Positions 1 to 64,000 of a DNA stretch of 64,000 nt are shown one piece after another. A model generated the notes under the pieces. It did not search any database. It was given only the letters and a program-made list of their open reading frames with translations, and was not told where the DNA came from. The DNA comes from Rivularia sp. T60_A2020_040. GTDB taxonomy: Bacteria; Cyanobacteriota; Cyanobacteriia; Cyanobacteriales; Nostocaceae. Position 1 is the stretch's first letter. Each line of letters starts with the position of its first letter. Location: the NCBI GenBank assembly GCA_015272215.1, contig JACYMD010000083.1, positions 1-64,000 of the forward strand, written 5' to 3'. The translations under genes and the position numbers were made by a program.

Positions 1-76
1 CTATTCCCTTACATTCTAGCTGATATAATATCTAAATTTTCTTGCGTTTACCCTGCTAAAATACCCAAAATCAAAA

Positions 77-107
77 AGTTAAGAGTTACCATTGATAACT
101 CTTAACT
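77..107 (-). terminator. Probable rho-independent terminator after the tyrosine phosphatase gene
   Basis: A perfect 12-bp stem (AGTTAAGAGTTA paired with TAACTCTTAACT) with a 7-base loop. Read on the minus strand it is followed directly by a T-rich stretch (CTTTTTGATTTT). It lies 36 bases past the stop codon of the minus-strand phosphatase gene, where a terminator is expected. The stem is also built from a heptad-like repeat seen elsewhere in the window, so it could be a repeat that was recruited as a terminator. Confidence 0.6.
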
Positions 108-143
108 TAGAATTAAGAACTAATGTTCAATAATGTTCAATGC

Positions 144-629
144 TTACAAATTTAGTTGAGTTTTGCGAATATCCTCTAAAAGACTTCCACAAGCATCAAC
201 AAGTAAATTTACAACTTGATTAAAGCCTTCCTTGCCACCATAATAGGGGTCTGGGACTTCTTTGAGAGAGTGGGTACGGCAATAATCACAAATCAAGCGT
301 ACTTTTTCGTGATATTTTCCGTCCGAGTCTATAGAAAGAATATTACGATAATTCTCCCTATCCATAGCCAAAATCAAATCGAAATTTTCAAAATCTGACC
401 GTTGAAACTGACGTGCTTGACCACAAAGCTTAATTCCTAAAATAGCATTAGCAGCAGCACTCATACGAGAATCCGGGGGACTACCGATGTGGTAACTTGA
501 TGTTCCAGCAGAATCACAGTGGATAGAATTGCTCAAACTAGCTTTTTCCACCAAGTGATTCATCACATTTTCTGCGGTTGGCGATCGACAAATGTTACCC
601 AAGCAGACAAACAGCAGCTTATAAGCCAT
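144..629 (-). CDS. Low-molecular-weight protein-tyrosine phosphatase
   Basis: This cytoplasmic phosphatase removes phosphate from tyrosine residues through a cysteinyl-phosphate intermediate. The active-site loop CLGNICRS (C-X5-R-S) lies at residues 9-16, at the very N-terminus as the family requires. The general-acid motif DPYYGG is near residue 126. The length of 161 residues is normal for the family. The ATG at 629 is chosen because it places the P-loop at the expected distance from the start. The gene is the last of a minus-strand series after ybaB, and a strong hairpin with a T-run follows it. In cyanobacteria and other bacteria such enzymes sometimes act on exopolysaccharide tyrosine kinases, but no such kinase is nearby, so the substrate is unknown. 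Confidence 0.93.
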   Translation of the reverse strand: MAYKLLFVCLGNICRSPTAENVMNHLVEKASLSNSIHCDSAGTSSYHIGSPPDSRMSAAANAILGIKLCGQARQFQRSDFENFDLILAMDRENYRNILSIDSDGKYHEKVRLICDYCRTHSLKEVPDPYYGGKEGFNQVVNLLVDACGSLLEDIRKTQLNL

Positions 630-698
630 AATCTACATTTTAGACTAGTCCAAAGTTTTGCAATTTCTAGCATATAAGACTGCTGACAAAGCGCTTGA

Positions 699-1046
699 TT
701 AAAATCCGGGAAGTTCCAATCCGCTGGTTAAATCTTCCATGCGATCGCGCATAGTAGCAGTAGATTTATTGTAAGCATCTTTCATTGCTGCTGTGACCAA
801 ATCGGAAAGCACTTCTGCTCCTTCATTCATCGCATCAGGTGAAATTACTACTCCTTTGGGTTCCTGGTTTCCACTGAGAATCACTTTTACCATTCCACCA
901 CCAGACTCTCCTTGAATTTCCATTTGCTCCAATTCTTCTTGGAGTTGTTTGGCTCCTTCTTGGACTTGCTGGGCTTTTTTGAAGGCTTCAGCCAGTTCCT
1001 TCATTTTTCCTAAACCAAAGCCAAATCCTTGTCCTTTTCCTGTCAT
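699..1046 (-). CDS. YbaB/EbfC family nucleoid-associated protein
   Basis: A small dimeric DNA-binding protein that associates with the nucleoid. Its 115 residues show the family pattern: a Gly-rich N-terminus ([11 protein letters not shown]), a long charged helix rich in Gln and Glu from about residue 15 to 45, then the core strand with [15 protein letters not shown] and a second helix that includes [12 protein letters not shown]. In many bacteria ybaB sits beside recR and dnaX. Here it lies between murB and the tyrosine phosphatase, with gaps of about 160 and 70 bases, all on the minus strand. The identification is firm at the family level. No specific cellular role can be read from the sequence. 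Confidence 0.93.
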
Positions 1047-1207
1047 AATAAATAAGCCTGTGCTTTCAATAACAAATCAAATTCAATTATAGATGGGTAG
1101 TGTAATTTGATAGTTTTTTATCTTAAGGTAATGCACCCAATTACATTCTAAAAACTAAATATCGCAGATTTTTGATTAAAAATGCTAATTTTTCCTGGCA
1201 CTGATAA

Positions 1208-2137
1208 TTAAGCTGCTTGGAATTCTCCGATCATCTTAACTTCTGGATGTAACCCAATTGACCAGCGTTCTTGTACTTGATACTGAACGTGACGAATCAG
1301 ATTGAAAATATCCTTAGCGGTTGCTCCACCACAATTAACAATAAAGTTAGCATGGCGCTGTGCTACTTGGGCTTGCCCAATTTGAAAACCTTTAAGACCA
1401 GTTTCCTCGATTAACCGACCTGCGGAATGAGGTGTCGGATTGCGGAACACGCTACCACAACTTGGTAAATGGTAAGGTTGGGTAGCCAATCGATGCTCTT
1501 TGTGTTGCTTGGTTCTTGCCGTAACTTCTGCTGGATCTGCACCGGGTTGGAGTTGCAGAGTTGCTTGAGTGACTATTAAATTACTTCCTTGCAACATAGA
1601 AGTACGATAGCTATAATTTAACTGTTCGCTAGTTAGAGTTTGCAAAGTACCATCGGGAGTTAGTACCTCGATGCTAACTAACATATCTGCAATACAACTA
1701 TTGTGCGCTCCAGCATTCATAACTACGGCACCACCAATAGTTCCGGGAATGCCAACTCCCCATTCAAATCCTTCCCAACCACGTTCAGCAGCTGCCCATG
1801 CTAAAGCAGGTATTGATTCTCCAGCCGCAAATGTAACCATACCAGTTTCCGCATCAAAATTAGTATGGCGCATATGGCGAGTAGCGATAACCAGACCTGG
1901 TATACCATCATCACTGATTAACAAGTTGGAACCAGCACCAAGTACTGTTATTGATAACTCGTGTTCTTTGGCATATGCAACACTGGCTTGCAAAGATTCA
2001 CTGGAACGGGGAGCAACAAGCCATTCTGCTGGACCACCAACTCTATAGGAAGTGTAGGCAGATAAAGCTACTTGAGGCTTGATAATACAGTCAGTAACAC
2101 TTAAGGGGATTCCTTTGTTCTTACCGTCCACTTTCAT
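1208..2137 (-). CDS. murB: UDP-N-acetylenolpyruvoylglucosamine reductase MurB
   Basis: MurB is the FAD-dependent enzyme that reduces UDP-GlcNAc-enolpyruvate to UDP-MurNAc, the second committed step of peptidoglycan synthesis, in the cytoplasm. The FAD-binding region is seen as TSYRVGGPAEWL, LGAGSNLL and GTIGGAVVMNAGAH. The substrate-binding YSYR and the catalytic-serine motif CGSVFRNP follow, and the C-terminal catalytic glutamate is in LHPEVKMIG. The 309 residues are a typical length for this type. It is downstream of murC on the same strand with a gap of about 240 bases; murC-murB pairing is common in cyanobacteria, so co-transcription is likely. Start at the ATG at 2137, which keeps a short N-terminal extension. 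Confidence 0.96.
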   Translation of the reverse strand: MKVDGKNKGIPLSVTDCIIKPQVALSAYTSYRVGGPAEWLVAPRSSESLQASVAYAKEHELSITVLGAGSNLLISDDGIPGLVIATRHMRHTNFDAETGMVTFAAGESIPALAWAAAERGWEGFEWGVGIPGTIGGAVVMNAGAHNSCIADMLVSIEVLTPDGTLQTLTSEQLNYSYRTSMLQGSNLIVTQATLQLQPGADPAEVTARTKQHKEHRLATQPYHLPSCGSVFRNPTPHSAGRLIEETGLKGFQIGQAQVAQRHANFIVNCGGATAKDIFNLIRHVQYQVQERWSIGLHPEVKMIGEFQAA

Positions 2138-2378
2138 TTTTGTTTTGTTAGTTATTACATGAAAAGCTTTGCAAATTTTGCAAATATTTAGTAGATGCTT
2201 GGAAAACCGTCATATTTAACAAAATACTTGAATATGTTTTGACGTGTAATTACCGTAATCATCCGATATTCAAATTCGCAATCAAACGGTTATCCGATAC
2301 AGGTAATCATTGAAGGGATAAACTACCATTAAAATCATTAAAAGTGGTTCACCCCGTGAGGTCGATGAATGTTATTAT

Positions 2379-3797
2379 TTAGGATGTGGCTTGTGCTGGT
2401 TGCCGAAAAAAATCTATAACTTCGGGAATTGTTTGGTTCAAGTTTCCAGCACCGAGGAATAATGCAATATCTCCAGGGCGCAAGTTTTTGATTAAGAACT
2501 CGCTAACGTCGGTTAAGGTTGGTTGATAGTGTACCGAAGAATGATGTTTTGTTACTTCCGCAGCCAATTGTTCACCAGTAATCAAACCAATATTTGGCTC
2601 TCCGGCGCTATAGATATCGCTGAGAACAACTAAATCCGCATGACTGAAAGATGTAGCAAATTCTGCTAAAAATGTTTTTGTGCGGCTATAACGATGAGGT
2701 TGGAAAATCGCTACGACTCTTTGTCCCGGCCTTGCTTGTAACCTTGCAGCTGCTAAAGTCGCACTCAATTCGCTGGGGTGATGTGCGTAATCATCGATAA
2801 AAACAATCCCGTCAACTTCACCTCGAAACTCGAAGCGTCGTCTTGCACCTTCAAAAGTCGCTAAACTTCGAGCAATTTCGCCAAATTCTAAACCTAATGC
2901 TCTACCGATGGCTACTGCTGCTAAAGCATTACTAAGATTATGGTTGCCTAATACACTTAAATTTAATACTCCCAGAGCAATACCTTTTTCCCAAACTAAA
3001 GCTGTGGTACCGTCAGCGCGATAATCAATATTTGTCGCATAATATTCGGCACCGCTATTTGGATCAAGGCTATAGCTGATATCAGGTTGGAAGCGCTCCC
3101 GTACTGTTTTGCAATCAATACAAGCGACTACAGTTTGGCAGTTGCTGGTAAATGTTTTAAAAATATCTATGACTTGATCTAATGTTTCGTAATGATCTGG
3201 ATGGTCTAACTCTATATTGGTAATAATCCCAAATAAAGGAGAATGCTTCACCAAAGAACCATCCGATTCATCAGCTTCTGCTACTAAATAAGGGCTTTGT
3301 CCCAAACGAGCATTACCTTCCCAAGCTTTGACTTCACCACCCACTATGATTGTAGGGTCAACGCCACACTCTAATAACATATAGCCAATCATGCTACTAG
3401 TGGTAGTCTTGCCATGAGTTCCGGCGACGGCAATACTCTTGTACTGGGATATTAATGCTGCTAATACATCAGAACGATGAAAAATTGGGCAGCCATTTTC
3501 TAATGCTGCTTTGTATTCCAAATTCGAGGCATTAATCGCTGTAGAACAAACTACTTGGGGTGTTCTGGCAATATCCTGAGAACCACCCTTAAAGAAATCA
3601 AGATTCGCTGCTTCTTGTTTACCAAAAACATTAACTCCGATTGATTCTAGTTTGTGAGTAATGTGATTTGGACGAACATCAGAACCGCTAACTTGAAATC
3701 CTCTGAGAGCGAGTATATATGCCAAAGCCGACATACCAATACCGCCTACACCAATGAAATGAAACGGTCTACCGCTAAAATCTACTACATTTACCAT
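2379..3797 (-). CDS. murC: UDP-N-acetylmuramate--L-alanine ligase MurC
   Basis: This cytoplasmic ATP-dependent Mur ligase adds L-alanine to UDP-MurNAc. Motifs in order are the N-terminal nucleotide-sugar fold (FHFIGVGGIGMSALA), the ATP P-loop GTHGKTTTSS, the central ligase region with EADESDGSL and DHPDHY, and the C-terminal domain with DDYAHHPSE and FQPHRYSRT. The ATG at 3797 is preferred over the in-frame GTG at 3818, because a GAGG ribosome-binding sequence lies about 8 bases before the ATG, giving 472 residues. The gene begins a minus-strand block that continues with murB. The roughly 1-kb region upstream separates it from the divergent gap2 gene. Confidence 0.96.
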   Translation of the reverse strand: MVNVVDFSGRPFHFIGVGGIGMSALAYILALRGFQVSGSDVRPNHITHKLESIGVNVFGKQEAANLDFFKGGSQDIARTPQVVCSTAINASNLEYKAALENGCPIFHRSDVLAALISQYKSIAVAGTHGKTTTSSMIGYMLLECGVDPTIIVGGEVKAWEGNARLGQSPYLVAEADESDGSLVKHSPLFGIITNIELDHPDHYETLDQVIDIFKTFTSNCQTVVACIDCKTVRERFQPDISYSLDPNSGAEYYATNIDYRADGTTALVWEKGIALGVLNLSVLGNHNLSNALAAVAIGRALGLEFGEIARSLATFEGARRRFEFRGEVDGIVFIDDYAHHPSELSATLAAARLQARPGQRVVAIFQPHRYSRTKTFLAEFATSFSHADLVVLSDIYSAGEPNIGLITGEQLAAEVTKHHSSVHYQPTLTDVSEFLIKNLRPGDIALFLGAGNLNQTIPEVIDFFRQPAQATS

Positions 3798-3818
3798 TGA
3801 TTTTTCCTCTGACACCAC

Positions 3819-4882
3819 ACCACACCATTAACACTTCTAACACGCGCATCATACTCAGAATTTGATTTTTACTGACACGCACCCTGTATATTTTATTTCA
3901 CTTCAAAAATGGAATTTGTTGCGTTCATGTTATTTATCCAAAAAGATTTTAACCTTGAATGGAATTTTTTTCTCTTTCCAAACTATTATGACCTTTCTTC
4001 TGACAATCGAAACACAATTTGGAAATAAACAATTGTAATTTACAATACATCTTTGTGGTTTGAAAAAAGCAATTGTCTAGAATACGACATCGGTTGCGAT
4101 AGAAGATTTGAGTCTACATAAAATTCATATCTATGAATTGGAAATATTAGCTTTCTGAGATTAGGATCTCCGATACCATCATTGAAGGACACTTATTTGT
4201 AGTCGAAACAGCTTTGTTTTAGCCTACATATAAAAAGGGTTATTTAGGTGTCCCAAGTGCCATTAATTGATAAATAACCGATCGCTCAGCAAACATTCAC
4301 CTGTAGATTTTGAAATTAAAAATTTAAAAATCATAGTGCCTTTATTTCATCCTAAACTGGTAGCAACCAATTAATCAAAAATTCGATTGCGATGGATACT
4401 TTACTTAACAAGTGTAACTTGTATGCAAATACTAGTACCATTTAACTGTTAGTTAGGATATCTTTGTACCCAATTGTGATACCGAAAACATGAATTGGCA
4501 CAATTGTGTAATTAGTTTTATGCACCTCCACTCTCAAGTGGTGTGAATATAACTCAATCCGAGTCGATGTGCAAGCAAGTAGAGCAACAACCGGGTAATT
4601 TTTGCATATCATGTACTGGCAATTAATACATACTCCTTTAGAAAGAGTTTCGTCAAGTATGATTCCTAACTTATGTAGCAATTGCCAACTTTATGGGTAA
4701 CTTGGGAACGGACTTTTTTAGAACCCCTATCGTTAATCTCGGTGTTTGCTGTGGCTAATCGGGATAAATTATCAAGTTTTTTAAGGAATCTAGCACTTCA
4801 TAGTTATTAATACCCCCCCTTTGCGATATGATCGTTCGCATAAATAAGCATTGTTTAGACATAAATACAGAGGGCAAGACCT
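3819..4882. other. Long AT-rich intergenic region between divergent murC and gap2
   Basis: About 1.06 kb with no convincing gene. The only open frame above 60 codons is a 79-residue minus-strand one at 4442-4681. It has no recognisable domain and no clear ribosome-binding site, so it is not called. The region should hold the promoters of murC (left) and gap2 (right). A run of seven C residues at about 4815, shortly before gap2, is the most distinctive local sequence. No riboswitch or hairpin with a T-run was seen. Confidence 0.5.
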
Positions 4883-5902
4883 GTGGTTAGAGTTGCAATT
4901 AATGGTTTCGGTCGCATCGGACGTAACTTTATGCGCTGTTGGATGGCGAGAGAAAATAGTAACTTAGAAGTTGTTGCTATTAACGATACCTCAGACCCCA
5001 GAACGAATGCTCATTTGCTGACCTATGATACGATGCTGGGCAATTTAAAAAATGTTGACATTTCCGCTGATGATAATTCCATTACAGTCAAGGGTAAAAC
5101 AATCAAATGTGTGTCTGATCGCAATCCAGAAAATCTGCCTTGGAAAGACTGGGAAATTGACCTGATTATTGAATCAACTGGGGTATTTGTCAGCGAAGAA
5201 GGAGCTAGAAAGCATATTAAAGCTGGTGCTAAAAAAGTTCTCATTACTGCTCCTGGAAAGGGCGGTAACGTTGGGACTTTTGTTATGGGTGTAAATCATC
5301 AAGATTACGATCCAAACAAGTATGACGTGATTAGTAATGCTAGCTGTACCACTAATTGCTTGGCTCCTATAGCTAAAGTGTTAGATGAGAAGTTTGGTAT
5401 CATCAAGGGTACTATGACCACTACTCACAGCTATACTGGCGACCAACGCTTGCTCGATGCTTCTCACCGAGATGTCCGTCGTGCTAGAGCCGCAGCAATG
5501 AACATTGTACCCACTTCTACAGGTGCAGCAAAGGCTGTTGCATTGGTACTACCAGGTTTGAAAGGAAAACTCAATGGTGTAGCCTTACGGGTACCTACTC
5601 CTAATGTTTCCATGGTGGATTTTGTAGTCCAAGTTGAGAAGCCTACCATTGCTGAAGAAATTAACCAAGCTTTTAAAAATGCTGCTGAAAATGAACTCAA
5701 AGGGATTTTGGGTTACTGCGATTTACCTTTAGTGTCTTCGGATTATAAGGGCAGTGATACTTCCTCGGTTGTAGATGCCAGTCTGACAATGGTTTTGGGT
5801 GGAGACATGGTTAAAGTTATGGCTTGGTATGACAACGAATGGGGTTATAGTCAGCGAGTTGTTGATTTGGCTGAATTGGTTGCTCAAAAATGGAGTAATT
5901 AA
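4883..5902 (+). CDS. gap2: Glyceraldehyde-3-phosphate dehydrogenase, Calvin-cycle type (Gap2)
   Basis: Gap2 interconverts 1,3-bisphosphoglycerate and glyceraldehyde-3-phosphate in the cytoplasm. The cyanobacterial Gap2 type can use NADPH for the Calvin cycle. Features are the Rossmann motif INGFGRIGR at the N-terminus, [14 protein letters not shown] (the Gap2/GapA signature in place of the NAD-specific aspartate), the catalytic cysteine in [10 protein letters not shown] near residue 155, and the C-terminal [12 protein letters not shown]. The 339 residues fit the family. The start is GTG at 4883, 8 bases after an AGAGGG ribosome-binding sequence. It is transcribed alone and converges on thiL, with an inverted repeat between them. 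Confidence 0.96.
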
Positions 5903-5965
5903 TTTTGGATTTTAGATTTTAGATTTTAGATTTGAAATCATCGGATTAACCCAAAATCTAAAATC
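5903..5965. terminator. Repeat-derived inverted repeat between convergent gap2 and thiL
   Basis: Tandem copies of TTTTAGA occur just after the gap2 stop, and the complementary sequence AAAATCTAAAATC lies at 5953-5965 just before the thiL stop. The two sides can pair over about 13 bases with T-rich flanks. Lying between convergent genes, this could act as a bidirectional terminator. It is an STRR-type repeat by sequence, and the same heptad recurs at 40385-40416 and 41041-41075. Confidence 0.5.
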
Positions 5966-5966
5966 G

Positions 5967-6980
5967 TCAATTTGTAAAATGTTGAAATCCCCGGCTTAAG
6001 TTTAAAACTTGGTCGGGAGTTTCCCTGCTACTATCATGCAATAAAACTTGATCGCGATCGCCACTAGTATTAGTAATTGTTCCGATGATTGCTGCACCAT
6101 TACCAAGCTTTTGTACTAGTTGACTGGCTGCTGGTTTTGGTAAACAAAGTAGTAATTCAAAATCTTCCCCACCGTAAAGAGCATATTCTAAGGCTTGTTC
6201 TGGTGTCAGCCAAGGGTTCATGGCTGGATGTAAGGGAATCTGAGTGGCTTGAATTTTTGCACCAACTTGACTTGAATGACAAACTTGTAAGATTGCATCC
6301 GCTAAACCGTCGCTGCTATCCATTCCACAGATATTTGTCAGACAGTGGGAATCTACAATCTCCCACAGAATTGGTAGAATATCCAAACGTGGTTTTGGTC
6401 GTTGATGTGCTTTAATTAAGGCTGCTTTTTCGTCTTCGCTCAGATTTGTTGTTAAATCGGGATTTAACAGCAACTCTAAACCTGCACGAGAAGCCCCATG
6501 ATAGCCTGTAACAAGAATTGCATCTCCTAAGTCGGCTTGATTGCGACGAATCGTCAGCCGTGGAGCAACTTGTCCGAAAGCTGTAATTGCCACGCTGATA
6601 ATTGGCGATCGCACTATGTCACCACCTACAATCGGGGTGTTGTATTGCTGCAAGCACTGTGTCATTCCCTGGTATAGTTTTTCAACCCAATCTACAGAAG
6701 TCTCTCCAGGGAGTCCTAAACCGACGGTAATTCCTAACGGTGTAGCCCCCATTGCTGCTAAATCAGAAAGATTTGCTGCGGCTGCTCGCCAACCAACATC
6801 TTCAGGAGATGTAGTAATTTCACTAAAGTGAACTTTATCAATTAATACATCTGTAGTTACTACCAAAGATTTTTCGGCAGCAGTTGTTAATACCGCTCCA
6901 TCATCACCGATAATATCTGGGGGACAAAAACGCTGCAATATTTTTAAAAGCCCTTGTTCGCCAATTTCTTTGACTTGCAT
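5967..6980 (-). CDS. thiL: Thiamine-monophosphate kinase ThiL
   Basis: ThiL phosphorylates thiamine monophosphate to thiamine diphosphate, the active cofactor, with ATP in the cytoplasm. The PurM/ThiL fold signature is present: IGDDGAV near residue 21, TTDVLIDKVHF, the conserved DLAAMGATPLG stretch, GGDIVRSP near residue 119, the MDSSDGLADA region, and YGGEDFELLL near the C-terminus. The 337 residues match the family. The start is the ATG at 6980. An STRR array sits immediately upstream (6986-7025) in the place where its promoter and leader should be. The neighbours are unrelated, so the gene is probably monocistronic. No TPP riboswitch was seen. Confidence 0.95.
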   Translation of the reverse strand: MQVKEIGEQGLLKILQRFCPPDIIGDDGAVLTTAAEKSLVVTTDVLIDKVHFSEITTSPEDVGWRAAAANLSDLAAMGATPLGITVGLGLPGETSVDWVEKLYQGMTQCLQQYNTPIVGGDIVRSPIISVAITAFGQVAPRLTIRRNQADLGDAILVTGYHGASRAGLELLLNPDLTTNLSEDEKAALIKAHQRPKPRLDILPILWEIVDSHCLTNICGMDSSDGLADAILQVCHSSQVGAKIQATQIPLHPAMNPWLTPEQALEYALYGGEDFELLLCLPKPAASQLVQKLGNGAAIIGTITNTSGDRDQVLLHDSSRETPDQVLNLSRGFQHFTN

Positions 6981-6985
6981 AAAAT

Positions 6986-7025
6986 CAGTTAACAGTTAAC
7001 AGTTAATAGTTAACAGTTATCAGTT
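6986..7025. repeat. Short tandem repeat array (GTTAACA type) upstream of thiL
   Basis: About five copies of a heptad close to AGTTAAC, with one or two variants, lie between the thiL start and the divergent lipoprotein gene. Such heptamer arrays (STRRs) are typical of Nostocales genomes. Its position within 6 bases of the thiL start codon means it is part of the thiL 5' leader. Confidence 0.7.
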
Positions 7026-7102
7026 GCACAGCGCAATACATCATCGGAGGGGATAGTTGAGATATACTATCGACGGGAATTAGTAAGGGTAGGGAAGGAT
7101 AT

Positions 7103-7528
7103 ATGGTAAAACTGGTTTTAACAGTGATTTTACTAGTATTATTAACAGCTTGTAGTTTTGGTACACCATCACCAAATAAACAGTTAATCAAAAAAGCGAT
7201 CGCCCTTTCAATGCAGGAAACCCAACAGCAGCTCAGCGAAAAATTAAATTTGGATTTTGGCGAATTTGAAATCAATCATTTATCAATTAAACAGCGGAAG
7301 CTGATGACAGTTGAAGGTTTACCAGCTTTCCGCATTCAGGGAAATTATGATTTAAATTTGAAGTTACCAAAACGAACTTTAGCACAACCACAAAAACCCT
7401 TTGACGTTTACCTACAACTGCAAAAAGAAGGTAAAACCTGGAGATTGCTACTTCCTCCCCGAAGTAATGAAAATACATCAATTTGGCATAGCTATCTTTT
7501 AGTAATCAAAATATTTGCTCCAACCTAA
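7103..7528 (+). CDS. Small lipoprotein of unknown function
   Basis: A 141-residue protein with a lipoprotein signal peptide: a Lys near the N-terminus, a hydrophobic stretch (LVLTVILLVLLTA) and the lipobox LTAC with the cysteine at about residue 17. It would be lipidated and membrane-anchored facing the periplasm. The rest (residues 25-141) is soluble with alternating charged and hydrophobic residues and no motif that I recognise. The start ATG at 7103 has an upstream GGGAAGGA that can serve as a ribosome-binding site. It is divergent from thiL and about 180 bases before era. It is a real gene by signal peptide and codon pattern, but no function is claimed. Confidence 0.75.
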   Translation: MVKLVLTVILLVLLTACSFGTPSPNKQLIKKAIALSMQETQQQLSEKLNLDFGEFEINHLSIKQRKLMTVEGLPAFRIQGNYDLNLKLPKRTLAQPQKPFDVYLQLQKEGKTWRLLLPPRSNENTSIWHSYLLVIKIFAPT

Positions 7529-7711
7529 GATGCTCCCAGATAAAGTTTTATTACTGTGATTCGGGATGAATAAAGTTAAAATATCAATCAATTGAGCTAA
7601 AATTAAAGGCAGAAGAATTAATTATTAATTTGATTATTAATTTGACATATACCCGCACCGCTTCCGCAATCAATTCCGTAATAAATGTTCATTAATAACT
7701 GATTTAAGAAG

Positions 7712-8668
7712 GTGACTAGTATTCAAGATAACAACTTTTCTCTTCCGGGAGAAATTCTCATTCCCCAGGCACCTCCCGGATTTAAGTCGGGTTTTATCGG
7801 TATTATCGGTCGTCCGAATGTCGGTAAATCTACTTTGATGAATCAATTAGTTGGTCAAAAAATTGCAATTACCTCACCAGTAGCTCAAACTACGCGGAAT
7901 CGATTGCGCGGTATTTTAACCACACCCGAAGCACAACTGATTTTTGTCGATACACCCGGAATTCATAAACCCCACCATCAACTCGGGGAAGTATTGGTGA
8001 CAAATGCCAAAATTGCCATTGATTCTGTGGATGTTTTACTATTTGTGGTTGATGGTAGTACAGTTTGTGGTGGTGGCGATCGTTATATTGCTTCATTACT
8101 CGAACGTACTACTACGCCGGTAATTTTAGGCATCAACAAAATTGATAGTCAGCCGTCCAATTCTCAGTTGATAGATGAAAGTTATCTAGAATTAGCAGAG
8201 TTTGGCGAATGGCAAACAGGAAGATTTTCCGCTAAAACTAGCGATGGACTGCTAGAATTGCAACAATTATTAATAGAACATTTAGAACCGGGTCCTTATT
8301 ATTATCCACCGGATTTGGTCACTGATCAACCGGAACGCTTTATTATGGGTGAACTAATACGAGAACAGATTTTGTTATTAACTCGTGAAGAAGTTCCCCA
8401 TTCGGTAGCCATCAGTATCGATTTAGTCGAAGAAACACCTGCAATTACCCGTGTATTGGCAACAATTAACGTCGAACGCGATTCCCAAAAAGGTATTTTA
8501 ATTGGTAAAGGTGGAGGAATGCTCAAATCTGTAGGAAGTGCAGCCAGAGAACAAATTCAAAAGTTAATTGCAGGCAAAGTTTATTTAGAATTATTTGTCA
8601 GAGTGCAAGCAAAATGGCGGCATTCTCGGATTCGTTTGGCTGAATTAGGATATAAGGTGGAGAAATGA
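7712..8668 (+). CDS. era: GTPase Era
   Basis: Era is an essential GTPase that binds the 3' end of 16S rRNA and helps assemble the small ribosomal subunit. The GTPase domain shows G1 GRPNVGKST, G3 DTPGIH and G4 NKID. The C-terminal KH RNA-binding domain shows ILIGKGGGMLKSVG and the terminal FVRVQAKWR. At 318 residues it is slightly longer than the enterobacterial protein, because of an N-terminal extension (SLPGEILIPQAPPGFKSG) usual in cyanobacteria. The only available start is GTG at 7712, since a stop codon lies four codons upstream. Its AAGAAGG sequence directly abuts the start, which is unusually close for a working ribosome-binding site. Confidence 0.96.
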   Translation: MTSIQDNNFSLPGEILIPQAPPGFKSGFIGIIGRPNVGKSTLMNQLVGQKIAITSPVAQTTRNRLRGILTTPEAQLIFVDTPGIHKPHHQLGEVLVTNAKIAIDSVDVLLFVVDGSTVCGGGDRYIASLLERTTTPVILGINKIDSQPSNSQLIDESYLELAEFGEWQTGRFSAKTSDGLLELQQLLIEHLEPGPYYYPPDLVTDQPERFIMGELIREQILLLTREEVPHSVAISIDLVEETPAITRVLATINVERDSQKGILIGKGGGMLKSVGSAAREQIQKLIAGKVYLELFVRVQAKWRHSRIRLAELGYKVEK

Positions 8669-8671
8669 TGG

Positions 8672-8757
8672 TTGATGGTTGATAGTTGTTAGTTGTTGGT
8701 TGTTGGTTGATAGTTGTTTATCCACCATCCACTATCCACTATCCACTATCAACTATC
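8672..8757. repeat. STRR array with internal inverted repeat between era and the symporter gene
   Basis: The first half consists of heptads close to GTTGATA/GTTGTTG and the second half of their complement (CCACTAT, CAACTAT). The stretch can therefore fold into an imperfect hairpin of roughly 35 bases per arm. It fills nearly the whole gap between the convergent era and symporter genes, and may terminate both transcripts. Confidence 0.65.
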
Positions 8758-8759
8758 CT

Positions 8760-10439
8760 TTAATGCACTACTCCAGCAGGTGCTTCTTCTTCCACAACGG
8801 GACTGCGTAAATTTTCTACTAAAGCTTGAATTTCTGCGGGTGGTGGTGGTGTTAGACGGGAAACGATTAAGGTGACGATTAAGTTAATAATCATACCTAA
8901 CGTTCCGATACCCTCAGCAGAAACACCGAAAAACCAAGTCGGCATTCCGGCAAATTTTACGCCGATAATATAGACGGTGGTGAAGATTAAGCCGGTTAAC
9001 ATTCCGGCAATCGCGCCTTCTTTATTGGTACGTTTATCGAAAATTCCTAAAAATATCGCCGGGAAGAAACTTGCTGCTGCTAAACCGAAGGCAAAGGCTA
9101 CAACTTGCGCTACAAATCCCGGTGGGTTTACACCAAAGTATCCAGCGACTACTACCGCAAAACCTACCATGATTCTACCGACAAATACCCGCCTACTTTC
9201 CGATGCATGAGGGTTGATCATGCGATAGTAAACATCATGGGCGATAGAACTGGAAATTACCAGTAATAATCCCGATGCTGTAGATAAAGCTGCTGCTAAA
9301 CCACCAGCTGCTACTAAAGCGATTACCCACGGTGCAAGTTTGGCGACTTCTGGGGTGGAAAGTACGATGATGTCATTATCAATTGTAATTTCATTGGTTG
9401 TTTGATCTGGAGTTAACTGCAATTTTCCATCGCCGTTTTTATCGTTAAAAGCTAATAATCCGGTACTTTCCCATTTTTTCGCCCAATCTAGCTGCTGTAC
9501 TTCCGTCACTGTTTTATTGTGAAGAGAATCAATTAAGTTGTAACGAGCAAACATCGAAAGAGCGGGAGCTGTGGTATAAAGTATAGCAATTAGTAATAAT
9601 GCCCAACCCGCAGAATAACGGGCAGCGCGGACATTGGGAACAGTGTAAAATCTGACAATTACGTGGGGTAAGCCTGCGGTTCCAACCATCAACGCGATAG
9701 TGATAAATAGTACGTCCAACATCGATTTATTGGTGAATGGTTCAGTATATTCCTGAAAACCCAAACTAACTTGAATATCGTTGAGTTTATCAGCAATATC
9801 ACTGAAGGTAAATGCGAATTGGGGTATGGGATTTCCTGTAAGATAAATTGAAATTGCGATCGCAGGAATCAGATAGGCAATAATTAAAATACAATATTGG
9901 GCTACTTGTGTCCAGGTAATACCTTTCATTCCTCCCAACACTGCGAAAAAGCCGACAATTATCATCCCGATGACTACACCCGTATTGATATCGACTTGCA
10001 AAAACCGGCTAAAAACGATGCCAACACCGCGCATTTGTCCAGCGACATAGGTGAGCGAAACAAAGATAGCCGCTACCACAGCCACCAATCGAGCAAATTG
10101 GGAATAATAGCGATCGCCAACAAAATCGGGTACGGTATATTTGCCAAATTTTCGCAAGTAAGGGGCTAAAAGTAACGCCAGCAGTACATAACCACCAGTC
10201 CATCCCATCAAGTAGATTGAGCCATCGTAACCTAAAGTTGAAATTAGTCCTGCCATGGAAATAAACGAAGCCGCTGACATCCAGTCAGCAGCGGTAGCAG
10301 CACCATTAGCGAGGGCTGGCACACCTTGTCCAGCGACAAAAAATCCTTTACTATCTTTGACACGAGATTGCCAACCGATATAAATGTAAAGTAAAAAGGA
10401 AATGCCGACAAATAAAATCGTCCAAATTTCAACTGTCAC
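8760..10439 (-). CDS. Sodium:solute symporter large subunit (SSS family, VC_2705-like)
   Basis: A 559-residue polytopic inner-membrane protein of the sodium:solute symporter family. About 13 hydrophobic segments are visible. The early segments carry NGAATAADWMSAASFIS and GYVLLALLLAPYLRKFG, which are typical of the acetate/solute (ActP-like) branch. The small neighbouring gene encodes the matching DUF4212 small subunit, which points to the two-component VC_2705-type symporters. A periplasmic or cytoplasmic loop near residues 330-345 contains DKNGDGKLQL, which looks like a calcium-binding EF-hand loop. The start is GTG at 10439, seven bases after the small-subunit stop, so the two are translated from one transcript. 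The substrate is not known; short organic acids are a family-level guess. Confidence 0.88.
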   Translation of the reverse strand: MTVEIWTILFVGISFLLYIYIGWQSRVKDSKGFFVAGQGVPALANGAATAADWMSAASFISMAGLISTLGYDGSIYLMGWTGGYVLLALLLAPYLRKFGKYTVPDFVGDRYYSQFARLVAVVAAIFVSLTYVAGQMRGVGIVFSRFLQVDINTGVVIGMIIVGFFAVLGGMKGITWTQVAQYCILIIAYLIPAIAISIYLTGNPIPQFAFTFSDIADKLNDIQVSLGFQEYTEPFTNKSMLDVLFITIALMVGTAGLPHVIVRFYTVPNVRAARYSAGWALLLIAILYTTAPALSMFARYNLIDSLHNKTVTEVQQLDWAKKWESTGLLAFNDKNGDGKLQLTPDQTTNEITIDNDIIVLSTPEVAKLAPWVIALVAAGGLAAALSTASGLLLVISSSIAHDVYYRMINPHASESRRVFVGRIMVGFAVVVAGYFGVNPPGFVAQVVAFAFGLAAASFFPAIFLGIFDKRTNKEGAIAGMLTGLIFTTVYIIGVKFAGMPTWFFGVSAEGIGTLGMIINLIVTLIVSRLTPPPPAEIQALVENLRSPVVEEEAPAGVVH

Positions 10440-10446
10440 AATTTTC

Positions 10447-10701
10447 CTACCTTTTAATATTATATTTGCGGTCTAACTTATCCATTTGGACTGCGTAAAT
10501 AAAAATTAAGCCTACAAACACCAAGATTGAACCTTGCTGAGCCATCCAAAAGCCAAAAGGTACGCCAAAAAAACGGATTGTATTTAAAGGTTGTACGAGC
10601 AAAATACTAAATCCTAGGGATACCATTGCCCAAACGATTAAAAGGTTGCGAATTAAAGCTGTATTTTTCTGCCAATAAATGCGGTGGTTTTCGTTATTCA
10701 T
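10447..10701 (-). CDS. Sodium:solute symporter small subunit (DUF4212)
   Basis: An 84-residue protein with two transmembrane helices. It starts with the family feature YWQKNTALIRNLLIVWAMVS, followed by a short loop (RFFGVPFGFWMAQQGS) and a second helix ending in the charged tail MDKLDRKYNIK. This pattern matches the DUF4212 small subunit that accompanies the VC_2705-type symporter. It is the first gene of a two-gene minus-strand operon, with a 7-base gap to the large subunit. The ATG start is at 10701. It probably stabilises or modifies the large subunit, but its exact role is not known. Confidence 0.88.
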   Translation of the reverse strand: MNNENHRIYWQKNTALIRNLLIVWAMVSLGFSILLVQPLNTIRFFGVPFGFWMAQQGSILVFVGLIFIYAVQMDKLDRKYNIKR

Positions 10702-10788
10702 GATTTAATATCATCAATCCATGAAAATCATACCAGTAAATTAGGTGTTTATCGAAAATGTGTGACTATTCTTATTTGATTCCATTAG

Positions 10789-12459
10789 TTAATCTGAATT
10801 GGCATCTTTGACTACCCAGCGACTATTTTGAGCATCCCATATTAAAAATAAACGCACCGTACTAGGAACAATACGACCATTTTTCATTAAATAGTTTAAT
10901 GAAGCATCGACTGTAGCAGTATTTTGATTTGTTTCTAAAATAGTTACTTGCTCAATATTTACACTTTCAACTTTGCCTTTCCACCAACTGAGATAAGAAA
11001 AATAACCATTAGGATGAAAACGTTTGTTATCTTTATATTCGGGAGATAACTGATTCCAAGCTGTTTTATATTGACCTTGATTAATTATTAAGTAATAATT
11101 CTCTACCGCTTGTGCTGGTGATGGTTGTTGAACTGTTGGCGAGGTAAAATCAATCGGAGGAGATAAGGGATTTTCTTGGGGAATCGGTGGTTCAGGATTA
11201 GGATTATTTATCTGAGGAGTTTCTACTGTTAGGGGTGGTTCTATGTTTAAATCTTCATTTGGTTCTACAGCAACTGGTTGAGTTAAACTTGATTTTTCTG
11301 TGGGAATTACATTAGGTGTTGGTGTATTTTCTGGCGGATTATTTAAATTTAATTTTAAATTTTCTGAAGCTTTTTCAGGTAAAGTTGTCGGTTGGAGTTT
11401 TTGCTCTTTTGTGACTACTTGTGGTTGTTTATATAAAGCAAAACCAATGATGATTGATGCACCGATTAAACTACCCACAATCAAACTACCAAAAAGAATT
11501 CCTTTACCGTTCCCTTGGCTACTAGAGACAATTGAAGATGGTGGTGTAATAGAAATAGTACTTAAATAACTTTGGGGTGGTAAGGTGATTTCGGGAGGGA
11601 GAGTATCCGAAGTCCCGATATGGGAAACTCTTGAAGGTACGCTTAAAACACCACTTTGTAAAGCTTTTAGCATAACGCTAGCACTATTAAATCTCTCCCT
11701 AACATGAAACCCAATTGCTTTATCTAAAATACTTGCAAAATCATCTTTAACATTCGGTGCATAATGCCGCCATAATATTTTACCAGTAGCCGGATCAGTC
11801 GCTAATTCTTGCGGCATTTTACCTGTAAGCAGATAAATAGCAGTTAACCCCAAACTATATAAATCGCTAGCAAACATAGGTCTTCCCAGGGATTGTTCAG
11901 TTGACATAAATCCTGGTGTACCAATCACAATCGATTTTGTGGCATTTCCTGAAGAAGTTAATACCGTCGATAAACTTTCTTTAACTGCACCAAAATCTAT
12001 AAGTACAGGCTTATTATCAACATTAATTAAAATATTTTCTGGTTTGATGTCTCGATGAACAATACCTTTAGAGTGTACATATTCGAGAATTGGCAAAATA
12101 CCGATTAAAATTCCTTTGACAGAATTTTCATCCATGAAACCAACTTCTTGCAAAATTTGCGTTAAAGTTTTTCCTTCAATATACTCTTGTACTAAGTAAA
12201 ATTGCCCATGTTCGCTGAAATAAGCATACAATCGCGGAATCTGAGGGCTACCATCACCCAGCTCTTCTAGAATCGCTGCTTCGCGTGCAAAACGCTGCTG
12301 TACCAACTGATAAACCTGGGTATTATCTTTGATAGGTCGTAGTTGTTTAATTACACAAGGACGAATCGAAGGCATTTGGGTATCCTCTGCCAGGAACGTT
12401 TTTCCAAATCCGCCGCTTCCTAAAGTCCGAATAATCCGATAGCGGTTATTAAGCAGCAT
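10789..12459 (-). CDS. Membrane-anchored serine/threonine protein kinase with C-terminal extracytoplasmic domain
   Basis: The N-terminal Hanks-type kinase domain has the Gly-rich loop GSGGFG (residues 14-19), Lys38 in VIKQL, Glu60 on helix C, catalytic HRDIKPEN (135-142) and DFG at 155-157, so it should be active. A transmembrane helix follows near residues 330-348, then a long Pro/Thr-rich linker. A C-terminal domain of about 110 residues (AVENYYLIINQGQYKTAWNQ onward) resembles NTF2-like or IMS-type domains and probably lies in the periplasm. The ATG at 12459 is preferred over one 57 bases upstream, because the truncated paralogue next door begins at the equivalent MLLN and the upstream bases are also conserved there. 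Its substrates are unknown. Confidence 0.88.
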   Translation of the reverse strand: MLLNNRYRIIRTLGSGGFGKTFLAEDTQMPSIRPCVIKQLRPIKDNTQVYQLVQQRFAREAAILEELGDGSPQIPRLYAYFSEHGQFYLVQEYIEGKTLTQILQEVGFMDENSVKGILIGILPILEYVHSKGIVHRDIKPENILINVDNKPVLIDFGAVKESLSTVLTSSGNATKSIVIGTPGFMSTEQSLGRPMFASDLYSLGLTAIYLLTGKMPQELATDPATGKILWRHYAPNVKDDFASILDKAIGFHVRERFNSASVMLKALQSGVLSVPSRVSHIGTSDTLPPEITLPPQSYLSTISITPPSSIVSSSQGNGKGILFGSLIVGSLIGASIIIGFALYKQPQVVTKEQKLQPTTLPEKASENLKLNLNNPPENTPTPNVIPTEKSSLTQPVAVEPNEDLNIEPPLTVETPQINNPNPEPPIPQENPLSPPIDFTSPTVQQPSPAQAVENYYLIINQGQYKTAWNQLSPEYKDNKRFHPNGYFSYLSWWKGKVESVNIEQVTILETNQNTATVDASLNYLMKNGRIVPSTVRLFLIWDAQNSRWVVKDANSD

Positions 12460-12592
12460 TTGTATAAATAAGGGCGCTAATGAGTCAAAAGGAACACAGT
12501 CATATATTTTACTCACTTTCTTGTATAAACAGCGAGTTAAGTTGGGATTTATAACTACGGATTGACTGATGATTCCACAGATTACACAAATT

Positions 12593-12631
12593 TAATTACC
12601 AATTACCAATTACCAATTACCCATTACCCAA
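12593..12631. repeat. STRR array (AATTACC heptads) at the broken end of the kinase fragment
   Basis: About five heptads of AATTACC/CATTACC in tandem. On the minus strand they read GGTAATT. They form the last few codons and the stop codon (TAA) of the truncated kinase gene at 12610-12870, so the array marks the break point. Confidence 0.75.
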
Positions 12632-12870
12632 TATGCATATAAACTAGGAATCTGAGAACTACCGTCACCGAGAGCTTCCAAAATCGCCGCTTCTCGTGCA
12701 AATCTTTGCTGTACCAGTTGATAAATTTGAGGATTATGTTGAATTAGTTTTAGTTGTTTAATTACACACCGACGAGTCGAAGGTATTTGAGTATCTTCCG
12801 CTAAAAAAGTTTCTCCAAATCCACCGCTTCCTAAACTCCGAATTATTTGATAGCGCTTGTTGAGCAGCAT
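12610..12870 (-). pseudogene. Truncated serine/threonine kinase fragment (N-terminal lobe only)
   Basis: The 86 codons encode only the N-lobe of a Hanks-type kinase: MLLNKRYQII, the loop GSGGFGETF, VIKQLKL and REAAILEALG. They match the first 80 or so residues of the intact kinase gene just downstream on the same strand at well over half of positions. The match stops at the shared LYAY. Then come seven codons (WVMGNW and stop) that are read from an STRR array, not from kinase sequence. There is no catalytic loop or DFG, so the product cannot be a kinase. This looks like a tandem duplicate that lost most of its length at a repeat. It could still be transcribed and translated as a small protein. 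Confidence 0.85.
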
Positions 12871-13069
12871 TTGATAAATAAGTGCTATTTTAAAAAAAAT
12901 AATTAGTAATATATTTTACCTGTTTCTCCGCAATCAAGCTTCTGTTTCAAGTTAGGGTTTGTGGTTTTTTGGAATTTTTTGTGACGATCGCTGAGAATTT
13001 ACCTATCCTAACTATCCCTCGATTCCAAATCTCTCAAAATTAACGAAACACTTGATATTTGGCACTTTA

Positions 13070-13188
13070 CGCATAATTATTAACTACATAATCAAAACGA
13101 TAAATAAAATATAACTAACCTAAAACAGTAATATTTTTAGTCCATTTTAATAGACTTGTGCTATTAGACTGGGACTTGCAGTCCCAGG
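13070..13188. repeat. Dispersed repeat with terminal hairpin, copy 1
   Basis: It begins CGCATAATTA..ACTACATAAT and ends in a hairpin with the 8-bp stem CTGGGACT/AGTCCCAG at 13169-13187. A second copy lies at 58091-58256, with the same start, the same AATATTTTTAGTCCATTTTAAT core and the same hairpin end. It lies in the 617-base gap between the kinase fragment and rpsT, where no gene is visible. Its nature (MITE, decayed element or structured RNA) is open. Confidence 0.65.
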
Positions 13189-13241
13189 CGGGCAAAAACG
13201 AAGTAATTATTTTGACGATAGATTTCTATGGTGCAAGATAT

Positions 13242-13268
13242 TAAAATCCCGTCCTTAACGGGGTTTTA
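13242..13268. other. Hairpin in the gap upstream of rpsT
   Basis: TAAAATCCCGT and ACGGGGTTTTA can pair over about 10 bases with one mismatch, around a 5-base loop. The arms have A-rich and T-rich outer flanks, so it resembles a bidirectional terminator. It may belong to the adjacent dispersed repeat. No gene lies close enough to say which transcript it would end. Confidence 0.35.
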
Positions 13269-13469
13269 AGCAATGCGTGGGATGAGCATCCCTGCCCGTC
13301 GGAATCTGCCTTATAAAGATGAAATATGCTGTAAAATATCTAAGTCCAGATTTAACTGTTACAATAATTAGAATAATTTTATCAAGTTTTCTAAATTTTC
13401 TTTTGTAGCATCATCATATTGACAAATCAGATGCTATATTAGTAAGGCTATTATTGTGCGTACATATAG

Positions 13470-13790
<321 letters not shown>

Positions 13791-13824
13791 GTAGTGAATA
13801 GTTAGTTTTTCTAGTTTTTTCCAT

Positions 13825-13860
13825 AAAGTCAGCAGTAATTGTTTGTAAATTGCTGACTTT
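13825..13860 (+). terminator. Hairpin between rpsT and tatD
   Basis: A perfect 10-bp stem, AAAGTCAGCA with TGCTGACTTT, around a 16-base loop, 34 bases after the rpsT stop and 22 bases before the tatD start. It could terminate or attenuate rpsT transcripts or stabilise their 3' ends. A strong T-run does not follow it, so read-through into tatD is likely. Confidence 0.45.
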
Positions 13861-13881
13861 AAAACAAGGACAAAAAAATCA

Positions 13882-14667
13882 ATGCAGTTGATTGACACCC
13901 ACGTTCATCTTAATTTTGACCAATTCCAGCCAGATTTGGAAGAGGTTCGCTCTCGATGGCAAGAAGCGGGTGTAGTGCGGCTAGTACATTCATGCGTTGA
14001 GCCATCGGAATTTTCGGGCATCCAAGCTTTAGCTAATAGATTTCCCGAAATTAGCTTTGCAGTGGGATTACATCCTTTGGATGCCCACAAATGGACATCC
14101 CAAACAGCTAATGAAATAGAATCGGCAGCTAGTTCCTCAGACAAAGTAGTAGCAATTGGGGAAATGGGGCTGGATTTTTATAAAGCCAATAATTACGAGC
14201 AGCAACATATGGTACTCGTAAAGCAGTTAGAAATAGCAGCAAGACTGAACTTGCCAGTTATTATCCACTGTAGAGATGCAGCATTAGAGTTAAAGCAAGT
14301 GCTACAAGAGTGTATTGAACGTTATGGAGAAAAGGTGAGGGGAGTGATGCATTGCTGGGGTGGAAAGCCAGTTGAAACCCAATGGTTTTTGGACTTAGGC
14401 TTTTATGTCAGCTTTAGCGGAACAGTTACCTTCAAAAATGCCCATGCGATCAAAGAGTCAGCCACGATGGTAAGAAGCGATCGGCTTTTAATTGAAACTG
14501 ACTGTCCTTTTTTAGCTCCGGTTCCCAAACGAGGGGAAAAAAGAAACGAACCATCCTACGTTCGTTACGTAGCCGAACAAGTAGCGAGTTTGCGGGGAGA
14601 AACTCTGGATGAAATTGCTGCAATTACCACGAAAAATGCCTGTGATTTATTTGGGTTGAAGCTATAA
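13882..14667 (+). CDS. tatD: TatD family metal-dependent hydrolase (DNase)
   Basis: A cytoplasmic TIM-barrel metal-dependent hydrolase. TatD proteins act as 3'-5' DNases, and roles in DNA quality control have been proposed. The metal-binding residues are visible: HVHLNF at residues 7-12, EMGLDFYK near 94, IHCRDA near 131, MHCWGG near 156 and ETDCPFLAP near 206. The length of 261 residues is normal. The ATG is at 13882. It is followed by a leader of about 750 bases before rpoB. Its conserved position between rpsT and rpoB is common in cyanobacteria and probably reflects co-transcription more than shared function. Confidence 0.93.
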
Positions 14668-14717
14668 AAATTCACTTGGGTGTCAATACCTGTAGATATC
14701 ATCAAAAATCTGCCTTT

Positions 14718-14726
14718 AGGAGGAGG
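14718..14726 (+). promoter_or_regulatory. Exceptionally strong Shine-Dalgarno sequence
   Basis: AGGAGGAGG six bases before an ATG. It is far closer to the anti-SD consensus than the ribosome-binding sites of the surrounding genes. Downstream, CCCTCC at about 14748 can pair with GGAGG of this site, so the SD could be masked in a hairpin. Confidence 0.5.
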
Positions 14727-14732
14727 ATAAAT

Positions 14733-14768
14733 ATGATAAAATTAATCCCTCCAACAGCTTTTGCTTGA
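14733..14768 (+). CDS. Possible 11-residue leader peptide upstream of rpoB
   Basis: ATG at 14733 opens a frame of 11 codons (MIKLIPPTAFA) ending in TGA. It is preceded at ideal distance by AGGAGGAGG. It has two consecutive prolines, which are slow to translate. Its position about 650 bases before rpoB in the same direction allows a role as a regulatory leader ORF. Equally, it may be a chance frame behind a purine-rich stretch. No homologue is known to me. Confidence 0.3.
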   Translation: MIKLIPPTAFA

Positions 14769-15418
14769 GTGATAATGGTTAGGTTACTGCCAAAAGCAAC
14801 TAGTTGGGAAAATGTTTGAAATAGTGATTTACTATTTTTTAGTGCATTTTTCAGATATAGCGGATATTTATAATCGATAATTGCCGCTGTGATAACTAGT
14901 TAAAGTTGCCCGTAGCTAATCCATTAGAGCTAAATTATTTCATTTATAGAAAATTGTTTAAGGTTCGGAGTTGGAGACGATAAGCAGCTTGTTCGCGAAA
15001 CCGTTCGAGAAAAACCATAGAATCTAGCGATTAATTTCTTTAGTAATAGGATATCATCACATGACAGTAGAAGCACTGTTGGCATAATGGCGATCACTTA
15101 GTGCAAGCTCGTTGCGATCGCAAATTGAATTTATAAACTACTTGTTTGAATTAAAGCGCAATCTTGGAGGGGAAATGAGAAAAGTAAGACAGTTTCTTCT
15201 GAAGCGAAAAGCGAGGTTATCACCGAGCAAACTCAAACAAATGATCAAATTTTGGCAGATTTTACCTGCTGATTTGAGAGGATTAATTTTTTCGAGAGAT
15301 GCCATGCATCAGGTGTAATGAATCAATTTATCCATACTCAATTCACCACGATAGCAGTAGGATTGGAATTTTCTACAAGTCCATACAAGTTTAACCCCTT
15401 ATAGATTTGAATTAAAGC

Positions 15419-18400
15419 ATGAATTACGACTCAATGACAGAACCGGGCTTCATGTTGCCCGACTTGATTGAAATTCAGCGTTCTAGTTTTCGCTGGTTTT
15501 TAGAAGAAGGGTTAGTAGAAGAGCTTAATTCCTTTAGTCCAATTACAGATTACACCGGCAAACTGGAGTTGCATTTTTTAGGAGAAAATTACAAGCTTAA
15601 AGAACCTAAATACAGTGTAGAAGAATCGAAACGGCGTGACAGCACCTATGCTGTGCAAATGTACGTACCGACAAGGTTGATCAATAAAGAGACAGGGGAA
15701 ATCAAAGAGCAGGAAGTATTTATTGGTGACTTGCCTTTGATGACCGAACGCGGCACATTTATTATTAACGGTGCAGAGCGGGTAATTGTCAACCAGATAG
15801 TTAGATCCCCAGGAGTTTATTACAAATCCGAAATCGATAAAAATGGTCGTCGGACTTATTCTGCTAGTTTAATTCCCAACCGGGGAGCATGGTTGAAATT
15901 TGAAACAGACCGTAACGATTTGGTTTGGGTGAGAATTGACAAAACTCGCAAACTATCGGCTCAAGTGCTGTTAAAAGCCTTGGGACTTACCGATAACGAA
16001 ATTTTCGATGCTTTACGTCACCCGGAATATTTTCAAAAAACCATCGAAAAAGAAGGGCAATTCTCAGAAGAAGAAGCCCTGATGGAATTGTATCGTAAAC
16101 TGCGTCCCGGCGAACCACCTACAGTATTGGGTGGGCAACAGCTTTTAGATTCGCGATTTTTTGACCCTAAACGCTACGATTTAGGTCGCGTAGGGCGCTA
16201 CAAGCTGAATAAGAAATTACGCCTTCAAGCCCCAGATACAGTCAGGGTTTTGACATCTACCGATATTTTGGCAGCGGTAGATTACTTAATCAACTTAGAG
16301 TTTGACATTGGTAATATTGACGACATTGACCACCTGGGAAATCGCCGAGTGAGAAGTGTCGGCGAATTACTGCAAAATCAGGTGAGAGTTGGTCTAAACC
16401 GTTTGGAGCGGATAATCCGCGAACGTATGACCGTATCTGATTCGGAGTCACTAACTCCTGCATCTTTAGTTAACCCTAAACCTTTGGTAGCAGCAATCAA
16501 AGAATTTTTTGGTTCATCTCAGTTATCTCAGTTCATGGATCAAACCAATCCGTTAGCGGAATTGACCCATAAACGTAGATTATCAGCACTTGGACCTGGT
16601 GGTTTAACTCGTGAACGTGCCGGTTTTGCGGTGCGAGACATTCACCCTTCTCACTACGGACGGATATGTCCGATTGAAACGCCAGAAGGTCCGAATGCAG
16701 GATTAATTGGTTCTTTAGCGACTCACGCGAAGGTGAATCCCTATGGATTTTTAGAAACACCTTTTCGTCCGGTAGAAAACGGAAAAGTGATGTTTGAGAA
16801 ACCAGCAATCTACATGACTGCTGATGAAGAAGACGACTTGCGAGTTGCTCCGGGTGACACACCACTTGATGAAAATGGCTACATTATTGGTACTCAAATA
16901 CCAGTACGTTATCGTCAAGATTGGGCAACTACGACTGCCGAACAAGTGGATTATGTCGCAGTTTCTCCGGTACAAATAGTCTCGGTGGCAACAAGTTTGA
17001 TTCCATTTTTGGAACACGATGACGCGAACCGGGCATTAATGGGGTCGAATATGCAACGGCAAGCGGTGCCATTGCTCAAGCCAGAACGTCCTTTGGTAGG
17101 AACTGGTTTAGAAGCGCAAGCTGCAAGAGACTCCGGGATGGTGATAGTGTCGCGTACCGACGGTGACGTTACTTATGTAGATGCTACAGAAATTCGTGTC
17201 CGTCCCGCACCCGATGCACCGGAAGAAAAATACAAAATTTCCAAATACCAACGTTCCAACCAAGACACCTGCTTAAGTCAAAAACCCCTAGTAAGGATCG
17301 GAGAAAAAGTAGTTGCCGGACAGGTACTTGCAGATGGTTCTTCCACCGAAGGTGGCGAATTAGCATTAGGACAAAACATTGTAGTAGCTTATATGCCTTG
17401 GGAAGGTTATAACTACGAAGATGCGATTCTAATCAGCGAACGTTTGGTACAAGAGGATGTTTATACTTCAATTCACATTGAAAAGTATGAAATTGAAGCA
17501 AGACAAACTAAGCTAGGACCAGAAGAAATTACCAGAGAAATTCCCAACGTTGGTGAAGACGCGCTGCGAAACTTAGACGAACAAGGAATTATCCGCATTG
17601 GTGCTTGGGTAGAAGCTGGAGACATCTTGGTAGGTAAAGTCACTCCCAAAGGTGAATCCGACCAGCCACCGGAAGAGAAATTACTGCGAGCAATTTTCGG
17701 TGAGAAAGCCAGAGACGTAAGAGATAACTCTTTGCGAGTACCTAATGGTGAAAAAGGAAGAGTTGTAGATGTCCGTTTATTTACCCGTGAGCAAGGTGAC
17801 GAATTACCGCCAGGGGCGAATATGGTGGTGCGAGTTTACGTAGCCCAAAAGCGGAAAATTCAAGTTGGCGACAAAATGGCAGGACGGCATGGTAATAAAG
17901 GGATTATTTCCCAAATATTACCTTTAGAAGATATGCCTTACTTGCCAGATGGTTCTCCTATTGATATTGCACTTAACCCCTTGGGCGTACCCAGCCGCAT
18001 GAATGTAGGGCAAGTATTCGAGTGCTTGCTCGGTTGGGCTGGTCATACTTTAGGAGTCAGATTTAAGATTACACCATTCGATGAAATGTATGGTGAAGAA
18101 TCATCGCGGCAAATCGTTCACGGCAAGCTACAAGAAGCAAGAGACGAAACTGGCAAAGACTGGGTATTTAATCCCGATAACTGCGGAAAAATTCAAGTTT
18201 ATGACGGTCGTACTGGGGAACCTTTTGACCGACCAGTGACTATAGGCGTAGCTTATATGCTCAAATTAGTCCACTTGGTAGATGATAAAATTCACGCTCG
18301 TTCCACAGGACCTTACTCCTTGGTTACTCAACAGCCATTGGGTGGTAAAGCACAACAAGGCGGACAGCGTTTCGGAGAAATGGAAGTATGGGCATTGGAA

Positions 18401-18718
18401 GCATTCGGTGCTGCTTATACGTTGCAGGAATTGCTGACCGTCAAATCCGACGATATGCAAGGACGTAACGAAGCTCTTAACGCCATTGTTAAAGGTAAAG
18501 CAATTCCTCGTCCAGGAACGCCAGAATCATTCAAAGTATTGATGCGAGAGTTGCAATCTTTGGGATTAGATATTGCCGTCCACAAAGTAGAAACTCAAAA
18601 TGATGGTAGTTCCTTAGATGTGGAAGTAGACCTGATGACAGACCAAAACTCTCGTCGTACACCACCTCGTCCTACTTACGAATCTCTTACCCGCGAGACC
18701 ATACAAGAAGAGCAATAA
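15419..18718 (+). CDS. rpoB: DNA-directed RNA polymerase subunit beta
   Basis: This is the beta subunit of the core RNA polymerase. Landmarks in order are the N-terminal [13 protein letters not shown], the rifampicin-region sequence [20 protein letters not shown] near residue 365, [47 protein letters not shown], the catalytic-site region [12 protein letters not shown] near residue 822 and the C-terminal [20 protein letters not shown]. The 1099 residues fit cyanobacterial RpoB. The ATG at 15419 is the first in frame that keeps the conserved N-terminus. rpoC1 and rpoC2 follow on the same strand, with repeat-filled gaps of about 140 and 120 bases. Confidence 0.98.
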
Positions 18719-18830
18719 AGGTTAGAGGTTAAAGGTTAAAAGTTAGAGGTAAGAAATAGTAGCGCCTGGAGAACAATGTCTTTGGGAATTTAAACCTTTG
18801 ACCTTTGCCCTTTGACCTTTGCCCTTTGAC
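18717..18830. repeat. Two STRR arrays between rpoB and rpoC1
   Basis: Directly after the rpoB stop are heptads of GGTTAGA/GGTTAAA. A second array (CCTTTGA/CCTTTGC) lies at about 18794-18830, a few bases before the rpoC1 leader. The two arrays are of opposite purine/pyrimidine sense and can partly pair (AAAGGTTA... with ...CCTTT). They occupy most of the 138-base gap. Confidence 0.7.
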
Positions 18831-18856
18831 ATACAGACCTTTTTTAATTTTCTACT

Positions 18857-20734
18857 ATGAGAAATTCTCAAAATAATCAGTTTGATTACGTAAAAATTGG
18901 CTTAGCTTCACCAGAACGTATTCGTCAATGGGGAGAAAGGACTTTACCTAATTCTCAGGTAGTTGGTGAAGTTACAAAACCGGAGACAATAAACTACCGG
19001 ACCTTAAAGCCAGAGATGGACGGGCTTTTTTGCGAACGCATTTTTGGTCCGGCAAAAGATTGGGAATGCCATTGCGGTAAATATAAGAGAGTCCGTCACA
19101 GAGGTATTGTCTGCGAGCGCTGCGGCGTAGAAGTTACCGAATCGAGAGTACGCCGCCACCGCATGGGTTACATTAAACTGGCAGCCCCGGTAGCTCACGT
19201 CTGGTATCTCAAAGGGATTCCCAGTTATATTTCCATCTTGCTGGATATGCCTTTGCGAGATGTAGAACAAATAGTTTATTTCAACTCCTATGTAGTGCTG
19301 AGTCCGGGTAATGCCGATTCATTAACTTACAAGCAATTGCTTACAGAAGACCAGTGGCTGGAAATTGAAGACCAAATTTACAGCGAAGATTCCCAGTTAG
19401 AAGGAGTGGAAGTCGGCATTGGTGCGGAAGCTTTACTGCGGCTGCTTGCGGATATTAACCTAGAACCAGAAGCTGAAACCTTGCGAGAGGACATTCTTGT
19501 TGCCAAAGGTCAAAAGCGAGCCAAGTTAATCAAAAGATTGCGGGTTATAGATAACTTTATCGCTACCGGCTCCAAACCCGAATGGATGGTGATGACAGTG
19601 ATTCCCGTAATTCCTCCGGATTTGCGCCCGATGGTACAGCTCGATGGCGGTCGTTTTGCTACCAGCGATTTGAACGACCTTTATCGCCGCGTAATTAACC
19701 GTAATAATCGTTTGGCGAGATTGCAGGAAATTCTTGCTCCTGAAATTATCGTCCGTAACGAAAAACGAATGCTGCAAGAAGCAGTAGACGCTTTGATTGA
19801 TAACGGTCGTCGCGGACGTACTGTAGTCGGTGCAAATAACCGTCCGTTGAAATCATTGTCCGATATTATTGAAGGAAAACAAGGACGTTTCCGGCAAAAC
19901 TTGTTGGGTAAACGGGTTGACTATTCCGGAAGAAGCGTAATTGTAGTTGGACCTAAACTTCAGATTCACCAGTGCGGTTTGCCTAGGGAAATGGCAATCG
20001 AATTATTCCAACCTTTTGTAATTAATCGGTTGATTAGAAGCGGCATGGTGAATAATATCAAAGCCGCCAAGAAGTTAATATCTCGAGCTGACCCCCAAGT
20101 TTGGGATGTTTTAGAAGAAGTCATCGAAGGACACCCGGTGATGCTCAACCGTGCGCCGACTTTGCACCGTTTGGGTATTCAGGCTTTTGAACCAGTATTA
20201 GTAGAAGGAAGAGCAATTCAACTGCATCCTTTGGTATGTCCTGCCTTCAACGCGGATTTTGACGGCGACCAAATGGCAGTACACGTACCTTTATCTTTGG
20301 AATCGCAATCCGAAGCAAGATTGTTAATGCTCGCTTCCAACAACATTCTTTCCCCTGCTACAGGTCAGCCGATTATTACCCCCAGCCAAGACATGGTATT
20401 GGGAGCATATTATTTAACCGCAGAAAATCCTGCCGCTACCAAAGGTGCCGGGGGCTATTACGCTTCTTTAAATGACGTAGTAATGGCTTACGAACAAAAA
20501 CAAGTAGACTTACACGCCTACGTTTACGTCCGCTTTGACGGCGAAACGGAACAGGATGTAGATGATAGTAAGCCGGTAAAGATCGAAGAAAATGATGACG
20601 GTACCCGGACTTTACATTACAAATTCCGTCGCGTTAGACAAGATGCGTCAGGAAATTTACTTTCTCAGTACATATACACTACACCGGGTCGTGTTATTTA
20701 CAATGTTGCCATTCAAGAAGCTTTGGCAAGTTGA
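18857..20734 (+). CDS. rpoC1: DNA-directed RNA polymerase subunit gamma (N-terminal part of beta-prime)
   Basis: In cyanobacteria and plastids beta-prime is encoded by two genes, and this 625-residue protein is the N-terminal one. The zinc-binding site [20 protein letters not shown] is near residues 70-90. The clamp and lid regions follow, and the active-site motif NADFDGD, which holds the catalytic Mg, is near residue 463. The C-terminus ends at VAIQEALAS. The stop codon TGA is itself part of the STRR array that follows (GTTGACA heptads). This arrangement is the normal split and not a frameshift. Confidence 0.98.
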
Positions 20735-20850
20735 CAGTTGACAGTTGACAGTTGACAGTTGACAACTAACCACCATCAACTAACCACCAACAACTAACCA
20801 CCAACAACTAACCACCATCAACTAACCACTATCAACTAACAACTAACTAT
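20730..20850. repeat. STRR arrays filling the rpoC1-rpoC2 gap
   Basis: Four to five copies of GTTGACA start at the rpoC1 stop codon. They are followed by about ten looser heptads of the complement type (AACTAACCACCA and variants) up to the rpoC2 ATG. The GTTGACA and CAACTAAC parts can pair. No unique sequence is left between the two genes except the last few bases, so any rpoC2 ribosome-binding site lies within repeat sequence. Confidence 0.8.
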
Positions 20851-20851
20851 T

Positions 20852-23800
20852 ATGAGTATAATTTTTCGCAACCGTGTGGTTGACAAGAAACAACTAAGAA
20901 AGCTAATCTCCTGGGGCTTTACCAATTATGGTACGGCACGGACGGCGGTAATGGCAGATAAACTCAAAGAGTTGGGTTTCCGCTACGCGACTCGTGCCGG
21001 GGTTTCTATCAGCATTGATGATTTAATGGTACCTCCCTCCAAACGCTCGCTCCTTGAAGCTGCGGAAGAAGAAATTCGGGCGACTGAAAAACGTTATCAA
21101 CGTGGGGAAATTACTGAGGTAGAACGTTTCCAGAAGGTAATTGATACTTGGAACGGAACTTCGGAAGCTCTCAAAGATGAGGTAGTAACTCATTTTAAAA
21201 GCAAAGACCCGCTCAACTCGGTATACATGATGGCGTTTTCCGGCGCACGGGGTAACATATCCCAGGTGCGTCAGTTGGTGGGAATGCGGGGGCTAATGGC
21301 TGACCCCCAAGGGGAAATCATCGATTTACCAATTAAAACCAACTTCCGTGAAGGATTGACTGTTACTGAGTATATTATTTCTTCCTACGGTGCGCGGAAG
21401 GGATTGGTGGATACAGCGCTCAGAACTGCTGACAGTGGTTATTTAACCAGACGTTTGGTGGATGTATCTCAGGATGTGATTATCCGGGAAACCGACTGCG
21501 GTACGTTGCGGGGCATCAATGTTTTGCCGATGAAGGAAGGTGATAAAATCTTGATTCCTCTGAGCAATCGCTTGTTGGGCAGAACTGTTAATCAAGATAT
21601 CGTCCATCCTAAAACTGGTGAAGTCATCGCAGTCCGCAATACAGCGATTGATGAGGATTTGGCCTCGGTGATTGAAGCATCGGGAGTGGAATTCGTTAAT
21701 GTTCGTTCTCCCCTAACTTGCGAAGCTGCTCGTAGTGTTTGTCAGCAGTGCTATGGTTGGAGTTTGGCTCATGCCAAAATGGTCGATTTGGGAGAAGCAG
21801 TGGGAATTATTGCTGCCCAAAGTATTGGTGAACCAGGAACCCAATTAACCATGCGTACTTTCCACACTGGTGGTGTATTCACTGGGGAAGTCGCGCAACA
21901 AGTACGAGCCAAAGCCGACGGGACTGTAAAATTCAAAGGTAAATTCCGCACCAGACCTTTCCGCACCCGTCACGGTGAGGAAGCTTTGTTTGTGGAGACC
22001 AGCGGGATAATGAATTTGGAACCCCAAGGTAGTCCTAAAGGTGCGGCGATGGAAATTAGCATTACCAAAGGTTCAACTTTGTACGTTACCAACGGTGCTA
22101 AAGTCAAGCAGGGTCAACTGTTGGCAGAAGTTGCTTTGGGAGCCAGAACAACTCGAATTAATACTGAGAAAGCGGTAAAAGATGTTGCTTCTGATATTGC
22201 CGGACAAGTAAAATTTGCCGATGTGGTGGCAGAGCAAAAAACTGACCGTCAAGGGAATACCACGACTACAGCGGTCAGGGGTGGTTTGATTTGGATTTTC
22301 TCCGGAGAAGTATATAATTTACCTCCCGGTGCCGAATTGGTAGTTAAAAATGGCGATCGCATTCTTCCTTCGGGTGTAATTGCTGAAACTAAGTTGACTT
22401 CGATTCATGGTGGTGGTGTAAGGCTGCCCGAAGCGACTCCGGGTAAGAATACCCGCGAGATTGAGATTATTACTGCGTCGATTGTGTTAGACCGAGCAGC
22501 GGTAACGGTGCAGAGTTCTCAAGGTCGGAATAATTATTTAATTAGTACTGCCAACAACCAAGTATTTAACTTGCGAGCAACTCCCGGCACCAAGGTGCAG
22601 AACTCTCAGGTAGTAGCAGAATTAATCGATGACCGCTATCGTACCAACACTGGGGGATTGTTGAAATTCTCTGGGGTGGAGGTGCAGAAAAAAGGTAAAG
22701 CCAAGCAAGGTTATGAAGTGGTGCAAGGAGGTACCTTGTTGTGGATACCCGAAGAAACTCACGAAGTTAACAAAGACATTTCCTTGTTGATAGTCGAAGA
22801 TGGTCAATTTGTCAATGCTGGGGATGAAGTTGTTAAAGATATCTTCTGTCAGAACAGCGGTGTGGTGGAAGTGACCCAGAAAAACGACATCTTGCGGGAA
22901 GTGGTGGTTAAACCAGGAGAACTGCTGATGGTCGATGACCCAGAAGCTGTGATGAGTAAAGATGGTACTTTTATTCAGGCTGGAGAAGAGTTTTTAGGTA
23001 CAACCTTTACCGAACTGCGCTACATCGAGTATGTAGAAACACCAGAAGGACCGGCAATCTTGAGCCGTCCGGTAGTAGAATTTCCTGTACCAACCAATCC
23101 CGACGTACCTTCTACCACTTCCGCAAACGAAGAAGGTGGACGTTCGATTCAGTTAAAAGCAGTACAAAGAATATCTTACAAAGACTCCGAACGCATCAAG
23201 TCAGTAGAATCGGTAGAACTGTTGCGGACGCAGTTGGTATTGGAGATTGGACAAGAAGGAGAAGAACACAATACTTCTCCTTTGGCTGCGGACATCGAAT
23301 TAATTCCCGATGAAAACGATCCAGAAATTCAGCGCTTGCAATTGGTAATATTGGAATCCTTGGTGATTCGGCGCGATATTGCGGCTGATGCGACTCAAGG
23401 TAGTACCAAGACCAACTTAGAAGTAGAAGACGGGTTAACTATAGAACCTGGTGCTGTAGTAGCGCGGACACAAATTCTGTGTAAAGAAGGAGGTGTCATC
23501 GGCGGCGTAAAAGTAGGCACAGACGCACCCCGTCGCTGCTTGATATTACGCAATGCCGATATGTTTACTATTAACCTCGATCAACCTCCTACTTGTAAAG
23601 TCGGCGATTTGCTGGTAGAGGGTGTAGAAATTGCTCCTGGAGTATTCGCAGAACAATCGGGAGAAGTGGTTGATGTTGGTAATCAACAGTTGACAGTTGA
23701 CAGTGGACCTGGGACAGGGGACAGTGGACAGTTGACAGTGGATAGTGGACAGTCTCCTTATTATGTGACTTTGCGGATGGGTCGTCCTTATCGGGTTAGT

Positions 23801-25006
23801 CCGGGAGCAGTGCTGCAAGTTGAGGATACGGATTTGGTGCAGCGCGGTGATAACTTGGTGTTGTTGGTATTTGAACGCGCTAAGACTGGGGATATCATTC
23901 AAGGTTTACCTCGAATTGAAGAACTCTTAGAAGCTCGTAAGCCCAAGGAAGGGTGTATGTTAGCTCGCAGAGCCGGGGAAGTCAAACCAGTTTACGGTGA
24001 CGGTGATGAGGCGATCGCAATTAAGGTGTTGGAAGCTGGAGGAGTAGTCACCGATTATCCCCTCGGACCGGGACAAAATATGGTAGTTTCTGAAGGGCAA
24101 ATGGTGGCTACTGGTCAACCGTTGACAGATGGTCCTTCTAATCCTCATGAAATCTTGGAAGTATTTTTTAACCAAGGTTCCGATGAGGGAGTGTATGCTT
24201 GTACCAGTCTGGCGTTGCAAAAAGTGCAGACCTTCTTGGTGAACGAGGTGCAATCGGTGTATCAATCCCAAGGTATTGAGATTTCCGACAAACATATTGA
24301 AGTAATTGTCCGGCAGATGACTTCCAAAGTGCGATTGGATGATGGCGGGGATACTACAATGCTACCTGGGGAATTGATTGAACTGCGACAAGTGGAACAA
24401 GTCAATGAAGCCATGTCGATTACTGGGGGAGCTAAGGCGCAATATACTCCAGTGTTATTGGGGATTACCAAAGCATCATTAAATACCGATAGCTTTATCT
24501 CAGCGGCTTCATTCCAAGAGACGACACGGGTGTTGACTGAAGCAGCAATTGAAGGAAAGTCTGACTGGTTGCGGGGTTTGAAAGAAAACGTAATTATCGG
24601 TCGATTGATTCCGGCGGGTACAGGATTCAACGCTTATGAAGAAATGGGTATTGTTGATGACTATACCTCAGAGATGAACTCAGGCGGCATACTCGATGAA
24701 GTCGATGACCCTTTGGATATGGTTCTAGACGATAGGACAGCCCGTAATTACAACCTTGATTCTCCGAGCATAGTACCAGAAGGCTTTGGGTTGAGGAGTA
24801 CATCGCGATCGATCTTAGATGACGATAACGATTTGATGAGCGATAACCTGGGGGTAAATGTGGATGAAGATATTAAGGGGTTAACACCCATGCAAGTTGA
24901 GAATGACAATGATGACGATGACTTTGATGACGATAGTCTTTTAGGAGAATTTGAAGACGAAGACGAAGACGATGACGATGATGACTTCATGGATTCGGAC
25001 GATTAA
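20852..25006 (+). CDS. rpoC2: DNA-directed RNA polymerase subunit beta-prime (RpoC2)
   Basis: This is the C-terminal part of beta-prime. Residues 120-220 carry the bridge-helix region ([40 protein letters not shown]), and the zinc cysteines are in [14 protein letters not shown] near 290. A large cyanobacterial insertion (SI3) in the trigger loop spans about residues 345-1000. The C-terminal half of the trigger loop is at [20 protein letters not shown] near 1010, and [11 protein letters not shown] near 1148. The C-terminus is an Asp/Glu-rich tail of about 40 residues. Unusually, residues 946-967 are encoded by an in-frame STRR array, 66 bases long and so frame-preserving. The total of 1384 residues is somewhat long for the family. 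Confidence 0.97.
23687..23752 (+). repeat. STRR array inside the rpoC2 coding sequence
   Basis: Nine heptads of CAGTTGA/CAGTGGA type plus three bases, 66 bases in all, encode [20 protein letters not shown] and a few more residues. The same heptad forms the arrays just outside the gene at 20730 and 25008. It sits near the C-terminal boundary of the SI3 insertion, just before [15 protein letters not shown], where the family normally continues directly. Confidence 0.85.
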
Positions 25007-25007
25007 A

Positions 25008-25034
25008 CAGTTGACAGTTGACAGTTGACAGTTA
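25008..25034. repeat. STRR array directly after the rpoC2 stop
   Basis: About four copies of CAGTTGA begin two bases past the rpoC2 TAA. The heptad is the same as in the rpoC1-rpoC2 gap and inside rpoC2. It lies between rpoC2 and the convergent GH5 gene. Confidence 0.8.
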
Positions 25035-25082
25035 AGGGGACGGGAGTTAGTAAGAATTATCTTCACCCCGTCCCCCCATCCT

Positions 25083-26399
25083 CTACTCCCTTCTGAATAT
25101 GTCGGTAAATTTAACCGGAAGTAATTGAGAAATTATTTTTTGTTTTGGTAAATCTACACTTTTCCAATCATCTAAAAGAATACCTCCTGTATCGGCGCTG
25201 TTTGGATTCCAACTCCAAAAAGCAAAACTCAAGTTTTTTTCATCGATATATTTAACAAACTTATTCAGCCAAACGGCTTCCTTCTCACTATCCTTCAAAC
25301 GCCCGCCAAATTCTCCCACAAAAATTGGAGCCCTCTGCTGACTAGAAATATAATTAAAACCGATTTGCCAGCGATGGACGAGATTTTGCGGAAACTTATC
25401 ATCGGAGAAATAAGGCATATTATATACCCCAGGTCCGTACTCATGGGGAGAATAAACTAACTTGTTGCGGATTGATAAACGTACCGGGTATTTCAGCACA
25501 CCTTCCAAATTACCCCCTTGCCAATGGTGAGCTAAATATTGTCCGGGAACATTTTTTTCAACTCCTTCAACTACAATTAACCAATTAGGGTTTATATTTC
25601 CAATAGCATTACCAGCACGTTCTGCTGCTAATCGCCAATCGGTTGCTAAATCATCAGTACCCCAGCTAGCTTTACCGTGGGGTTCGTTTTTTAAATCAGC
25701 ACCAATAACGTTAGTTTGATTCTGATATCTTTGAGCCAATTGCAACCAAGTATTAATCCAATCAGCTTCAGTATATCCATCTCCGTACCACAGTTCGGGA
25801 ATTCGTTTATCGTTAAGACGGTGAGAATCCAGCAAAATCAATAAACCTTGACGTTGGGCTTCCTCAACGATTGCGTCCATTATTTCTATGGGAGTTTTAC
25901 CTTCAAGTTGTTGATTGCTACCGATAGTAAAATCAATACCACTAACTTGAGATGAACGTAGTGCTTCCACGGAGTATGGTAAACGAATCAAGTTGTAGCC
26001 GAGTTTTTTGATTTGCGCCAACATCTCTTGATAATCCCGTAGCCATAAACCGTGGGGAGCGTGGGTTTCTGTTTCCATTCCAAACCAGTTGACACCCCGA
26101 AGTAATACAGGATTTCCTCTGTCGTCTACAATTTTTGCACCATGAGTTGAAAGTGGTAGCTGCATGGCTGTTGTGGCTCTAGCAAAACTCGTTTGTTTGC
26201 CTAACTTGTTTATAAAATTACCATTCAAACACAAAACTAAGGTGATGGTAAATATCAGTATTTTTTTGTAGAAGTTGTTTTTTGGTGCTTTATTTTTGCT
26301 TAGGTATTCTCTAAGAGTATCTGCTTGTAGCAGAAAAATTTTTACAAATATTTTTACAAGTATATGAATTAAGGATAAAAACATCAATAAAATATGCAT
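25083..26399 (-). CDS. Glycoside hydrolase family 5 protein (probable endoglucanase)
   Basis: A TIM-barrel glycosidase of the GH5 cellulase type, expected to cut beta-1,4-glucan outside the cytoplasm. GVNWFGMETETHAPHGLW, GYNLIRLPYS, the acid/base glutamate in DLKNEPHG (near residue 237), SPHEYGPGVY and the nucleophile glutamate in VGEFGG (near residue 362) are all present. The N-terminus has a Lys-rich and hydrophobic segment (KKILIFTITLVLCLNG) that ends in SFARA and looks like a signal peptide. The encoded start lies about 45 residues before that and has its own hydrophobic run, so the true start may be internal. It converges on rpoC2 and is divergent from the cellulose locus, to which it may belong functionally. 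Confidence 0.9.
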   Translation of the reverse strand: MHILLMFLSLIHILVKIFVKIFLLQADTLREYLSKNKAPKNNFYKKILIFTITLVLCLNGNFINKLGKQTSFARATTAMQLPLSTHGAKIVDDRGNPVLLRGVNWFGMETETHAPHGLWLRDYQEMLAQIKKLGYNLIRLPYSVEALRSSQVSGIDFTIGSNQQLEGKTPIEIMDAIVEEAQRQGLLILLDSHRLNDKRIPELWYGDGYTEADWINTWLQLAQRYQNQTNVIGADLKNEPHGKASWGTDDLATDWRLAAERAGNAIGNINPNWLIVVEGVEKNVPGQYLAHHWQGGNLEGVLKYPVRLSIRNKLVYSPHEYGPGVYNMPYFSDDKFPQNLVHRWQIGFNYISSQQRAPIFVGEFGGRLKDSEKEAVWLNKFVKYIDEKNLSFAFWSWNPNSADTGGILLDDWKSVDLPKQKIISQLLPVKFTDIFRRE

Positions 26400-26875
26400 A
26401 ATTACTAAGTCCTATTTTCATTTAATCGCAGTTTAGTCTTGATACCTGATACGTTTATTTGCAGATTTTTTTGTCGGCAAAAAACATCAAAAAATAATTA
26501 TTTAATCAGATTTAATCAGATGAATAAAGTTAAATCAACAAACTAACACTTGAGATAGATTATTGCCACAGATCACTTATTACTTAAGTATGAGAAACTA
26601 TTAAGATAAGTTTTTGCGAACAGTATCAAATCCCCGTTTAGCAAGACTTAATCTAAGTTAGTGGAGCTAACCACAAAAAATAGTTTATAAAAAATTTATT
26701 TACTTTACCTATTTCTTTATCTTTAACCTCTTGTTAATTAAGTGTTTAACGAATAGATTAGAAACGAATAGAGCAAACAAATTGTATGACTACTTTCATT
26801 ATCCTCAAACAAAGAGTATAAAAGTAGTAAGGTGAGCATCTATCGTTTTTTGTTTAAATAACTAAACTTTTAAAT
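26400..26875. other. Divergent intergenic region between the GH5 gene and the cellulose locus
   Basis: About 475 AT-rich bases with no ORF of note. It should carry the promoters of both the minus-strand GH5 gene and the plus-strand gene at 26876. No hairpin, tandem array or recognisable operator was seen apart from short direct repeats such as TTAATCAGATTTAATCAGAT near 26502-26521. Confidence 0.5.
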
Positions 26876-27676
26876 ATGTCTCTATCTGCATTAACAAAAT
26901 TTATTCTACCTCCAGTTTTAGCTTCTGCGGCTGTTTTTTCGGCGATGACAATACCACTTTCGGCAATCGGTGACAAACAAATTAATATCAAGTTTCAAGA
27001 AGAAACGCTTTTTTTTGGTAAGCTCAGAGATGTTGCTTTACCTTATGTAGTAGTCTCTACCGGACTTAGTTTAGGAGCAGGAATTGCTGCTGTAGCGATT
27101 TGTGGATGGCGAAATTCTTCTCGTAAATCAGCAGAAATCGAAGCACAACTATCGCAATTAGAGCAGCAATTACAGCAAAAAGAAGAATTACTCAAGGAAT
27201 TTAAACTTTCAGAATCTCGATTGCAAGTTTCTGGACTGAATAATTTTTTGGATGAACAAGTCTCATTACAAACAAGCAAGGATTATCCTACTTCAACTGT
27301 AGAGCAAATTCCACCACAAGCAGATAAAGTTTCACATAGTGTACTTGAAGAGAAAAAGCGAAATACAACTCCAGCTAATGCTACATCTGGGTTTGCTTCT
27401 GCTCAAAACTTCCTCGGCTATATTCAATCAAACAACATAAGCAACAATATTAAAAAAGAACTTGCTCATATATCCCAAACAAATCAAACTAGCATCACAC
27501 CAACAGAATTTGAGCAACTACAAAGACAACTTCGAGATATGATGTTGCAAATGCAGGCAATGCAAAACAATCTACCATTAATGACTCAATCGACAAATAC
27601 TGTTACCGCAAAAAGTTCAGAAACAATTAATATCTACTACGATACTCACGAGCCTCAACAAGTTAAATTTATTTAA
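26876..27676 (+). CDS. Uncharacterised membrane protein with coiled coil, first gene of the cellulose locus
   Basis: A 266-residue protein I do not recognise. Two hydrophobic segments are visible, at about residues 8-30 (LPPVLASAAVFSAMTIPLSA) and 55-78 (LPYVVVSTGLSLGAGIAAVA). A predicted coiled coil follows at 85-118 (EIEAQLSQLEQQLQQKEELL), then a polar, Ser/Thr/Asn-rich stretch and a second short coiled coil near 212-235 (LQRQLRDMMLQMQAMQN). Both helices near the N-terminus suggest a hairpin in the inner membrane with the rest in the cytoplasm or periplasm. The position upstream of bcs-like genes suggests an accessory or scaffolding role, but this is only contextual. An inverted-repeat cluster follows it. 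Confidence 0.7.
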   Translation: MSLSALTKFILPPVLASAAVFSAMTIPLSAIGDKQINIKFQEETLFFGKLRDVALPYVVVSTGLSLGAGIAAVAICGWRNSSRKSAEIEAQLSQLEQQLQQKEELLKEFKLSESRLQVSGLNNFLDEQVSLQTSKDYPTSTVEQIPPQADKVSHSVLEEKKRNTTPANATSGFASAQNFLGYIQSNNISNNIKKELAHISQTNQTSITPTEFEQLQRQLRDMMLQMQAMQNNLPLMTQSTNTVTAKSSETINIYYDTHEPQQVKFI

Positions 27677-27809
27677 GTATTAATGGCTCAAATGTAAAAT
27701 GTTTACAGCTAGAGAAAATCGTCAATAATAAGTAATTTCAAAAATAAAAAATCTCTTTTTAGTAGCAGTAGTTAATAAATTACTGCTATTTTTTATATTA
27801 TCTATTCTA

Positions 27810-27839
27810 GTAGAGACGCTCATCGTATCGCGTCTCTAC
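27810..27839. repeat. GTAGAGACG palindrome, copy 1
   Basis: A 10-bp perfect stem GTAGAGACGC/GCGTCTCTAC with a 10-base loop. Related palindromes with the same GTAGAGACG outer arms and different inner bases are at 37213, 56745 and 59015. The loop and inner stem vary while the pairing is kept. Confidence 0.75.
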
Positions 27840-27876
27840 ATGGTTTCGGGAATAAACGAACCCGTCAGAATACTAG

Positions 27877-27920
27877 TTCCCAGGCTCAGTCTGGGAATTA
27901 GTATTTGAGGCTCTACCTCA
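27877..27920. repeat. Paired hairpins of a common cyanobacterial repeat
   Basis: TTCCCAG and CTGGGAA form a 7-bp stem, and TGAGG and CCTCA a second small stem right after. The sequence CCCAGGCTCAGTCTGGGA followed by GAGGCTCTACCTC is of a type often seen between genes in filamentous cyanobacteria. It lies between two convergent genes and may act at transcript ends. Confidence 0.6.
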
Positions 27921-27950
27921 GATTATTGTGAAAATAACACCCAATATTAA

Positions 27951-28736
27951 TTAACGTAAAAACTCCGAAGTTACCAAAGGAAAACTAGTCTGCTGGGATT
28001 TAGTTAGTGGAGGTAAAATAGGTGTGGAATCTTGCGGTTGGGTTTGAATTTGATATCGATTTCCCCAGCCATGATTAAAATCTTCTGGTTCTAAACGAGG
28101 TGCTACTGTTTTACCTACAGGTAAAGGTATTGAGCGGTACTGACTTGCTTGTACATATTTTTCTCCTTCATTAGTAAATCGTAAAGATTTACCTTCCAAA
28201 TTTTGATATTGGGGAATAGATTGTTGAGAATTTTGTTTATCTGAAGATAATAATTGAGCTTGGGCATCGAAAGTTGCAATAAAACTAACTTCATTTTCCG
28301 GAGCTAATTTTTTGTCATTTCGATTTAATTGCCATACTTCCTGAAAATTCCCGTTGGGTGCAACTTGCCAAAGATTCAAGTCTGCTTGCCATTTTCCTTG
28401 TTTGACTTCTACAATTTGACGAGCCAAAATTGAACGGTTGATATTTTGATTATCGTCGATTATTTCTTCTGTATTTGCTGGAATCGATCGCAAATAACGG
28501 ACTGCTGTAACGGCAATACGACTAGATTCTGGTAAATTAGTACTGCCAATAACTTTGTATAAACCATTGCTATCTTCTCTTTGTATGCCCTGTATTTCTA
28601 ACTGGACTTCATTTAGTGATTTATTTACACAACCGGAAGTTACTAGCAAAACCATACTAGAAGCAATAACTACATTGGTTACTAAAGGTATTTTAATTAT
28701 TTTTTGGCTGAAAAATCGCAAATGTTGCTGTTTCAT
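27951..28736 (-). CDS. Uncharacterised lipoprotein in the cellulose locus
   Basis: A 261-residue protein with a lipoprotein signal: the positively charged N-terminus, hydrophobic VTNVVIASSMVLLVTSG and the lipobox cysteine at about residue 36. The mature part is soluble, with a probable beta-rich region at residues 45-160 (SRIAVTAVRYLRSI, KWQADLNLWQVAPNGNF) and a Gln/Pro-rich C-terminus. I do not recognise a family. It is transcribed opposite to the flanking genes, divergent from the barrel gene with only about 170 bases between. It could be an envelope-side accessory of the cellulose machinery, but nothing in the sequence proves it. Start at the ATG at 28736. Confidence 0.72.
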   Translation of the reverse strand: MKQQHLRFFSQKIIKIPLVTNVVIASSMVLLVTSGCVNKSLNEVQLEIQGIQREDSNGLYKVIGSTNLPESSRIAVTAVRYLRSIPANTEEIIDDNQNINRSILARQIVEVKQGKWQADLNLWQVAPNGNFQEVWQLNRNDKKLAPENEVSFIATFDAQAQLLSSDKQNSQQSIPQYQNLEGKSLRFTNEGEKYVQASQYRSIPLPVGKTVAPRLEPEDFNHGWGNRYQIQTQPQDSTPILPPLTKSQQTSFPLVTSEFLR

Positions 28737-28954
28737 AAAATCAATGTTAATAAAAGCAGATTAACTAACTGTGTAATTTCCACATTTTTATTTATTCTGC
28801 CCAAATTTAAGCGTAAAATTACTACCTTTACCAACTCTTTTTGTAAATTTACAAGCTTTGCAAAATACGTATTATCCCCTCGATGATATAAGTTTTTTTT
28901 GTTAAAGTGGCGACATTATGCAACAAAATATTTACTTATACATTAACTAGGGTA

Positions 28955-30850
28955 ATGAAGCTTAAAATACTAGAGCGCGAAAAATTTATTTTGATCAAAG
29001 AGTTCCATAAACACAAATCTTATGCGCTGTTTTGCGCTGCTTCAATGTCGGTGTTATGGACTTTGGGTTTAGGCGCACGCTCTCAAGCCCAATTGATATC
29101 TTCTCAAGAACAAGGGGATAAAACTTTGCATTCTGGTGATTTGCTGCGAGTACCACAGTCGTCGATACCCACTGGAAGAACAAAAGTTCGATCAAAAGAA
29201 GTCCCGCCACCACCGAATGTTTCTCCTATTGGTGCTACTTTACCGACGGAAAAACCAGCGACTTATGCACCGCTCGACAATATCAAGCAATTAGAAAATA
29301 ATTTTATCCAGGAAGAGATAACTGGTAAAACTAAGCGTCTGAGCGAGCAATCCACAGCAATCGGTGGTTCTCAAACTGAGATTGCTCAAGCTGTTCTATT
29401 ACCCGCACCACTCGGTAGTAACAGTCAGGAATTTACTCAAATTGCTCCTCTACCACCACTTCCAGGTACCAATGTTCCACAGCAGTCGGATGCAGCTTAT
29501 GTTCCAACGTTTAATCAACTGTTGAATTCTACTATTGGGAATTCCCAAGTGTTGCCGAAAGATTATGGAAATAAAAACCGCAGAGGCGCTGAGAACGCTG
29601 AGGAAAGAGGTAAGGAGAGATTAGGGATTTTAAATTCGGTACCGACTTTTGCACAAATGCTCGATGCTTACCGTAGTTCACAACCGCAGGTTTCTGTAAG
29701 TGCTGTACCTTTACCAAGTTTTAATCAATTGCTTAATTCTCAAGGGGGAATGCTTCCATCAGCTCCATTGACTACAAGTCAACAGTTGGGAACTACGCCG
29801 ATTATTCCAACAACTTCACAGATTTCTCAAGGTAATAATGAATTGAATCCTTTAAGAACTAGTGCGGCTTTAAGGGAATCATCATTACAGGTGCAAGGCG
29901 TTTATGTAACTCAAGGAGGTGATACTTCAGCAAGAGCTAGACTTACTGGAGTTTATCCGTTGACTCCGCAAGTGTTGTTTGGTGCAACTTTGGATTTGAC
30001 GAGTGAGGGTAGTTCTTTTGATGATTCTCGACGGGAAGGTTTGAATATCAATGAACTTTATCTGGCAACATCTTTATCAGGATTACCCAATCTTAGATTT
30101 GCAGTTGGTCAGTTGGATTTAACATCTTATTTTGACCGTAATAGTTTTGCTAAAGATGGAGCCAGTCAGTTTTTTAATCCGGTGTTTCAAACTAATCCAG
30201 CTTTAGCAGCGACGGGGATATCATCGAAGCCTGGATTGCTGGTGAATTGGAGTGTCACGGACAATATTGATGCGAAAGCTGCTGTTTTTTCATCTTCTGA
30301 TAGTTTGAGTGAGTTTGCTTTGGATGGATTCGCTGGTGAAGTCGGGGTTCGCTATGGTAATGCGATTATTCGCGGTACTTATAGTACTGCTAGAGATGCT
30401 GGAAACCGCGATTCTTTTCCCGAAAGCTTTCAAATTGCTCGCGGAAATGACAGGTTTGGGGTTTTGGAAGATGATCGCGAAGAAGCCTATGGTGTAAATG
30501 CTGAAGTTTTTATTCCTAACATCAAACTAGGTGTTTTTGGACGTTACGGTCGTTATGAAAATCGAGATTTAGGAGAAGGTGCAGATACATATGTAATCGG
30601 AGCTAGTTTGTTAGATTTATTTACGCCTGATGACCGATTGGGATTAGCTTATGGACGGGGTTTATCTAACGATGAAAAACGTCAAGGAAAGCAGCTTGAT
30701 GTATTGGAGCTTTATTACGACTTTCAGTTTCTTCCTAATCTCAGATTAGGTTTTTCCGTTCAGGGAAGAGACGACTTTAACGAAACAGTGCTTGGTGTAA
30801 GAGTTAAATCTGATTTTGATGTAACTCCAAGGGGGAGATTTGCACGATGA
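28955..30850 (+). CDS. Outer-membrane beta-barrel protein, proposed export pore of the cellulose system
   Basis: The N-terminus has a hydrophobic signal segment (SYALFCAASMSVLWTLGLGA) ending in a cleavable-looking RSQA. Residues of about 60-300 are Pro/Gln-rich and carry three similar motifs (PTFNQLLNS, PTFAQMLDA, PSFNQLLNS). The C-terminal 320 residues alternate short amphipathic strands with Gly-rich turns (GVRYGNAIIRGTYSTA, KLGVFGRYGRYENRD, LRLGFSVQGRDDF), as in porin-like barrels. It overlaps the downstream TPR gene by four bases (ATGA), so the two are translationally coupled. Together they cover the two halves of BcsC. The ATG at 28955 is preferred to the GTG at 28907. A dispersed repeat is inserted in frame near 29572-29619. 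Confidence 0.72.
   Translation: MKLKILEREKFILIKEFHKHKSYALFCAASMSVLWTLGLGARSQAQLISSQEQGDKTLHSGDLLRVPQSSIPTGRTKVRSKEVPPPPNVSPIGATLPTEKPATYAPLDNIKQLENNFIQEEITGKTKRLSEQSTAIGGSQTEIAQAVLLPAPLGSNSQEFTQIAPLPPLPGTNVPQQSDAAYVPTFNQLLNSTIGNSQVLPKDYGNKNRRGAENAEERGKERLGILNSVPTFAQMLDAYRSSQPQVSVSAVPLPSFNQLLNSQGGMLPSAPLTTSQQLGTTPIIPTTSQISQGNNELNPLRTSAALRESSLQVQGVYVTQGGDTSARARLTGVYPLTPQVLFGATLDLTSEGSSFDDSRREGLNINELYLATSLSGLPNLRFAVGQLDLTSYFDRNSFAKDGASQFFNPVFQTNPALAATGISSKPGLLVNWSVTDNIDAKAAVFSSSDSLSEFALDGFAGEVGVRYGNAIIRGTYSTARDAGNRDSFPESFQIARGNDRFGVLEDDREEAYGVNAEVFIPNIKLGVFGRYGRYENRDLGEGADTYVIGASLLDLFTPDDRLGLAYGRGLSNDEKRQGKQLDVLELYYDFQFLPNLRLGFSVQGRDDFNETVLGVRVKSDFDVTPRGRFAR
29572..29619 (+). repeat. Dispersed CGCAGAGG-type repeat inside the barrel gene
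   Basis: AACCGCAGAGGCGCTGAGAA and following bases are close to a repeat that occurs between genes (for example 47365-47403). Here it is translated as NRRGAENAEERGKE, a highly charged stretch unlike the surrounding Gln/Pro/Ser-rich linker. It keeps the frame open on both sides. Confidence 0.7.
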
Positions 30851-33225
30851 GGTATAAACTAAACTTGCTCTATAAAGCAAAATTGCAGTTTTTATCAGTA
30901 AAAGCACAGAGTAAAGCAATTGTGGGCATTACTTTGTTACCTTTTCATCTATTCGTTTTTACTTTGCCAATTGCACTGGCAGCTTTGCAAAATATAGCCC
31001 CTGTACAAGCTCAGTCATCTGGGGCAACTCAACGGGGTTATAATTTGTTGAAAAAAGGATGGGTTGATGATGCGATTAGTGCTTTTCAACAAGCCTTAAA
31101 AAGTAATCCCCAATCTTTGCAAGCCAAACTCGGTTTAGCTATTGCTTATAACCGTGCTGGACGCATTGAGGCAGCTTTTCAAGCTTATCAACAAGTATTG
31201 ATGCAAGATCCTAACAATCAAGGGGCTTTGAAAATTGTGGGGATGATGGGTACTTATCGTTCCGAGTGGAACAAACCCGGTATTAAAGCTCTTAATACCT
31301 TACTTGAATTGAACCCCTCGGACTTGCAAGCTCGTTACTACAGAGCTTTGTTGCATTCCTATCAAGGACAGTTTAGCGAATCGATCGCCGATTTTGAAAT
31401 TGTCTTAGCCAATAATCCTACTGAGGAAGCGATAATTGGTGCTGCTCAAACTTATAGTTACAGTGGCGATTACCAAAAAGCCAAGGAATTATTCAACCGC
31501 TATCAAACCACTGGTAAACCAATCACCGATTATGCTGCGGTTGCTTACGCTCTCACCTTACGTAAAACTGGCAATCCTCAAGCAGCTATAGACATTTTAC
31601 AAAAACAACTACAGCGTTCTCAAACTCTCGATCAGTTAGCCATACTTACCCGTGGGGAATTGTCTCAAGCATATATTGCGAATAAACAAGAAGCCCAAGC
31701 TTTAGCGGTATTAGATCCTTTACAAGATAGAGAAGACGCGATTTTACCTTTAGCGCGATCGCTAAATGAAATCCGTAAATATACAAATAATGCTACCTTG
31801 ACCGAGAGAATCACTAATTTATACCGTAAAGCTCTGGCGAATAACCCCAATCCTTCCCCTACCCTACTACGGGAAATCGCCGATGTATTTAGTGGTTTAC
31901 CTCAAGGAGAAGAAACGGCATTACAACTTTACAAACGTTTGGCTGCTACCTTACCCAACGATAAAAGCTTGATGGTGCGTCAGTTAGCTTTGGAGTATAA
32001 ATTGGCAATGATTACTAAAAATGATGTCAAACAACGCTTAGGGGCTACATTGCAAAATTTACCCACAGACTCCGTAGAAATACAACAATTAGCTGTAGCA
32101 GTAGCCGATTTGGATGCTCCCGATTCCCAACTTTTACCTTTGTATCAAAATCTTTTGCAAACAGGGGTGAATGTACCATTTTTAAATTTTCGGCTGGCTC
32201 AGATGTATCTGCAACTCGATAATACCATTGAAGCTAGACTGGCTTTAGCCAATTATACGGCAACATCCCAAGGAGCCTCAGACATGGCAACACAGTTGTT
32301 TGCAGCAGAAATTGAACGGCGAGAAGGTAATTTAGAAGCCAGCGCTCAACGCTACTTTGCCATACTTACCAGCAATCCCCCAGCAGATATCATTGATGGT
32401 GCTTTGCGAGGATTAGTCGGTGTTAAGGTACAGCAAAAGCGTTTTGAAGAAGCTTTAGTTGTATACGAGCAAGTATTAGAACGTAACCCCCAAGACATAA
32501 CTGCTCAATTGGGACGTACTAGTGTTGCTTATCAAGCCAAACGCATTTCTAAACCAGAAGCAGAAGCAGTTTTAGATAATTGGTTAGCAACTCAAAAAGT
32601 CACTAATACTCCACCAGAACTGTATAGTTTAGTCGTACAGTTACCCACTGACCCGGATCGAGAATCACTGTATAATTACTTAGTAGAAGTAGACTCTAGC
32701 AACATTCAATTACAACAACACTTGTTAAAGGCGATCGCTAAACGTGACCCAAATGAAGCAAGGTTAAGAATGAAGCAGTTGATTAGCAATACTCCTAATA
32801 ATGCTAATTCCACTCGTAGAATAGCGCTATTAGCTCAAGCTGTTGGCGATTTAAGCATGGCTGGGAAAGCTTATGAAAATATTCTCAAAGAGCAGCCAGA
32901 TGATGTTGATGCTTTAGCCGCTTTGGGGGGAATTCGCTTTGAGCAGAGGCAATTTACATCAGCAGAACAAATTTATTCAGCAGTATTGGCACAAAAACCT
33001 GAAGATACACAAGCACGCCGCGCTCTTGCTGGGCTGAATGCGATTTTTGACAAACCTTTAGCAGCAATGAAAGCTCTCGAACAACTGCAAATTGAACAAA
33101 TTACCAACGGTGAACGAAATCCAGAAATTGCCAACCAAATGCAGCAAATACAAGAAGACTTTCTCCAACGACGGGGTTTTCAACCACCTTGGGAAAGCTA
33201 CGAACGTCGCGGTAAAAATCGTTAA
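30847..33225 (+). CDS. Periplasmic TPR protein, BcsC-like scaffold
   Basis: A 792-residue protein. A Lys-rich N-terminus and a hydrophobic segment (LPFHLFVFTLPIALAALQN) ending at VQAQ form a signal peptide. The rest is tetratricopeptide repeats: GYNLLKKGWVDDAISAFQQA, YNRAGRIEAAFQAYQQVL, YRALLHSYQGQFSESIADFE and several more up to ALAGLNAIFD near the end. In canonical BcsC such repeats form the periplasmic channel leading to an outer-membrane barrel. This protein ends without a barrel, while the preceding coupled gene encodes one. The start is the ATG that overlaps the barrel stop (ATGA). GH8, BcsB and BcsA follow on the same strand. Confidence 0.85.
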   Translation: MRYKLNLLYKAKLQFLSVKAQSKAIVGITLLPFHLFVFTLPIALAALQNIAPVQAQSSGATQRGYNLLKKGWVDDAISAFQQALKSNPQSLQAKLGLAIAYNRAGRIEAAFQAYQQVLMQDPNNQGALKIVGMMGTYRSEWNKPGIKALNTLLELNPSDLQARYYRALLHSYQGQFSESIADFEIVLANNPTEEAIIGAAQTYSYSGDYQKAKELFNRYQTTGKPITDYAAVAYALTLRKTGNPQAAIDILQKQLQRSQTLDQLAILTRGELSQAYIANKQEAQALAVLDPLQDREDAILPLARSLNEIRKYTNNATLTERITNLYRKALANNPNPSPTLLREIADVFSGLPQGEETALQLYKRLAATLPNDKSLMVRQLALEYKLAMITKNDVKQRLGATLQNLPTDSVEIQQLAVAVADLDAPDSQLLPLYQNLLQTGVNVPFLNFRLAQMYLQLDNTIEARLALANYTATSQGASDMATQLFAAEIERREGNLEASAQRYFAILTSNPPADIIDGALRGLVGVKVQQKRFEEALVVYEQVLERNPQDITAQLGRTSVAYQAKRISKPEAEAVLDNWLATQKVTNTPPELYSLVVQLPTDPDRESLYNYLVEVDSSNIQLQQHLLKAIAKRDPNEARLRMKQLISNTPNNANSTRRIALLAQAVGDLSMAGKAYENILKEQPDDVDALAALGGIRFEQRQFTSAEQIYSAVLAQKPEDTQARRALAGLNAIFDKPLAAMKALEQLQIEQITNGERNPEIANQMQQIQEDFLQRRGFQPPWESYERRGKNR

Positions 33226-33402
33226 AAAATTATCTTCAGGCAAATTTTTGATGAAGAAGAAATTTTTTGGTAATTATACGTACCATTAAGGGAATAGTAA
33301 TACCATTCAACTATATTTACTTTCTTCGCTGCCAAACTCAATTCTCCTTGCAATAATTTTTCTGTGAATAAATCGTCAAAATTAATGCAAACGGTTCTGA
33401 AA

Positions 33403-34671
33403 ATGAAGTACATTCCCAAAATAATCGCTGTATTCAGCTTGATTGCTTTAAATGCTTGTAAAGGGGGATATTCACTCACCAACATCGAAAAACCGCTCGG
33501 TAATTCTTGGGAATCACCACCTACATCATCAGCCATCGACGACAATCGCCTTCAATTTTTGGCAGCCCTGCCTCCATCAACTCCTAATCGAGAGTTATTA
33601 GTAGAAAGTTGGGAAAGTTATCGTCGGCGATTTATCCAAAGAGATGGACGAGTCATTGATTATGAAGCTAGCGATCGTTCTACTAGTGAGGGGCAAGCTT
33701 ATGGGATGTTACGAGCGGTAATGATTGATGACCCTGCAACCTTTGCTTTAACGTTAAACTGGGGAGAAAACAATTTAAAAAGGCTGGAAAACGGCAAACC
33801 TGTAGATAGTTTATGGGCTTGGAAATGGGGTCGTAAAGCCGACGGTAGCTGGGGTTCTGTAGATGATAACTTTGCTAGTGATGGGGATATAGATGCGATT
33901 ACCGCTTTAATATTGGCATCGAGACGGTGGAATCGTCCAGAATACCTCAAACTAGCTAAAACTAAATTGCAAGATTTGTGGAAATTTTCCACTGTAGTCG
34001 AACCATCAGGTAAAAAGCGCTATCTATTACCAGGTCCTGCGGCTGCATTTGTGAAAAATTCATCCACATTTTACCTCAACCCTTCCTACTTTGCTCCCTA
34101 CGCTTTCCGCTTGTTTGCTCAAGTTGATCCAGAAAGAGATTGGTTGAGCTTGGTAGATTCTAGTTATGAAGTGTTAGAAGATTCTCGAAAAATCAGCGCT
34201 GTAAATTTACCTAGTGACTGGGTTGCTCTTGATGCAAAAACGGGAAAGTATCAACCCGTACCCGCTGAGAGCCAGTTAAGGAGTATATACAGCTTTGATG
34301 CATTTCGAGTTTGGTGGCGAATCGCACTAGATGCCAGTTGGTTCAATTCATCTCAAGCACGCAGCTATCTCAAAAAATCTACTGGGCATTTGATCAAATT
34401 GTGGCGGGAACAATCGAGTATTCCAGCCCAGATCGACCTGGAAGGTAAAGCTTTAGTAAATTATGAAGCGACATCCCAATATGCCATGCTGTATGCTGCA
34501 AGCAAGTTGATAGAACCACAATTGGCTCAAGAATTGCTAGAGAAAAAATTGCTACCTCAATATCAGCAAGAAGTTTGGGACGATAATCGAGCTTATTACA
34601 CTCAAAATTTAGCTTGGTTAGGATTGATATCCCCAGAAGCAATTTCTCAAGAACTTTTGCAAAATAATTAA
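33403..34671 (+). CDS. bcsZ: GH8 endoglucanase lipoprotein (BcsZ-like)
   Basis: Glycoside hydrolase family 8 enzyme of the BcsZ type, which trims beta-1,4-glucan at the envelope and is usually needed for normal cellulose export. The family signature TSEGQAYGMLRAV, with the catalytic glutamate, is near residue 94. LWAWKWGRKADGSW and the conserved DNFASDGDIDA follow near residue 140. The start at the ATG at 33403 is chosen over a GTG at 33364 because it begins MKYIPKIIAVFSLIALNAC, a clean lipoprotein signal with lipobox LNAC. Canonical BcsZ is a soluble periplasmic protein, so lipid anchoring would be a difference. It lies between the TPR and bcsB genes. Confidence 0.9.
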   Translation: MKYIPKIIAVFSLIALNACKGGYSLTNIEKPLGNSWESPPTSSAIDDNRLQFLAALPPSTPNRELLVESWESYRRRFIQRDGRVIDYEASDRSTSEGQAYGMLRAVMIDDPATFALTLNWGENNLKRLENGKPVDSLWAWKWGRKADGSWGSVDDNFASDGDIDAITALILASRRWNRPEYLKLAKTKLQDLWKFSTVVEPSGKKRYLLPGPAAAFVKNSSTFYLNPSYFAPYAFRLFAQVDPERDWLSLVDSSYEVLEDSRKISAVNLPSDWVALDAKTGKYQPVPAESQLRSIYSFDAFRVWWRIALDASWFNSSQARSYLKKSTGHLIKLWREQSSIPAQIDLEGKALVNYEATSQYAMLYAASKLIEPQLAQELLEKKLLPQYQQEVWDDNRAYYTQNLAWLGLISPEAISQELLQNN

Positions 34672-34828
34672 AAAGTTATGGCATCTTTCTCTGAAAAGCG
34701 AATAAAATGTTGACAGCCATACTTAAGTAATCAAAGAATACTTAATTAAAGTATTTTTACACATCAAAAAAACAAACATTTTAAAACCTTTTCAAAATTT
34801 ATTCACCTAATAATTAAAAAATTGTGTT

Positions 34829-37153
34829 ATGAAGCATCTATTAAATTTTAAGCCGGTTAATCAGGCATTTATTGTATCTTTTTGTATGCTGTCAGCTTTA
34901 CCAAATGCTCAAGGTGCTAGTAAATATGACTTAAAAAACTCTGGGAATATTTTACTAGCTCAAGCAGTTATAAATAGAAACAATAGCACCGGAAAATCAA
35001 CAAATTCATCGACAAAATACGACGAAGAATATATTTTAGAATTCAATCGTAGTCCGGTAGTTGGTAACAGAATGCGTTTACGAGGAGTCTATTCTGAAGG
35101 TCGTTTAGGTTTTACTCGTCCTCGTGGTTGGAATATCGGTACAGTAAAAGCCTTGATTCGCTTTCAACATTCCCCAGCACTGTATGCTAATCGCTCTAAC
35201 TTAACAGTACTAGTTAATGATACTGCTGTCGGTAGTATCCCTCTAAATCGCAAACAATCTCAGGTAGGTCAAGTACTGTTAAATATTCCCCCCAAACTAC
35301 TACAAGAATATAACGAACTTAAAATTGTCGCCCAGCAAAATAATACCTCCGGATGTAGCGACCCAGGAGACCCAACTTTATGGACGGAGATTCTACCAGA
35401 CTCAAATTTAGCTTTCAAATTCGAGCGTAAACCAATTCCGCTCAACTTTAGTAACTATCCTTATCCTTTCTTTGACAATCTGAATTTAGAAACCAACCGG
35501 ATAGCATATTTAAAGCCTCAAAAGGCTAGTCAATCTTGGCTCCAAGGTGCAGCACGTTTACAAGCTTCTTTAGGAAGACAGGCAGATTTTCGACCTATCG
35601 AGACAAACCTCATCTCGGATATTGCAGACGCATCAAATAACGAAAGATTAGTAATCATCGGAACTCCCAGTGAACAACCAGCCTTAGCCGATTTGAATTT
35701 ACCTCGCAAAATAGTCGCATCTCAAATTTTGGACTCTAATCAGAATCCAATATCAGAGGATACAGGAGTCTTAATCTTAACTACTACTAATAAAAGTAAA
35801 GTTCCCGTTCTGATTGCCACTGGAAATGGTGCAAAAGGAGTTGCAAAAGCTACACAATTTTTAGCACAACCTTCTGCACGTAAAATGGGTACTGGTCAAG
35901 TAGTATTAATTAATAAACTTGAAGAGGCTGCCACACCAGGAGAAAGAGAATGGTCTCGTTTTTTACCCGAATCTAATAATTTTCAACTAAGCGAGATTAA
36001 AACTGAATTTAACGGTGATGCCTTTAGAGATTCTAGCGTCCGTGGTTCTGCGGCTCCACCGATTGAAATTGACTTCCGTGCATTACCGGATGACAGATTT
36101 GTGCGCGGTAGTTCGATGAACTTGGTCTATAGCTACAGTCCACAGATGAATCCGAGAACTTCCGCTGTAGAAGTCTTATTAGATGGGGTTTTCATCGGTG
36201 GAGCGCGTCTCGATTCAGACCAGGGAGAAATACGTAAAAACCTGAAAGTAGATTTACCAGCTAAATTGGTTCAGCCTGATTCTAAACTTCAGGTATTTTT
36301 TCGGATGAATCCTAAAGAACCCTTTGATAAAGCGAATTGTATCAGTCCTCCAGACCAACAACTTACAGGTACAGTTCATGCTGATACCAATTTTGACTTA
36401 AAACGGGAAAATTCCGTACAGCTACCCGACTTAAAATTAATGCAATATGGCTTCCCCTTTGCTGCACCTCAAGATTTATCGAAAACAGCAATAGTCCTTC
36501 CCCAAGAGCCAAATAGTACAGATATTTTGACAATGCTGGCTTTTAGCGAACGTTTAGGAAGATTGAGTAGTGCAGATTCCGTCAAATTAGATGTTTATAC
36601 CTCAGATACCTTACCCGAACAAGTGCGTAAAAACCAGCATTTAGTCGGAATTGGGATGCGAGAAAAATTTCCCTTCCCCGAAGTCTTCAAATCTTCAGGT
36701 TTTAACTTGAATCAATCATTCTTACGTGGTTCAGCTAGAGCAAGCGTCCAAGCTCCTCAAGATAAACAAGGAATGATCAAGCAAATTCTCTCACCTTGGA
36801 ATAGCTCCCGCGTTGTCTTGGCTTTGACTGCTCAGACAGAAACGGGTTTAGAGAGAGTAGGACAAGTATTAAGTAAAGATCCTTGGTTTTTCCAACTTCA
36901 GAAGGATACAGCATTAATTAGCAGCGAAGAGAAAAACCCCCTAGCTTATGATCCAGACGGTTATCAGCTAGCATTTTTTGACAATGCTCCATCTACTCGT
37001 CGCATCGAAAACACTAATCTTCTGAGTAAAATGTCGCGGATGTTACAAGAAAACTGGCTGTTAGTACCTGCGGGGATTGTTGGTTTATCTCTGATACTCT
37101 ACGGTATTGTCCAATTGTATCTAAAACGGGTTTCGACTGCTGATAGAAAGTAA
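34829..37153 (+). CDS. bcsB: Cellulose synthase regulatory/periplasmic subunit BcsB
   Basis: BcsB is the periplasmic partner that forms the active synthase with BcsA and guides the nascent glucan. The 774 residues show a signal peptide (AFIVSFCMLSALPNAQGAS), the two carbohydrate-binding/flavodoxin-like halves, including LRGVYSEGRLGFTRPRGWN, GCSDPGDPTLWTEI and a second copy-like region starting VLLDGVFIGGARLDSD, and a single C-terminal transmembrane anchor (LLVPAGIVGLSLILYGIVQL) followed by a short basic tail. This layout is that of BcsB. A 158-base gap separates it from bcsZ, and 276 bases separate it from bcsA. The last gap contains a GTAGAGACG palindrome. Confidence 0.9.
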   Translation: MKHLLNFKPVNQAFIVSFCMLSALPNAQGASKYDLKNSGNILLAQAVINRNNSTGKSTNSSTKYDEEYILEFNRSPVVGNRMRLRGVYSEGRLGFTRPRGWNIGTVKALIRFQHSPALYANRSNLTVLVNDTAVGSIPLNRKQSQVGQVLLNIPPKLLQEYNELKIVAQQNNTSGCSDPGDPTLWTEILPDSNLAFKFERKPIPLNFSNYPYPFFDNLNLETNRIAYLKPQKASQSWLQGAARLQASLGRQADFRPIETNLISDIADASNNERLVIIGTPSEQPALADLNLPRKIVASQILDSNQNPISEDTGVLILTTTNKSKVPVLIATGNGAKGVAKATQFLAQPSARKMGTGQVVLINKLEEAATPGEREWSRFLPESNNFQLSEIKTEFNGDAFRDSSVRGSAAPPIEIDFRALPDDRFVRGSSMNLVYSYSPQMNPRTSAVEVLLDGVFIGGARLDSDQGEIRKNLKVDLPAKLVQPDSKLQVFFRMNPKEPFDKANCISPPDQQLTGTVHADTNFDLKRENSVQLPDLKLMQYGFPFAAPQDLSKTAIVLPQEPNSTDILTMLAFSERLGRLSSADSVKLDVYTSDTLPEQVRKNQHLVGIGMREKFPFPEVFKSSGFNLNQSFLRGSARASVQAPQDKQGMIKQILSPWNSSRVVLALTAQTETGLERVGQVLSKDPWFFQLQKDTALISSEEKNPLAYDPDGYQLAFFDNAPSTRRIENTNLLSKMSRMLQENWLLVPAGIVGLSLILYGIVQLYLKRVSTADRK

Positions 37154-37212
37154 AAACCTTACTAGTATTCCACCACATTAATTTTGAATGGTTAGTTTTT
37201 CCCAAAATTGTC

Positions 37213-37238
37213 TAGAGACGTTATGTATAACGTCTCTA
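37213..37238. repeat. GTAGAGACG palindrome, copy 2
   Basis: TAGAGACGTTAT and ATAACGTCTCTA pair perfectly over 12 bases with a 2-base loop, between bcsB and bcsA. It could affect the relative expression of the two genes, since it lies within a likely operon. Confidence 0.75.
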
Positions 37239-37429
37239 CTCGGTAGACGAACAAACCCCTCAAAACTAATGAAAAGAACTACTAGACGCAGAGAAAAGAG
37301 AATAAAGAGAGATAAATAATTTTAGAGCAGTATTGGGAGTAGTGTTACGTTTCATTAGTTTTGAAATGAGTTAAATATTCCTGCTCCCTACTCCCTATTT
37401 TCTATTCCCTTAAAAATCAAAAACTTACC

Positions 37430-40066
37430 ATGTCCACCTCAGTCCGCAATTCCAAAAAACGCCAGCGCTTCAACTTGAGCAGATGGCTAATTGACCTGAC
37501 ACCTAACTTTTTTGATCGCACCTTAGAAAAAGTAGGAATAAAACATTTCAAATGGCTAATTATACTACTATTAGTATTCTCAATCCCACTGATTATTACA
37601 CCATTAGAAGTATGGCAACAAGGAGCGATAGCTGTATTTCTCGTACTATTAGGTCAGTTAGTATTAGGAGCAGAAGAACAAGAATCTTCCACAGAAGTTA
37701 GCGATTATTATCACCTGTTTATGGTGTGGTTGAGTTTGGTAACAACAATGCGGTATTTATATTACCGTCTCAGTTATACTCTAAACTTTGATGGATGGAT
37801 AAATAGTATTGCTTGTTTAACTTTGTTAGGAGCAGAATTGTATGCAATTTTTTCCTTGGTATTAGCATACTTTCAAACTTTAAAAATCAAAGAACGCCGA
37901 CCGATTGATATTTCTACTATTCCTCAAGAAGAATGGTTTAATGTTGATATTTACATTCCCACCTACAACGAAGATGTTGAGATTGTTCGTAAAACAGCAT
38001 TAGCAGCATTAGCTTGCGATTATGCTCCCGGCAAAAAAAAGGTTTATATTCTCGATGATGGTCGTCCAGAAAAATACCAAGAAGACGATCCACGTCGAGA
38101 AACTTTTCGCGCAAGACGAGAAAAATTACAGCAAATGTGTACAGAACTCGGCTGTATTCACATGGGACGAGATAACAATGACCATGCCAAAGCTGGTAAT
38201 ATCAATACTGCTTTTCGCAAAACTGACGGTGATTTAGTCTTAATTTTGGACTGCGATCACGTACCATCCCGGCAATTTCTGCTACATACAATCGGCTTCT
38301 TTTATGACTCCAAAGTCTCCTTTGTGCAAACTCCTCACTGGTTTTATAACCCAGATCCTTTCGAGCGTAACTTACTTACCGACGGTAAAATTCCCGTAGG
38401 CAACGAATTATTTTATAAAGTACTGCAAAAAGGAAATGACTTTTGGAACGCAGCCTTTTTCTGTGGTTCGGCTGCGGTGATTCGTAAAACCCACGCTTTA
38501 GAAGTGGGAGGAATTGCAGTAGAAACCGTCACAGAAGATTGTCATACAGCATTACGCTTGCATTCCAAAGGTTATAAATCTGTCTACTACGACAAAATAA
38601 TGGTCGCGGGATTAGCACCAGATACCTTTTCAGCTTATGTAGGTCAACAAGTACGCTGGGCTAGGGGGATGGCTCAGATTCTCAGAATTGAAAACCCTTT
38701 ATTTAATTCCAAGTTAAATCTGAATTTTGCTCAACGTATCTGTTATTTAAGCGCCACTTCCCACTTTTTATACGGCTATCCTCGACTGGTATATGCCATC
38801 ATTCCCACATTATTCCTACTATTTGGAATTAATCCGATTCAAGGTTTGGGCTTAGAAACTCTAGCATATGCCTTACCACATATTATTCTTTCCCTTGCTA
38901 CCAACCATATTATTTACAAACACGTCCGTTTTTCCTTCTGGAACGAAATTTTTGAATTTGTGATGTCTTTCCAAGCGGGTTGGGTAACTTTGCTCGCACT
39001 GTTCAATCCCAAAATGGGTACATTTAACGTTACTGATAAAGGCATAAATGTTACCAAACGTACCTTCGACTGGACATCAATGCGCGGTTTGGTGATAGTA
39101 ACAGCGTTAGTAATCGGTTCCTTGTTAGCGGTTCCTTATTGGTTGTTATTGCGTCCAGAAGATTCCGAAGCGGTGTTAGTTAACACGTTATGGTCTGGAT
39201 TTAACTTGATTTTGCTCACAGCAGCTTTACTAGTCGGATTTGAACAACCACAAATTCGTACCGCTCACCGTTTACAAAGAAAGTTGCCTGTAGTAATTTC
39301 TAGCGATGACCAAACCATCATGGGAGAGACTATTAACATTTCCGAAACTGGTGCTTTAATATCGTTAGAATCATGGTCTAATTTACCAGATGAGGTTCAA
39401 ATTGAGGTCATGGGAGACTTTGACGCTCGTGTTTTGGTAACTGCAAGGGTGATCCGAGTTACTCCTGTAAATGAAAGAGAAACTCATTTAGGAGTGGATT
39501 TTATTCATCTCACCCGTACCCAAATGGATGATTTAGCCTTAGTGATGTATTCTGATGTCAAAGAGTGGTATTCTCAAAAACGAGAAAACGCCGATAAACC
39601 AATTGCTTCTCTCGGTTTCTTAGCTAGCAGTATAACTCGTTCTTTACGGGAACTAAAACCAACTACGACCAAAAAAATACGCAAACAGGTTAACACCAAT
39701 GCTCAACTTTATTGGGATGGTCATTTCTTTAGTGGAGTTACTACCGAACTGGGAATAACAGGTTTACGGCTAGAATTAGATAGTAAAAAAGCGATTTCAA
39801 ATGATGATAGATTGTTGGGTAAACAAGATTTAGAAAAAATGCGGAATATGAAACCGCTGGTTGGCTTGCTATTAAACTTAAAAAGTGAAAATACTCCACC
39901 GACTAGATTTGTTGCTGAAATAAATGTCGTAGAAGAAGAACAGGGAAAAGTTGCGATCGAACTGATTTTTCCTGATAAATTCCGCAATAAACAATCACCT
40001 AAAATCAAACAACTTTTACGAAATGATTCCAACGAAAATATTGCTTATAAAGATATTGCTGCTTGA
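37430..40066 (+). CDS. bcsA: Cellulose synthase catalytic subunit BcsA with PilZ domain
   Basis: A GT2 inner-membrane synthase that polymerises UDP-glucose into beta-1,4-glucan and pushes it across the membrane. The glycosyltransferase core has VDIYIPTYNED near residue 180, LDCDH near 273, TED at about 368-370 and QQVRW at 406-410 (the Q-x-x-R-W motif). About eight transmembrane helices flank it. A PilZ domain follows near residues 608-640 with RTAHR (RxxxR) and NISETG (NxSxxG), the two motifs that bind cyclic di-GMP. A second PilZ-like segment at about 745-780 (ELGITGLRLEL) lacks a clear arginine motif. At 878 residues it is longer than typical. The product could be cellulose or a related glucan. 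Confidence 0.93.
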   Translation: MSTSVRNSKKRQRFNLSRWLIDLTPNFFDRTLEKVGIKHFKWLIILLLVFSIPLIITPLEVWQQGAIAVFLVLLGQLVLGAEEQESSTEVSDYYHLFMVWLSLVTTMRYLYYRLSYTLNFDGWINSIACLTLLGAELYAIFSLVLAYFQTLKIKERRPIDISTIPQEEWFNVDIYIPTYNEDVEIVRKTALAALACDYAPGKKKVYILDDGRPEKYQEDDPRRETFRARREKLQQMCTELGCIHMGRDNNDHAKAGNINTAFRKTDGDLVLILDCDHVPSRQFLLHTIGFFYDSKVSFVQTPHWFYNPDPFERNLLTDGKIPVGNELFYKVLQKGNDFWNAAFFCGSAAVIRKTHALEVGGIAVETVTEDCHTALRLHSKGYKSVYYDKIMVAGLAPDTFSAYVGQQVRWARGMAQILRIENPLFNSKLNLNFAQRICYLSATSHFLYGYPRLVYAIIPTLFLLFGINPIQGLGLETLAYALPHIILSLATNHIIYKHVRFSFWNEIFEFVMSFQAGWVTLLALFNPKMGTFNVTDKGINVTKRTFDWTSMRGLVIVTALVIGSLLAVPYWLLLRPEDSEAVLVNTLWSGFNLILLTAALLVGFEQPQIRTAHRLQRKLPVVISSDDQTIMGETINISETGALISLESWSNLPDEVQIEVMGDFDARVLVTARVIRVTPVNERETHLGVDFIHLTRTQMDDLALVMYSDVKEWYSQKRENADKPIASLGFLASSITRSLRELKPTTTKKIRKQVNTNAQLYWDGHFFSGVTTELGITGLRLELDSKKAISNDDRLLGKQDLEKMRNMKPLVGLLLNLKSENTPPTRFVAEINVVEEEQGKVAIELIFPDKFRNKQSPKIKQLLRNDSNENIAYKDIAA

Positions 40067-40071
40067 ATAAG

Positions 40072-40146
40072 TAATAGGTAATAGGTAATTGGTAATTGGT
40101 AATAGTTGGTTAGAGAAGTCAGGTTTCTGTTAGAAATCCGACTTCT
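40072..40146. repeat. STRR array and short inverted repeat after bcsA
   Basis: Heptads of GTAATAG/GTAATTG run from 40072 to about 40104. An imperfect inverted repeat follows at 40114-40146, AGAAGTC...GACTTCT, related to a pair at 56522-56585. No gene is present between bcsA and the CPBP gene. Confidence 0.65.
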
Positions 40147-40281
40147 GATTGTGGGGGAGAGAAGTCGGGCAAGTTTGACTAATTTTAGGATGATTTTTTG
40201 TAGTTACTAACCCAGGGAGTAAGGATTCAATCTCAGGAATAGCCGCTTCGGAAGCGCACCAACAAGGGTGAATGTCACTAT

Positions 40282-40416
40282 ACTCAGTTAGTCTGTGACA
40301 CAGAAGAAGCCTATTATTACTTTGAAAATCGCTCAAAGTCTCACACACCCGTTGCAAAAAAATGTACCAGTTGCGTAAGTCCTAAATCTAAAATCTAAAA
40401 TCTAAAATCCAAAATA
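40282..40416. repeat. Left arm of a long inverted repeat flanking the CPBP gene
   Basis: About 135 bases starting ACTCAGTTAGTCTGTGACAC and ending in AATCTAAAATCC heptads. It is the near-complement of 41041-41179. Most of the CACAGAAGAAGC, CACACACCCGTTGCAAAAAA and AAGTCCTAAAT segments are identical between the arms. A third partial copy (CAATTGCGTAAGTCCTGAAA) is at about 41287. Confidence 0.8.
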
Positions 40417-40450
40417 GATATGAGGAGATTTTGAATTATCATTTGAATTA

Positions 40451-41035
40451 TCAATTATACTGCTGTATTTTCCAAAAGTAACTAGAGACTAAATTCGTGA
40501 CAATATGAGCAACTATGGGAACTAATAAATTACCAGTTAAAAGAGCGCTGTAACCCAAAATCATTCCCACAATAGTTGCCCAAATTACATAAGCCCATTG
40601 CCCAGAACCACTCAAATGTAAAACACCAAAACAAATACTTGACACAATTACCGCTAAGTGATTAAAGCCTAAAGCCGGTAACATAACTCCTCTGAACAAT
40701 AATTCTTCACTCAATCCAGGTAGTAATCCCAACCAAATCAAATCTGGTAATGCTAAAGGTTTGAGTACAATTTCCAAATAATAATTGGCGCTTTGACGGT
40801 AAACTGGAAAAAAGCGATAAGCTAAACTACTTAAGCCGGTAATAGTTAATCCTAATCCAACTCCAATCAAAAATTCCTTTTGATTCCAATGCCAAGACAT
40901 TAAGTAAAAATTACCAAATTCCAGGCATAATTTGGCTATAATCCACAAAATAATAGCTGTCAATCCCATTGCCATTAGGACTTGAGTACGTGTCAAGTAT
41001 GGAATTTCTGGCTCGTTTTTTTGCTGTTGTGTCAT
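40451..41035 (-). CDS. CPBP family intramembrane glutamic endopeptidase
   Basis: A polytopic membrane protein of the CPBP (CAAX protease/bacteriocin-processing) family. Motif 1, LSEELLFRG (EExxxR), is near residue 112, motif 2, SICFGVLHL, near 140, and motif 3, PIVAHIVTNLVS, near the C-terminus, so the catalytic residues are retained. About six transmembrane helices are visible. The start is set at the ATG at 41035 (MTQQQKNEPEIPYLTR), giving 194 residues. The frame extends 46 codons further upstream, but that part reads through STRR heptads and the inverted-repeat arm and is not credible coding sequence. The gene is bracketed by the two arms. Substrates are unknown. Confidence 0.85.
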   Translation of the reverse strand: MTQQQKNEPEIPYLTRTQVLMAMGLTAIILWIIAKLCLEFGNFYLMSWHWNQKEFLIGVGLGLTITGLSSLAYRFFPVYRQSANYYLEIVLKPLALPDLIWLGLLPGLSEELLFRGVMLPALGFNHLAVIVSSICFGVLHLSGSGQWAYVIWATIVGMILGYSALLTGNLLVPIVAHIVTNLVSSYFWKIQQYN

Positions 41036-41040
41036 TCGAT

Positions 41041-41179
41041 TTTGGATTTTGGATTTTGGATTTTGGATTTTAAATTTAGGACTTAGCAAAAAGGCACATT
41101 TTTTTGCAACGGGTGTGTGACACTTTGAGTAATTTTTAACGTAATAATAAGCTTCTTCTGTGTCACGCACCAACTGAGT
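41041..41179. repeat. Right arm of the long inverted repeat flanking the CPBP gene
   Basis: Near-perfect inverse of 40282-40416. It begins with TTTTGGA heptads next to the CPBP start codon and ends at ACTGAGT. Because the arm lies immediately upstream of the gene, it contains or replaces its promoter region. Confidence 0.8.
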
Positions 41180-41210
41180 AAGTGCTTAGGCAAAATTAAT
41201 TAGATATTGT

Positions 41211-41236
41211 CATTGCGAGGAACGAAGCAATCGCAA
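41211..41236. repeat. Small GCGATTGCTTCG-type repeat
   Basis: CATTGCGAGGAACGAAGCAA and the following TCGCAA form an imperfect palindrome, ATTGCGA...TCGCAA. Sequences of this type are frequent between genes of cyanobacteria. Nothing else is visible in the gap to the DUF3326 gene, apart from a third partial copy of the inverted-repeat arm near 41287-41315. Confidence 0.5.
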
Positions 41237-41360
41237 GGGTTTCAAGTTTTCGGAATGTACAATTAATTTTGCACAACTACTTATTGTGACAATTGCGTAA
41301 GTCCTGAAATTTTAGATTGACCTTATGTCTAAGCGCTGCTTTACAATTAACATTTAGCAT

Positions 41361-42419
41361 TTAAACTAACGGCTGTAAAGAAAATATTGTAGAACTTAAA
41401 GCATATGGGTTAATTCCTGCTTTGTGAGCCGCTAATATTCCGATTGCTTCTAAATAGGAAGTTGCCGATATTGTTTTGATTCCTAAGCTTTGAGGAGCAA
41501 CCTGCATCTGTGTTTGGTTTTCCTCTACGGTAATTATCTGACATTTCCTTTGACTTAAATTCAGCAATGCACTACTACCACAAGCGTTTGCCGGTACAAT
41601 GACTGCATCCACTTCTTCTACCCATATATCCCTATTGTTAGGAAATTGGTTAGAATCCCCGGTGGTAAACTGGGGTGCGCGACTCAAACCTACAAGTACA
41701 CTTGGTAAAAAAGTATAACCCAATTCTTCCGCCGCTGAACGTGGAGATAAATTACTATCTAAGGGTGGTGGTTCAAAAGTCGGAGAATGAGCGCAAGGAA
41801 TCTGAAATTCTCGCACAATTAAATGACTGATTACTGCTTCGGCACCTGCAATGGTATCTACTCCTTTACCTTGACGGTAATTTTGCTCTGCTTCTTCATC
41901 AAGATAATCGGGAAAACGCGCAACAACTGCTATCGCTTCTGCACCGGCTTTATTTATTAATAGTTCCGCAGCCCGTAATAAACTATCTGGATTACCTATA
42001 GTTCCCCAACTTGCACCAGATGCCGCACAGTCTAATTCTACATTTAATGAGGCATCAGTAATGACATAATCTGTTAAGTTTAATCCTAGGGTTGCTCTAG
42101 CCGCATCTGCCGCTTGAAGATTTCTTAAACGTAAATCTGGCTCTATTCCTTTGTCGAGAATTAACCCGATTTTATTTTGATGTACTCGACGCAAACCCCA
42201 ACATCCTTGAGCGAATTTGTCAATACCATAACCTTCCACATACAAAGCATTCGGTAGATTCCAATACAAAGTTGCACCGTTAAGAACGTTGGGATGAGTT
42301 ATCAAAACATCACAAACTTCAGCCATCGCTTTAGCGACGGGTAATGCATCTCCGGCATAACCCCCGATGGCTGCTCCAACTCCTGTGGGAATAATTAAAA
42401 TAGCAGTATATGGACGCAT
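41361..42419 (-). CDS. DUF3326 domain-containing protein
   Basis: A 352-residue cytoplasmic protein of the DUF3326 family, which is conserved in cyanobacteria and has no established function. Conserved stretches are IPTGVGAAIGGYAGDALPVA at the N-terminus, THPNVLNGATLYWNLPNALY, TDASLNVELDCAASGASWGT and PANACGSSALLNLS. The Gly-rich N-terminus and the presence of GASWGTIGNPDSLLRA suggest nucleotide or cofactor binding, but this is not shown. ATG start at 42419. An STRR array lies immediately upstream (42431-42467), so the promoter must lie beyond or within repeats. Confidence 0.85.
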   Translation of the reverse strand: MRPYTAILIIPTGVGAAIGGYAGDALPVAKAMAEVCDVLITHPNVLNGATLYWNLPNALYVEGYGIDKFAQGCWGLRRVHQNKIGLILDKGIEPDLRLRNLQAADAARATLGLNLTDYVITDASLNVELDCAASGASWGTIGNPDSLLRAAELLINKAGAEAIAVVARFPDYLDEEAEQNYRQGKGVDTIAGAEAVISHLIVREFQIPCAHSPTFEPPPLDSNLSPRSAAEELGYTFLPSVLVGLSRAPQFTTGDSNQFPNNRDIWVEEVDAVIVPANACGSSALLNLSQRKCQIITVEENQTQMQVAPQSLGIKTISATSYLEAIGILAAHKAGINPYALSSTIFSLQPLV

Positions 42420-42430
42420 TTATTTAGTTA

Positions 42431-42467
42431 TGGGTAATTGGTAATTGGTAATTGGTAATTGGTAATT
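42431..42467. repeat. STRR array (GGTAATT heptads) upstream of DUF3326
   Basis: About five perfect copies of GGTAATT, the same heptad seen on the minus strand at 12593 and 51104. It lies 12 bases from the DUF3326 start codon. Confidence 0.8.
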
Positions 42468-42610
42468 TTAAGCTTTGACTTTGTTATTAATTATTAATTT
42501 AATAATTTCACAACAGTAATTTCAGTAGGCTTTAGAACCCTTTTAAAATCAGGATAATTTTAATTCACATTCAGCGTTAGTGATAAATTATCAGTATAGA
42601 AATCTATCAA

Positions 42611-43207
42611 CTAAATACTCTGATACAATATCCCTAATATCTTTGCAAGCTCTTTAATATAATAATTATTTAAATCAATAAATAGATTGCTATCTTGCAA
42701 TTTGAGAAACTTCCAAATATCTCCTGTCGTTACTGCTCCATAAATAACTTGAATATTATTATTTTCTTCTTGTTGATTAAATATTTGCGCTGCTAACATT
42801 GCTCCCGCACATTGCCCTAATCCATTTTTAATATTTTCGTTTTTAGCTTCAACAATAATTATTACAGGCGCATTAATTAGTAATTGCTCTTTAGAACGAC
42901 TAATAATAAAATCACAATAACCATTTAAACCTTTCTCTATATCAACATCAAAGTTTGTACCAGAAAATAAACTTATTTGATAATTAGCTCTACGTCTAAT
43001 TTCTAGTAAAATAGGAGTAATAATCATTTCTGAACGGGCTTTTTCTGTATTAATTGCTAAAGCCAATTCAGTAGTTTCTTTTAAGTCACTTTTCAGTTTA
43101 TCACTGGCTTCTAAAGGTTCAACATCAGCAAATAAATCCTCGGCTTCTTCTATTGAAATATCAAAATTATTTTTAAATTTGCTTAATGTCAAGTCACTAT
43201 AAGCCAT
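42611..43207 (-). CDS. PD-(D/E)XK nuclease-like protein
   Basis: A 198-residue protein with a likely restriction-nuclease fold: GLNGYCDFIISR supplies the first acidic residue (Asp) and VIIIVEAKNE the E-x-K half of a PD-(D/E)XK active site near residue 120. A helix rich in charged residues precedes it, and GLGQCAGAMLAAQIFNQ follows. Proteins of this kind are common and variable in cyanobacteria, with unknown targets. It is the last of three closely spaced minus-strand genes, with a 14-base gap to the DUF6887-like gene. Whether it cuts nucleic acid is not known. Confidence 0.72.
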   Translation of the reverse strand: MAYSDLTLSKFKNNFDISIEEAEDLFADVEPLEASDKLKSDLKETTELALAINTEKARSEMIITPILLEIRRRANYQISLFSGTNFDVDIEKGLNGYCDFIISRSKEQLLINAPVIIIVEAKNENIKNGLGQCAGAMLAAQIFNQQEENNNIQVIYGAVTTGDIWKFLKLQDSNLFIDLNNYYIKELAKILGILYQSI

Positions 43208-43221
43208 TTCCCAATTCTTCT

Positions 43222-43431
43222 TTAGTAATTGAATTCTTTGATTTTTTCAATCCGTTCTAAAACAGCTTGATTGATTTCTTCTGGTGTCATTTGTGCAGGA
43301 TACTTAGTTGAAGAAGGATTTGCTGTTAATAAGTCAGTTAATGCGTAGAAAGCTTCTTTATCGTTTGGATGTGCAATTACATATGCACGCAATTCGGCTT
43401 TATTCATTGCTAAAAAATTAGGTTTATTCAT
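43222..43431 (-). CDS. Small DUF6887-like protein
   Basis: A 69-residue protein with the pattern MNKPNFLAMNKAELRAYVIA, then DKEAFYALTDLL and a C-terminal Glu/Lys-rich helix. This resembles DUF6887 proteins, a small, widespread cyanobacterial family that is often placed next to another tiny gene. The role is unknown; antitoxin-like functions are sometimes considered because of size and context. It lies 8 bases after a 58-codon gene and 14 bases before the nuclease-like gene, all on the minus strand, so the three are probably one transcript. Confidence 0.7.
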   Translation of the reverse strand: MNKPNFLAMNKAELRAYVIAHPNDKEAFYALTDLLTANPSSTKYPAQMTPEEINQAVLERIEKIKEFNY

Positions 43432-43439
43432 AAATATTC

Positions 43440-43616
43440 CTATTCCCCATTTGTGACAACAGCTTCTAAAGTTACTTTTCCTTTTTTTAAATCTACAGCA
43501 GTAATAGCCCAGCGTAAAGGTTTTCCATGTTTATGTAATTCAGCTTCGATAAACTTGTGTAATTCAATCATATTTTCTGATAAATCAATTTCCGCACTAA
43601 TAAAATTAGTAATCAT
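43440..43616 (-). CDS. Small conserved cyanobacterial protein, first gene of a three-gene cassette
   Basis: A 58-codon gene starting at ATG 43616 and ending at TAG 43440. The product begins MITNFISAEIDLSENMIELH and has the recognisable middle HGKPLRWAITAVDLKKGKVT, followed by LEAVVT. Such short proteins recur in cyanobacterial genomes next to tiny partner genes. The spacing of 8 bases to the next gene and the good coding pattern (no stop, typical codon use) support a real gene. Its function is unknown. It may pair with the 69-residue gene. Confidence 0.65.
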   Translation of the reverse strand: MITNFISAEIDLSENMIELHKFIEAELHKHGKPLRWAITAVDLKKGKVTLEAVVTNGE

Positions 43617-43697
43617 TTCAATTCACTTAATGATTTATTTTAGAGTAAATGATTAACTGTCATTCAATAACAGTTAATCACTCACAAAAATTAGTAA

Positions 43698-44018
43698 CTA
43701 AACCTTACCAAACTGATTTTGATAAACAATGTCTTCTTGCTCAGTTTCAATTTTCAAATCGGAACGAGGATAAGCAACACAAAGCAATACAAAACCTTGA
43801 TTCTGTAAATCTGGACTAACTCCCATACCCTCGCTTTGGTCTACACTACCACCATTAACGATTTTACCTGCACAGGTGGTACAAACACCAGCATTACACG
43901 AGGAGGGCAATTCTAAGCCAGCTTCATCGGCAACGGATAGAATTGTTTTGTCTTCGGGTACCTGTAAAGTATGTGTTTTACCTTGATGGATAAATTCAAC
44001 TGTATAAGTTTTCGACAT
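43698..44018 (-). CDS. [2Fe-2S] plant-type ferredoxin
   Basis: A 106-residue soluble electron carrier. The cluster ligands are in CNAGVCTTC (C-X4-C-X2-C) near residue 41, and the fourth cysteine is in FVLLCVAYPRSD near residue 79. The spacing is that of the plant-type family. The sequence differs from photosynthetic PetF at its N-terminus (TYTVEFIHQGKTHTLQVPED) and lacks the usual acidic C-terminal patch (it ends YQNQFGKV), so it is one of the minor ferredoxins with an unassigned partner. It is a single gene on the minus strand, divergent from acnB by more than 600 bases. Confidence 0.9.
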   Translation of the reverse strand: MSKTYTVEFIHQGKTHTLQVPEDKTILSVADEAGLELPSSCNAGVCTTCAGKIVNGGSVDQSEGMGVSPDLQNQGFVLLCVAYPRSDLKIETEQEDIVYQNQFGKV

Positions 44019-44655
44019 ATATCAAGATTACGGTATGCGACACATTTATGAGTGAATATTTTATATTATCAATAAGCTGATAATTTAACTCACAAGTCGT
44101 ATATAAAAATCCGGTTTGATTCGTGTTCGCGTCAGTGTCACGAAGCTTTAATTACTTGTGAGAAAAAGGAACAGGGAAGAGAAAGTGTACTAAGATTAAA
44201 AATAAATCTGCAGATCAGTCCCATATCAGAATTATTTTCAATTAGATAAATTTGCGACCATTGGTTATAAAGTGGTAATAATTATAAAACGGTTTTACGA
44301 GTCTCTTGATTTGGATTATTGTTACGATACGATAAATTAATTTTATTTCAAATAATTTTATTTACCAAATAAGAGTAACCATAGATACATCAAAAGCCTG
44401 AGTGAAGTTTGCAAATTAAATGATGCTTCTGAAATGCTTCCGAAGAATACTTTCGATTATTTATGCAAAACTATTTTCGGTTTTTTCTCATGATAGTATG
44501 TATAGTGTAGAACAAAAACAGTATCATCATTACTTGTAATTTTATCCGTAACACAATCGGAAAATTTTTAAGAAAAGTTAATCTAAAAAAGTAAAGTAAA
44601 TAATAAATATCCAAATCCAACTATCAATTATTAAATTGTATTTATGGAGATGAAA
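44019..44655. other. Intergenic region between ferredoxin and acnB
   Basis: About 640 AT-rich bases without a convincing ORF. It must hold the promoters of the ferredoxin (minus) and acnB (plus). The only structure seen is a GGAGA ribosome-binding sequence at 44646-44650. Confidence 0.45.
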
Positions 44656-47319
44656 ATGCTTGAATTATATCGCGATCGCGCCCAGGAAAGAACTGCATTA
44701 GGGATTCCTCCTTTACCGCTAGATGCTAAAGAAACATCTGAACTGTGTGAATTACTGAAAAATCCACCGCCAGATGAGGCAGAATATTTACTGCATTTAC
44801 TGCGCGATCGAGTTTCTCCCGGAGTCGATCCGGCAGCTTATGTAAAAGCTGGATTCCTTACAGGGGTTGCCAAAGAAGAAATTGAATCCCCTTTAATTTC
44901 ACCCATTGAAGCAGTACAATTGTTAGGTACTATGGTGGGTGGTTACAATGTTCAGTCCTTGATTGAATTGTTACAAACCCCAACTACATCCTTATCCGAG
45001 TCTTCCGAAACACCTTTGGTAATGGGTGGTGAAGGTAAGGAGCCGATAGCAGCCCACGCGGCAACGGCTTTAAGTAAAACGCTGTTGGTTTACGATGCCT
45101 TCCACGATGTTTTAGAATTGGCTGAAACCAACCCTTATGCTAAAAGAGTTGTTGATTCTTGGGCAGAAGCAGAATGGTTTACAATTCGTCCCCAAGTAGC
45201 CGAAGAAATTACTGTTACTGTTTTCAAAGTTCCTGGTGAAACCAACACCGATGATTTATCACCTGCCACCCATGCTACCACACGCCCGGATATTCCCCTC
45301 CACGCTTTGGCAATGTTGGAAAATTCCATGCCTGATGGATTGGCAACTATTGCACAATTAAAGAAAAAAGGGCATCCTGTAGCATATGTTGGGGATGTGG
45401 TAGGAACTGGCTCTTCTCGTAAGTCGGCAATTAATTCGGTATTGTGGCATTTGGGAACAGATATTCCTTATGTTCCCAATAAGCGAGCCGGAGGATATAT
45501 TTTAGGCAGTAGTATCGCGCCGATATTCTTTAACACCGCAGAAGATGCGGGAGCTTTACCCATAGAGTGCGATGTCGCCAAGATGGAAACGGGTATGGTA
45601 ATTACTATTCATCCTTACAAAGGTGAAATTACCAACGAAAACGGCGAAGTTATTTCTACTTTCCAACTCAAACCTGAAACAATTTTTGATGAAGTACGGG
45701 CTGGTGGTAGAATTCCTTTACTTATCGGACGTGCGCTAACTGATAAAATTCGCGAAGCATTAAACTTAGAACCCAGTACCTTATTTATTCGTCCCCAAGC
45801 ACCCGCAGATACTGGTAAAGGGTTTACATTGGCACAGAAAATGGTCGGGAAAGCTTGCGGATTACCCGGAGTACTCCCCGGTATGTCTTGCGAACCGTTG
45901 ATGACTACAGTTGGTTCTCAGGATACCACAGGACCGATGACTCGCGACGAATTAAAAGAACTTGCTTGTTTGGGTTTCTCCGCTGACTTGGTAATGCAAA
46001 GTTTCTGTCACACCGCAGCTTATCCCAAACCTGTTGATGTAGAAACTCATAAAGAATTACCCGACTTTTTCGCTCAGCGTGGTGGTGTGGCTTTACGTCC
46101 CGGTGATGGTATTATTCACTCGTGGTTGAATCGGATGCTGTTACCGGATACTGTGGGTACTGGTGGAGACTCCCATACTCGTTTTCCCTTGGGAATTTCC
46201 TTCCCCGCAGGTTCTGGTTTAGTCGCATTTGCAGCAGCTTTGGGTGTAATGCCTTTGGATATGCCAGAATCAGTTTTGGTAAGATTTAAAGGAGAATTGC
46301 AACCCGGTGTGACTTTACGAGACGTTGTTAACGCTATACCTTACGTTGCCATTCAAAACGGTTTGTTAACGGTAGAGAAGCAGAATAAGAAAAACGTCTT
46401 TGCTGGCAGGATAATGGAAATAGAAGGCTTACCAGATTTGAAAGTCGAACAAGCGTTTGAATTAACAGATGCTAGCGCCGAACGTTCCTGTGCTGGTTGT
46501 ACGATTAAATTGAGTGAATCCACTGTTGCCGAATATCTGCGTTCTAATGTTGCTTTATTAAAGAATATGGCAGCGCGGGGTTATCAAGACGCTCGTACCA
46601 TCCTGCGTCGCGTCGCCAAAATGGAAGAATGGTTAGCGAATCCGGTGTTAATGTCAGGTGATGAGAATGCCGAATATGCAGAAATCATCGAAATTGATTT
46701 GAACGAAATTAAAGAACCAATAGTTGCTGCACCGAATGACCCCGATAACGTAAAATTATTATCAGAAGTGGTAGGGAATAAAGTTGATGAAGTGTTCATT
46801 GGTTCTTGTATGACCAATATTGGACACTATCGTGCTGCTGCCAAAGTGTTAGAAAACTCCGGAAAAGTTACTACTCAATTGTGGATTTGTCCGCCGACTC
46901 GGATGGATGAAAAGCAATTGCAAGAAGAGGGTATTTACGAAGTATTTGAAGAAGCAAATGCGCGGACAGAAATGCCTGGTTGTAGCTTGTGTATGGGTAA
47001 TCAAGCAAGGGTAGAAGATAATGCGACAGTATTTTCAACTTCTACGAGAAACTTCAACAATCGTATGGGTAAAGGCGCACAAGTATACCTTGGTTCCGCT
47101 GAATTAGCAGCGGTTTGTGGATTGTTAGGAAAACTGCCTTCGGTAGAGGAATATATGGATATTGTGGCGAAGAAAATTCATCCTTTTGCTGATGATTTGT
47201 ATCAGTATTTGAACTTTGATCAAATTCAAGGTTTTGAGGATGAAGGTAGGGTGATTGCTTTGGAAGATATGCCGAGGATTGAGGATATTTTGGGGATGCC
47301 GAGTGGGGCTGGGAAGTAG
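44656..47319 (+). CDS. acnB: Aconitate hydratase B
   Basis: AcnB isomerises citrate and isocitrate in the cytoplasm, in the open TCA pathway of cyanobacteria that supplies 2-oxoglutarate. The HEAT-like N-terminal domain ([20 protein letters not shown]) is followed by the swivel domain, then the catalytic domains with [20 protein letters not shown]. The [4Fe-4S] ligands are in [13 protein letters not shown] and [13 protein letters not shown] near the C-terminus. The ATG at 44656 is preferred over the one at 44644, since GGAGA lies five bases before it and the conserved start is MLE. The 887 residues are normal. A hairpin terminator follows the gene. Confidence 0.96.
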
Positions 47320-47329
47320 TTGATTTTAG

Positions 47330-47347
47330 GGTGGGTTATTGCCCACC
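47330..47347 (+). terminator. Probable terminator after acnB
   Basis: GGTGGG and CCCACC form a 6-bp GC-rich stem with a TTATTG loop, followed by an A/T-rich stretch. It lies just after the acnB stop. Confidence 0.6.
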
Positions 47348-47364
47348 TTATAATTTATTTTTAA

Positions 47365-47403
47365 ACGCAGAGGAGCGCGGAGGTTAACGCAGAGGGACGC
47401 AGA
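47365..47403. repeat. AACGCAGAGG-type dispersed repeat
   Basis: Tandem AACGCAGAGG / GACGCAGA units of a type common in Nostocales. A related unit lies inside the barrel gene at 29572-29619, and a shorter piece lies at about 37284. Confidence 0.6.
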
Positions 47404-47464
47404 TAATTTTAAATACAAGCAGCAAAAATGTAAAAAGCTTTTTTGAATTTATTTATAAATTCTC

Positions 47465-48175
47465 ATGAACAAAATACCTGAAATTGGTGAATTCAATTAT
47501 TATGGAGTATTTCAAATTTACGATTACCGTGATATAGAGTATTTACCTGAAAATGTTTTCAATGACCTAAGTATACGAAAACTATCTATTGCTGATTGTT
47601 ATAAACTTAAAGAGTTGCCGGAAAGTGTCGGTAATTTAAGCTATCTTACTGAATTAGAGATTAAAGGTTGTATAGGGGATTTGAGTGATTTTACCAAAGT
47701 TCCTGATAGTATTGGAAAGCTTAAACGTCTGGAAAGCCTTACGATTGTAGGTACAGCAATACAATCATTACCCAATAGTATTGGTAATCTGGAAAACTTA
47801 ACATACTTATAAATACATAATAATTGGAATTTACATCAGTTGCCTGAAACTATTGGTAATTTGAAAAAATTAAAAACCTTGCGTCTTGAAGGTGGAAAAT
47901 TAATGTCTTTACCAGAAAGTATTGGTGAATTAGAAAATCTTCAATATCTTAATATAGAAAAAAATGATTTAGAATATTTACCAAAAAGTATTGGTGAACT
48001 GCAAAGTCTTCAAGAACTGTATATGAAAGAAAATTATTTGAGATTTTTGCCCGATAGTATTGGGGAATTAAAAAATATTAAATATATAGATGTAAAATAC
48101 AACTTGTTAGAAACTTTACCAGAAAGTATTCGGCATTGGAAGAATATAGATTGGGATTGGAAGAATTACATATAG
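47465..48175 (+). pseudogene. Leucine-rich repeat protein broken by an in-frame TAA
   Basis: The ATG at 47465 opens 115 codons of LRR sequence (LPESVGNLSYLTELEIKG, VPDSIGKLKRLESLTIVG, LPNSIGNLENLTYL) and then meets TAA at 47810-47812. The same frame continues without shift: HQLPETIGNLKKLKTLRLEG, LPESIGELENLQYLNI, LPKSIGELQSLQELYM and LPDSIGELKNIKYIDV, to a stop at 48175. The stop falls within a repeat unit, just where the pattern LxxLxL requires another residue. The second half has no start codon of its own except a TTG. The simplest reading is a single gene with a nonsense mutation. A functional truncated N-terminal product cannot be excluded. Confidence 0.8.
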
Positions 48176-48249
48176 ATGAAATTGTAGGTTGGGTAGAGCG
48201 ATCGCAAAACCCAAAACAACATAATTGGATTATTCATAATAAGTTAGAT

Positions 48250-48314
48250 GTTGGGTTACGGCACATAATTAATTATTCGTTTCATGTCAAGTATTCTCGT
48301 GTGCCTAACCCAAC
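48250..48314. repeat. MITE-like palindromic repeat, copy 1
   Basis: The arms GTTGGGTTACG... and ...TAACCCAAC bracket about 65 bases with the inner ATAATTAATTATTCGTTTCA. The second copy at 49298-49362 shares most bases and both arms, including CAACCTAC just outside. Two near-identical copies within 1.1 kb point to a mobile short element. Confidence 0.75.
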
Positions 48315-48424
48315 CTACAATTACTACCTTCTACGATTTCAATATTGCAAATAGGAAATTGGCACTGCCAACCCCTCTTCTACAATCGCGCTACATTATT
48401 GATAAAACTTGTAAAAATAACCCT

Positions 48425-48610
48425 ATGAAGTCTCTAAAAAACTACACAATTGTTATACATCCCGATGATAATAATACCTTCGTTGCTTATGTTCCAGCAA
48501 TTCCTAGTTGTCATGCTTGGGGACAAACCGATAATGAAGCTCGTGCTGAACTCGTCAATGTTTTTGAGATGATACAAGAGGAATATATTTCTCCAGAATT
48601 ATTTATTTAG
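48425..48610 (+). CDS. HicB-like antitoxin (type II) without visible HicA
   Basis: The start at the ATG at 48425 gives 61 residues: MKSLKNYTIVIHPDDNNTFV, AYVPAIPSCHAWGQTDNEAR and AELVNVFEMIQEEYISPEL. This is the HicB pattern of a partial RNase H-like fold with the conserved YVPAIPSCHAWG region. HicB normally neutralises a HicA mRNA interferase encoded next to it. No HicA-like ORF is visible on either side, so this is an orphan antitoxin or the toxin has been lost. The frame upstream of this start is not credible because it reads through the MITE-like repeat. Confidence 0.72.
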   Translation: MKSLKNYTIVIHPDDNNTFVAYVPAIPSCHAWGQTDNEARAELVNVFEMIQEEYISPELFI

Positions 48611-48652
48611 GCAGTAAAATAGAAACACATATAATAAATTGTCTCTAATCCG

Positions 48653-48880
48653 ATGACGACTATAATTGCTAGACCTTCATCAAAACTTGCCAGTATCAAA
48701 ATAGAAACGATAAATAATCTTCCGTTGTTTAAATTCAATAATGAATTACAAGCACGGATGGAACAACTATTAGAGCGCAAAAAAGCTGATTTACTAACTC
48801 AAGAAGAAACTATAGAGCTTGAATAAATAGGAGAGTTAGATAAAATTTTTACTCATATAAATGCGATTTTGGTAGCTTAA
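48653..48880 (+). pseudogene. Small conserved cyanobacterial ORF with an internal TAA
   Basis: The ATG at 48653 opens a 57-codon frame ending at TAA 48824-48826. The protein ends ELQARMEQLLERKKADLLTQ followed by EETIELE. The same frame continues with IGELDKIFTHINAILVA to a second TAA at 48880. Proteins of this kind in cyanobacteria, as I recall the pattern, have a continuous C-terminal helix after the charged helix, and the extension here has that character. I infer a nonsense codon, but a deliberately short product remains possible. Function is unknown; the small size and neighbours suggest an antitoxin-like partner gene. Confidence 0.5.
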
Positions 48881-48882
48881 AA

Positions 48883-49059
48883 ATGACTACTGATGATGCT
48901 ACTAAAGAACAGGTACGCACAAGACCAAATTATCTATACCCAGAAGATGATTCAATCCAGAGTGCGCGAGGTTTTTGGGTTCAAGCTGGGTTACATCCTC
49001 CCAAAGAAGATCCTCGGCGATTGCCATAATATGAGGATATAGAAAGTTTGTTGAATTAA
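48883..49059 (+). pseudogene. Small ORF of unknown function, possibly ended early by TAA
   Basis: The ATG at 48883 lies three bases after the previous frame. The product of 48 residues includes VRTRPNYLYPEDDSIQSARG, FWVQAGLHPPKEDPRRLP, then TAA at 49027-49029. In the same frame YEDIESLLN and a second stop at 49059 follow, which looks like a natural acidic tail after PRRLP. A CAA-to-TAA change would explain it. I do not recognise the family. Its position immediately behind the previous ORF suggests that the two were translated together. Confidence 0.4.
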
Positions 49060-49078
49060 TTTTTTAGAAATTGTAAAA

Positions 49079-49270
49079 ATGCTAGAGATACATAAAAACT
49101 ACGTAATTGACGAAAATCAACAACCTATCGCTGTACAAATTCCTATTACTGAATTTGAAAAAATCGAAGAAATTCTTGAAGATTACGTTTTAGAAAAACT
49201 AATGAAGGAAGTTCAAGGAGAAACGCCATTTAGCTTAGATGAAGCATTAATAGAATTAGAAAAAGAATAA
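49079..49270 (+). CDS. Small antitoxin-like protein
   Basis: A 63-residue protein, MLEIHKNYVIDENQQPIAVQ followed by IPITEFEKIEEILEDYVLEK and an acidic C-terminus ending ALIELEKE. The N-terminal strand-helix pattern is of the kind seen in antitoxins of the Phd/RelB type in cyanobacteria, usually encoded next to a RelE/ParE or PIN toxin. No such toxin is visible here, where a repeat region follows, so it is an orphan. The ATG at 49079 has no strong ribosome-binding site. The product is probably real but its role is inferred only from family pattern. Confidence 0.65.
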   Translation: MLEIHKNYVIDENQQPIAVQIPITEFEKIEEILEDYVLEKLMKEVQGETPFSLDEALIELEKE

Positions 49271-49297
49271 ATACGGAATATCCACAGAATAATCAAT

Positions 49298-49362
49298 GTT
49301 GGGTTACGACGCATAATTAATTATTCGTTTCATATAAAAAATTCCCGTGCGTCTAACCCAAC
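49298..49362. repeat. MITE-like palindromic repeat, copy 2
   Basis: Second copy of the element at 48250-48314, with arms GTTGGGTTACGACGCA and TGCGTCTAACCCAAC almost perfectly complementary. It lies between the antitoxin-like gene and the minus-strand gene at 49455. Confidence 0.75.
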
Positions 49363-49391
49363 CTACGAATAAAATATGTTTTGAAATTATT

Positions 49392-49443
49392 AGCCCACGC
49401 AGGTGGGCTTTGCTTGTGTAGCCCTAGACTTCCAGTCTAAGGG
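49392..49443. repeat. Tandem hairpins between convergent genes
   Basis: AGCCCAC/GTGGGCT (7-bp stem) at 49392-49409 and CCCTAGACT/AGTCTAAGGG at 49422-49443. The second hairpin has the same loop style as the CTGGGACT/AGTCCCAG hairpins of the dispersed repeat at 13070 and 58091. They sit just past the stop codon of the minus-strand gene at 49455 and may end its transcript. Confidence 0.55.
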
Positions 49444-49454
49444 TATTTATTACA

Positions 49455-49802
49455 TCAACCTTCCCCCAACAAGGAATTAAATTCCGATTTCAACGCTTTC
49501 ATATCCGCTATCCTCGCAACTATTACATTATCCTTACCCGCATCATTTAAACGAGATTTCCAATAACCAATACTCTCGGAATTATTCATCCAAAACTTAA
49601 TGACGGTATCTACTACTTCATCCATATTCCAGCCCCATTTTGAGGGTACTGGTTCGACTGTTTCTAGAAATGCATCGAGAGTACATTTATGGGTTCCCAA
49701 GTACTCTACACCTTGACTTTGAGGATTTTCTTCGCTTTGTTGTTGATGATTAAAAAATTGCCAAATAGGAGATACACCAACAATATCGAAAGTATATTTC
49801 AT
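49455..49802 (-). CDS. Conserved hypothetical protein
   Basis: A 115-residue soluble protein (MKYTFDIVGVSPIWQFFNHQ at the start, EPVPSKWGWNMDEVVDTVIK in the middle, and a C-terminus rich in Lys and Glu). I do not recognise its family and no motif or membrane segment is visible. The start ATG at 49802 is preceded by GGAGGA at good spacing, an unusually strong ribosome-binding site for this genome, which supports expression. It is isolated on the minus strand beyond the repeats, and diverges from the EamA gene with a gap of about 340 bases that contains nothing else I can identify. Confidence 0.65.
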   Translation of the reverse strand: MKYTFDIVGVSPIWQFFNHQQQSEENPQSQGVEYLGTHKCTLDAFLETVEPVPSKWGWNMDEVVDTVIKFWMNNSESIGYWKSRLNDAGKDNVIVARIADMKALKSEFNSLLGEG

Positions 49803-50139
49803 TGCATTCCTCCAGATTGTAAAAGAAACTTTTGATTTTTAAAGATATGTTTTAGCCGTTTTCTACGGACAAATTATTCAATAAAATCTAAATTATGGTA
49901 TTTGTTCTTCAAGAAAAACTAGCAATATAAACGATATAGTGCTAAAATCACTTTTGTACAAAGTTAGCAGTTAATCATCGAGAGTGCTAATATTTGTCTC
50001 GTAAGTTTGTCTGGTAAAAACACTGCACACAGCTTCATAGAATGCTAATATTTATAACCCTATTTATATTAAAATATTAAAGATTTTCACTACTTGAAAA
50101 GGGTAATTGACTGCTTTTTAATATTTCTTAATATTTGTA

Positions 50140-51036
50140 ATGACAGATTTTTTAGGGGAAATAGCGGCTTTGGCTGCTGCTTGTTTGTGGGCTATCGCAT
50201 CTATAGTTTATGCTCGTTTGGGTGCGCGTATTCCGCCATTACAGTTAAATCTGGTTAAAGGAATAATTGCGATCGCACTTTTTATATTCACCATTCTCGT
50301 TTCTGGTGAAATATTTCCCTCTATTGCGAGTTTACCAATGTTGTTGTTACTACTTAGTGGTGTGATTGGTATTAGTTTGGGGGATACAGCCTTCTTTATT
50401 ACTATAAATTGTTTGGGGGCGCGGCGAACATTGCTGATGCAAACTCTGACTTCTCCAATGTCAGCAATTTTTGGACTGATTTTTCTTCAAGAAAAGTTAA
50501 ATATTTTGGCTGGGTGCGGTATTTTATTAACAATATTGGGTGTGGCTTGGGTAGTAACAGAGCGTACTACCGATGTCAAAGATATTTCAACGGTGGAATT
50601 TCGACGCGGTGTCGGTTTTGGTTTGTTAACTGCTGTAGCGGGAGCAATTGGCGCGGTACTTTCACGGAGTGCGATTGCAGACAGTAATATTAATCCTTTA
50701 TGGGCAGCATTATTGAGGTTGAGTGCAGGAATATTGATTCTACTCATATGGGTATTTTGTAGACAGCAAGCCAGCTTTAGAATCAGTAATTTACGTAATT
50801 CACGAGTAATAGCAGGTACTATTTTTGCAGCGTTTTGCGGAACTTACTTAGGGATTTGGCTACAACAAACAGCAATTAAATTTACGTCTGTGGGAATTGC
50901 TTCAACTCTTTTACAAACTAGCCCAATTTTTATCATACCCTTGGCGATTTGCATGGGAGAAAAAGTCAGTATTCGAGCAATTTTAGGTGTTTTCATTTCA
51001 ATTGCAGGAATTGCACTGCTATTTTATCTCAAATAG
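50140..51036 (+). CDS. EamA/DMT family transporter
   Basis: A 298-residue inner-membrane protein of the drug/metabolite transporter superfamily with ten hydrophobic segments in two five-helix halves. The N-terminal half opens with EIAALAAACLWAIASIVYAR and includes GDTAFFITINCLGARRTLLM. The second half repeats the pattern with LLTAVAGAIGAVLSRSAIAD and ICMGEKVSIRAILGVFISIA, as expected for the tandem EamA domain. It exports or imports a small metabolite, and the substrate cannot be told from the sequence. The start is the ATG at 50140. It is a single gene, convergent with the oxygenase gene, with an STRR array between. Confidence 0.9.
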   Translation: MTDFLGEIAALAAACLWAIASIVYARLGARIPPLQLNLVKGIIAIALFIFTILVSGEIFPSIASLPMLLLLLSGVIGISLGDTAFFITINCLGARRTLLMQTLTSPMSAIFGLIFLQEKLNILAGCGILLTILGVAWVVTERTTDVKDISTVEFRRGVGFGLLTAVAGAIGAVLSRSAIADSNINPLWAALLRLSAGILILLIWVFCRQQASFRISNLRNSRVIAGTIFAAFCGTYLGIWLQQTAIKFTSVGIASTLLQTSPIFIIPLAICMGEKVSIRAILGVFISIAGIALLFYLK

Positions 51037-51103
51037 CTGATATTCTCTCACGATATCATGTCCGGTTAAACACTCATAAGAAAGTTGCTTCGGGAACATT
51101 CAA

Positions 51104-51127
51104 CAATTACCAATTACCAATTACCAA
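51104..51127. repeat. STRR array overlapping the 3' end of the oxygenase gene
   Basis: About three AATTACC heptads. On the minus strand the first GGTAA provides the terminal Trp (TGG) and stop codon (TAA) of the oxygenase gene. The same heptad ends the kinase fragment at 12610. Confidence 0.75.
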
Positions 51128-52020
51128 AAATTTTCTTTCCAAAAAACACATTGTCTTTGTTGAGGTGAAAGATTTTTACTTAACAATTGTAAATCTTCGT
51201 TACTAAGGAAAGAGGCACCATAATGATTATGTACTACTGGTTTTCTAGAAGTATAATCAAAAAATACTGTATACCGATCAGAAGATACTGGTACTTTACC
51301 TCGATGAAATATACCACCAGTAGCAGCTAAAATAACCGTTCCTGCAATTCCGGTACAGGACTTAAATTCTGATGGAGATATTAGTTTCTCCATGGTTTTA
51401 TCTTGAATGTAACCATGATTATATTTTAAAGAAGAAACTAATTTAGGGGTAAAAAACTTAGGAATATATTGAAATGGACCATTATTATCATCTACATCAT
51501 TGAGATAAATTACAATTTTTAAGACTTTTTTATCTTCAGGATCTATATGCCATAGTCTTGATTTTGATTGAACTTTGTTGGCAATATCCCTACGAAAATA
51601 GGCTCCATGATAAGCCACTGGTAAGCCAATATAATTCTCAACTATGTTAATTAAACGTTGCTCTAAACCCCAGATAAAAATTTCTTCATGTTCTAAAATT
51701 TGTTGTGGTGTAGCATGAATGACGAATTCGTTCTTATTGTCAGAAATATTTGCTGATATTTTTGGCATTAAGATTTTAGCAGCTTCAAGCATCGACTCGG
51801 TAGAAGGAATTGATAAGGCTTCTAAGGAAGTAATTGCTACTCCTTCACTTCTCAACTTCGCGATTAAATCTTGCTCGTAATCCGAAATAACTGGTAAGTT
51901 CTCACAGTGTTTTTTCTGCGCTGCTCGGAAATTAAGTTCAGCTTGAGTACAGAAAAACGGAAGTTGACGGGTATTTAACAGAACTTCGTTCCGAATTTTG
52001 TAGACAATCCTTTTATACAT
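51121..52020 (-). CDS. 2-oxoglutarate/Fe(II)-dependent oxygenase, PhyH-like
   Basis: A 299-residue protein with the iron ligands of the 2OG-Fe(II) oxygenase cupin fold: HxD in RLWHIDPED near residue 165 and the distal histidine in GGIFHRGKVP near 237, with a 2OG-binding arginine in SSDRYTVFFDYTSR. It resembles phytanoyl-CoA dioxygenase-type enzymes. The substrate is unknown. The N-terminal 80 residues are a helical extension. The C-terminus ends in WKENFW, where the last Trp and the stop are read from STRR sequence, so the natural end may have been replaced. The gene is a single unit on the minus strand; about 460 bases separate it from the response-regulator gene. Confidence 0.8.
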   Translation of the reverse strand: MYKRIVYKIRNEVLLNTRQLPFFCTQAELNFRAAQKKHCENLPVISDYEQDLIAKLRSEGVAITSLEALSIPSTESMLEAAKILMPKISANISDNKNEFVIHATPQQILEHEEIFIWGLEQRLINIVENYIGLPVAYHGAYFRRDIANKVQSKSRLWHIDPEDKKVLKIVIYLNDVDDNNGPFQYIPKFFTPKLVSSLKYNHGYIQDKTMEKLISPSEFKSCTGIAGTVILAATGGIFHRGKVPVSSDRYTVFFDYTSRKPVVHNHYGASFLSNEDLQLLSKNLSPQQRQCVFWKENFW

Positions 52021-52318
52021 AATTTTAGTTAGAGGTAAAGCACAGGGATAATCGAAAGGTAAACAAATCTTAAAAAATAGATGTATAAAATATGATTAAA
52101 GTAGCCAAATAAACAATTACATATTTTTCCTGACATCAACTAAACTAAACAGAAAATTTGCAGAAAATTTACTTTGATCGGAGATTACTTAATACTTGCT
52201 TTATAGTTTTGTTGATAATCAAATTTTTTTGCTTTCAAAGAATTACTTTCTTAAAATAAATCAAAATATATTCAACTGTAGTATTACATAAATCTAGTTT
52301 TTTATAGTAACACAACAA

Positions 52319-52348
52319 AGTCCCAGAATTTGAGTATGTTCTGAGACT
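52319..52348 (-). terminator. Hairpin after the response-regulator gene
   Basis: AGTCCCAGAA and TTCTGAGACT pair over ten bases with one mismatch around a 10-base loop. It lies 130 bases past the minus-strand stop of the EAL response-regulator gene. On the minus strand a weak T-rich sequence (TTTGTTGTG) follows. No other feature is visible in the 52021-52478 gap. Confidence 0.4.
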
Positions 52349-52478
52349 TGGTGTCATCTATATGATGTAAATATTGTCAAGACTAGTGGGAAACAAATTT
52401 ATATTTATTGATTTATATTGTTAATTCAATACAATATATGGTGTGTTATTTTTTCGTAAAGGAAGTAATTTGCAAGTT

Positions 52479-53693
52479 TTAGATTATTAAGCGTTTATCG
52501 GTAAGTAATAATTCCTCAAACTCTGCTGCGGGTAAAGGGTGGCTTAAAAGATAACCTTGGGTTTTATCACATTTATATGCCCGGACAATATTTAATTCTG
52601 CTTTAGTTTCCACACCCTCAGCAACTACTTCTAAATTTAGATTATGAGCCATTTCAATAATGCCTTTAGTTATTGCTGCTTTTTGTATATCTTTATCAAT
52701 ATTATGGATAAAATAGTGGTCTATTTTCAAAGTATTTATTGGTAGTTGTTTCAAATAAATCAGAGAAGAACGACCTACACCAAAGTCATCAATAGCAAGT
52801 TTTAAACCATAAGATTGTAACTCCTCCATTCGATTAATTGCTGTATTCACATCTTGCTCAACCATCCCTTCTGTAATTTCTAATTCTAAAGCGGAGGGAT
52901 GCAGATTATTGTCTGCTAATACTGAAAGTATTTTGGAAACAAAATCTGGCTGAATTAATTGATTAATTGAAATATTAACTGTAGAATAGAAATTTTTATA
53001 ACCTGCATCTTGCCATATTTTGGTTTGCTTACAAACATTCTTAATTAACCATTCTCCAATTGGAATAATTAAACCTGTCGATTCAGCTAAAGGGATTAAT
53101 TCTGCTGGAGAAATTAAACCTAATTCTGGACTTTCCCAGCGGATTAAACTTTCAGCAGCAACTATATTACCCAAATCACTATCAACAATTGGTTGATAAT
53201 TAACTTGAAATTCTTTGAGGTTTCTTTTTGCTAAAGTTTTTAGCAAACAAGTTTTTAATATCTGAAATTCTGGTAAAAATCTAGCAGTATTTTTATTTGT
53301 TTTAGAAATATATTTGAAAGCAGTTACTTTCTTTTCCAAGCGACTCATGATTGTATTTAACAATTCCGAACGAGTAAATGGCTTGGTAAGATAATCATCA
53401 GCACCCAAATTCATCCCTTTACGTAAATCAGCTTTAGCAGTTCTAGCTGTAAGAAAAACAAATGGAATGGTTGCCGTAACTGCTTGTAAATGTAGCTTTT
53501 TTAAAACTTCATAACCATCAAGATTTGGCATCATTAAGTCGCACAAAATTAACTCTGGTACTTCAGAAATTGCTAAATCTATTCCTATTTTTCCGTCCGC
53601 AGCAGCTAGAGTTTCAAAACTTTCAGCTTCGAGTAAATCCAAAATGTTTTCACGTACTGATTCTTCGTCTTCAATTACTAATATTTTAGTCAT
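52479..53693 (-). CDS. Response regulator with EAL (cyclic-di-GMP phosphodiesterase) domain
   Basis: The N-terminal receiver domain (residues 1-120) has the acidic pocket IEDEES, the phospho-acceptor Asp in LILCDLMMPNLDG and the KPF lysine. The C-terminal EAL domain (about 150-404) keeps the likely catalytic residues: the metal-binding Glu in AAESLIRW (ESL in place of EAL), Asn in NISINQ, Glu in LEITEG, Asp-Asp in IDDFGVG, Lys in TLKIDHYF and Glu in AEGVETK. It should hydrolyse cyclic di-GMP when active. The ATG at 53693 (MTKILVIEDEE) is preferred over one 66 bases upstream, because receiver domains start there. The kinase gene 206 bases upstream on the same strand is its likely partner. Confidence 0.92.
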   Translation of the reverse strand: MTKILVIEDEESVRENILDLLEAESFETLAAADGKIGIDLAISEVPELILCDLMMPNLDGYEVLKKLHLQAVTATIPFVFLTARTAKADLRKGMNLGADDYLTKPFTRSELLNTIMSRLEKKVTAFKYISKTNKNTARFLPEFQILKTCLLKTLAKRNLKEFQVNYQPIVDSDLGNIVAAESLIRWESPELGLISPAELIPLAESTGLIIPIGEWLIKNVCKQTKIWQDAGYKNFYSTVNISINQLIQPDFVSKILSVLADNNLHPSALELEITEGMVEQDVNTAINRMEELQSYGLKLAIDDFGVGRSSLIYLKQLPINTLKIDHYFIHNIDKDIQKAAITKGIIEMAHNLNLEVVAEGVETKAELNIVRAYKCDKTQGYLLSHPLPAAEFEELLLTDKRLII

Positions 53694-53770
53694 AACTATA
53701 TAATTAAAATTATTTACTGATTTACTGATTGTTTTATTAAAAAACTGAAAATTAATCAATAATATTTAGA

Positions 53771-53808
53771 TAAATAAACATTAAATAAACATTAAATAAA
53801 CATTAATT
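53771..53808. repeat. 11-bp tandem repeat upstream of the EAL regulator
   Basis: Three to four copies of ATAAACATTAA in tandem between the histidine kinase and response-regulator genes. The 11-bp period is close to one helical turn. It lies about 80 bases before the regulator start and could be part of its promoter or a binding site. Confidence 0.55.
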
Positions 53809-53899
53809 AATCATGAAATAAGGTTCTATTCTACAAGAGGATTATTTGCGATCGCCATAGTAATTACACTTAAAAGTATCTACGTACATTGACAAGTAT

Positions 53900-56314
53900 C
53901 TAAGAGTCATTACAGCAATGTTTTAAAGGAATTGTCACTGTAAACTTGGTTCCGACTCCAACTTCACTAGTGACGTTAATTTTGCCTTGGAGCATATCTA
54001 AACACTTTTTGACAATCGATAATCCTAATCCTGTACCTTGGATATTGCCTACATTTTGACATCTATGAAAAGACTCGAATAATAAAGGTAAATCTTCTGG
54101 GGGAATTCCGATACCTTTATCTTCAATTTCAAATACTACTTGTTGTTTTTGAGCAGAAACAGTAAAGTTAACAGCAGTTCCAGGTTGAGAATATTTAATT
54201 GCATTTGAAAGTAAGTTATTTAAGATATGTCCTAAATTTTTTTCATCAAAATTACCGATTATTTTAGTCTGATTAGTTATAAAGTTAATTTGTACATCTA
54301 AACGACCAATTTCATTTTTGATCTGATTAATTTGCATATCTTCTACTAACTGCCGACTGTATTCAACTAAATCCATCTCAACTGGATTGCAATCAAGTTT
54401 TTCTGCTTCTGCTTTGCCGAAAAATAACACATCATTCAACAAATTAGTCATGTGCTTGACTGCTGTTGTTATCCGATTAAAATGCTTGAGTTGTTTTTCT
54501 TCTTCCCACTGATTGCGGTAGTTTTCTAGTAATTCTGAAGAAGAAAGAATAGTACTTAAAGGAGTGCGAAATTCATGAGAAGTCATAGAAATAAAACGAG
54601 TTTTAAGTTCGTTAAGTTCTTTTTCTTTCTCTAATGCTTGTTTAAAGTCTTCTTCAAGTTGTTTTCGTTCGGTAATATCAATTCTATGACCAACGATTTC
54701 TAAAGGATTATTGTTATAATCTTTAACTAATTTTGATTGTTCATATATCCAAATATAGTTACCATTTTTGTGAAGAAAGCGATACTCGATAATTACTTTT
54801 TTTTGAGTAAATACCTTGGGTAATTCTGCACAAAATAATGATAAATCATCTGGATGAATGTGAGTTAACCAAAAATTAGAATCGGACACAATTTCATCCG
54901 TTTGATAACCGATTATCTCAAAGATATTATCGCTGATAAAAGTTATACTATAGTCTTCACAAAAATCAGAAGTATAAATTACTCCCGTGCTTGAAAAGAG
55001 TAAATGCTTGAATTTTTCTTGTGTTAAAAACAGCGATATTTCTGCAAGCTTATGTTTAGTGATATCAGTTTGAATACATATGTAATGAGTTAATTTATTC
55101 TTGTCGTTAAAAATAGGAGAAAAATTAAGTTGATACCAATATTCGTTACCATCTTTACAGTAGTTACGTATAATTGGTGTAAATTCTTTTGAATAAATAT
55201 CAGAGTCTAGTTTAGATAGTTTACTTAGTTTATTTAGTTTATTTAGTTTATTTATTGCATGATTAATCTCTTGAATAAAATCGTTTGTTAGTCCTAATGC
55301 TTCCGATATACTATTACCACTCAAGCGTTCAAATTCAGCGTTACCATAAACAATCGGTTTAGAAGGTAATCTCATATCAAAAATTGCTATTCCGTTATTA
55401 CTAGCATCTATTGCTTGGTTTTTTAAATGTAAAGCTTTTTCTGCTTTGATTTCTTCGCTAATATTGGTGCTAGTGCTTATCATGGCAATAATTTTGCCGG
55501 TAACATCTTCTACTGCATCAGTTCGTAAATGAATATGGAAAACGTCATCATTACGGGATTTTATTTCTAATTCACTATGGGATGATTTTCCTTGTTTTAT
55601 GTTTGCTAATAATTGTTGATATTCTGCTATATCTTTCCAGATGAATGAAAATCCTCCTAATGCATTTAATTCTTCACGAGTATAGTTCAAAATTTTAGTA
55701 AGGCTGGAATTTATATAAATTACCTTACCAGTTAAATCTGTAATAATAATGCCTTCACTACTACTTTCTAAAGCTTGTTGAAGGTAAAGTAAAGTTTCTA
55801 AATTTTCAATTTTGCTTTTTTCTTTGGAATCTAAATTTCTCCATATTCTTTGATGATTTATATTCCGGAAATTTTCTGCTTCTCTAATTTTAAGTTCGTA
55901 ATCTTTGAGTAAAAAATTAGTAATCGTTTCAGGTGAAATACAACCTACTAATTGTTTTTTTTCATCTTCAATTACAATAGGTAGATTTTGAAATTGAATA
56001 AAAATATTTAATACTAAGTTGATATCTTGAACTTGATAATATCTCAGCTTAACTACTGAAGTATTCATTGCTTCAGTAATTTTACTGTTTCTTAAATTCA
56101 TTTCCGACTCTACAACCCGTAAAACATCTTCCCAGGAAAACAAACCTACAACCTGCCAATCTTCCACTACCAAAACGTATGGTGCTGGTGGTTGATGTTT
56201 ATTCATCAATGCAATCGTATCCCAAACTGTTGTTTCTGGTGTTACAGTTAGTGGAGTGTAGTCAATTAATTGTTCTAAGGGTCCTAGGGAAGAAACTGGA
56301 AAGGCTACTTGCAT
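53900..56314 (-). CDS. CBS-PAS sensor histidine kinase
   Basis: An 804-residue sensor kinase without clear transmembrane segments. The N-terminus has a tandem CBS pair (LEQLIDYTPLTVTPETTVWD, VLVVEDWQVVGLFSWEDVLR, ITEAMNTSVVKLRYYQVQDI). Three PAS/PAC units follow from about residue 175 (LESSSEGIIITDLTGKVIYI, HIHLRTDAVEDVTG, GVIYTSDFCEDYSITFI). The HisKA dimerisation helix has the phospho-acceptor His in FISMTSHEFRTPLS, and the ATPase domain has NLLSNAIKYS, DKGIGIPPED and GTGLGLSIVKKC. A short NKLNKLNKLSKLSKLD run comes from a 9-bp tandem repeat in the gene. CBS domains often bind adenine nucleotides. The downstream REC-EAL gene is its probable target. Confidence 0.92.
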   Translation of the reverse strand: MQVAFPVSSLGPLEQLIDYTPLTVTPETTVWDTIALMNKHQPPAPYVLVVEDWQVVGLFSWEDVLRVVESEMNLRNSKITEAMNTSVVKLRYYQVQDINLVLNIFIQFQNLPIVIEDEKKQLVGCISPETITNFLLKDYELKIREAENFRNINHQRIWRNLDSKEKSKIENLETLLYLQQALESSSEGIIITDLTGKVIYINSSLTKILNYTREELNALGGFSFIWKDIAEYQQLLANIKQGKSSHSELEIKSRNDDVFHIHLRTDAVEDVTGKIIAMISTSTNISEEIKAEKALHLKNQAIDASNNGIAIFDMRLPSKPIVYGNAEFERLSGNSISEALGLTNDFIQEINHAINKLNKLNKLSKLSKLDSDIYSKEFTPIIRNYCKDGNEYWYQLNFSPIFNDKNKLTHYICIQTDITKHKLAEISLFLTQEKFKHLLFSSTGVIYTSDFCEDYSITFISDNIFEIIGYQTDEIVSDSNFWLTHIHPDDLSLFCAELPKVFTQKKVIIEYRFLHKNGNYIWIYEQSKLVKDYNNNPLEIVGHRIDITERKQLEEDFKQALEKEKELNELKTRFISMTSHEFRTPLSTILSSSELLENYRNQWEEEKQLKHFNRITTAVKHMTNLLNDVLFFGKAEAEKLDCNPVEMDLVEYSRQLVEDMQINQIKNEIGRLDVQINFITNQTKIIGNFDEKNLGHILNNLLSNAIKYSQPGTAVNFTVSAQKQQVVFEIEDKGIGIPPEDLPLLFESFHRCQNVGNIQGTGLGLSIVKKCLDMLQGKINVTSEVGVGTKFTVTIPLKHCCNDS

Positions 56315-56471
56315 AAGATAAACTTATTTGACTATAAGAAACACGTTTTAAGGAAATCTTGACAAAACATAAAACAATAGTTTTGATCAGACCTCTTTTT
56401 ATATTTTTGTATCTCAGAGGTTAGAATAACTGGAGTATAAATACTGAAATATTTGTTTTGTTAAATACACC

Positions 56472-56502
56472 TTAAAGGTTAGAGGTTAAAGGTTAGAGGT
56501 TA
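56472..56502. repeat. STRR array (GGTTAAA/GGTTAGA)
   Basis: Four heptads of the same type as after rpoB at 18717. It is in the gap between the histidine kinase and cyclophilin genes. Confidence 0.7.
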
Positions 56503-56521
56503 ATCTTAGTTGGATAAATAC

Positions 56522-56585
56522 AGAAGTCGGGTTTTTACGATGATTTTCTTGTGTAACAAATATTTGAGTTCAAAACCCGACTTCT
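56522..56585. repeat. AGAAGTCGGGTTT inverted repeat
   Basis: AGAAGTCGGGTTTTT and its inverse AAAACCCGACTTCT lie 35 bases apart. A related imperfect pair lies after bcsA at 40114-40146. It is between the kinase and cyclophilin genes, both on the minus strand. Confidence 0.65.
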
Positions 56586-56690
56586 TACCCTGCACAAGTT
56601 AAAGTTTAAAAATCGCAAAAAAAACCGCAACCATTGCCGATCAAAATCAACATGATGGTTGCAGTTTAAATTGTTGGGTTACAAAAATTG

Positions 56691-56845
56691 GGCGTTGCTG
56701 AATCCAGCTATGAATTTTAAATAATAGACATCTCCGAAAAAGAGGTAGAGACGTAGCAGTGCTACGTCTCTACAAGGGTTCTGGGTAACTCCCAAGGTTT
56801 TGAAAATCACGCAAAATCCGTTTCATACATCTTTTCAGCAACGCC
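56691..56845. mobile_element. 155-bp MITE with GGCGTTGCTGA terminal inverted repeats
   Basis: The ends GGCGTTGCTGA and TCAGCAACGCC are perfect 11-bp inverted repeats, and the arms continue with partly matching TATGAA. AAAAAT occurs directly on both sides (56683-56688 and 56846-56851), as expected for a target duplication, though the site is A-rich. In the middle is a perfect 13-bp palindrome GTAGAGACGTAGC/GCTACGTCTCTAC with a 3-base loop. It has no coding capacity. Similar ends are known from non-autonomous elements in Nostocales. A piece of the same internal sequence is at 58988-59052. Confidence 0.75.
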
Positions 56846-56871
56846 AAAAATCGTCACAAAGCCTTGAACAT

Positions 56872-57978
56872 CTATGCATTTTGCGGTTCAACCAAGTTTT
56901 CAATTCCTTGAATAACTTTGGCTGATTCGATTTTGTCTCCTTGCTTAATTTTTTCTAAAACTTCTTTACCTTTGGTGACATAACCAAACACGGAATAACG
57001 TCCATCTAATAAGTTACGTCCAGCGGGAGTCAGTTCGGCTTCAAATAGAAAGAAGAAAAACTGGGAAGAAGCCCCGTTAACTTCAGTTTCAGGACGAGCC
57101 ATTGCTAACGCACCGTAAGAGGAAAAAGGTAAAACTGGCATTTCGGTGTATAATCCAGCTTCTTCGAGTGTAATACCGTAAGTAGGCTGTTTATCTCCTT
57201 CTACAAGAACTTCCAAGGGAATAGCACGATATTGCCCTGTTTTTGGGTCAATAAAACCTACATCTTTACCCGGCGGATCTCCAACTTGCAATACATAGAA
57301 ATCTTCCGCACGTAAAAATTCTAAGCCATCATAAAAACCCCGTTTAACCAAATCCACGAAGTTTCCAGCAGTCACCGGAGCGCTATAACCATCCACAACA
57401 ACTTCTAAGTCTCCTTGAGTCGTTTTTACGGATATCGTAGCGCGTCCTTTTAATTGAGGTAAATTACTATATTCTGCGGGTACTTCATAGGGAAAACCCA
57501 CCACCATCGATTCTTCAAGTTGTCCTACCAAATCTAAAAGCTTGGCTCGTTCGATCCAAGTTTCTTCTTTGTCTTTATTGTTTACTACTTCTTGCAGCTT
57601 TTCTACACCAGTTTGCAGTTCGTTAATCCAAACCTTTGCTTGCTCTTGTTTTTCTTCTGGAACACTTGTCAGTAAGCTTTCTGGTTTACTCAAAACCCGC
57701 GAAGCCGTTTTTAAGTCATTTTTAATAGCTCCCCAGCGTCGATTAGCTCGTAGTTGGGTAGCAATATCTTCCAAACTTTTTTGCAATTTCCGTACTGGTT
57801 GATTCTCTATGGGAAGTGCATACCGTAACAAAGCTTTACCATCGGTAATTGCATTTCCTGCTGGTAGAGCAGCAATACTCGAAGAAGTCCATCCAGTTAC
57901 ACTTATTCCTAAAAATAGCGTTACCAGTATTAGTGTAATTAGACTACTCTTCAAAGAAGATTTTAATAAGTTGAACAT
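56872..57978 (-). CDS. Cyclophilin-type peptidyl-prolyl isomerase, TLP40-like
   Basis: A 368-residue protein with a signal segment (LITLILVTLFLGISVTGWTS), a helical N-terminal region of about 150 residues with Lys/Glu-rich helices (PVRKLQKSLEDIATQLRANR), and a C-terminal cyclophilin domain (VKTTQGDLEVVVDGYSAPVT, FVDLVKRGFYDGLEF, and the substrate-site region SSQFFFFLFEAELTPAG). It corresponds to the cyanobacterial homologues of plant thylakoid lumen TLP40/TLP38, and probably acts in the thylakoid lumen or periplasm on photosystem or envelope proteins. The cyclophilin domain differs from the bacterial PpiA type, having a longer insertion. A single gene on the minus strand; start at the ATG at 57978. 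Confidence 0.9.
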   Translation of the reverse strand: MFNLLKSSLKSSLITLILVTLFLGISVTGWTSSSIAALPAGNAITDGKALLRYALPIENQPVRKLQKSLEDIATQLRANRRWGAIKNDLKTASRVLSKPESLLTSVPEEKQEQAKVWINELQTGVEKLQEVVNNKDKEETWIERAKLLDLVGQLEESMVVGFPYEVPAEYSNLPQLKGRATISVKTTQGDLEVVVDGYSAPVTAGNFVDLVKRGFYDGLEFLRAEDFYVLQVGDPPGKDVGFIDPKTGQYRAIPLEVLVEGDKQPTYGITLEEAGLYTEMPVLPFSSYGALAMARPETEVNGASSQFFFFLFEAELTPAGRNLLDGRYSVFGYVTKGKEVLEKIKQGDKIESAKVIQGIENLVEPQNA

Positions 57979-58090
57979 AGAATCTGATAATGCAACATCA
58001 ATTTATTTGAGATTTTGTCGTAACATATGAATAATCTTCCCACAGTAGAGTCAGCTTCGGACGCTTCAGTACCTTATATCTTGCAACCGA

Positions 58091-58256
58091 CGCATAATTA
58101 ACTACATAATATCAATCTAAAGTAAATCTAAAATAAATCTAAAATAAATAAAATTAAAATTAAAAGTTAAAATTAAAAATAACTAAACTATAAATGTAAT
58201 ATTTTTAGTCCATTTTAATGGACTTTTGCTATCAGACTGGGACTTACAGTCCCAGA
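58091..58256. repeat. Dispersed repeat with terminal hairpin, copy 2
   Basis: The same start (CGCATAATTAACTACATAAT), core (AATATTTTTAGTCCATTTTAAT) and end hairpin (CTGGGACT/AGTCCCAG) as the copy at 13070-13188. This copy is longer in the A-rich middle, with short AAAATTA-type tandem units. It lies between the cyclophilin gene and smpB. Confidence 0.65.
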
Positions 58257-58378
58257 CAAGTAATACATAGATACCCTTGAACCATCAAAGTTTGTCAAAC
58301 TGGAGCGGTTCTATGTTTAGAAAAGCTAAATTATTACAATAAAGTAAATAGGTAGGCGTAATTAAATATAAGATAAGA

Positions 58379-58434
58379 CCTCACCCTCAATCCCTCTCCT
58401 TACTAAGGAGAGGGAAGCCGGAGGCAGGGTGAGG
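58379..58434. repeat. Nested hairpin repeat upstream of smpB
   Basis: An 11-bp perfect stem CCCTCTCCTTA/TAAGGAGAGGG sits inside an outer CCTCACCCT/AGGGTGAGG stem, followed by TTTTAT. This is a common interspersed cyanobacterial sequence. It lies about 70 bases before the smpB start and could end upstream transcription. Confidence 0.6.
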
Positions 58435-58502
58435 TTTTATATTTAATTTGATCCACTTACTTATTACTTACGAATTATTATTGGAGTTTTAGAAAATCAT
58501 CA

Positions 58503-58988
58503 ATGAGCAAAGATAAAGACAAAGATAAAAAAAATCAAGGTTACAAAGTTATTGCTGACAACCGTCAAGCCCGTTTTTTATACGAAATTCTGGAAACCTA
58601 CGAAGCGGGAATCCAGCTTACAGGAACCGAAGTCAAGTCTATCCGGGCTGGTAAAACTAATCTTCAAGATGGATATGCCTTAATTCGTGATAATGAAGCA
58701 TGGCTGCTCAACGTACATATTTCACCTTACAATTTTAGCGGCGCGTACTTCAATCACGAACCGCGTCGCAGCCGTAAACTTCTACTTCATCGTGACGAAA
58801 TTCGCAAATTGATCGGAAAGACTGAACAGGAAGGTTTGACTTTAGTACCTTTAAAAATGTATTTTAAAGGTGGTTGGGTAAAAGTTAGTATCGCTCTTGG
58901 TAGAGGTAAAAAGCTTCATGACAAGCGAGAAACCATCAAAAAACGTCAAGATCAGCGTGAAATGCAACGCGCAATGAAAAGTTATTAA
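58503..58988 (+). CDS. smpB: SsrA-binding protein SmpB
   Basis: SmpB binds tmRNA and brings it to stalled ribosomes for trans-translation. The 161-residue protein has the OB-fold pattern NRQARFLYEILETYEAGIQL, TGTEVKSIRAGKTNLQDGYA, the conserved NHEPRRSRKLLLHRDEI, and the basic C-terminal tail GRGKKLHDKRETIKKRQDQR that is needed for activity. The short N-terminal SKDKDKDKKNQG tag is lineage-specific. Start at the ATG at 58503. It is a single gene on the plus strand, with the MITE-derived repeat right after it. No tmRNA gene is visible in the window. Confidence 0.96.
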   Translation: MSKDKDKDKKNQGYKVIADNRQARFLYEILETYEAGIQLTGTEVKSIRAGKTNLQDGYALIRDNEAWLLNVHISPYNFSGAYFNHEPRRSRKLLLHRDEIRKLIGKTEQEGLTLVPLKMYFKGGWVKVSIALGRGKKLHDKRETIKKRQDQREMQRAMKSY

Positions 58989-59052
58989 ATAGACATCTAT
59001 CTCCGAAAAAGAATGTAGAGACGCGATGTATCGCGTCTTCACAAGGGTTCTA
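58988..59052. repeat. Partial copy of the MITE core with GTAGAGACG palindrome, copy 4
   Basis: It shares AATAGACATCT..CCGAAAAAGA and CACAAGGGTTCT with the inner part of the MITE at 56691-56845. The central palindrome is GTAGAGACGCGA/TCGCGTCTTCAC with one mismatch. The GGCGTTGCTGA ends are absent, so it is a fragment. It begins at the smpB stop codon and reaches the convergent gene at 59072. Confidence 0.7.
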
Positions 59053-59071
59053 GTTCGCAGATATTTTTCTT

Positions 59072-59323
59072 CTAATTGTTTCTTTGTATGTAGTGTAATT
59101 CATCCTCTTCGTCGTCTTCATATTCATCGTCATCGTCATCGTCATCGTCTTCATTCAACCATGTAATTTTCAATACCGAAAGCGCTGTTTTTAAACGCTC
59201 TTCATCGGCTGAATTAAAATCAATATCTTTTGAAGTTAATGCCACCTCGACAAAATTAGCAGATGCCTTTGCGGCTTTATATAGTGCTTCTAGAGCTTCA
59301 TTAAAAAACTTTGAATCTGACAT
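59072..59323 (-). CDS. Small acidic-tailed conserved protein
   Basis: The start at MSDSKFFNEA (59323) is preferred to the upstream TTG at 59368, because the part before it has no coding character. The 83 residues form a helical N-terminal half (ALEALYKAAKASANFVEVAL) and a tail that contains a run of eight Asp after NE, then EYEDDEEDELHY. Such tails bind basic proteins or metal ions, or lower the isoelectric point. I do not recognise a family. The Asp run is encoded by GAT/GAC codons in a short tandem repeat that may vary in length. Flanked by smpB and the M14 gene, without sign of an operon. Confidence 0.65.
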   Translation of the reverse strand: MSDSKFFNEALEALYKAAKASANFVEVALTSKDIDFNSADEERLKTALSVLKITWLNEDDDDDDDDEYEDDEEDELHYIQRNN

Positions 59324-59380
59324 AGCGTTCCTGATACAACAATGGTGAGTAAACTGGGAATTCAACAAGCTTGATTAGTA

Positions 59381-60541
59381 TTATAATTGAATAATCGAAA
59401 GTACAAATTCACCTTCATTTACTGCTTGATTTATCGAAACATCGTACACTAACCCATCAGCAGTAGCAAAAATATCTACGGTCGTAGGTAATTTACCTTG
59501 TTTATTAAAACTAAGTATTTGATAAAGTTGTTCTCCTGCTTGTACTTCCTTACCAAGTTCGATGATTGAGTTAATCATTCCACCGACTGGTGCATAATAT
59601 TTTGTAACTTGACTTTTAGTTTTAAAACTCATTTGATTATTCTTTTGTGGTAAATCATCTAATTTAAACTCTTTAGATAACACACCCTTTTGTTTTAAAT
59701 AATTTTTTACACCTTTAACGCCTTTTGTCACTGAATCAGGAATCATTGTCATTCCCTTGCCAAGTTCGAGTGTCCAAGCTTCCACATCAAATTTAACGGT
59801 TCTACCCAACTGCAAAAAACATTCTTCAAGCGCTAACCAAGGTTTAATAAAAGCTTCATCAAAAGCATCACCATCATACTCATCTAATAAAATGCCAAAA
59901 TCTAGTAGAAAATATTTAGCACTTTCCTCGCGATTGCGAAAATAATAAAGATAATTTAAACCTTGATTTGTCGAACTGTGGATATCAATTAAATAGTCTG
60001 CATCTAAACTTAGAGATTGCAATTTGTAGCGAAATTTTTCAGTATATGGTACTCCATTCGCAGAATTAATCTGATCTAAAAGTTTAACAAATTGTTGTTT
60101 AATTGCACTCAAAAAATTCTTTTTAATCTCCTCTGTATCAAAATCAAGCTGAGATTTCGCAAATGCTAATAACTGATTTTCTCGGTGATTGCTAATTTTA
60201 GATATATCTTTTTCATAATCCCAAAAAATACGATTCCAATCTTTTGCTTCATAAACACAGTATCTACCAGAAGAAAAATTATGAGAACGTTGATTAGTTG
60301 CCATGGGATTACAAACTGGAAGCAGCCAAATTTCTCCAATTAAATCTGTATTATTTAACATCCATAAAAATTCAATCAATTGGTGAATAACAGCATTGCC
60401 GACTATTTCTGCACCATGAAGATTTGATTGAATATAAACTTTTTTACCCGCACTAGCACCGATAAATTTGTAAACTTGTAGCGATAAAACATCACCCGAA
60501 GCCATTTGACGCACAGGGATAGTAGAGATAACTGGAAGCAT
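59381..60541 (-). CDS. Succinylglutamate desuccinylase/aspartoacylase family protein (M14-like)
   Basis: A zinc-dependent deacylase or carboxypeptidase-fold enzyme of the AstE/AspA type. The Zn ligands are seen in QSNLHGAEIVGN (H-x-x-E) near residue 40, and in LIDIHSSTNQG near residue 185. LLPVCNPMATNQRSHNF carries the Arg used for substrate carboxylate binding. The C-terminal domain (KYYAPVGGMINSIIELGKEV) is a small biotinyl-like hammerhead of a type often attached to this family. The ATG at 60541 (MLPVIST) is chosen because the upstream 12 codons look non-conserved. The start gives 386 residues. The substrate is not known. Confidence 0.85.
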   Translation of the reverse strand: MLPVISTIPVRQMASGDVLSLQVYKFIGASAGKKVYIQSNLHGAEIVGNAVIHQLIEFLWMLNNTDLIGEIWLLPVCNPMATNQRSHNFSSGRYCVYEAKDWNRIFWDYEKDISKISNHRENQLLAFAKSQLDFDTEEIKKNFLSAIKQQFVKLLDQINSANGVPYTEKFRYKLQSLSLDADYLIDIHSSTNQGLNYLYYFRNREESAKYFLLDFGILLDEYDGDAFDEAFIKPWLALEECFLQLGRTVKFDVEAWTLELGKGMTMIPDSVTKGVKGVKNYLKQKGVLSKEFKLDDLPQKNNQMSFKTKSQVTKYYAPVGGMINSIIELGKEVQAGEQLYQILSFNKQGKLPTTVDIFATADGLVYDVSINQAVNEGEFVLSIIQL

Positions 60542-60625
60542 TATTAAAAAACAAAATAGGGAAATAGGGAATCGCAAGAGAAGAAAATACTAATAATAAT
60601 TAATTGCTAACTTTTAACCGATTTA

Positions 60626-61219
60626 TCAAATCCAAAAATCAGCAATAGAATACCCCATCTCCGCTAACATGATCCGCAACAAAGGTAAACTCAAACCAAC
60701 TACGTTACTGTAACAACCTTCGATTTTTTCAACAAAAACAGAACCTTTCCCTTCCAACGCAAAAGCTCCAGCACATTTTAGGGGTTCTTCAGTCGCGACA
60801 TAAGCATCTATTTCTGTAACGCTTACTGAAGCAAAATAAACTTTTGTAACCTGATGCTTGACTAAATTACGTTTTTGTAGATTATCAATAAATACATGAC
60901 CAGTAAAAAGTTCACCGCAGTTACCCCGCATCATCATCCAACGTTGACGTGCTTCTTCTCGTGAGTCGGGTTTACCATGAATTTCGCCATTGATAGCCAA
61001 AACCGAATCGCAACCCATAACTAAAGCCGATTGAAAATTGGGTGCTACAGTTTGCGCTTTTCGTAAAGCCAGAGTTTCTACCAATTCTGCTGGATTTTCA
61101 ATTTGAATTTGAGACTCATCAAAATCACTTGGACAAACAAAAGGTTGAATTCCCACATTTTGCAGTAGACGACGACGTGCAGTTGAAGCGGAAGCGAGAA
61201 CAAAGGTTGGAGTACCCAT
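60626..61219 (-). CDS. maf: Maf-like nucleoside triphosphate pyrophosphatase
   Basis: Maf proteins hydrolyse non-canonical or pyrimidine nucleoside triphosphates, and are linked to septum formation. The motifs are [19 protein letters not shown] at residues 6-24, [34 protein letters not shown] with the catalytic acidic residue, and [20 protein letters not shown], then [10 protein letters not shown]. The length of 197 residues is normal. The start is the ATG at 61219. It is followed upstream by an STRR array and a PsbP-like gene on the same strand, a neighbourhood common in cyanobacteria. Confidence 0.93.
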
Positions 61220-61229
61220 ATTTAGGAAA

Positions 61230-61276
61230 AGTTAGGAGTTATGAATTAGGAGTTAAGAGTTAAGAGTTAAGAGTTA
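61230..61276. repeat. STRR array (GAGTTAA heptads) between maf and the PsbP gene
   Basis: About six units near GAGTTAA/GAGTTAT. It starts 11 bases from the maf start codon. The same unit builds the terminator stem at 77-107. Confidence 0.7.
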
Positions 61277-61319
61277 AAAATTTAACTTTCTTAATACTTA
61301 ATCTCTAATTGATAATCGA

Positions 61320-61868
61320 TTAATCCACACGGAAAGAACCTACAGAATCTTGAATCATACGTTTCATGCGATTCCAACGTCTTTCGGGTACTGAAGCATT
61401 GAAAGTAAATAATTTACCACGGCTAACGGCAACACTAGCAAGATTGTGACGCTCTCGTTTGTTGGGAAATTTCACCAAAAACTCTAATAAATAGTAAGTT
61501 TTACCATCTTCGCCTACTTTCTGCTCGGCGTTAACTAATTCTGCTGTACGATTAGAACCTTCGGGAGCAAGAGCATTTTTTCCCAATTTATATCCGACTT
61601 CTGTGGGTGTACCTAATTCCGCTAAAGTTTTACCTGATGGAACTGGACTAATCACCACAGAAACATTTTCAGTTGTTTCGATGATATCGTGAAAAACAAC
61701 ATCCGGGCCATTGCCTACCTTTACTTCCACCCAGCCGGTAGGATATAAGAATTGATAGCCATCGGTTGAGTCTATATAACTATTAAGTGCAGCAGCACTA
61801 GCTGTACTAATATTAGTTAGACACAAGCTAAATACTAAGAATAAACTAACTAAAATTCGTTTCCACAT
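61320..61868 (-). CDS. PsbP-like photosystem II-associated protein
   Basis: A 182-residue exported protein with a signal peptide (ILVSLFLVFSLCLTNISTAS, cleaved after ASA) and the PsbP fold: LNSYIDSTDGYQFLYPTGWV, VKVGNGPDVVFHDIIETTEN, VSVVISPV and the C-terminal VPERRWNRMKRMIQDSVGSF. PsbP-family proteins act in assembly or stability of photosystem II in the thylakoid lumen. A classical lipobox is not seen, whereas CyanoP from Synechocystis is a lipoprotein, so the anchoring may differ or the assignment may be to a PsbP-like relative. Adjacent to maf on the minus strand. Start at the ATG at 61868. Confidence 0.88.
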   Translation of the reverse strand: MWKRILVSLFLVFSLCLTNISTASAAALNSYIDSTDGYQFLYPTGWVEVKVGNGPDVVFHDIIETTENVSVVISPVPSGKTLAELGTPTEVGYKLGKNALAPEGSNRTAELVNAEQKVGEDGKTYYLLEFLVKFPNKRERHNLASVAVSRGKLFTFNASVPERRWNRMKRMIQDSVGSFRVD

Positions 61869-61939
61869 TTGCTTTGGTTCCTTTGGGCTGGAAATAATGC
61901 GTAATCATAAGGGTAAATTCTCGTTTTATTGTCCCACGT

Positions 61940-62563
61940 ATGTTGACAACTTACGAAGTACGCTGGTTTTATTCGGGTAATATTCCCGAAAATATTGAAT
62001 CTTGGTTTAAGCAGAATTGTCTTTTATCACCCATAAAAGTAGCAGAAAAACGCCAAGATGTGTATCTTTACACCCCAAAATGCGATTATTTAGGAATTAA
62101 GTTACGTCAAGGAGCCTTAGAAATAAAATGGCGTTATCCCGACTCGAATCTGATAAATTTTGGTTCTTTAGTAGAAGGTAATCTGGAAAAATGGAAAAAG
62201 TGGCGATGTTTGGATTCTACTGAAGAAACTTTTCAACTTGCTCAAATTGGCGATAATCCCATATGGGTAAGAGTCGCCAAAGTTCGTTATTCGCAACTTT
62301 ATCAAGTCACTGCGAATACAGCAGAACCTATTTATAGTGATACCGATACTGATATAGATAACGGTTGTAGTTTGGAACTTACTAATACAGAAATTAATGG
62401 TAATAGCTGGTGGAGTATCGCTTTAGAAGCTTTTGGAGAAGATTGTCATTTAAAGAATAATCTTCAGGTAACGGCTGATTTTGTATTTCATAATTACGAT
62501 AGTTTTCCGTTACAAGCAAAGAATTCTTACGGTTATCCAAGTTTATTGGAATTAGCTGTTTAA
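61940..62563 (+). CDS. Conserved cyanobacterial protein, possibly CYTH-like
   Basis: A 207-residue soluble protein that opens LTTYEVRWFYSGNIPENIES, then VYLYTPKCDYLGIKLRQGAL and EIKWRYP. Alternating charged strands such as YEVRW, GIKLRQG and LEIKWR resemble the strands of CYTH-type tunnel enzymes, which bind tripolyphosphates or nucleotides. The canonical ExExK motif is not complete at the N-terminus, so this is a weak suggestion. It is divergent from the PsbP gene by about 70 bases. No further function can be claimed. The start is the ATG at 61940. Confidence 0.6.
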   Translation: MLTTYEVRWFYSGNIPENIESWFKQNCLLSPIKVAEKRQDVYLYTPKCDYLGIKLRQGALEIKWRYPDSNLINFGSLVEGNLEKWKKWRCLDSTEETFQLAQIGDNPIWVRVAKVRYSQLYQVTANTAEPIYSDTDTDIDNGCSLELTNTEINGNSWWSIALEAFGEDCHLKNNLQVTADFVFHNYDSFPLQAKNSYGYPSLLELAV

Positions 62564-63356
62564 CGTTCAATAATATTTTTGAGTAATTTCCGGCAGACGC
62601 ACAAAGATTGATTTTGCTTCAATTATGCAACAACTAATCGATGTTGATTATCTTGATAAAATTAGGATGAAAATTATCATGGATAATATCCGTACTCATA
62701 CACCAGCATCTCTATATCAAAATATCAAACGTTTCCTTCTGAAGAAGCATAGAGAATAAGTCATAAACTAGATATTCACAAAAAACACGCGGAAAGCGGG
62801 AATCTCAACGTCTTTAGACTTGGCAGGGAAGCGACACGAAGGATTTTTATCACCGTGTTTTTTGTGAGACTTTATGCTTCTCAGGCAAGTACACCCATCT
62901 GAGTGACGATAGCCCTTTATAGCGACGCGAAGGCGTATCGCAAAAAAGCTCGTAAACTTAAAAGTCCACATCGCTTTATAATTAATATAGGATAAAACCC
63001 AACCGGGAATGCAATTCCCGCTTTAATAGCACAACTCCTATAAATAGGATTAAAAAATCCATCAGATGCGGTTGGTCAACTACCCGTCATAATTAATGTG
63101 GTGTAGTAGTACTTGAAGATAGTTATAATTTGGAATTTTGCTCGAAATCACATAAATTATAGATAATATAGATAAAAATATTTCTTAAGCATGATTCCAA
63201 ATAAACTGATTAAATGTTTAGAATTGATTTATAAGAACTAAAATTTTGATTGAATTGCTTTAAAATCATTAAGTTAATCTGATTTTACCGAGTTTTAAAT
63301 AAGTATAAAAAAACAACTTTATCTACAGTAAAAAATACAGAAAAGGGTTGAAAAAG
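62564..63356. other. Repeat-rich intergenic region before cysK
   Basis: About 790 bases without a convincing gene. It holds a 30-codon frame at 62667-62759 (MKIIMDNIRTHTPASLYQNI...) with no known relatives, the nested inverted repeats at 62739-62884, a CGGGAAT/ATTCCCG hairpin at 63004-63020 and AT-rich sequence up to cysK. A 67-codon minus-strand frame (62768-62971) lies within the inverted repeats and is probably not coding. The cysK promoter should be in the last 300 bases. Confidence 0.5.
62739..62884. repeat. Nested inverted repeats upstream of cysK
   Basis: Outer arms CTGAAGAAGCATA and TATGCTTCTCAG, and inner perfect arms TCACAAAAAACACG and CGTGTTTTTTGTGA (14 bp), enclose about 64 bases that hold a GTCTTTAGAC mini-stem. 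The whole could fold into a long stem with bulges. The ends could belong to a decayed non-autonomous element, or form a structured RNA. No TnpB or transposase sequence was seen. Confidence 0.55.
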
Positions 63357-64000
63357 ATGCGAATTGCTCACGATGTGACAGAACTTATCGGTAGAACACC
63401 ATTAGTAGAACTCAACAAAATTCCTCAACAAGCAGGATGTGTTGCCAGAATTGTCGTAAAATTAGAAGGGATGAATCCAGCTGCTTCAGTGAAAGACCGC
63501 ATTGCCGCGAATATGGTCAAAAAAGCAGAGGAACAAGGATTAATTGAACCAGGAAAAAGCATTTTAGTCGAACCGACATCCGGTAATACCGGAATTGGTT
63601 TAGCAATGGTAGCAGCGGCTCTTGGCTACCGCTTGATTTTAACAATGCCCGAAAGTATGAGTTTAGAAAGACGAGCCATGCTCAAAGCTTACGGTGCTTC
63701 TTTAGAGTTAACACCAGCCCAAGAAGGAATGCGCGGAGCAATTAAGACAGCAGAAGAAATTGTTGCCAATACTGCTAATGCTTATATGTTACAACAATTC
63801 CGTAACCCCGCAAACCCAGAAATTCATCGCGAAACCACCGCCGAAGAAATTTGGCAAGATACCGATGGAGAAGTTGATTTTGTGATTGCTGGTGTTGGTA
63901 CCGGCGGAACAATTACCGGGATTGCCGAAGTAATTAAGCAGCGCAAGCCCAGTTTTCAAGTAATTGCAGTAGAACCTAAAAACAGTCCCGTACTCGCTGG
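63357..64000 (+). CDS. cysK: Cysteine synthase A, partial (runs off the window)
   Basis: O-acetylserine sulfhydrylase, a PLP enzyme that makes cysteine from O-acetylserine and sulfide in the cytoplasm. The reading frame is open from the ATG at 63357 to the window end, about 214 residues. The start is [17 protein letters not shown], the PLP lysine is in AASVKDRIA near residue 44, the substrate loop [12 protein letters not shown] is near 74, and the cofactor phosphate loop [11 protein letters not shown] is near 178. A typical enzyme has 310-320 residues, so about 100 are missing here only because of the window edge. AAAAGGG before the ATG is a modest ribosome-binding sequence. Confidence 0.95.

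Follow-up and report, generated by a model that had tools for sequence, protein, structure and literature searches.

The tandem repeats of 7-base units (heptads) in heterocyst-forming cyanobacteria, called STRRs, form several families per genome and lie mostly between genes. To our knowledge, the mechanism by which heptad repeats spread is an old open question. A repetitive insertion in the plastid rpoC2 gene of grasses was reportedly described by Cummings, King and Kellogg in 1994, in a paper said to name slipped-strand mispairing in its title. An in-frame 21-bp indel in grass rpoC2 is given in the accessible part of another study (PMC3161095), and heptads of Calothrix and Nostoc are mentioned in the available text of PMC4692102. 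For the Beggiatoaceae, the available sections of MacGregor (2015; PMC4679880) describe TAACTGA repeats, including those in an alternate RNA polymerase beta'-like ORF, already make the point that this unit places stops in all three frames, and state that no mechanism is evident for its spread. The stops arise in one orientation of those repeats, and there is one in-frame case in a surface loop of the beta'-like protein (LSVINYQLS); the ORF belongs to a second beta'-like gene whose catalytic site is incomplete, and its repeats stand in the open orientation. In Rickettsia, genome-wide repeats of ~150 bp, the Rickettsia palindromic elements (RPEs), lie in frame within the proteins of many genes (PMC10969869, as excerpted). 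Known kinds thus cover the parts of the case considered here: STRRs, in-frame protein repeats, and a length-variable rpoC2 in grasses. In the accessible text of the literature on comparable repeats, no report was found of a convergent repeat site in canonical RpoC2 or of a TGA-free register, and heptad repeats in canonical RpoC2 appeared in none of the titles and abstract openings among the matches listed (full-text literature, with most subscription journals lying outside it).

The array described here lies in a window of 64,000 nucleotides, the whole stretch of DNA that was analysed, from Rivularia sp. T60_A2020_040. The gene rpoC2 for the RNA polymerase beta'' subunit occupies 20852..25006 on the + strand (1384 aa; equivalog match TIGR02388/PRK02597). 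Within it, at 23687..23752 (+), 66 bases consisting of nine degenerate CAGTTGA-type heptads plus CAG are translated in frame as the 22 residues 946-967. The heptads read, in order, CAGTTGA, CAGTTGA, CAGTGGA, CCTGGGA, CAGGGGA, CAGTGGA, CAGTTGA, CAGTGGA and TAGTGGA, followed by CAG; three of the nine are the exact CAGTTGA unit, and the remainder are CAGTGGA-like or further diverged. TRF called the array at 23686-23753, with period 7 and 9.7 copies. At lag 7, 47 of 58 positions matched. When the codons of the gene were shuffled 300 times, the score averaged 24.8 and peaked at 34, so the array is not a chance product. A heptad repeat at the protein level was ruled out, the period being 7 bases and not 7 residues, with lags 5, 8, 10, 11 and 13 empty or nearly so. 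An earlier note, made from the sequence alone, had described a 66-base heptad STRR in frame inside rpoC2, and the TRF call, the translation and the codon shuffles all bear this out.

No reading frame of a pure CAGTTGA array is free of TGA: because 7 is not a multiple of 3, every frame meets each heptad register once per 21 bases. Of the 72 forward frames of 24 sampled CAGTTGA arrays, 70 were closed. Each third heptad must therefore be a TGA-free variant, and the window heptads with a would-be in-frame TGA, namely numbers 3, 6 and 9, read CAGTGGA, CAGTGGA and TAGTGGA. The nearest relatives are Richelia sp. SL_2_1 (locus L056, genome G007), whose nine-heptad array is equal in length and differs in three heptads, and Plectonema cf. 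radiosum LEGE 06105 (L039, G001), whose array of 45 bases has six heptads forming two identical 21-base blocks. Over the three loci, all 8 critical heptads were TGA-free, compared with 6 of the 16 others (Fisher P 0.006, indicative only, the genomes being related). It had been proposed that the array could vary in length by steps of three heptads provided that the frame was kept; the lengths of 66 and 45 bases agree with this, but keeping the frame is insufficient without a TGA-free heptad at every third place. Because CAGTGGA heptads are also present in other arrays of the window's genome, where the reversed GGTGACA pattern (equal to the CAGTGGA unit) has 39 matches, the TGA-free variants may have been part of the array on arrival and need not have originated at this site. 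The array thus differs from the Beggiatoaceae case in lying in RpoC2 itself, in the closed orientation with TGA-free heptads, and at a site used in many lineages.

The placement of the array near the C-terminal edge of the SI3 domain, also asserted earlier, is correct, and the array falls in SI3-fin. It lies within a hypervariable linker at 23657..23773 (+; RpoC2 residues 936-974, SGEV to LRMG), which is a recurrent landing site of repeats. In a phmmer search against cyanobacterial polymerases, the alignment with Synechococcus elongatus broke at this linker (query to 947 and again from 969; chain 948 and 945). By the SI3-tail offset in the accessible part of PMC10120043, the linker falls within the SI3-fin of Synechocystis (884-973), at around residue 937. 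An AlphaFold model of the fin fragment (64 sequences) had a mean pLDDT of 69.8, with strands at 937-944 and 970-979 and pLDDT below 50 at 947-966. Foldseek placed 8emb, a crystal structure of Si3, on top together with cyanobacterial RNAP; the TM-score to 8emb was low (0.37), so the model supports the identity of the domain and not its details. A model of residues 347-1037, nearly all of SI3, was poor (mean pLDDT 41). Judging from the fin model, the linker loop is probably exposed and disordered. An RPE-like insertion would place a dispersed element in frame at a tolerated position; in the present case the unit is dispersed in the genome, the array is in frame and the host loop is predicted to be disordered. 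The array is made of 66 bases of direct heptads and is not a palindromic element of ~150 bp whose encoded peptide is conserved; RPEs occupy many genes, whereas here a simple heptad array is concentrated in one loop. Grass plastid rpoC2 shares the gene and an in-frame 21-base indel, but that insertion is grass-specific and plastid-borne, and the likeness is drawn at the level of the gene.

Measured from SGEV to LRMG, the linker has 39 residues in the window and 28-58 in 79 named relatives, with a median of 30.5 over the 80 distinct full RpoC2 sequences (window included), five of which have a longer linker than the window's. Under a narrower definition of the linker, five genomes of the genus without the repeat (G002-G006, loci L012-L016) have 32-34 residues against 36 in the window, and a 7-base period is not discernible in their loops (lag-7 matches 8-14 of 35). 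The net gain of the window loop is 2-4 residues over its genus mates and ~8-9 over the median, and the earlier description of 22 extra residues in a protein of fixed length was overstated, as the array fills a length-variable loop. Alignment with relatives was the check proposed earlier: the repeat is absent from the five genus mates and has nine or six heptads in carriers, and the genus mates' loops are nearly as long. Since those loops are 2-4 residues shorter and lack the 7-base period, the alignment does not show a simple insertion, and the array possibly replaced other sequence. A conserved, non-repetitive loop of equal length in all relatives was ruled out: the sequences are unconserved and the lengths vary, the loops of the genus mates being non-repetitive and nearly as long. 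When the indel intervals of the 80 RpoC2 sequences were ranked, three of the top eight lay in the linker; other sites of high length variation were the C-terminal acidic part and residues 391-397, 823 and 568. The pattern yielded no linker at L037, L070, L072 and L093, nor at L172, L179, L181-L184, L186 and L187; in the second group L172 was readable separately and the others are contig ends; L001-L008 are pattern loci without rpoC2. Matches came from 215 genomes of the family, under half of which were read at the DNA level, and the remainder mostly have the common linker length.

These lengths bear on an adaptive reading, in which the loop length or charge encoded by the repeats tunes the SI3 swing that is coupled to the folding of the trigger loop, and the repeats supply useful length variation. 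SI3-fin, where the loop is located, moves as the trigger loop refolds, which agrees with such a role, as do the effects of removing SI3-head or the RTRHG loop in the available parts of PMC10120043 and PMC10802570. The reading is nevertheless improbable: the loop ranges over the whole span of lengths given above, the peptides of different units differ in sequence, and catalysis was not influenced by Si3 when wild-type and Si3-less enzymes were compared, according to the accessible text of PMC10802570.

Eight different heptad units occupy the linker across the Nostocaceae. Besides CAGTTGA, these are ACAACGG/ACAACTG in Dolichospermum and Cuspidothrix (L102, L111, L114/L178) and at L158; GGTGACA at L164, L137, L174 and L123; AGGCAGG at L106/L162, L127 and L035; GTTAGGA in Nostoc and others (L028, L100, L116, L168, L176); CTCCCCA in Nodularia (L099) and at L139; GGGAGCA in Hassallia (L110/L180); and CACCAAT at L163. 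The earlier note had called a repeat in a core polymerase subunit striking; inside genes of this genome such arrays are indeed rare, but it had gone unnoticed that the same loop hosts unrelated heptad units in other lineages. Among 99 distinct full-length rpoC2 genes, a set that includes genes fetched for their long linkers, 19 heptad arrays were found in 16 genes, 17 of them in the linker and two at a second SI3 site near residue 568. In the fair set of 77 distinct genes not chosen in this way, there were 12 coding arrays in 10 genes, of which 11 fell in the linker and the remaining one at the second site (10 of 11 in the linker without the window), and the linker makes up ~2.6% of RpoC2; five further period-7 matches in this set sit before the start codon and disappeared once the genes were trimmed. 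The number of genes scoring in the 77-gene set was 14 at lag 7 (5' non-coding sequence included), 6 at lag 14, and 0-1 at lags 5, 8, 10, 11 and 13. Counted by linker, heptad arrays were present in 10 of 77 distinct linkers from named loci, with 0-1 at lags 5, 6, 8, 9 and 10; in 6 of 28 for L010-L038, with none at control lags; and in 18 of 61 for the partly selected L119-L188, with 0-2 at control lags. L158, for which the stretch was taken too long (87 residues), was left out of these prevalence counts. On an rpoC2 tree (a quick FastTree run with the linker columns removed and 25 open forks), the presence of arrays changed 12 times, at least 10 of these changes being forced by starred branches; looser thresholds gave 13-15 changes, and treating all Dolichospermum-complex rows as carriers gave 8, with GAGTTAG, a rotation of GTTAGGA, merged with it in the counts of 8 and 13-15. 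The placement is therefore not peculiar to this genome: whichever short repeat is spreading, it has come to lie time and again in a single loop of an essential enzyme.

Several further features of these genes were recorded. At L143 in a Nostoc (G187:C552:14563-14583), GTTAGGA heptads of the linker flank the in-frame palindrome GAGACGCGATTAATCGCGTCT, which has 56+58 matches in G187 and is the nearest parallel to the RPEs. The sequence CCCTTCGACTCCGCTCAGGGC in the linker of G099 was rejected as a dispersed repeat, as it occurs once in that genome. L162 and L164 carry the heptad arrays at the second SI3 site near residue 568, where L164 has a GGTGACA stretch followed by its complement. At L185 (G065:C1:777400-783600), rpoC2 seems to be split at the linker, and the preceding region is present twice in different frames, either a partial tandem duplication at the repeat or a misassembly. 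Two rpoC2 matches were found in each of two genomes, G089 (C2, two places 72 kb apart) and G109 (C1 and C3).

The CAGTTGA unit belongs to a large repeat family of the genomes that carry it in rpoC2. The 17-mer CAGTTGACAGTTGACAG has 611 matches in the window's genome (G000), 198 in G001 and 237 in G007, overlapping ones counted, whereas none of the 23 other genomes has more than 5 and the genus mates G005 and G006 have 0 and 1; of the 26 genomes compared, CAGTTGA arrays are abundant only in the three with an rpoC2 copy. For GGTGACA, the four linker carriers have 103, 52, 49 and 131 matches, but counts are also high in G223 (646; second site) and G021 (51), both with AGGCAGG linkers, with 21 in G238 and 1-14 in six others. 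AGGCAGG has 69, 3 and 3 matches in its linker carriers and 45, 29 and 24 in three genomes without a linker copy. The match between linker and genomic pool is thus not general, and AGGCAGG does not separate carriers from others. The reversed unit was useless as a control for CAGTTGA, being the same repeat; for GGTGACA it is the CAGTGGA unit. In 698 kb of the window's genome, a non-random sample of 41 stretches (the window plus contigs 1-40, each taken whole or up to 20 kb from its start), 105 heptad arrays reached the threshold of at least 28 of 35; 98 were intergenic, five lay at ORF ends and two inside ORFs, in sequence of which ORFs took up ~76% by a crude ORF pick. An array within a gene is therefore unusual in this genome. 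The rpoC2 array has the tandem units and the dispersal of an STRR and differs from typical ones in lying in frame in a core polymerase gene with a stop-free heptad pattern; a place between genes is typical of STRRs and not strictly defining, intragenic heptad repeats being on record (PMC4679880 and PMC4692102, in their available text). The other of the two arrays inside ORFs is a GATTTTG heptad array at 41027-41088 of the window, in the 5' (N-terminal) part of a CAAX-protease-like (PF02517) ORF at 40451-41173 (minus strand), whose true start may be downstream.

Two other accounts can be weighed against this pool. In the first, slippage expanded one or two heptads, present by chance at the site, into the array with no import from other arrays; the exact duplication of the 21-base block in L039 speaks for it. 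This account is possible but doubtful, as the unit is an amplified family in three genomes and nearly absent from two genus mates, and as the CAGTTGA and CAGTGGA heptads that occur together in the window array are each also present in arrays elsewhere in the genome. A single ancient insertion in a common ancestor, since decayed, with units differing by drift alone, would explain why the genus mates, which have no array, keep loops of nearly the window's length, as is to be expected of decayed repeats. Eight different units, the agreement of CAGTTGA and GGTGACA with repeats abundant in carrier genomes today, and the low lag-7 scores of the genus mates' loops speak against it, and we rate it slightly below even the adaptive reading.

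The spacers around rpoC2 carry heptads as well. An array at 20729..20764 (+) between rpoC1 (18857..20734, +) and rpoC2 includes four CAGTTGA copies at 20735-20762, on the same strand as the rpoC2 array, and the TGA stop of rpoC1 (20732-20734) belongs to it; a 14-base CAACTAACCACCAT array follows and extends to 20840. Downstream, an array at 25007..25033 (+) has three full CAGTTGA copies (25008-25028). Of the claim that the identical heptad sits directly outside the gene at both ends, the 3' half is accurate, this array starting one base after the rpoC2 stop. At the 5' end, in contrast, the array adjoins the end of rpoC1 and stops ~90 bases before the rpoC2 start. In L056 the rpoC1-rpoC2 spacer holds GGTAATT and CGATTACCCATCC-like repeats in place of CAGTTGA and CAACTAACCACCAT, and L039 has a CCCATTA repeat in front of rpoC2; the 3' spacer has three CAGTTGA copies in the window, five in L056, and GTGAGGA/GTTAGGA in L039. 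The spacer units differ among these closest relatives, and whole arrays therefore turn over fast where coding places no hold on them. On the contig of L056, a MAG, rpoC2 falls into two ORFs near residue 1082, probably through a sequencing frameshift. An assembly artefact might be suspected, since repeats break assemblies and the contigs of G206, G216 and G217 end within linker repeats (9-base units by eye); it is ruled out by the three separate records (window, L056/G007 and L039/G001), which agree on the site and the frame with different heptads, and its probability is close to nil.

The array is very probably a copy of the genome's own amplified STRR in a tolerated landing pad, the loop joining two strands of SI3-fin. 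Repeats would keep arriving throughout the genome, and copies within genes would be lost by selection unless the protein tolerated them, the SI3-fin loop being the main tolerated place in RpoC2. An array on the CAGTTGA strand would survive there only with a length that is a multiple of 3 bases and with each third heptad free of TGA (here GTGGA), and after arrival it would be altered by base substitutions, while whole 21-base (three-heptad) blocks would be added or dropped. The route to a new site may be slippage from a seed, or template switching or ectopic repair from other arrays. The structure model and the variability of the linker point to a disordered, tolerant loop whose length and sequence would hardly matter, and its changes may be neutral. 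Tolerance combined with selection is the explanation with the fewest assumptions, and because related cyanobacteria carry different repeats in it, the loop gives the impression of a natural place for repeats to land safely. A bolder and rather unlikely extension holds that STRRs are mobile selfish sequences and that the SI3-fin loop is an insertion trap catching the expanding repeat family of each lineage, nested palindromes included; if this were true, the loop would be a dated recorder, and an assay, of heptad-repeat spread. With one tolerated site and eight units, the insertions are comparable and have alignable flanks on both sides, which allows the donor, the edges and the step size to be worked out. 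The loop also marks a place in the cyanobacterial RNA polymerase that would probably accept tags or inserts.
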